Shown here: positions 1 to 25,231 of the stretch, piece by piece
Layout of the letters: each line of letters begins with the position of its first letter
Position numbering within the stretch: position 1 is the stretch's first letter
IMG/VR virus record: IMGVR_UViG_3300025101_000167
Span: 1-25,231 of that record
DNA from: a virus
Direction: 5' to 3' (one strand)
Length of the DNA stretch: 25,231 nucleotides
Position numbers and translations under genes: made by a program
The notes under the pieces: generated by a model
What the model was told of the DNA's origin: nothing
The model's database searches: none
Seen by the model: the letters and a program-made list of their open reading frames with translations, nothing else

Positions 1-37
1 GGTAATTTCATAGCCCAAAATTTTTCTAGGCATTTCG

Positions 38-54
38 TGTAAATAGAATTTACA
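38..54. repeat. Inverted repeat TGTAAAT-AGA-ATTTACA
   Basis: Perfect 7-base arms at 38-44 and 48-54 are separated by three bases. This looks like a binding site for a dimeric protein. The same heptamer recurs as a second inverted pair at 136-142 and 160-166. Confidence 0.6.
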
Positions 55-103
55 TGGCTTAACAAATCACATTTTTATATTTTTGTAACCTTAATCGTAG
101 TGC

Positions 104-114
104 GGTATTATACC
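104..114. repeat. Perfect palindrome GGTATTATACC
   Basis: Five-base arms GGTAT and ATACC flank one central base. It lies between the two TGTAAAT pairs. It could be part of a nicking or operator site, but its size alone does not prove function. Confidence 0.3.
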
Positions 115-135
115 ATATATAAACAATTACGCTAT

Positions 136-166
136 TGTAAATAATAAGCGTATTATCTAATTTACA
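136..166. repeat. Second inverted TGTAAAT/ATTTACA pair abutting the terS start
   Basis: Arms are at 136-142 and 160-166 with a 17-base spacer. The spacer includes the right half of a TACGCT/AGCGTA dyad. The right arm ends one base before the ATG of the small terminase gene, in the place where a ribosome binding site would lie, so a bound protein could also affect that gene's expression. Confidence 0.5.
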
Positions 167-167
167 A

Positions 168-680
168 ATGTCTCTTATCACCAGAAAAGAAGCAGCAGAG
201 AAGATGGGAATAACTATACAAGCGGTTTATATGGCTATAAAGCAAGGTCGTTTGACTGCTATGGAGGATAGTCAAGGAAATATCGTTATTAATAGCGACA
301 CTATGGTTGCTGAGATGAAAAAGAATGGACAATATCGCAGAATGAAAAATAATGCAGTTTTGCCTACAACATCAACATCACCTAAAAAGAAAAAATATTC
401 TTCTACAAAAGATGCAATACCAGAATATGAGGAGAGTAAAGCAAGGACAGAACATCTAAAAGCAGAATTATTAGAGTTAGAGCGTAAACAAAAAGAAGAC
501 TCACTTGTTTCGATGCAAGAAGTGCAACTTAAGTGGACTGAGATTATTACAACAGCAAGAACAAAACTATTAGGAATATCATCTAAAGCAAAACAAAGAT
601 TACCTGATTTAGATACAAATGCAGTTAGTTGTATAGATGACATTGTTAGAGAAGCATTAGAAGAATTATCTGCTGCATGA
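168..680 (+). CDS. terS: Terminase small subunit, lambda gpNu1-like
   Basis: This 170-residue protein resembles lambda gpNu1, which binds the packaging site and brings in the large subunit. Residues 1-30 form a winged-helix/excisionase-like helix-turn-helix (ITRKEAAEKMGIT, then QAVYMAIKQGRL). A basic linker follows at about 55-75. A charged helical region at about 85-165 (ARTEHLKAELLELERKQKE, later TTARTKLLGISSKAKQRLP) has the pattern of the Nu1 family. The ATG at 168 is kept because a later start would cut into the helix-turn-helix, although no Shine-Dalgarno is visible. The stop overlaps the large subunit start (ATGA). The assignment rests on pattern and gene order. Confidence 0.85.
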   Translation: MSLITRKEAAEKMGITIQAVYMAIKQGRLTAMEDSQGNIVINSDTMVAEMKKNGQYRRMKNNAVLPTTSTSPKKKKYSSTKDAIPEYEESKARTEHLKAELLELERKQKEDSLVSMQEVQLKWTEIITTARTKLLGISSKAKQRLPDLDTNAVSCIDDIVREALEELSAA

Positions 681-2548
681 GTAATCTTTTATTACTAGAA
701 AAAACTGCATTTAATAGTTTTAAACCTCCTGAGAAGCTTGGTCTTAGTGATTGGGCAGATCAATATGCTTATTTATCTACAGAAAGTTCAGCCGAAGGTG
801 GTAGGTGGAGGACATTGCCATATCAGAAAGGAATTATGGATGCAATAACTGATCCTGATATAGAACAGGTGACAGTTATGAAATCAGCTAGGGTTGGATA
901 TACAAAGATTTTGAATCATATAATTGCATATCATATACACCAGGACTCCTGCCCCATAATGGTCGTACAGCCTACGATTGAGGACGCGACTGGTTACTCA
1001 AAAGAAGAGGTCGCTCCAATGTTGCGAGACACACCTTGTTTACAAGGGTTAGTGAGTGATCCGAAAGCAAAAGATGGATCTAATACATTGCTACAGAAAA
1101 ATTTCCCTGGTGGAACATTATCTTTAGTTGGTGCAAACTCACCGAGAGGATTTAGAAGAGTTAGTCGTAGAGTTGTACTTTTTGACGAGGTTGATGGTTA
1201 TCCATTAGGCGGTGCGGGTACTGAAGGAGATCAAATTAAGCTTGGTATAAGAAGAACAGAATATTACTGGAATCGCAAAATAGTTTCTGGTTCTACACCT
1301 ACCATCAAAGATTTTTCTCGTATAGAGAGAATGTTTTTACAGACAAATCAGATGAGATATTACTGTCCATGTCCTGAGTGTGGTCATATGCAATATTTAA
1401 GATGGTCACAATTTACATGGCAAAATGATGATCCCGATACTGTTAGATACAAATGTGAGTCATGTAATCATTTGATTCCAGATACAAAGAAAAGATATAT
1501 GGTAGAACGTGGAGAATGGCGAGCAACTGCACCAGGCAAATCAAAACACGTTGGTTTTCATATATGGGCTGCATATTCATATTCACCTAATGCAAGTTGG
1601 CCTAATTTAGTAGAGGAGTTTTTAGAAAGTAAAGATGATCCAGAACAGTTAAAAACGTGGATTAATACTATTTTAGGTGAGACATGGGAGGATCAATATC
1701 AAGCAAAGGTTGGTGCTGACGCTTTAATGACTAGGGCAGCAGAAGCTAAATATGAGAGAGCAACCCCACCAAAAGAAGTTTTGTTTTTAACTGCGGGTAT
1801 TGATACACAAGATGACAGATTAAGTATGTCGGTTTTTGGTTTTGGTCGTAATGAAGAGATGTTTTTAATTGATAGACAAGTTATTTATGGCTCACCATCA
1901 AGGGCAGACGTTTGGAAACAATTAGATGAGATATTACTAGGTAAATTTATAAATGAAGATGGGAAGGAGATAAAAATAGAAAGTGCAGCGATTGATACAG
2001 GTGGTCACTTTACCCATGAGGTATATCAGTATGTCAGAGAACGATCACATATTGGATTAATTGGTATTAAAGGTGTCGGTCAAAAAGGTAAACCCGCTTT
2101 GGGTAAGCCTAGTAAGGTTGATATAAACTTTTCTGGTAAAGCATTAAAAAAAGGAGTGCAATTATTTCCTGTAGGAGTAGATGTTATCAAAACAACTCTT
2201 AGTAATAAATTAAAAGATGCAGAAATTGGTGAGGGGTATATACATTTTTATCCAACAATCACACCTGATTATTTTGAAGAGCTTACAGCAGAGCGACAAG
2301 TACTTAAATATAAGAATGGTTATCAAGAACGTGTATGGGTCAAAAAAAGCTCTGCCAGAAATGAAGCCTTAGATGAAATGGTTTATTCATGGGCTGCATA
2401 TCAGCGATTATTACAAAAATATGATCGTAGAACTATATTTGATCAGTTTGAAAGAAAAATTTACCCTAATGAGCCTGTTAAGGAAGCTAAGATAGACTTA
2501 AATCGTCCTAAATCGACTAAAAAGTCGAATTTTGTCTCTAATTGGTGA
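677..2548 (+). CDS. terL: Terminase large subunit, lambda gpA family
   Basis: This 623-residue packaging motor has the usual gpA length. The lambda-type Walker A variant KSARVGYTK is at about 69-77 and Walker B VVLFDEVD at 166-173. A zinc-binding cluster CPCPEC at 230-235 is completed by CESC at 260-263. The C-terminal nuclease has acidic residues in GIDTQDD (D376), AIDTGG (D440) and LDEMVY (D566). It works with the upstream small subunit to cut concatemers and pump DNA through the portal encoded two genes on. Codons at about 941-1000, which encode a conserved ATPase segment, are much richer in G+C than the rest of the gene. Confidence 0.96.
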   Translation: MSNLLLLEKTAFNSFKPPEKLGLSDWADQYAYLSTESSAEGGRWRTLPYQKGIMDAITDPDIEQVTVMKSARVGYTKILNHIIAYHIHQDSCPIMVVQPTIEDATGYSKEEVAPMLRDTPCLQGLVSDPKAKDGSNTLLQKNFPGGTLSLVGANSPRGFRRVSRRVVLFDEVDGYPLGGAGTEGDQIKLGIRRTEYYWNRKIVSGSTPTIKDFSRIERMFLQTNQMRYYCPCPECGHMQYLRWSQFTWQNDDPDTVRYKCESCNHLIPDTKKRYMVERGEWRATAPGKSKHVGFHIWAAYSYSPNASWPNLVEEFLESKDDPEQLKTWINTILGETWEDQYQAKVGADALMTRAAEAKYERATPPKEVLFLTAGIDTQDDRLSMSVFGFGRNEEMFLIDRQVIYGSPSRADVWKQLDEILLGKFINEDGKEIKIESAAIDTGGHFTHEVYQYVRERSHIGLIGIKGVGQKGKPALGKPSKVDINFSGKALKKGVQLFPVGVDVIKTTLSNKLKDAEIGEGYIHFYPTITPDYFEELTAERQVLKYKNGYQERVWVKKSSARNEALDEMVYSWAAYQRLLQKYDRRTIFDQFERKIYPNEPVKEAKIDLNRPKSTKKSNFVSNW

Positions 2549-2554
2549 TTAATT

Positions 2555-3139
2555 GTGCCTATTCCTTCTAAATTTAGACAAGGAGATTACGTTCAATGGA
2601 GGATTCCTTCAACAACGGATGTCTTTGGAAATAGTATTTCAAGTCCAGATTGGTCTGTTAAATATTATTTAAGAACAAACTCAGGGCCTATTGGTGCAAC
2701 TATCAATAGTTCTGTTCATAGTGATGGTTTTGAATTTACTATTGCAAGTAATGTTACACAAACTTTTCCGCCAGGAGATTGGTATTATCAAGCGGTTGCT
2801 GAAAAATCAGGAGCAGAAAAACAAACTATATTATCAGGAACTTTTGAAGTTATTGCTTCTTTAGTTTATTCTGGAACTCCTTTAAATTTTGATGGCAGAT
2901 TACAAATAGAAAAAGACTTAGAAACTATTGAAACAGCTATAAGAAATATTATTAGTGGTGGTGCGATACAAGAATATAAGATAGGAACTAGAACAGCAAA
3001 AAAATATGAATTAACAGAATTAAGATTACTTAAAGGTGAATTAAAAGCTGAGTTAATTAGAGCAAAACAAGCTGAAATAATTGATAATGGTCTTGGAAAT
3101 CCAAGAACAACTTTTGTACGTTTCGATAGGTCATTCTAA
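2555..3139 (+). CDS. gpW-like head-completion protein fused to an N-terminal beta domain
   Basis: The 194-residue product sits where lambda encodes the 68-residue gpW, between terminase and portal. Its C-terminal part, about 115-194, follows the gpW pattern: a helix (LETIETAIRNIISGG), a short beta element with basic residues (YKIGTRTAKKYE), a second helix (LTELRLLKGELKAELIRAK) and a Gly/Arg/Phe tail. gpW plugs the portal after DNA packaging. Residues 1-105 are beta-rich with an Ig-like or fibre-like look (DWSVKYYLRTNSG, FPPGDWYYQAVAEKSG) and are absent from gpW. The start is GTG with no clear Shine-Dalgarno, 6 bases after the terL stop. The stop overlaps the portal start by one base. The gpW call is moderate and the N-terminal role unknown. 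Confidence 0.7.
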   Translation: MPIPSKFRQGDYVQWRIPSTTDVFGNSISSPDWSVKYYLRTNSGPIGATINSSVHSDGFEFTIASNVTQTFPPGDWYYQAVAEKSGAEKQTILSGTFEVIASLVYSGTPLNFDGRLQIEKDLETIETAIRNIISGGAIQEYKIGTRTAKKYELTELRLLKGELKAELIRAKQAEIIDNGLGNPRTTFVRFDRSF

Positions 3140-4692
3140 TGGGTATTAGATCAAACATTGCTAGTGCAGTAAAACGAGTTTTAGGTTTTGGTGAAAAAGC
3201 TAATCCACTAAAAAACATAAGAGCTTATCAAGGAGCATTAGTTTCTAGGCTTACATCTGATTGGATGGCAAGTCAGCTTAGTGCTGATGCAGAGATTAGA
3301 AACAGTCTTAGGAAACTAAGAGATAGATCAAGGGAACTTGTAAGAAATAATCCTTACGCAAGACAAGCCAAGAGAACTACTCAAATAAATATTGTTGGAA
3401 CTGGTATGAAGTTTCAATCAAGGGTGTTACAGATTAGAGGTAATAGAAGAGATCAAAGAATAAATAATCTTATAGAGCAAAAATGGGCTGAATGGTCTGG
3501 TGCTAATAGTTGTGATTGTGCGGGAAGATATGGATTTCATGAGTTTGAGTGGTTAGCAGCGGGTGCTTTATGCGAGTCAGGTGAGGCAATATTTAGGATA
3601 GTTAGGCAACAGTTTGGAAACTCAAAAGTACCTCTTGCTTTACAGTTAATAGAGTCAGATTTATTAGATGAAGAATATACAGGTAAAACTTTAAAAATTA
3701 AGAATGAATGGCGAAACGGAGTGGAAATTGATGAGTGGGGAAGGCCAGTACGTTATGCCATTCTTACTAAACATCCAGGAGATGCTTATTACTTAGATTA
3801 TTCAAATAATCAAAAGTTGCATATTTTTATAAATGCAGATGACATCATCCACCTATACCTTCCAGAAAGGCCAGGCCAGAATCGTGGTGTGCCTTGGTTT
3901 CATAGTGTAATGGCTGATATGCATCAATTAGAAGGTTATGAAGAAGCAGCTGTCATTAGAGCTAGGGCGGGTGCAAGTATTATGGGATTTATACAAAACG
4001 ATCAAGGTGAGTTAATAGGCGATGAAGTACAAAATAATCAAAGGATACAATCTTTCTCGCCTGGTGAGTTTCGTTATCTAGCACCAAATGAAAGTATTAA
4101 CATTCCAGATATAGACTATCCATCTCAGCAGTATGAGATGTTTGTAAAAAATAAGATAAGACGTTTTGCAACAGGAATAGGTTGTAGTTTTGAAACTATA
4201 AGTAAAGATTTTAGTGAGACTAATTATTCAAGTTCAAGATTAAGTCTTTTAGAAGACAGAGAACATTGGAAGTTTTGTCAAAAATATTTGATAAATAATT
4301 TACATCTAAGAGTATTTAAAGAATGGATAAAATTAGCTGTTCTTGTAGGGGAATTAGATTTTGATGATTTTGCATTAAGACCAGAAAGATATGTAAAACC
4401 AAGATGGACTCCTCCCGCACAACACTACGTTGATCCTTTAAAGGAAGTAAAAGCTTTTAGAGAAGCAGAACAAGCGGGTTACATGAGTAAGGCACAAGTT
4501 ATAGCTGCTACAAATGGTGGCGATTATGACGATATTATTTCAGAAATATCAAGAGAACAGGAAGTTGCTAAAGAGTTAGGGGTTACATTAGATAAAGATC
4601 TTGATCTTGAGGTAGAGGTAGGTCAATTAGAACTTGATTTACCTACAGTACAACCAACAAGAGCTAAGAAAACACGCAAAAAAACTAAGTAA
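3139..4692 (+). CDS. Portal protein, lambda gpB family
   Basis: This 517-residue protein matches the lambda-type portal family in length and motifs. It has an N-terminal helical stretch ending RNNPYARQAKRTTQINIVGTG, which is the family hallmark at about 75-95. The central wing contains LIESDLLDEEY and DDIIHLYLPERPGQNRGVPWF (a conserved loop at about 235-255). The stem region has FETISKDFSETNYSSSRLS at about 350-368. Portals form the dodecameric ring through which DNA enters and to which the neck attaches. The C-terminus is acidic and then lysine/threonine-rich. The gene follows the gpW-like gene with a one-base overlap and precedes the capsid polyprotein by two bases. Confidence 0.93.
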   Translation: MGIRSNIASAVKRVLGFGEKANPLKNIRAYQGALVSRLTSDWMASQLSADAEIRNSLRKLRDRSRELVRNNPYARQAKRTTQINIVGTGMKFQSRVLQIRGNRRDQRINNLIEQKWAEWSGANSCDCAGRYGFHEFEWLAAGALCESGEAIFRIVRQQFGNSKVPLALQLIESDLLDEEYTGKTLKIKNEWRNGVEIDEWGRPVRYAILTKHPGDAYYLDYSNNQKLHIFINADDIIHLYLPERPGQNRGVPWFHSVMADMHQLEGYEEAAVIRARAGASIMGFIQNDQGELIGDEVQNNQRIQSFSPGEFRYLAPNESINIPDIDYPSQQYEMFVKNKIRRFATGIGCSFETISKDFSETNYSSSRLSLLEDREHWKFCQKYLINNLHLRVFKEWIKLAVLVGELDFDDFALRPERYVKPRWTPPAQHYVDPLKEVKAFREAEQAGYMSKAQVIAATNGGDYDDIISEISREQEVAKELGVTLDKDLDLEVEVGQLELDLPTVQPTRAKKTRKKTK

Positions 4693-4694
4693 TC

Positions 4695-7445
4695 ATGGCA
4701 AATGTAAGCGGAACTGAGATTAATCTCAAACCTACAGATGGGATGAAAACGGAAGCACAAAGATATAAAGATTGGAAAAAAGAAGGTAGAGCAGGTGGCA
4801 CACAAGTTGCAGCAGTTAGAGCGACTCAAATATTAAGTGGTTCAGAGCTTTCACCAGATGTTGTAGTAAGGATGTTTAGTTTCTTTAGTAGGCATGAGGT
4901 TGACAAAAAAGCAGAAGGTTTTAGTCCTGGTGAAAAGGGATATCCATCAAAAGGCAGGGTCGCATGGGCAGCCTGGGGAGGTGATGCGGGCTTTAGTTGG
5001 AGTAGAGGTAAAGCTTCTGCTATTAAGAAAGCTAGAGAAAGGGCAGAACCAATAGAACTTGCAAGACCATATCCAAACGAACACGCAGCTACTATTACAA
5101 ATCCAGAACAATATGATACATTTAGGCGGTCAAACAATGAAGGTTCACAAGGGGTAGACTTTATTTTTGGTATAAAGAATAATGAAGAGGGTGCTGAACT
5201 TCAATCAATAAGATTCAGACTGTCTGAATATTCTGTCTCCCAAGCTAAATCTTGGCTTGATAGAAACGAATTTGATCCCATCAAGTTTGAACCCGCTACT
5301 AACGAAAAATCTATGACTGAATCTAAAACAGTTGAGAAAAGAGCCGAACCTGATGGTTTGAAGGTCGGTGATTTTGTCAGGTGGAACTCTAGTGGTGGTA
5401 CAGCTAGAGGTAAAATTGATCGCATTGTAAGAGATGGATCAATAGATGTACCAGATAGTTCCTTTACTATTACAGGAACAGCAGAAGATCCCGCTGCACT
5501 CATTACTTTATATAGGAATGGTGAGGCTACAGATCGTAAGGTTGGTCATAAGTTTTCTACTTTGACTAAGATCGCAGCTATCAGAACAATAGAGTCTGAT
5601 GACAAATTGGAAAGAAAAGAAGTTACTGATTTTAAAAATGTAAAATCAAGAACATTTGAATTTCCTTTCAGTTCTGAGTACCCAGTAACTCGTTATTTCG
5701 GGAAAGAAATACTCTCACATGAACGTGGTGCTGCTGATCTTTCAAGACTGAATGATGGCGGTGCAGTTTTGTTTAATCACAATATGGACAAACCAATAGG
5801 TGTAGTTGAGTCTGCATATATTGGAGAAGACAAACGTGGTTATGCAAAGATTCGTTTCTCAAGGAGCAAGTTTGCATCCGAAATCTTAGAAGATGTTAAA
5901 GATGGAATTATCCGAGGCATTAGTTTTGGATATTCTATAAATGATATTGATGAGACTGAAGAAGGTATGCTCGCAAGGTCATGGTCTGTACACGAATTGT
6001 CAGTTGTAACTGTGCCAGCAGATCCAACAATAGGCTTTGGTAGAAGCTTGATTACACCCTCACAAGGTAATAGTATTACTATGGAAGATAAGTCACCTAT
6101 TAAGGAGATTAATTCTGCGGATGATTCCGCATCACCCTCTGTTCGTATTATGGAAGAACCAATCAAAGAAACTCAGGTTGAAGCGGAGAAATCCGTTGAA
6201 ATCGACATCAAAGCCGAAGTTCAACGTGCTATTGATGAAAACAACGCTCGTACAGCATCTATCACTTCTTTATGTCGTGAATTTGGAGAGTATGGAGCAG
6301 AAGACATAGCTGAAACTCTAATTAAAGGCAACAAATCTGTTGTTGAAGCAAGAGCAGCTATCCTCGATCTTGTTAAAAACAAGGCAGAGGTCAATAATAC
6401 CCCTATTCGTTCAACAGACATGACAACTAATGAAGTTGGTTTAGAACCAAAAGAAGTTAAAAAGTTTTCTTTCTTAAGAGCTTTAAATGCACTAGCAAAT
6501 CCAAATGACAGATCAGCACAAGAAGCTGCTGCATTTGAAAGAGAAGTTTCAGACGAAGCATCTAAGCGTTATGACAAGCCAGCAAATGGTATTTTAGTTC
6601 CTAACGAAGTTTTACAAAGAGATTTGAATGTTGGTAGTGCAACTGCGGGTGGTAACTTAGTTCCAACTGATTTATTGTCTGGTTCTTTTATCGATATTCT
6701 TCGTAAGAGAATGGCTGTTATGGCTGCGAATCCTACTATGTTGACTGGATTATCAGGAAATATTGCAATTCCTAGAATGACTCAAAGTGCCTCTGGATTC
6801 TTTGTTGGAGAAGGTGCAGAACCAACAGAATCACAGCAAGCTTTTGATCAAGTCAACATGACACCTAAGACAGTTGGTGGTGTTGTTGAGTTCACAAGAC
6901 GCTTGTTATTGCAGTCATCTATAGATGTTGAATCTATGATTAGAGACGATATAGCTCGCGTAATTGCTACTAAATTAGATAACGCAGCTATCTATGGTAC
7001 AGGTTCTTCAAACCAACCTTTAGGCATTAAAGATACAACAGGTGTTGGTACACAATCTTTAACTAGTTTTGGTACTTTTGCTGAGTATATCGGTATGGAA
7101 ACAGATGTTGCCGCAGCAAATGCTGATGTAGCAAATATGTTCTATATCATTAACTCATCTGCTAGAGGTGCTTTAAAGTCAACAGAAAAGACAAGCACAT
7201 CAACTGCTAATTTCGTTTTTGAAAACAATGAAATTAATGGCTATCCAGTTATTGTTTCTAACCAACTTGCTAACAACGATGCGTTATTCGGTGACTTCAG
7301 CCAGTTCTGTATTGGAATGTGGAGTGGTTTAGATTTAACAGTAGACACAATCACAAAGGCGGGTAGTGGCACAGTTAAGATTGTGGCTTTACAAGATGTA
7401 GATTTTGCTATTAAGCAACCAACTGCTTTCTGTTTCGCAACATAA
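4695..7445 (+). CDS. Multi-domain prohead protease and major capsid protein fusion
   Basis: A single uninterrupted 916-residue frame combines several modules. About 10-105 is a small domain with the motif KAEGFSPGEKGYPSKGRVAW then WGGDAG, seen in various phage proteins. About 125-205 is a second accessory domain resembling parts of XkdF-like head proteins. About 220-295 resembles the small HVA1/Tudor-like fold (VGDFVRWNSSGGTARGKI). About 315-455 is an HK97-type prohead protease with likely catalytic His362 (LFNHN) and Ser410 (RGISFGYS). About 490-570 is a helical delta/scaffold segment. About 590-916 is an HK97-fold major capsid protein (SATAGGNLVP, FFVGEGAE, LDNAAIYGTGSSNQPLGI). HK97-like phages usually encode protease and capsid separately or as a two-part fusion. 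Maturation probably cuts near 575-640. No Shine-Dalgarno is obvious before the ATG. Confidence 0.93.
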   Translation: MANVSGTEINLKPTDGMKTEAQRYKDWKKEGRAGGTQVAAVRATQILSGSELSPDVVVRMFSFFSRHEVDKKAEGFSPGEKGYPSKGRVAWAAWGGDAGFSWSRGKASAIKKARERAEPIELARPYPNEHAATITNPEQYDTFRRSNNEGSQGVDFIFGIKNNEEGAELQSIRFRLSEYSVSQAKSWLDRNEFDPIKFEPATNEKSMTESKTVEKRAEPDGLKVGDFVRWNSSGGTARGKIDRIVRDGSIDVPDSSFTITGTAEDPAALITLYRNGEATDRKVGHKFSTLTKIAAIRTIESDDKLERKEVTDFKNVKSRTFEFPFSSEYPVTRYFGKEILSHERGAADLSRLNDGGAVLFNHNMDKPIGVVESAYIGEDKRGYAKIRFSRSKFASEILEDVKDGIIRGISFGYSINDIDETEEGMLARSWSVHELSVVTVPADPTIGFGRSLITPSQGNSITMEDKSPIKEINSADDSASPSVRIMEEPIKETQVEAEKSVEIDIKAEVQRAIDENNARTASITSLCREFGEYGAEDIAETLIKGNKSVVEARAAILDLVKNKAEVNNTPIRSTDMTTNEVGLEPKEVKKFSFLRALNALANPNDRSAQEAAAFEREVSDEASKRYDKPANGILVPNEVLQRDLNVGSATAGGNLVPTDLLSGSFIDILRKRMAVMAANPTMLTGLSGNIAIPRMTQSASGFFVGEGAEPTESQQAFDQVNMTPKTVGGVVEFTRRLLLQSSIDVESMIRDDIARVIATKLDNAAIYGTGSSNQPLGIKDTTGVGTQSLTSFGTFAEYIGMETDVAAANADVANMFYIINSSARGALKSTEKTSTSTANFVFENNEINGYPVIVSNQLANNDALFGDFSQFCIGMWSGLDLTVDTITKAGSGTVKIVALQDVDFAIKQPTAFCFAT

Positions 7446-7446
7446 C

Positions 7447-7629
7447 ATGAAAGTTGAGTTAATAAGATCAACAATGATAGCTGGCACTCCTACGAGTGTC
7501 GGCTCTTCTATAGAAGTAGAAGATAATGTTGCTCGTATGCTTATTCTTAGTGGCAAGGCAATCGAATATGTAGAGAAGCCAAAGCCAAAAGCAAAGAAAA
7601 AACCTACCCCTAAAAAAGAGGAGACTTAA
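7447..7629 (+). CDS. Small head-region protein (60 residues)
   Basis: This basic 60-residue product begins MKVELIRSTMIAGTPTSVG and continues with SIEVEDNVARMLILSGKAIEYV, a short beta-rich pattern common in small phage proteins placed between capsid and connector genes. Its last 18 residues are a Lys/Pro-rich tail. The ATG at 7447 is chosen over an upstream in-frame ATG at 7405 because the earlier one would overlap 41 bases of the capsid C-terminus and adds a sequence unlike the family. The precise role is unknown; head completion or capsid association is inferred from position. Confidence 0.75.
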   Translation: MKVELIRSTMIAGTPTSVGSSIEVEDNVARMLILSGKAIEYVEKPKPKAKKKPTPKKEET

Positions 7630-7630
7630 A

Positions 7631-8014
7631 GTGGCTATTATTCAACAAAATTTAGAAAAACTAGATATTACAGCAGCAGTAGCTTCTGCCTCTGTAACAG
7701 CAACAGCAACATCAAGTGCCATTGATTTAAAAGAATTTGATGGAGATGTTCTGCTAGTTCTTAACTGTGCTGCGGGTACAGGCTCATCACCGACTTTAGA
7801 TATTAAAGTTCAAGATTCTGATACATCAGGTGGTTCTTATGGAGACTTGTCTGGTGCTACGTTTACTCAAGTAACAACATCAGCATCAGCACAAACTCTT
7901 GAAGTAAACAAAGATGAGTGCAAGAGATTTATCAAAATCGTACAAACAGTTGGTGGCTCATCACCTGTTTTTGTATATGGGATCTCATTAGTTGCAGCTA
8001 AAAAATACGGTTAA
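7631..8014 (+). CDS. Putative capsid decoration or head-stabilising protein
   Basis: This 127-residue protein is rich in Ala, Ser, Thr and Val with no long helix, which suggests a beta-sandwich. The stretch LDIKVQDSDTSGGSYGDLSG and the end FVYGISLVAAKKYG follow a pattern I recall in small structural proteins downstream of HK97-type capsids. Position suggests a shell decoration protein, replacing the lambda gpD slot, but the family name is uncertain. The start is GTG, supported by a strong Shine-Dalgarno GAGGAG at 7618-7623. The gene ends just before an intrinsic terminator, which fits the need to make head proteins in excess. Confidence 0.65.
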   Translation: MAIIQQNLEKLDITAAVASASVTATATSSAIDLKEFDGDVLLVLNCAAGTGSSPTLDIKVQDSDTSGGSYGDLSGATFTQVTTSASAQTLEVNKDECKRFIKIVQTVGGSSPVFVYGISLVAAKKYG

Positions 8015-8019
8015 AATAT

Positions 8020-8042
8020 AGCCCCATATGGGGCTTTTTATT
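8020..8042 (+). terminator. Intrinsic (Rho-independent) terminator after the head genes
   Basis: The perfect palindrome AGCCCCATATGGGGCT at 8020-8035 gives a six-pair, G+C-rich stem with a four-base loop and is followed directly by a run of five T (8035-8039) and further A/T. It is the clearest terminator in the window. It fills the whole gap between the decoration-like gene and the next start at 8043, so downstream tail genes need read-through, antitermination or their own promoter. Confidence 0.88.
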
Positions 8043-8321
8043 ATGGCTTTTACTGAAGACTTAAGTGCATTTTTTATTGATTTTTCAGATACCGTTTTTT
8101 TTAATGGCGATTTTTATAAAGGTATCTTAGATGAACCTGATGAAATAGTTGCAGACGATAGAGTTTTAACAACTGATTATCAATTAACAGCTAAATCTAG
8201 TGATTTATCTAATTTAGTTTTTGATGATGATATTAAAATTAATGATATTGCTTATAAAGTAAGAAGCACAAGAAAAATTGATGATGGTAATTTATGTATT
8301 GTTTCTTTAATGAAGGTATAA
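8043..8321 (+). CDS. Head-tail joining protein, gpFII-like
   Basis: This 92-residue acidic protein lies at the head-tail boundary. Its pattern matches lambda gpFII: an N-terminal helix, a strand pair with ILDEPDE (compare the DDPEN turn in FII), a middle segment LTAKSSDLSNLVFDDDIKIN and a closing strand pair KVRSTRKIDDGNLCIVSL. gpFII-type proteins sit on the head connector and give the tail its docking surface. The ATG at 8043 is chosen over one at 8028, which lies inside the terminator stem. There is no Shine-Dalgarno because the terminator occupies that space, so initiation may be weak or coupled to read-through. Confidence 0.68.
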   Translation: MAFTEDLSAFFIDFSDTVFFNGDFYKGILDEPDEIVADDRVLTTDYQLTAKSSDLSNLVFDDDIKINDIAYKVRSTRKIDDGNLCIVSLMKV

Positions 8322-8322
8322 A

Positions 8323-8751
8323 ATGACAAGTAAAAGAGAGCAAATATTAGCAAAAATAAAAACAAATTTAACAGGTACAACTGGTGTAGGAACTCGCATA
8401 TATAGAAGTAGAGTAGAACCAATGACAAGGGCTGAATCGCCAAGCCTAGTGGTTGAGTTTGTAACAGATCAGCCAACTGTAAATAGTGCTACATACTTGA
8501 AATTAGATTGGACATTAAGAGTAAGAATTGTAGTTGTTGTAAGATCATCAACACCAGATACTTCAGCAGATCCTACGATTGAAAGTTTGCATACTAAAAT
8601 TGTAAGCGATCCTACTTTAGGTGGATTAGCAATAGACGTAAGACCTTCAACTGTCACGTTTGAAGCTATTGAAGCAGATCAACCCGCAGGTGTTGTATTT
8701 TGTGATTTTGAAATAGATTACAGATCGAGTTATGATGACTTATCACAATGA
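8323..8751 (+). CDS. Tail terminator / minor tail protein, gpU-like
   Basis: This 142-residue protein starts with a helix (KREQILAKIKTNL), followed by RIYRSRVEPMTRAESPSLVVEF, alternating strands (TLRVRIVVVVR), a helix with SLHTKIVSDPTLGG, and a final strand CDFEIDYRSSY. That order is the one seen in lambda gpU and similar tail terminator proteins, which cap the finished tail tube and contact the head connector. It begins one base after the FII-like stop. No separate gpZ-like gene is seen nearby. The assignment rests on fold pattern and gene order. Confidence 0.7.
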   Translation: MTSKREQILAKIKTNLTGTTGVGTRIYRSRVEPMTRAESPSLVVEFVTDQPTVNSATYLKLDWTLRVRIVVVVRSSTPDTSADPTIESLHTKIVSDPTLGGLAIDVRPSTVTFEAIEADQPAGVVFCDFEIDYRSSYDDLSQ

Positions 8752-8791
8752 ATAAACAAAATTGTGACCCTAACAACCCTTATTGTTTAAT

Positions 8792-8944
8792 ATGGAAAAT
8801 GAAAATCCAACTGAGGGCGGTACTTACCTACTAGACCCCAAAACTGGCAAGAAAAAGCTAGTACAACAAACAAAAAACGCAGAACCCCCTACTGAGGTAA
8901 CAAAAGATGGCACTACTGACAAGAAAGAGAGTAATTCTGATTGA
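8792..8944 (+). CDS. Small 50-residue protein overlapping the tail tube start
   Basis: An open frame of 50 codons, too short for most gene callers, encodes MENENPTEGGTYLLDPKTGK followed by a Lys/Gln/Thr-rich hydrophilic tail. The G-G-x-Y-x-x-D-P-x-T-G-x pattern recalls short proteins that I know from just upstream of tail tube genes in lambda-like phages. It fills the 155-base gap after the gpU-like gene and overlaps the tail tube start by 38 bases in another frame. No Shine-Dalgarno is seen before its ATG. A function cannot be stated. Confidence 0.55.
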   Translation: MENENPTEGGTYLLDPKTGKKKLVQQTKNAEPPTEVTKDGTTDKKESNSD

Positions 8945-9836
8945 AGCAGAATCAAGCTATGGATCAGATCCAGGTATAGTTGCTGCTGATGCTGTTCTTG
9001 TAAGAGATCTAAGCATTACTCCACAATCAAGTGATGTTGTAAGTAGAGATGTTGTAAGACCTTTCTTAGGTGCGTTTCAACAACTCTTAGCTAATACGAA
9101 TGTAGAGGTAACTTTCAGCGTAGAGCTTGCAGGAAGTGGAGCAGCGGGAACTGCACCGAGGTATGGAGATGCACTTAAAGCCTGTGGCTTTAGTGAGACT
9201 GTAAGCTCAGGTGCTTCTGTTACTTACGCACCAGTTTCTACAAGTTTTTCATCAGTTACTATTCACTACAATACAGATGGCGTTAGGCATAAAGTCGTTG
9301 GAGCTAGAGGTAGCTTTGTCATTAATGGATCTGTGGGTGAGATACCTACTATCGACTTTACTTTCCAAGGCATATATATCCCTCCAACAGACACAGCTTT
9401 ACCTACCGTTACTTATGGAGATCAAGCAACACCATTAATATTTAAGCAAGGTAATACAACAGGTTTTCAGTTGTTATCTCATTCAGCAGCCTTACAATCT
9501 ATTTCAATGGATATAGGTAATGAGTTAGTTTATCGTGAATTAGTTGGTGGTACACAAGAAACACTTTTGACAAATAGAAATATTACAGGCTCAGTATCAA
9601 TAGAAGCTATGGCACTTGGTACAAAAGACTATTTTGCGGCTGCTCTTGCTGAAACAACAGGAAATCTTACTTTCTTGCATGGAACAACTGCGGGCAATAA
9701 AGTAACAGTATCATCTACAAAAGCTGATATTGGTGATGTTGCTTATGGAGAACAGGATGGGATTCAAATGTTAGAGATTCCTTATACATTAGTGCCAACT
9801 AGCCAAAATGATGAGTTAACCATAACTTATACATAG
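8907..9836 (+). CDS. Major tail tube protein
   Basis: This 309-residue, beta-rich protein matches the siphophage tail tube family, which stacks as rings around the tape measure to form the DNA conduit. It begins LLTRKRVILIEAESSYGSDP, the usual entry of this family, then SGAAGTAPRYGDALKACGF at about 76-94, a strand-rich core with VVGARGSFVINGSVGEIPTIDFTFQG, and a C-terminal domain with NRNITGSVSIEAMALGTKDY. A Shine-Dalgarno GAGG lies at 8893-8896. It sits between the tail terminator and the chaperone pair, as expected for lambda gpV or its equivalent. Confidence 0.85.
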   Translation: MALLTRKRVILIEAESSYGSDPGIVAADAVLVRDLSITPQSSDVVSRDVVRPFLGAFQQLLANTNVEVTFSVELAGSGAAGTAPRYGDALKACGFSETVSSGASVTYAPVSTSFSSVTIHYNTDGVRHKVVGARGSFVINGSVGEIPTIDFTFQGIYIPPTDTALPTVTYGDQATPLIFKQGNTTGFQLLSHSAALQSISMDIGNELVYRELVGGTQETLLTNRNITGSVSIEAMALGTKDYFAAALAETTGNLTFLHGTTAGNKVTVSSTKADIGDVAYGEQDGIQMLEIPYTLVPTSQNDELTITYT

Positions 9837-9891
9837 ATACTTACTAAGTATTGACTACTGAGGTAGAGTGTAGAAGTATATATTTCAATTT
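9837..9891. promoter_or_regulatory. Intergenic segment with a weak dyad before the chaperone gene
   Basis: The gap holds an A+T-rich inverted repeat ATACTT-ACT-AAGTAT at 9837-9851. A TTGACT at 9851-9856 resembles a -35 box, but the nearest TATA-like hexamers are about 20 or more bases away, so a promoter is not convincing. The chaperone ATG at 9892 lacks a Shine-Dalgarno. Confidence 0.25.
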
Positions 9892-10224
9892 ATGCCTTTT
9901 GTAAGAAAAAAAACTAAGGTCTACTCTTGGCCTGTAAAAGTACAAACACCATCCACAACAAAAGTAGGCGAGTTTGAAACTACGAAATTTACAGGTAAAT
10001 TTAATCGTTTATCAAGGTCTGAACTTAATAACTTTGAAGAAGCAACTGAGTATGATGCTTTACAAAAAGTTTTAGTAGGTTGGGAGGATGTAAATGAAGA
10101 AGATGGAACACCTGTTGAATTTACGCAAGCAGTTTTGAAAGAATTTGCAGAAGATACAGATTTTGTTGCAGGTGTATTAGATGCGTTTAAAGATTTTTAT
10201 AGTAATGCACAAGCAAAAAACTAA
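9892..10224 (+). CDS. Tail assembly chaperone, gpG-like
   Basis: This 110-residue acidic protein is in the lambda gpG position between tail tube and tape measure. Residues 1-55 are a beta-rich segment (VKVQTPSTTKVGEFETTKFTG) and residues 55-110 are acidic and helical (QKVLVGWEDV, VEFTQAVLKEFAEDTDFVAGVLDAF), a pattern typical of tail chaperones. gpG coats the tape measure and helps start tube assembly. The last codons read GCA AAA AAC TAA, so the stop directly follows a slippery heptamer. Most ribosomes should end here and a minority shift to produce the longer GT form. Confidence 0.85.
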   Translation: MPFVRKKTKVYSWPVKVQTPSTTKVGEFETTKFTGKFNRLSRSELNNFEEATEYDALQKVLVGWEDVNEEDGTPVEFTQAVLKEFAEDTDFVAGVLDAFKDFYSNAQAKN

Positions 10225-10562
10225 CTGATGCTACTTTATATTGGGCTTCGGGTAGCAAACAAGTTATAGATGAAACCGATAAAGATGCAGAAGTTTTAGG
10301 TATTCAGATAAAGAAGCAACCAGAAGAAAAAGATGAGTTTGAAGTTATGGAAGAAAACTGGGATATTGTTATGATGTTTTTAAGAATGAATACACAATGG
10401 TCTATGTCTTTTGGAGGTGTAGTAGGATTGAAATATGAAGTCTTACTGCTTGCTGGTGGACTATTTGACCTATACAATGTAAACAACCGACAAGAGATGT
10501 TAGAGGGCTTACAACTTATGGAATCTGTAGCTCTTAGTGAAATTAATAAGGAGAAAAAATAG
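9892..10562 (+). CDS. GT fusion tail assembly chaperone made by -1 frameshifting
   Basis: A second open frame without its own well-placed start, running from 10221 to the stop at 10560-10562, lies exactly one base back from the gpG frame. A -1 slip on A AAA AAC at 10215-10221 would fuse 110 gpG residues to 113 more, beginning LTDATLYWASGS, for a protein of about 223 residues. The added T domain has a helical C-terminus with TQWSMSFGGVVGLKYE and EMLEGLQLMESVALSEINK. In lambda, G and GT are made in a fixed ratio and GT links the tape measure to tail tube subunits. Reading the T frame as a free-standing gene from the ATG at 10347 would lose its first 42 residues. Confidence 0.85.
10215..10257 (+). 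promoter_or_regulatory. Programmed -1 ribosomal frameshift signal
   Basis: The heptamer A AAA AAC at 10215-10221 is in the correct phase relative to gpG (GCA AAA AAC TAA). Seven bases further on, TGCTAC at 10229-10234 can pair with GTAGCA at 10252-10257, with two extra G-U pairs possible inside, leaving a loop of about 13 bases. Slippery heptamer, spacer and downstream hairpin are the three classic parts of such signals. Lambda itself uses G GGA AAG at this junction. Confidence 0.85.
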
Positions 10563-13054
10563 TGGCTCAAAATGTAAATAAAGAAGTAATAGAATTAGAA
10601 CTTGTAGGTTTTGGGAAGTTAAGTGCTGTAAGAGATACTTTTGGTAAATTTAATAAAAGTCTTTCTTTCACACCTAAAAAATTAAAAGACACAATTAAAG
10701 AAATAACAAAATTCGACACAAGATTTAAAAATGCTAATGGTACTTCTGAACGAAGTGTAAATATATTTAAAAAACAAATAGCAGCACTAAAAGAATTACA
10801 GAATAATGTTGTTATTGGTGGAAAAGCTTATAAAGCTTTTGGAGCAGAAGCAGATAGATTACGAGCAAAATTACAAGCATTAACAAATACATCAAAAAAA
10901 CAAAAGTTTGGTGGATTTGGAGCTGGAGGAGTAGCAGCCATTGGAGGTGCTGGTGCAATTATTGGAAGTCAATTAGGAATACCTCCAGCTATTTCTGGAT
11001 TAGCTAGTGCAGGAGCCGCTGCTAGTAAAGCAGCAGGAGGAAGTGCGATAGGTGGTGCACTTGCTGGTGCAACTATTGGTGCTGGTATTACAGCCGTAGC
11101 GGGTGGAGTTCAGTTTGCTAGGCAAGCAGCTCAATCAGCTTCACAAGTTCAGAAATTAGAAATAGCATTGAGAGGTGCAGTTAAAACAGAAGCAGATTTT
11201 CAAAAAGGTTTAGAAATAATTTCTAAAACTTCTAAGAGGTTAAATGTACCCATAGGTGCATCAACCAAACAATTTACAACTTTAGCTGCTTCTGTTGTTG
11301 GTGCGGGTGGAACTATTGAAGATGCAGAAGAAGTTTTTACTGGTGTTTCTAATTCAATTAAAGCTACTGGTGGTAATGCAGAAGATGTGCAATCAGCCAT
11401 AAGAGCAATGAGTCAGATATTCGGTAAAGGTAAGGTATCGGCAGAAGAGCTGCAGGGGCAGCTGGGCGAGCGTTTGGCGGGTGCGGTTGTAAAATTTGCA
11501 GAAGCAAATGGTAGTAGTTTGCAGAAATTACAAAAAGACTTGAGAGATGGAACAGTTGGATTAGATCAAGTTATTAAATTTGCTGAAAAGTTAAATAAAG
11601 ATTTTGCAACAACAGCAGAAAAAGTTGCTAATTCATCAGCAGATGCGGGCGAAAGATTAAAAACACAATTTAACAATTTTTCAATAGAGATTGGTAAATC
11701 TATTATTCCTATTGGTGCTGCTTTACAAGGTACATTTTCAGATATTCTTATTGGAATCCAAGAAAATGAGGAAGCAATGAAGATTCTTATTTTTAGTTTT
11801 AAAGCATTTGGTGGTTTCTTACTTTCTACAGTTGTTCTTGTAAGAACTTTAGCAAGAACTTTAGTTGATTTAGGTAAAATTATATTTCAAGTTTTTGTTA
11901 AGCAAGATTTTGAGGCTGTAGGTAAAATTATACAAAAAGGTATTGACGATCTTATTATTAATTATGAGAAAGATATAAAGAGATTTAGAAAGATTCAAGT
12001 TGGCCCAGAAGCTATTGAAGGGCAAGAAGATGATACGTCTGGAGTTAAAGGTTTACCAAAATTAACTGAGGATGCAACAGCAAAATCAAAACAGATTTTT
12101 TCTAAATATGTAACTGATATTGCAGATGTTACTAAAGATATACAAAATCTTTTTGTAAATACATTTAAGAAAATAGAAGATTCACTTGTTGATTTTATTA
12201 CAACAGGAACTATGAATTTTAGAAAATTTGCACAAGATATTGTTAGAGAAATGACAAGAATTTTTGTTAGAGGAGCAATAATGAAACCATTAACTAAATC
12301 ATTTGAAAATATAATAAATCCTGTAAAAGAAAAGGCTACTAAGACAACAAATAAACAGGTTAGTTTTCTTGAGAGAATAGGAACAGATTTTGGTCAAGGT
12401 CTTAATTTAGGAGATATTTTTACTAAGAAATCTGATATTCCATTAAACTTCTCACAAAAATCACCTCTAGCTAAAGATGTCTTGCCAAATGTAAAAACAG
12501 TTGTTATGCCTAATGTAAAGGTTGACGATATTTTAGAAAAGGAAGGTTTTAATACATCAGTTTTAGAAGGCATACTTGATATTGAAAAAGGTAGAAGACC
12601 CGAAACTTTTGTAGATCCAAATAAAGTTGGTTTTGGGACGAAAGTTGGTAATTTCTTTTCAAGATTTTTAACTTTTCCTAATGTTGATAATTTAGGCAGA
12701 TACAATCGTATGAACTTTGCAGATGGTGGAGTTATTCCTAAAAATAGAATTGTACCTACAAGATATGCTAAAGGCGGTTTAATTGAGAGTCCGACCTTAT
12801 TTCCTCTAGCAAATGGAGCAGCGTTAGCAGGTGAAGCTGGGGTTGAAGCTATTATGCCTTTGCGTAGAGGTAAAGATGGAAGACTTGGGGTAGAAACATC
12901 TGGTGGAGTTGGTAATGTAACTGTAAATGTTGATGCTTCTGGATCTTCAGCAGAGGGCGATGAACAAATATCAACAGAACTTGGAAAGGTTTTAGGCGCT
13001 GCTATACAAGCAGAACTTGTTAACCAAAAAAGACCAGGAGGACTTTTAGCTTAA
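10562..13054 (+). CDS. Tail tape measure protein
   Basis: This is the 830-residue protein that sets tail length. At about 1.5 angstrom per residue it predicts a tail near 120 nm. Residues 1-110 are basic and helical. About 118-190 is Gly/Ala-rich and probably membrane-active. About 190-360 is the conserved tape measure N-terminal domain, including SAEELQGQLGERLAGAV. A hydrophobic stretch follows near 405-440. About 540-580 has the lambda gpH-like motif NFRKFAQDIVREMTRIFVRGA, and about 720-770 the conserved tail FADGGV, YAKGGLIESPTLF and GEAGVEAIMPLRRG. The GTG start overlaps the T-frame stop by one base and has a Shine-Dalgarno AAGGAG at 10548-10553. A 50-base island at 11441-11490 is 68% G+C. 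Confidence 0.93.
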   Translation: MAQNVNKEVIELELVGFGKLSAVRDTFGKFNKSLSFTPKKLKDTIKEITKFDTRFKNANGTSERSVNIFKKQIAALKELQNNVVIGGKAYKAFGAEADRLRAKLQALTNTSKKQKFGGFGAGGVAAIGGAGAIIGSQLGIPPAISGLASAGAAASKAAGGSAIGGALAGATIGAGITAVAGGVQFARQAAQSASQVQKLEIALRGAVKTEADFQKGLEIISKTSKRLNVPIGASTKQFTTLAASVVGAGGTIEDAEEVFTGVSNSIKATGGNAEDVQSAIRAMSQIFGKGKVSAEELQGQLGERLAGAVVKFAEANGSSLQKLQKDLRDGTVGLDQVIKFAEKLNKDFATTAEKVANSSADAGERLKTQFNNFSIEIGKSIIPIGAALQGTFSDILIGIQENEEAMKILIFSFKAFGGFLLSTVVLVRTLARTLVDLGKIIFQVFVKQDFEAVGKIIQKGIDDLIINYEKDIKRFRKIQVGPEAIEGQEDDTSGVKGLPKLTEDATAKSKQIFSKYVTDIADVTKDIQNLFVNTFKKIEDSLVDFITTGTMNFRKFAQDIVREMTRIFVRGAIMKPLTKSFENIINPVKEKATKTTNKQVSFLERIGTDFGQGLNLGDIFTKKSDIPLNFSQKSPLAKDVLPNVKTVVMPNVKVDDILEKEGFNTSVLEGILDIEKGRRPETFVDPNKVGFGTKVGNFFSRFLTFPNVDNLGRYNRMNFADGGVIPKNRIVPTRYAKGGLIESPTLFPLANGAALAGEAGVEAIMPLRRGKDGRLGVETSGGVGNVTVNVDASGSSAEGDEQISTELGKVLGAAIQAELVNQKRPGGLLA

Positions 13055-13411
13055 ATGGCAAATTTTAATACAACAGTCAATTTACAACCTAGTTTTGGGG
13101 TATCAAAGAAATCTAAACCAAAAAAAAGAATTGTAAAATTTCAAGATGGCTATGAACATCGCATAGTTTTTGGGTTAGCAAATCATCAAAATCCAAAAGT
13201 ATATTCTTTAAGTTTTAAAAATATAACTGAGGCAGAAAGTGATACTCTTGAATCATTTCTTGATTCTCGTGCTTTAGATGGTGCAAGTTTTGACTTTACA
13301 CCACCTAATGATGTTATTGGAAAATATGTTTGTGATGAGTGGGCAAAAAAAATAGATCGACCAAATAGGGCAACAGTAAATGTTACTTTTCGACAAGTAT
13401 TTGAACCATGA
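13055..13411 (+). CDS. Minor tail protein, gpM-like
   Basis: This 118-residue protein follows the tape measure, as gpM does in lambda. It has the distal-tail pattern of this family: a basic strand-rich start (KPKKRIVKFQDGYEHRIVFGL), then PKVYSLSFKNITEAESDTLESFLDSR, FDFTPP and a closing CDEWAKKIDRPNRATVNVTFRQVFEP. gpM-like proteins join the end of the tail tube to the tip. AGGAGG lies about 13 bases before the ATG. The stop overlaps the next start by four bases (ATGA). Confidence 0.85.
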   Translation: MANFNTTVNLQPSFGVSKKSKPKKRIVKFQDGYEHRIVFGLANHQNPKVYSLSFKNITEAESDTLESFLDSRALDGASFDFTPPNDVIGKYVCDEWAKKIDRPNRATVNVTFRQVFEP

Positions 13412-13977
13412 GTACAACGAAAGTATTTGATGAGATTCAAAAAAGTAATCCATCTGCAATTATTGAATTATTTACATTACAACTTTCAACAAGTCTTCAT
13501 GGAGCATCAACGATTTATAGATTTCATGCTGGAAGTAACTTAAATGCTAATGGTCAAATAGTTTGGGCAGGCAATGCTTATCTTCGTTTTCCAGTACAGG
13601 CAGAAGGATTTGCTTTTAAAAGAGGACAGTTACCAAGACCAAAACTTACTATAAGTAATGCGTTAGGAACAATGTCTGCGATATTATTAACAGTTAATCA
13701 AACTACAGCTGGTAACGACTTAACAGGATCTACAGTAACTCGTATAAGAACAATGGCAAAATTTTTAGATGCTGTAAATTTTTCTGGCAATTCAAATCCA
13801 ACTGCTGATCCAACTGCTGAATTTAAAAGAGAAATTTATGTAGTTGATAGAAAATCAACAGAAACTAGAGACATTGTAGAATTAGAACTCGCACAAGTTT
13901 GGGATTTAGCGGGGGTGCGTGTGCCTAAGAGACAATGCACTCGCTCTATATTCCCCTCAATAGGCACGTTCAACTAA
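13408..13977 (+). CDS. Minor tail protein, gpL-like, lacking the cysteine-rich C-terminus
   Basis: This 189-residue protein matches lambda gpL through its main domain: IIELFTLQL, RFHAGSN at about 38-44, VQAEGFAFKRGQLPRPKLTISNALG at about 63-87, PTADPTAEF and YVVDRKSTETRDIVELELA at about 144-162, then LAGVRVPKRQC. gpL proteins normally go on for about 45-50 residues with several cysteines that bind an iron-sulfur cluster. Here the frame ends 12 residues after Cys177, the only cysteine in the protein, and the next gene starts at once. Neither other frame in the short remaining DNA encodes the missing cysteines. The truncation is therefore real in this sequence; the protein may still assemble in the tail tip. 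Confidence 0.86.
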   Translation: MSTTKVFDEIQKSNPSAIIELFTLQLSTSLHGASTIYRFHAGSNLNANGQIVWAGNAYLRFPVQAEGFAFKRGQLPRPKLTISNALGTMSAILLTVNQTTAGNDLTGSTVTRIRTMAKFLDAVNFSGNSNPTADPTAEFKREIYVVDRKSTETRDIVELELAQVWDLAGVRVPKRQCTRSIFPSIGTFN

Positions 13978-14678
13978 TGAATTGGAAAGACAAAGCATTG
14001 GTTCATGCAAAAGAACAAGATCCAGAAGAATCTTGTGGGCTTCTATTAAATGTAAAAGGTAAAAGAAAGTATTTTGCTTGTCACAATCTTTCTATGACAA
14101 ATCAACAATGTTTCATTTTAGATCCAGAAGATTATGTAAAAGCAGATTCTATAGGTGAAATAATTGGAGTAGTTCATAGTCACCCTGTTACACCACCAAC
14201 ACCTAGTCAAGCAGATCGTATTAGTTGTGAGCATAGTAAACTTCCTTGGTATATTGTTAATCCAAAAACAGAAGAATGGGCAGAATGTATTCCAGAAGGT
14301 TATGTTCCAGAGTTATGTGGTAGGCCTTGGGTTTGGGGTGTAACTGATTGTTGGTCTTTAGTAAGAGATTGGTATAAGCAAGAGAAAAATATTCATCTTA
14401 GAGATTGGGATAGACCTACAACACCAGAAGAATTTTTATTAAATCCTTTATTCGAGCAATGTGCATGGAGAACAGGTTTTAGAGAATTAAGGTTTGATGA
14501 GCCTTTAGAAAATGGTAATCTTTTGTTTATGTCTATTGGTTCTCCTGGTTTAAATCATGTAGCTATTTTTATAGATGGGATGGTTTTACATCATTTAGCA
14601 GATAGACTATCTTGTAAAGAGCCTTACTCTGAATGGTTGTTAAAATGTACTGGTAAGAGGTTACGTTATGCTCACTAA
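13977..14678 (+). CDS. Tail tip peptidase, gpK-like (JAMM/MPN plus NlpC/P60)
   Basis: The 233-residue product has two enzyme domains in the lambda gpK order. The JAMM metalloprotease domain (about 1-105) shows Glu18 in EESCGLL and the zinc motif HSHP at 67-70 with Ser77 and Asp80 at the proper spacing. The NlpC/P60 cysteine peptidase domain (about 115-233) has the nucleophile in TDCWSLVRDWY (Cys125) and His194 in NHVAIFIDG, with HH at 205-206. It probably cuts tail-tip proteins or peptidoglycan during assembly or entry. The ATG at 13977 overlaps the gpL stop by one base; an upstream ATG at 13935 would add 14 residues unlike the family. It has ten cysteines, many for its size. Confidence 0.9.
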   Translation: MNWKDKALVHAKEQDPEESCGLLLNVKGKRKYFACHNLSMTNQQCFILDPEDYVKADSIGEIIGVVHSHPVTPPTPSQADRISCEHSKLPWYIVNPKTEEWAECIPEGYVPELCGRPWVWGVTDCWSLVRDWYKQEKNIHLRDWDRPTTPEEFLLNPLFEQCAWRTGFRELRFDEPLENGNLLFMSIGSPGLNHVAIFIDGMVLHHLADRLSCKEPYSEWLLKCTGKRLRYAH

Positions 14679-15279
14679 AATTAAATTATATGGAGATTTA
14701 GCTGACTTTATTGGTTATAAAGAATTAGAAGCAGTTGTAAACTCAAGTGCAGATGTTATTAGGTTTCTTATTTGTAATTTTCCTAAAGTTGAAGCGTATT
14801 TGTCTGATAAGTACTATAAAGTTTTAGTAAATAATACATCAATAACAAAAGAACAAATCCATGATCCTACAGGAAAATCTGAAATAAGTATTGTTCCTAT
14901 AATTGTTGGGTCAGGAGGAGAAGAAACAGGAGGAATAATTTTAGGAGCAGCACTTGTTGGAATTGCTATAGCTTCTGGTGGTGCGGGTGTAGTTGGTTTA
15001 TCATTCGCCCCTACTGGAGGAGCTTTAGCTAGTCCTCTTGCTGCACACTTAGGAAATATTGGAGTTGGGTTACTACTTATGGGTGTAAGCAATTTATTGT
15101 TTCCACAAGAGAAACCAGAAGATTTTGAAAACGATCAAGACCCACGAATATCATTTAGTTTTTCTGGGGTGCAAAATACTAGTAGGGCTGGAACTAGCAT
15201 CCCTATAGTATATGGAGAATGTATAACTGGTTCTGTGGTTATTTCAGCAGGAACTGATACAGATCAGGTACACGCATGA
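14668..15279 (+). CDS. Tail assembly protein, gpI-like
   Basis: This 203-residue protein has the lambda gpI layout. Residues 1-78 form a ubiquitin/ThiS-like domain (KIKLYGDLADFIGYKE, KVLVNN, ISIVPIIVGSGG). A Gly/Ala-rich hydrophobic region at about 86-145 (GIILGAALVGIAIASGGAGVVG, then NIGVGLLLMGVSNLLF) could insert into a membrane. The C-terminal motif SFSGVQNTSRAGTSIPIVYG with VVISAGTDTD matches the conserved end that contacts gpJ-type proteins. It works with gpJ in starting tip assembly. AGAGG before the ATG may serve as ribosome binding site; the gene overlaps gpK by 11 bases and gpJ by 4. Confidence 0.87.
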   Translation: MLTKIKLYGDLADFIGYKELEAVVNSSADVIRFLICNFPKVEAYLSDKYYKVLVNNTSITKEQIHDPTGKSEISIVPIIVGSGGEETGGIILGAALVGIAIASGGAGVVGLSFAPTGGALASPLAAHLGNIGVGLLLMGVSNLLFPQEKPEDFENDQDPRISFSFSGVQNTSRAGTSIPIVYGECITGSVVISAGTDTDQVHA

Positions 15280-18200
15280 CTAAAAAAATTATTGGTTCTG
15301 GTGGACTCTTTGGAGGTAATAATAGAAACAGAAAACCAACAAGAGAACCTGATACATTAAACAGTAGGCAATTTGCGACAATACAAGATTTATTATCAGA
15401 AGGAGAAATAGAAGGTTTTGCAACTCCTTCTAAAGCATCGTTAAGTAGAGGTACAGAGGTTTATAATACAGCTTCTCTTAAAGATATTATTTTATCTAAT
15501 ACTCCAATTTTAAGTTCATCAGCAAATAATACAAATCCAGACAATGCAGATTTCAATTTTCAAAATGTTGAGCTTACTCCTAGATTTGGAACAGCGAGTC
15601 AAAATCATATACCTGGAATTGTTGGTAGTCAGAGTTCAACAAGTGTTGGAGCAGAGGTAACTGCTTCTGGGGGTGGTGTAACAAGACAAATAACTAACAC
15701 TCAAGTAGACGCAGCAAGAATTACTGTAACTTTCCCCGCTATTCAAAGATCAACAGATGAAGGAGATATATTAGGTAGTTCTGTTTCTTTAAAAATACAA
15801 GTTCAATATAATGGAGGTGGCTTTACAGATGTTTTATCAGATACAGTTAAAGGTCGAACAGCAGATCCATATCAAAAAGATTATAGGGTTGATTTTACAG
15901 GTGCATTTCCTATTGATGTAAAAGTTGTAAGACTCACAGCAGATGCAACTCCTGGTGGGCTATTAGTTGATGCTTTTAATTGGACTGTATTAACAGAAAT
16001 AATTGATGATAAACAAGATTATCCTAATAGTGCATATATGAATCTTAGGCTTGATTCTGAACAATTTAGTTCTATACCAAGTAGAGCTTTTCGTATTCGT
16101 GGTATCAAGACAAGAATACCAGGTGCAGGGGCTTCAAACTCAGGAACACCAAGTGTAGATTTACAAACAGGTAGGATAATATATCCTACTGGTTATATCT
16201 TTAATGGAACTATGGGTGCTGCTGTATGGAACTCATGTCCTTCGATGGCACTTTTAGATTTATTAACTACGGAAAGGTATGGATTAGGAACACATATTTC
16301 TGATAATGATATAGATTTATTTTCTTTTATAGAGGCCAGTAAATATTCAAATGAATTAGTTAGCGATGGGCAAGGAGGACAAGAAGCGAGATTTAGTTGC
16401 AATGTAAATATTCAAGGATCAAAAGAAGCTTTCAATATTATTAATGATATTGCGGGGATTATGAGAGCTTATCCAATATGGTCTGCGGGTAAAATAAGTC
16501 TTGCACAAGATAGACCAACAGATCCAACTTATTTATTTAGTTTAGCTAATGTGCAAGAAGGAGGTTTTTCATATTCTGGAAGTAGTTTAAAACAAAGAAA
16601 TACAGTAATAAGTGTCTCTTATTTTGATATGGATAGTAGAGAGATAGATTATGAGGTCGTAGAAGATACGTCTGCTCAGAGTAAGTTAGGAATAATTAAA
16701 AAAGATGTACGAGGTTTTGGAATAACATCAAGAGGGCAAGCTCAAAGATTAGGGAAAGCAATACTTTTCAGCGAGCAACAAGAGTCTGAAATTATTACAT
16801 TTAAAGTTTCAATGGATGCGGGGGCGATAGTAAGACCAGGCCAAGTAATATTAATAAATGATCCAGTAAAATCAGCAGAAAGAAGATCTGGAAGAATTAA
16901 TTCAGCTACAACTACTCAAATAACTATTGATTCAAATGATGACTTAGATACCTTTACAGGTTCTAATAAAAAATGTACTGTAATACTTCCTGATGGCTCT
17001 ATTCAAACAAAAACTGTTATCGGTCTTGTCGGAAACGTAATAACACTAGATTCTGCTTTAAGCCAAGTTCCAAATTCAAATAGTTTATGGCTTTTAGAAA
17101 GTTCAAATTTAGAGCCACAAACTTTTAGGGTTATATCTGTAGAAGAACAAGAAGGTATTAGTTATGTCATATCAGGGCTTACATATATTGCAGGTAAATA
17201 TGCAAATATTGAACAAGGTATATCTCTTCCAACAAGAAATATATCTCTTTTAAATGTTTTAAGAGATCCTCCTAGTAATGTTTCAGCTAATGAATTAACT
17301 GTAGTTATCAATGCAGTTGCTAGAACAAAATTACTTATATCTTGGACTTCTGTTACAGGAGTTAGTCAGTATTTAGTTCAATATAGATTTAATAATTCAA
17401 ATTGGGTATCACAAACTGTATTAAGAACTGATTTTGAGGTTCTTGATACAACAGCAGGCACTTATGAAATAAAAGTATATTCATTTAATGCAGCTTTAGA
17501 ATTATCAACAACTTCTACTGATATTTCTTTTAATGCTGTTGGTAAAACCGCTCCTCCAGAAAATGTTCAAAATTTAACGCTTGAACCTGTTACAAATAAA
17601 ATTGTAAGGCTTAGATGGTCGGAATCTACTGATGCTGATGTTATTCATGGAGGAAAAGTATATGTAAGACATTCAAATAAAACAGATGGAACTGGAACAT
17701 TCCAAAATTCTGTTGATTTGATAGAAGCACTTGCGGGAAATACTACAGAAGCAGTAGTTCCAAGCCTTGATGGTGAGTATATTCTTAAATTTAGGGATGA
17801 CCAAGGTAACTTCAGTACTGGAGAAACCTCTGTAATATTAGATTTACCTGATTTAATTGATAGTCAACAAATATTAGCTGATAGGGAAGATACAGACTCA
17901 ACACCTTTCGGAGGTACAAAAACAAATTGCACAGTAGCATCTGGAGCGTTACAACTGACTGATCCCTCAAGCAATCTTACAGCGACTTATGATTTCGCAA
18001 ACACAATAGATTTAGGTGGTGTTTTTTCTTTGAATTTAAAAAGACTTATTCAAAGTATTGGTTTTACAGTTGGTTTTGCAAACACTATAGATGCCTTAAT
18101 ACCTTCTGGTACTTTTTGGGATGATTATGCTCAAAATGGAAATTTTGATGGCCCTGCTATAAATGATGTGAGTGCTTCAATTAGTGTCAGAACAACACAA

Positions 18201-18665
18201 GATAACCCTTCTTCTGGATCTCCTACTTATACACAATTTAATACTTTTGCAAATGGTACATATAAAGGAAGAGGTTTTCAATTCAGAACAAATATAAAAT
18301 CAGATAGTATTGCTCATAATATTTCTATTCAACAGCTTGGAATCTTTGCTGCTTTTGAGTCAAGAACAGAAAGAAGTTATGTAAGCGGTGGAACTACAAC
18401 CACAGCACCTTTATCTTCTGGAACTTCAAGTTCTGGTTTAGACGTTACATTTGGAAGTCCATTTTTTGTGGGTACATCAAGTTTAGGAGGTGCAAATGCT
18501 TTCTTACCTTCTGTAGGTATTACTATTATTGGGGCTTCAAGTGGAGATTATTTTGAGCTATCTAATGTCTCAGGAACAGGATTTAATATTAAAGTTAAAA
18601 ATGGAACAAATTTCATAAACAAACAATTTACTTTTCAAGCTGTCGGTTACGGCAAAGGAGGGTAG
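15276..18665 (+). CDS. Tail tip / central fibre protein, gpJ-like
   Basis: The 1129-residue protein has gpJ size and order. The start (GSGGLFGG, then FATIQDLLSEGEIEGF at about 33-48) and YPNSAYMNLRLDSEQFSS at about 250-268 are family signatures. The central part with VQEGGFSYSGSSLKQRNTVI and DVRGFGITSRGQAQRLGKAIL at about 430-495 matches the conserved tip-attachment core. Two fibronectin-III-like domains lie at about 665-750 and 755-850. The C-terminus has a beta domain (about 855-1030, SIGFTVGFAN, LGIFAAFESRTERSY) and an end domain with SGDYFELSNVSGTGFNIKVKNG. It forms the tail tip and probably takes part in receptor binding. It overlaps the gpI-like gene by 4 bases. Confidence 0.92.
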   Translation: MTKKIIGSGGLFGGNNRNRKPTREPDTLNSRQFATIQDLLSEGEIEGFATPSKASLSRGTEVYNTASLKDIILSNTPILSSSANNTNPDNADFNFQNVELTPRFGTASQNHIPGIVGSQSSTSVGAEVTASGGGVTRQITNTQVDAARITVTFPAIQRSTDEGDILGSSVSLKIQVQYNGGGFTDVLSDTVKGRTADPYQKDYRVDFTGAFPIDVKVVRLTADATPGGLLVDAFNWTVLTEIIDDKQDYPNSAYMNLRLDSEQFSSIPSRAFRIRGIKTRIPGAGASNSGTPSVDLQTGRIIYPTGYIFNGTMGAAVWNSCPSMALLDLLTTERYGLGTHISDNDIDLFSFIEASKYSNELVSDGQGGQEARFSCNVNIQGSKEAFNIINDIAGIMRAYPIWSAGKISLAQDRPTDPTYLFSLANVQEGGFSYSGSSLKQRNTVISVSYFDMDSREIDYEVVEDTSAQSKLGIIKKDVRGFGITSRGQAQRLGKAILFSEQQESEIITFKVSMDAGAIVRPGQVILINDPVKSAERRSGRINSATTTQITIDSNDDLDTFTGSNKKCTVILPDGSIQTKTVIGLVGNVITLDSALSQVPNSNSLWLLESSNLEPQTFRVISVEEQEGISYVISGLTYIAGKYANIEQGISLPTRNISLLNVLRDPPSNVSANELTVVINAVARTKLLISWTSVTGVSQYLVQYRFNNSNWVSQTVLRTDFEVLDTTAGTYEIKVYSFNAALELSTTSTDISFNAVGKTAPPENVQNLTLEPVTNKIVRLRWSESTDADVIHGGKVYVRHSNKTDGTGTFQNSVDLIEALAGNTTEAVVPSLDGEYILKFRDDQGNFSTGETSVILDLPDLIDSQQILADREDTDSTPFGGTKTNCTVASGALQLTDPSSNLTATYDFANTIDLGGVFSLNLKRLIQSIGFTVGFANTIDALIPSGTFWDDYAQNGNFDGPAINDVSASISVRTTQDNPSSGSPTYTQFNTFANGTYKGRGFQFRTNIKSDSIAHNISIQQLGIFAAFESRTERSYVSGGTTTTAPLSSGTSSSGLDVTFGSPFFVGTSSLGGANAFLPSVGITIIGASSGDYFELSNVSGTGFNIKVKNGTNFINKQFTFQAVGYGKGG

Positions 18666-18666
18666 A

Positions 18667-18687
18667 ATGAGGGAAATTATTTTTTAA
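18667..18687 (+). CDS. Six-residue leader ORF (MREIIF) abutting the fibre gene
   Basis: A strong Shine-Dalgarno AAAGGAGG at 18654-18661, inside the gpJ 3' end, is ideally spaced for the ATG at 18667 and too far (about 26 bases) from the fibre ATG at 18688. The frame from 18667 reads MREIIF and ends TAA at 18685-18687, directly against the fibre ATG. This suggests that ribosomes load at the short frame and restart on the fibre gene. A Shine-Dalgarno acting at a distance is the simpler alternative. Confidence 0.4.
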   Translation: MREIIF

Positions 18688-19860
18688 ATGGCACAGGTCG
18701 GCAATAAAAATATAGATAATGCTTCTGGTCAAGTTGTAAGACTAGATATTCAAAATACTATTGGAGCAGTTGCATCAAATAATTTTGGAGCGAAATCTTC
18801 TGCGGGTGAAATACAGCCTGCAGAATTTGTAGCAGATAGTTCAACTACACCTAAAAAATTACTCATAAGATCAACAAGTGGTGCTTCTGCAGCCACTAGT
18901 GCAACTTTTTTTGAAGTTGGTAATTTAGATGAAGCAAACTTAGGATTACTTCCTAAAAGTGGTGGCACAATGACAGGTGCAATCTTAGGTGATGATGCTT
19001 CTGGAGCAGCTAGCCCCGCATATAGTTTTGATCAAGACTCTGACACAGGAATGTTTAGATCAGGTGCAAACTCACTTGGTTTTGCAACTGCTGGCACACA
19101 AAGATTTTCAGTTAGTGATTCTGGATTAGATATAACTGATGGACTGCCTTTAAGATTTCAAGATTCAAGTGGTGCTCCTTTTGTTGCATTAAAATCCCCA
19201 AGTTCTTTAGGAGGTAATGTAACGCTTACTTTACCTGCCACCGATGGGAATGCAGGGGAAGTTTTATCTACAGATGGAAGCGGTGTCCTCTCATTTTCTG
19301 TAATACAAGGTGTACCAACTGGTGCTGTTTTTTGTATGGCTATATCAACAGTTCCTAGCGGTTATCTTGAATGTAATGGTCAAATAGTAAATAGAACTAC
19401 TTATGCAGCTCTATTTACAGCTATTGGAGTTCAATATGGTGCGGGTAATGGATCAACAACATTTCAATTACCTGATTTAAGAGGAGAGTTTATAAGAGGT
19501 TTTGATAATGGAAAAGGAACTGATAGCGGTAGGCAAATTGGTACTTCACAAACAGGTAGCTTTGGACAACACTTACACGCAGTTGATTTGACAACTAGCA
19601 ATAAAACACTTACTGGTGCATTAAGAATGATTTCTAAAGGTTTTCAATCAAATGGTCAAGCAAGTGGTGTATTTACAAAAATAGGAGGTCAATCTTCTGT
19701 TGATGCACAAGCAAGTGGTTCTGCAACTTCTGGTTCTGTAAGTTTTGATGCCTCACATGATCATACAGTTGTTGGTAATACTGATAATACAGGATCTACA
19801 AGCAACAGTAATGAGACTCGACCTCGTAATATAGCAATGATGTACATAATAAAAACTTAG
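18688..19860 (+). CDS. Tail fibre with phage tail collar domain
   Basis: This 390-residue fibre begins with a beta-rich attachment region. A repeat-like module at about 105-150 includes YSFDQDSDTGMFRSGANSLG and RFSVSDSGLDI. A tail collar domain runs from about 211 to 275 (GAVFCMAISTVPSGYLECNG, TFQLPDLRGEFIRGFD). The C-terminal part has two HxH motifs, HLH at 295-297 and HDH at 357-359, which in T4-type fibres bind metal ions in a trimeric needle, and ends NETRPRNIAMMYIIK. It most likely recognises the host surface. The strong ribosome binding site upstream serves a six-codon leader rather than this start directly. Confidence 0.88.
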   Translation: MAQVGNKNIDNASGQVVRLDIQNTIGAVASNNFGAKSSAGEIQPAEFVADSSTTPKKLLIRSTSGASAATSATFFEVGNLDEANLGLLPKSGGTMTGAILGDDASGAASPAYSFDQDSDTGMFRSGANSLGFATAGTQRFSVSDSGLDITDGLPLRFQDSSGAPFVALKSPSSLGGNVTLTLPATDGNAGEVLSTDGSGVLSFSVIQGVPTGAVFCMAISTVPSGYLECNGQIVNRTTYAALFTAIGVQYGAGNGSTTFQLPDLRGEFIRGFDNGKGTDSGRQIGTSQTGSFGQHLHAVDLTTSNKTLTGALRMISKGFQSNGQASGVFTKIGGQSSVDAQASGSATSGSVSFDASHDHTVVGNTDNTGSTSNSNETRPRNIAMMYIIKT

Positions 19861-19862
19861 CT

Positions 19863-20207
19863 ATGTCTATTCAGCCTGGTACTTACAATTTTATAATGCA
19901 AAGAAGAGCAGATTTTTCTTTGCGTCTTCAATTTAAAGATTCAACTGGAACTGCTATAAATTTAGGAGGTTTTACTGTATATTCTCAATGTTGGGATTTA
20001 AATAGAAAAATAAAATTTGCAGATTTTTCTGTTGCATATACAAATAGAACAACTGGAACTGTTGATATTTCTTTAACAGATACACAGACAGAAACTTTTC
20101 AAACAGAAAAACTTGCGTATGATGTTTTACTTGAAGATAGTAATAACAAAAGAGAATACTACCTTGAAGGTGTTATAACTATGTCAGAGGGTTATACAAA
20201 ACCATGA
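19863..20207 (+). CDS. Small fibre-locus protein, possibly BppU-like N-terminal domain
   Basis: This 114-residue protein has the pattern of a beta-sandwich that anchors fibres: YNFIMQRRADFSLRLQFKDSTG, a strand with FTVYSQCWDL, TGTVDISLTDTQTETF and DVLLEDSNNKREYYLEGVITM. It recalls the N-terminal domain of upper baseplate or receptor-binding proteins in other siphophages, but only loosely. It begins 2 bases after the collar fibre gene and overlaps the next gene by four bases, so the two may form one assembly unit. Function is inferred from the locus. Confidence 0.6.
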   Translation: MSIQPGTYNFIMQRRADFSLRLQFKDSTGTAINLGGFTVYSQCWDLNRKIKFADFSVAYTNRTTGTVDISLTDTQTETFQTEKLAYDVLLEDSNNKREYYLEGVITMSEGYTKP

Positions 20208-20443
20208 CATCTGTAAACATTACAACAACTAAAAATACAGTAAATGTTACTGAAGGTGATCCAACTGTAGTCACGATTGCAACTCAAGGGCCACAAGGCC
20301 CAAGTGGTTCAATTAGTGGCCTTAACTTTGACACTTCTGGCAAAGTAAATGATGCCTTGCTGTACTACCACGCTGCATCTGATACATTTAAAGCAGATAG
20401 CTCAACAACCAAACTAACCCTTGTCGATGGAGGTAATTTTTAG
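20204..20443 (+). CDS. Small collagen-like fibre linker protein
   Basis: This 79-residue protein starts with a Thr/Val-rich strand region (VNITTTKNTVNVTEG), followed by a short collagen-type GPQGPSG segment and a C-terminal part (DALLYYHAASDTFKADSSTT). Short GPQGP linkers that trimerise and space domains are common in phage fibres. It overlaps the previous stop by four bases. A role as adaptor or linker between tail tip and fibre is inferred. Confidence 0.6.
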   Translation: MTSVNITTTKNTVNVTEGDPTVVTIATQGPQGPSGSISGLNFDTSGKVNDALLYYHAASDTFKADSSTTKLTLVDGGNF

Positions 20444-20446
20444 AAC

Positions 20447-21754
20447 ATGGCTAACACAGTACGCATAAAAAGATCTACAGGATCTTCAGCACCAACAAGC
20501 CTTGCAAATGCTGAGTTAGCTTTTGCTGAAGGCAGTAAAAAACTATTCATTGGAGTAGGAACTGGAGGAGCAGGGGGTTCTGCTACGACAATCGAAGCTA
20601 TTGGTGGGACAGGAAGCTTTTTTGATAAATCAACAGTACAAAATGCTAATAAATTTATTGGTGGGCCTACATCTGGAAGTGACGCAGCTCCTACATTTAG
20701 AGCCTTAGTAGAAGCGGATATTCCTTCTCTAGCTCATACAAAAATATCTGACTTTGATACAGGTGTAAGAGTTAACAAATTAAATGAAATGGCTGCTCCA
20801 ACAGCTAGTGTTAGTCTTAATTCACAAACAATCACTAATTTAGCTGATCCTGTAAATACACAAGATGCAGCAACTCGTGGTTTTGTTGAAGCTACAGCAC
20901 AAGGACTTGATGTGAAAGATTCTGTTGTTGCTTCTACGACTGCAAATATAACAATCTCTACAGCACTTAATAATGGTGATACTTTAGATGGTGTTACTTT
21001 ATCAAATAATGATCGAGTCTTAGTAAAAAATCAAAGTACAGCGTCAGAGAATGGAATATACATAGTTGGATCTTCTCCATCCAGAGCAAGTGACCTTGCT
21101 ACTGGTGCTGACGCAGCGGGAATGTTTACATTTGTAGAACAAGGGACTGTTAATGGTGATAATGGGTTCGTTTGCACCAGTAATAAAGGATCTGCTGTTG
21201 TAGGTACTAATAATTTAACTTTTGCTCAATTTAGTGGTGCGGGAAATATTACGGCAGGAGATGGATTAGATAAATCTGGAAATGAATTAAGTGTTGATAT
21301 TAAAGCAAATGGAGGACTTGTTATTGAGTCAACAGAACTTGCTATAGATCTAGCTGCAAGTTCTATTACAGGAACTCTTGCTTTAGGTGATGGAGGTACA
21401 GGTGCAACTTCAGCGTCAGGAGCAAGAACAGCTTTAGGGTTGGTCATAGGAACTAATGTACAGGCTTATGACGCAGATTTAGATGCTTTATCTAGTTGTC
21501 AATCTGGAGCTGCCTCTGCTTTAGCATTGTTAACTGCAACTGAGGTAGCAATTTTAGACGGTGCAACTCTTACAACTGCTGAGTTAAATATTATTGATGG
21601 AGATACATCTGCTACTTCAACAACACTTGCTTCGGCTGATCGTATTGTTGTTAATGATAATGGCACTATGAAACAAGTTGCTTTATCTGATTTAGTTACA
21701 TATTTTGAAAATGGATCTGTTTCTGGTTTTGATATAGACGGAGGAACATACTAA
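20447..21754 (+). CDS. Tail fibre protein with Mtd-like N-terminal module
   Basis: This 435-residue fibre begins VRIKRSTGSSAPTSLANAELAF with KKLFIG at about 31-36, resembling the N-terminal module of Mtd and other phage fibres. The middle has IPSLAHTKISDFDTGVR, then NLADPVNTQDAATRGFVE at about 131-148, typical of modular marine phage fibres, and DTLDGVTLSNNDRVLVKNQS, ENGIYIVG. The C-terminal part is Ala/Thr-rich with TATEVAILDGATLTTAELNIIDG. It is probably a trimeric fibre shaft. No diversity-generating retroelement signals are seen around it. GGAGG at about 20430 may assist initiation. Confidence 0.78.
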   Translation: MANTVRIKRSTGSSAPTSLANAELAFAEGSKKLFIGVGTGGAGGSATTIEAIGGTGSFFDKSTVQNANKFIGGPTSGSDAAPTFRALVEADIPSLAHTKISDFDTGVRVNKLNEMAAPTASVSLNSQTITNLADPVNTQDAATRGFVEATAQGLDVKDSVVASTTANITISTALNNGDTLDGVTLSNNDRVLVKNQSTASENGIYIVGSSPSRASDLATGADAAGMFTFVEQGTVNGDNGFVCTSNKGSAVVGTNNLTFAQFSGAGNITAGDGLDKSGNELSVDIKANGGLVIESTELAIDLAASSITGTLALGDGGTGATSASGARTALGLVIGTNVQAYDADLDALSSCQSGAASALALLTATEVAILDGATLTTAELNIIDGDTSATSTTLASADRIVVNDNGTMKQVALSDLVTYFENGSVSGFDIDGGTY

Positions 21755-21779
21755 AATTAACCATTAGGAGGGTCGGTCA

Positions 21780-23195
21780 ATGGCTAACACAATTAAACTT
21801 AAACGAGGCACTAGCACACCAACCACAAGTGATTTATCTAATGGTGAAGTTGGGATAGATACTTCTGCAAAAAAATTATTTGTAAATGATAGTGGAACAG
21901 TAAAAGAAATTGGAGGTACAACCGCACCAAACTTTAAATATCTTGAATTAAGAAATTCCTCAAATAATGGATCGGCAAGTTATCCAGGTAATGATTTTAC
22001 TCTTGTTTTAGCGGGAACTACAACAGCACAAACCGTAGGTGCTGCAAATCAGTTATTAGTAAGTGTATCAGGAGTTATTCAACAACCAAACTCAGGAACA
22101 TCTACAAGCGGTATTACAGGTTTTATTGTTGATGGTAATAGATTAAAAACAGCAACTAATTTACCTGCTGCTCCTGATTTTATTATTTTTCAAGAAGCAG
22201 GTGGGATTGGAGCACCTAGTGATGGAACAGTTTCTACAGATAAAATCATTGATGATGCTGTAACGGCTGCGAAATTAGCAAACTCAATAAATGCTGAGAT
22301 AGCTGCAAATACGGCAAAGGTTACCAATGCAACACATACAGGTGAAGTGACAGGAGCAACTGCACTCACGATTGCTGACAATGTTGTGGATGAAGCAAAT
22401 TTAAAAGTTTCAAATTCTCCTACTAATGGATATTTTTTATCTGCTCAAAGTGGTAATGCAGGTGGTTTAACATGGGCTGAAGTTACTACAGACTTAGTTG
22501 GTGACACATCACCTCAGCTAGGAGGTGATTTGCAAAGTAACGGTAATGATATTAATTTTGCTGATAATGATAAGGCTGTCTTTGGATCGGGTTCGGATTT
22601 GCAAATTTCACATGATTCAAATAATAGTTTAATTGCAGATGTAGGTACAGGAGCTTTAGTTCTTAAAAGCAATCAAATTGATTTTATAGATTCTACATCA
22701 ACTGAATTTTTAGCAAGATTTTTTGAAAATTCTAGTGTAGAACTATATTTTGATAGCACAAGGCGTTTCCAGACTACAAGCATAGGTGTGACGGTGACTG
22801 GAGCAATTACCGCAACAGATAATATTTATCTTGGAGACAACAAATCACTTAGAATTGGAGCTGGGCATGATTTTATACTCACTCATGATGGTACAAACAA
22901 CATCATAAATAGTGGTAATGGTGACTTAGTTTTACAAACAGCTAATAATTCAAGGGCTTTCCTTACAAGTACAAGTTTTAACCCAGCAGCTAATAACACT
23001 TATGACTTGGGTACAACAAGTCTTAGATGGAGAAACATTTACACGAATGACCTTAACTTATCTAACGAGGGTGGTGCTAATGACATTGACGGTACATGGG
23101 GAAGTTATACTATACAGGAAGGTTTGGATTCGCTATTCTTGATTAATAAACGCAATGGTAAGAAGTATAAATTTAATTTAACGGAGGTATCATAA
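21780..23195 (+). CDS. Tail fibre protein, paralogous N-terminus to the previous gene
   Basis: This 471-residue fibre opens MANTIKLKRGTSTPTTSDLS with KKLFVND, matching the first residues of the upstream fibre (MANTVRIKRSTGSSAPTS), so the two share an attachment module. A shaft region has SPQLGGDLQSNGND at about 244-257 and beta-helix-like repeats (LQISHDSNNSLIAD, DFILTHDGTNNIINSGNGDLVL). The end has NTYDLGTTSLRWRNIYTNDL and finishes KRNGKKYKFNLTEVS. A strong Shine-Dalgarno AGGAGGG at 21765-21771 precedes the ATG. It is likely a receptor-binding or shaft component. Confidence 0.8.
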   Translation: MANTIKLKRGTSTPTTSDLSNGEVGIDTSAKKLFVNDSGTVKEIGGTTAPNFKYLELRNSSNNGSASYPGNDFTLVLAGTTTAQTVGAANQLLVSVSGVIQQPNSGTSTSGITGFIVDGNRLKTATNLPAAPDFIIFQEAGGIGAPSDGTVSTDKIIDDAVTAAKLANSINAEIAANTAKVTNATHTGEVTGATALTIADNVVDEANLKVSNSPTNGYFLSAQSGNAGGLTWAEVTTDLVGDTSPQLGGDLQSNGNDINFADNDKAVFGSGSDLQISHDSNNSLIADVGTGALVLKSNQIDFIDSTSTEFLARFFENSSVELYFDSTRRFQTTSIGVTVTGAITATDNIYLGDNKSLRIGAGHDFILTHDGTNNIINSGNGDLVLQTANNSRAFLTSTSFNPAANNTYDLGTTSLRWRNIYTNDLNLSNEGGANDIDGTWGSYTIQEGLDSLFLINKRNGKKYKFNLTEVS

Positions 23196-23722
23196 TGACT
23201 ATATTTTTTGGTGATAGTACAAGTATTGCTAGTGGAGGTTCTTTAGGGAAACTTTTAGATTTTCAACAATATCAAACCACAGGAACTCTTTCTACAACAG
23301 CAAGAGATTTTGCAGATACAACTAACTTTACTGTTACTCTTACTCCTCAAACAAATAGCAAAGTATTTATATCTTTCTTTGCTCAAATGGGTAAGGATGA
23401 TACATCAGGTTTAAAATTTAGAATTGCAAGAGTAAAAAGCGGAACAACAACTTACCTTGGAATTTCAGATTCAACAGATTGGAGAGGTAAGCGACCAACT
23501 ATGGTTAGTTATATAGGTGCTTCTGATACAACTAATCAGGTTTATAACATGGGTTTTCAATTTGTAGACACATCACCTGGAGGTAACGGAAGTACAAGTA
23601 TTGTTTATAAATTACAATGGATGATTAACGGAGGAACTGGTTACATAGGAAGAGATAGTACAGGGTCAGTTAGTGCTTATGGTGGTGCTAACCAATTCAC
23701 AGTTATGGAGATAGGAGCATAA
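23195..23722 (+). CDS. Fibre tip protein, C-terminal beta-sandwich paralogue 1
   Basis: This 175-residue protein is mainly one beta-sandwich: TARDFADTTNFTVTLTPQTNSKVFISFFAQ, FRIARVKSGTTTYLGISDS, FQFVDTSPGGNGSTSIVYKLQW and a final FTVMEIGA. The same order of motifs occurs in the genes at 24459 and 24998, marking a repeated receptor-binding-like domain. The stop of the upstream fibre overlaps its ATG by one base and GGAGG sits about 8 bases before the start. A fibre-tip role is inferred. Confidence 0.68.
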   Translation: MTIFFGDSTSIASGGSLGKLLDFQQYQTTGTLSTTARDFADTTNFTVTLTPQTNSKVFISFFAQMGKDDTSGLKFRIARVKSGTTTYLGISDSTDWRGKRPTMVSYIGASDTTNQVYNMGFQFVDTSPGGNGSTSIVYKLQWMINGGTGYIGRDSTGSVSAYGGANQFTVMEIGA

Positions 23723-24447
23723 TGAGTTTAACAAAAGTCACTTCAAACGGTATAACAGATGGTACTATTCTCAATGCTGATATTAATTCTAGTGCAGCAA
23801 TATCAGCAACTAAAATATCAGGACTAGCTTCTTCAGCAACGACTGATACAACTAATGCTTCAAACTTATCTTCTGGTACTATTCCTGATGCAAGATTTCC
23901 ATCGACTCTCCCTGCTGTAAATGGAGCAAACTTAACAGGAATAAATACAGATTTAGTTGATGACAGTTCTCCTCAACTTGGAGGAGACTTGGATTGTCAA
24001 TCAAGCAAAATAACTACATCAACAAGTAATGGAAATTTAAAAGTTGAGCCAAATGGAACAGGGGTTTTTGAAATAAGAGGTGCAGGTGGTAATGATGGCA
24101 CACTTCAATTAAATTGTTCGGCACAGAGTCATGGAGTAAAACTTAAATCCCCTGCTCATAGTGCGGGTCAATCATATACAGTAATTCTTCCTGACAATCA
24201 AATAGCTGTAGATAAAGCATTAGTTGTTAAAAGTATTTCTGGTTCTGGTTCTACAGCAATAGGTCAACTTGAATTTGGAGATGTTAGCTCTCAAGTGGCT
24301 GATGGTTGTATAACAGAAAATTCGCAAACTATTTCTAATAATTACACTATGTCAACTAATAAATCAGGTATTTCGGCAGGGCCAGTTACAGTAGCAAGTG
24401 GAGCAACAGTTACCATTCCATCAGGTTCACGCTATGTTATTGTTTAG
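23722..24447 (+). CDS. Tail fibre shaft protein
   Basis: This 241-residue protein begins SLTKVTSNGITDGTILNADI and has SSAAISATKISGLASSA and ASNLSSGTIPDARFPSTLPA, all characteristic of modular marine phage fibres. SPQLGGDLD at about 83-91 repeats the module in the fibre at 21780. The C-terminal part has a predicted strand-rich repeat ending NNYTMSTNKSGISAGPVTVA and SGATVTIPSGSRYVIV, a recurring fibre end. It lies between two paralogous tip genes and overlaps the upstream stop by one base. AGGAG precedes the ATG. Confidence 0.75.
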   Translation: MSLTKVTSNGITDGTILNADINSSAAISATKISGLASSATTDTTNASNLSSGTIPDARFPSTLPAVNGANLTGINTDLVDDSSPQLGGDLDCQSSKITTSTSNGNLKVEPNGTGVFEIRGAGGNDGTLQLNCSAQSHGVKLKSPAHSAGQSYTVILPDNQIAVDKALVVKSISGSGSTAIGQLEFGDVSSQVADGCITENSQTISNNYTMSTNKSGISAGPVTVASGATVTIPSGSRYVIV

Positions 24448-24458
24448 GAGGTAAAATT

Positions 24459-25001
24459 ATGCCAATAGTATTAAACGGATCAACTGGAAATATATCAGCT
24501 TCAAGCTTGACAGGTGTAACTACAGGAAAAGTGCTTCAAGTTGTGCAAAAATTAAAAACTGATACGGCTTCTTTAATAAATACTACAACTTTTACAGATA
24601 TTTCTGGATTATCACAAGCAATTACTATATCTGCTAGTAGTAAAGTTAGAATTGGTTTTGATTGTACTTGGAGTACAGATGGTGGCTATAGTGCCATGTT
24701 TAGATTAGTAAGAATTGATGCTGATGGTTCTACTGTTTATCCTTATTTAGGAGATACTAATGGCAGTAGAACTAGGTCTAGTTTTGGTGGATTTGGATCT
24801 GCCTCATCTTATAATATGGAGCACAGTCAACTCGAATTTTTAGATACACCTAGCGGGGCAGGAACACATACATATAAGATTCAATGGCAAACAGGATATA
24901 CAAGTAATCATGTTTGGCTAAATAGAGATAAACAAGGAACTAATGGTGCTACTAGGGCTTCTACTCCTTCCTCACTTATACTTACGGAGGTAGCAGCATG
25001 A
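24459..25001 (+). CDS. Fibre tip protein, C-terminal beta-sandwich paralogue 2
   Basis: This 180-residue protein starts with a short attachment segment (VLNGSTGNISASSLTG) and then carries the same beta-sandwich type as the gene at 23195: GKVLQVVQKLKTD, TFTDISGLSQAITISASSKVRIGF, MFRLVRIDADGSTVYPYLGD, LEFLDTPSGAGTHTYKIQWQ and SLILTEVA. A strong Shine-Dalgarno GGAGG lies at 24448-24452. Its stop overlaps the next ATG by three bases. It is probably a host-range determinant. Confidence 0.72.
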   Translation: MPIVLNGSTGNISASSLTGVTTGKVLQVVQKLKTDTASLINTTTFTDISGLSQAITISASSKVRIGFDCTWSTDGGYSAMFRLVRIDADGSTVYPYLGDTNGSRTRSSFGGFGSASSYNMEHSQLEFLDTPSGAGTHTYKIQWQTGYTSNHVWLNRDKQGTNGATRASTPSSLILTEVAA

Positions 25002-25231
25002 GTCAAATTAAGTTATTACATAGCGGTGGTAACGGTGTTATTCTTTCCGCACCAGATAGTAATCCCGCATCTGATCGCACTTTAAAATTACCAGGTGATG
25101 CAGATGGAACAATAGCTACAACTGCAACTGCTGGTAAAATTCTTCAAGTAAAACAAACCTTTAAAAATGATGCTGCAAGCATTAGTTCTGGAACTTTTGC
25201 AGATATATCGGGTTTAACAGTTAGTATTACA
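24998..25231 (+). CDS. Fibre tip protein, beta-sandwich paralogue 3 (cut by window end)
   Basis: The first 78 codons are visible and the frame runs off the window. A short N-terminal part (IKLLHSGGNGVILSAPDS, then DRTLKLPGDADGTIA) leads into AGKILQVKQTFKNDAAS and GTFADISGLTVSIT, which aligns with the start of the beta-sandwich in the gene before it. GGAGG at 24986-24990 precedes the ATG and its start overlaps the previous stop (ATGA). The remaining sequence would be expected to match the rest of that domain. Confidence 0.7.
   Translation, partial: MSQIKLLHSGGNGVILSAPDSNPASDRTLKLPGDADGTIATTATAGKILQVKQTFKNDAASISSGTFADISGLTVSIT

Follow-up and report, generated by a model that had tools for sequence, protein, structure and literature searches.

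Several described systems resemble the locus studied here. In HK97, two genes (gp4 and gp5) supply separate amounts of the protease and of the delta-bearing capsid precursor. In lambda, the scaffold Nu3 arises from an internal start within the protease gene C, the capsid protein E is encoded separately, and the C protease belongs to a family other than S78. Two-part fusions of protease and capsid are also known, as the earlier note on this DNA had stated: those of the phrog_617 type (VP882, Jilinvirus and S-LBS1, and also the head gene of R4C) carry an S78 protease, delta-like helices and an HK97-fold capsid in one frame, and in the records read they directly follow the portal gene. We analysed a gene of this kind from a marine tailed phage, in a 25-kb virus record of 25,231 nucleotides (IMGVR_UViG_3300025101_000167; hereafter the window), which shares all of these features but, unlike many phrog_617-type fusions, carries an N-terminal cassette of small domains (D1, D2 and an Hva1/Tudor-like domain, HVA). 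The NCBIfam model that names such fusions (NF045541, prohead protease/MCP fusion) matched only residues 315-580 of the window protein, with 149.5 bits, far under its cut-off of 525.

Synechococcus phages S-CBS1 and S-CBS3 have the same gene order, and in their 836-aa protein D1 and D2 stand in front of the protease and capsid, though unlike the window they lack the HVA domain. Fusion genes with D1 also occur in Roseobacter phages CRP-811, CRP-821 and CRP-406, where the internal Shine-Dalgarno sites are strong, but the cassettes of these phages differ from that of the window (D1-HVA, D1-other-D2 and D1 only, respectively); the word 'protease' does not occur in the text of the paper describing them (PMC12629253). 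A limited search of titles and abstracts, which is no proof of absence, found no published internal start in fusions of this kind.

Domain architecture of the fusion gene

The fusion frame is intact over 916 codons, with its stop at 7443-7445, and both frame reading and Pfam and PHROGs profiles bore out the domain order proposed in the earlier note (Table 1). The whole frame stays open in close relatives, and protease and capsid share one frame in 200 relatives. Synonymous and nonsynonymous rates indicated that the accessory domains, protease, delta segment and capsid are all selected as protein, and the dN/dS of medians in the accessory domains (about 0.08-0.13) was similar to that of the protease. 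The openness of the frame in close relatives and the purifying selection on the accessory domains show that the arrangement is not due to chance.

Table 1. Positions in the window of the fusion gene, its parts and the portal gene.
Feature	Residues	Position	Strand	Evidence
Portal protein		3139..4692	+	PF05136
Fusion gene, D1 - D2 - Hva1/Tudor - S78 protease - linker - delta/scaffold - HK97-fold capsid		4695..7445	+	Single open frame, profile matches
D1, GYPSxGxxAW/WGGDxG helical domain	10-117	4722..5045	+	phrog_2859, AlphaFold2 helices
D2, PYPNEHAA...FEPA domain	119-205	5049..5309	+	Alpha/beta in model; present or absent across relatives
Hva1/Tudor-like beta-barrel	217-298	5343..5588	+	Pfam PF11160, fold match
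S78 prohead protease domain	315-450	5637..6044	+	Pfam PF04586; H362 at 5778-5780, S410 at 5922-5924
Variable linker	451-485	6045..6149	+	Alignment; model pLDDT <50 over 440-505
Synonymously constrained tract	codons 470-515	6102..6239	+	O/E and dS minima
Candidate internal start codon M486	486	6150..6152	+	Conserved Met, synonymous minimum
Delta/scaffold-like helical segment (approximate end)	486 to about 630	6150..6584	+	Helices 505-626 in model
HK97-fold major capsid core	652-916	6648..7442	+	Pfam, R4C capsid matches

We searched the front part of the protein (residues 1-310) against Pfam, PHROGs and NCBIfam. D1 matched phrog_2859, annotated 'unknown', over residues 13-115 (E 4e-30), and Hva1_TUDOR was recovered at 225-273 (2.4e-6) with 28.0 bits against a gathering threshold of 24.1. 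In the predicted model the Hva1 barrel resembles Tudor/SH3-like folds, including 4p5n (Z 6.6, rmsd 2.5, 61 residues, 28% identity). D2 matched no curated profile in the three databases, and a Foldseek search of residues 1-310 against PDB gave nothing at E <= 0.001, which we do not take as a sign of a new fold. The full-length AlphaFold2 model is poor across long stretches (mean pLDDT 63). The earlier note had held that a lack of similarity in residues 1-310 would count against it; similarity was thus found for D1 and HVA, while D2 stayed without a match. No profile in Pfam, PHROGs or NCBIfam supported its label 'XkdF-like' for the second domain. The XkdF-type protease (PF14550) gave no Pfam row up to E 1 for the 916-aa protein, residues 1-310 included, and it is D1, not D2, that elsewhere forms a fusion with an XkdF-type protease. 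The idea that the front part consists of genuine accessory domains was supported. No catalytic domain was recognised in residues 1-310 with the three profile sets. D1 is basic (pI 10.1) and D2 acidic; the basic D1 and the Tudor-like HVA suggest that these two domains act in binding, with no particular partner indicated.

Peptidase_S78 was detected at 356-444 (Pfam, 4e-11), and the predicted fold matched the T4 gp21 protease (5jbl; Z 10.0, 125 residues, 3.1 A). The catalytic pair proposed earlier, His362 and Ser410, 48 residues apart, was found at those positions and was invariant in 200/200 aligned relatives. The phrog_617 'major head protein' profile spanned 315-915 (1.9e-155), which covers protease, delta and capsid, and together with the catalytic His and Ser of S78 this places the protein in the phrog_617 type. 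The window protease matches S78 and so is not of the lambda type. The helical delta segment that had been proposed was present in the AlphaFold2 model, and the capsid in the same frame was recovered both by Pfam (Phage_capsid at 652-915, 7e-41) and by its matches to the R4C capsid 8gta, in sequence (E 3.6e-52) and in fold (Z 10.7, rmsd 3.7, 144 residues).

The portal stop ends 2 nt ahead of the fusion ATG, and translation of the full-length form may for this reason be coupled to that of the portal gene. The earlier note had seen a mosaic in a lambda-type portal and terminase beside an HK97-type head; we see no special mosaic, since a lambda-type portal and a GpA terminase are the usual neighbours in the phrog_617-type family. 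Between terminase and portal, a 194-aa gene (2555-3139) occupies the place of the R4C adaptor gene (vBDshSR4C_004), a match in position alone. Further downstream (18688-24459), a series of ORFs resembles tail-fibre or collar proteins, as read from the sequence.

Variation of the N-terminal cassette among relatives

Scans of viral contigs (two) and of genomes (one), together with cultured phages, gave us 200 loci with protease and capsid in one frame. The exact order D1-D2-HVA, for which the earlier note had asked other phages to be searched, was present in at least 73 fetched loci. Among readable N-termini there were 73 D1-D2-HVA, 40 D1-HVA and 7 D1-HVA-D2 cassettes, with rarer types in 5 (D2-HVA), 4 (D1-D2) and 3 loci (D1 alone). 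Another 61 loci had no D1, D2 or HVA match, and the remainder were other types or cut at the 5' end; these counts are of loci, many of them closely related. The cassette was missing in 42/58 representatives. As read from these N-termini, the cassette is combinatorial and stands ahead of otherwise homologous proteins. This is one of two less expected features, the other being the in-frame ATG of the linker described below.

In the searched phage records, D2 matched only in S-CBS1/3 and CRP-821/822/823/831 and HVA only in CRP-811 and DC31, and none of these records combined all three modules. In phiPsal1 D1 stands before S78, and in DC31 before an XkdF-type protease; this ties the cassette to the protease. 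Vibrio phage 1.214 carries D1 in the second gene ahead of the capsid, and D1 is also fused to portals and to a ParB-annotated protein. A stand-alone D1 of 110 aa in PaBG (L231, 2441-2773), annotated as putative DNA-binding, adjoins DNA topoisomerase genes. Some N-termini held further modules: a Cys-rich domain (CANCAFYAG...CEIVSGDI...CKFWIIPE) between D1 and D2 or D1 and HVA (L089, L164, L173, L207), and, as another apparent cassette module, a domain after D1 ending in KSGKHDTDLLPE(A/G)HP (L005, L116). One prophage head gene (L138) had protease and capsid pieces in several frames and was apparently broken.

A candidate internal start between protease and scaffold

Although the linker that joins protease and scaffold is highly variable, an in-frame ATG was found in it in 57/58 representatives below 75% identity. 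In the wider clade of the window, a Met aligned with M486 in 90/90 distinct linkers and was the sole invariant column of the linker alignment. For the representatives that came from cellular genomes or cultured phages, we then compared the linker ATGs with the remaining in-frame ATGs of each frame: a Shine-Dalgarno core lay 4-11 nt upstream of 40/60 linker ATGs and of 43/638 others (odds ratio 28, Fisher p 4e-27, computed without correction for relatedness). The core was present ahead of the linker ATG in 37/48 divergent representatives, in all three reading phases. Synonymous resampling with fixed amino acids gave an expectation of 23.2 +/- 2.7 sites (maximum 34 in 1000) against the 40 observed, so that part of the excess is due to the encoded amino acids. 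No Shine-Dalgarno core was found upstream of M486 in the window, and most IMG/VR representatives likewise had none before their linker ATGs; by the same criterion only 9/23 window genes have one, and its absence at M486 is therefore weak counter-evidence. Two other Met codons were rejected as starts: M463, which is missing in locus L017 whereas the M486 Met is kept in 90/90 linkers, and M207, which is unconserved in aligned N-termini and has a synonymous O/E of 0.95 for 206-224.

A pair-normalised synonymous scan of 75 close relatives gave O/E values of 0.46 (codons 472-486), 0.12 (487-497) and 0.33 (498-512), and about 1 elsewhere. Among 904 sliding windows, O/E was lowest at codons 485-500 (0.10-0.13), where amino-acid identity was only about 0.66-0.81, and dS was 0.15 for 487-512 versus 0.41 in the linker (451-485) and 0.6-1.5 in six domain regions. 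The best reading of this tract is that of a translation initiation region, although the constraint could reflect another nucleotide-level signal or a recombination joint. An overlapping gene was weakly excluded as its cause: in 13 sampled loci, three of which (L053, L040, L044) were anchored on the wrong Met, the +3, -1 and -3 frames always contained stops, and the +2 and -2 frames were stop-free over the tract in some loci. RNA folding around M486 (mean MFE -8.4 in 25 sequences, versus -9.7 at other in-frame ATGs and -10.1, SD 3.6, for random codons) suffered from the same partial mis-anchoring, and we did not use it as evidence. A lambda C/Nu3-like internal in-frame start ahead of the scaffold would fit these strong sequence signals. 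The earlier note had named an internal start separating protease and capsid as evidence against its own reading; M486 is a conserved candidate for such a start, while the frame itself is still continuous.

Comparison with the R4C head

The cultured relative R4C has a 629-aa fusion gene with an internal ATG189 behind GGAGG, and the report on its shell gives T=7 and 415 capsid copies (PMC10276861). The solved R4C chain (8gta) has 268 residues, the first being R4C residue 362, which aligned with G652 of the window; the virion chain is thus without the N-terminal part of the fusion. These are the modelled residues, and the depositors' numbering suggests roughly 23-27 more upstream, from which we infer a mature N-terminus at about 625-652 in the window protein.

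Two probable nested products and alternative explanations

The conserved internal start between protease and scaffold suggests that most capsid subunits are probably made without cassette or protease. We consider it rather probable that the gene yields two nested products, a protease-bearing full-length minority and a scaffold-capsid form that builds the shell. Translation from 4695, beside the portal stop, would give a 100-kDa chain with cassette, S78 protease, scaffold and capsid, and initiation at M486 a 431-residue scaffold-capsid chain of 46 kDa, about as large as a usual HK97-type capsid precursor. This shorter product would build most of a presumed T=7 prohead, and full-length chains, in a minor proportion, would co-assemble via the same capsid domain and bring the protease and the attached cassette inside, where the protease would remove the scaffold, itself and the cassette. 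Dosage would be separate as in HK97 gp4/gp5, with two genes there and nested products of one frame here. The earlier note had instead expected hundreds of cassette copies to enter the prohead unless cut off, an expectation undercut by M486. A single polyprotein, with every subunit full length and hundreds of cassettes and proteases cut away inside, agrees with the uninterrupted frame in 200 relatives and with the truncated R4C virion chain; we nevertheless regard it as quite unlikely, given the conserved start signals and the volume required, as 415 copies of residues 1-651 would occupy 0.55-0.93 of a T=7 prohead interior, and the scaffold part alone 0.14-0.23 (assumed inner radii 250-210 A). 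Even less likely is that the linker ATG and Shine-Dalgarno sites are disused relics of an ancestral separate capsid gene. Capsid frames separate from the protease do occur, as in L133, where the last part of the preceding ORF overlaps with the capsid frame, but the signals are kept in different hosts at <75% protein identity and are more frequent than synonymous resampling predicts, and an unused relic should decay.

Under the two-product reading, the cassette would most likely, if tentatively, act as a protease extension in the prohead core or in portal-vertex assembly. The chance that it helps to nucleate the core, or anchors subunits that carry the protease at the portal vertex, seems to us a little short of even: D1 stands N-terminal to different protease classes near portal and capsid genes and is fused to portals, and in DC31_128, whose gene is the second before that of the capsid, a long C-terminal region follows HVA; against this, the evidence is of position and fusion partners, and related heads such as that of S-LBS1 assemble without a cassette. 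Much like polyvalent or internal head proteins, the cassette might instead be cargo that the protease frees inside the head and that leaves with the DNA to act on the host or its defences; such a role would also fit two products and is possible, though we hold it doubtful. The mobile, combinatorial small domains, the fusions of D1 to portals, proteases and a ParB-annotated protein, the Tudor-like barrel and the basic D1 are consistent with cargo, and virion-packaged multidomain proteins are known (PMC5512222), but no catalytic domain was recognised in 1-310, 61 loci have no D1, D2 or HVA match, and 'Tudor' and 'S78' are absent from the main text of that Polyvalent Proteins paper (PMC5512222). 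Broader still, and in our view unlikely, the full-length minority chain would be a delivery vehicle whose interchangeable front domains enter the head together with the protease, are released and then have their effect either in the new host or on the packaged DNA.

Implications

Should the internal start be in use, head genes of this widespread kind would solve in one frame the problem of protease dosage that HK97 solves with two genes. Annotated 'major capsid proteins' of 600-1000 aa would then be misdescribed, the abundant precursor being about 430 aa, and the cassette would travel only with the protease-bearing minority, which would make the question of its role testable.
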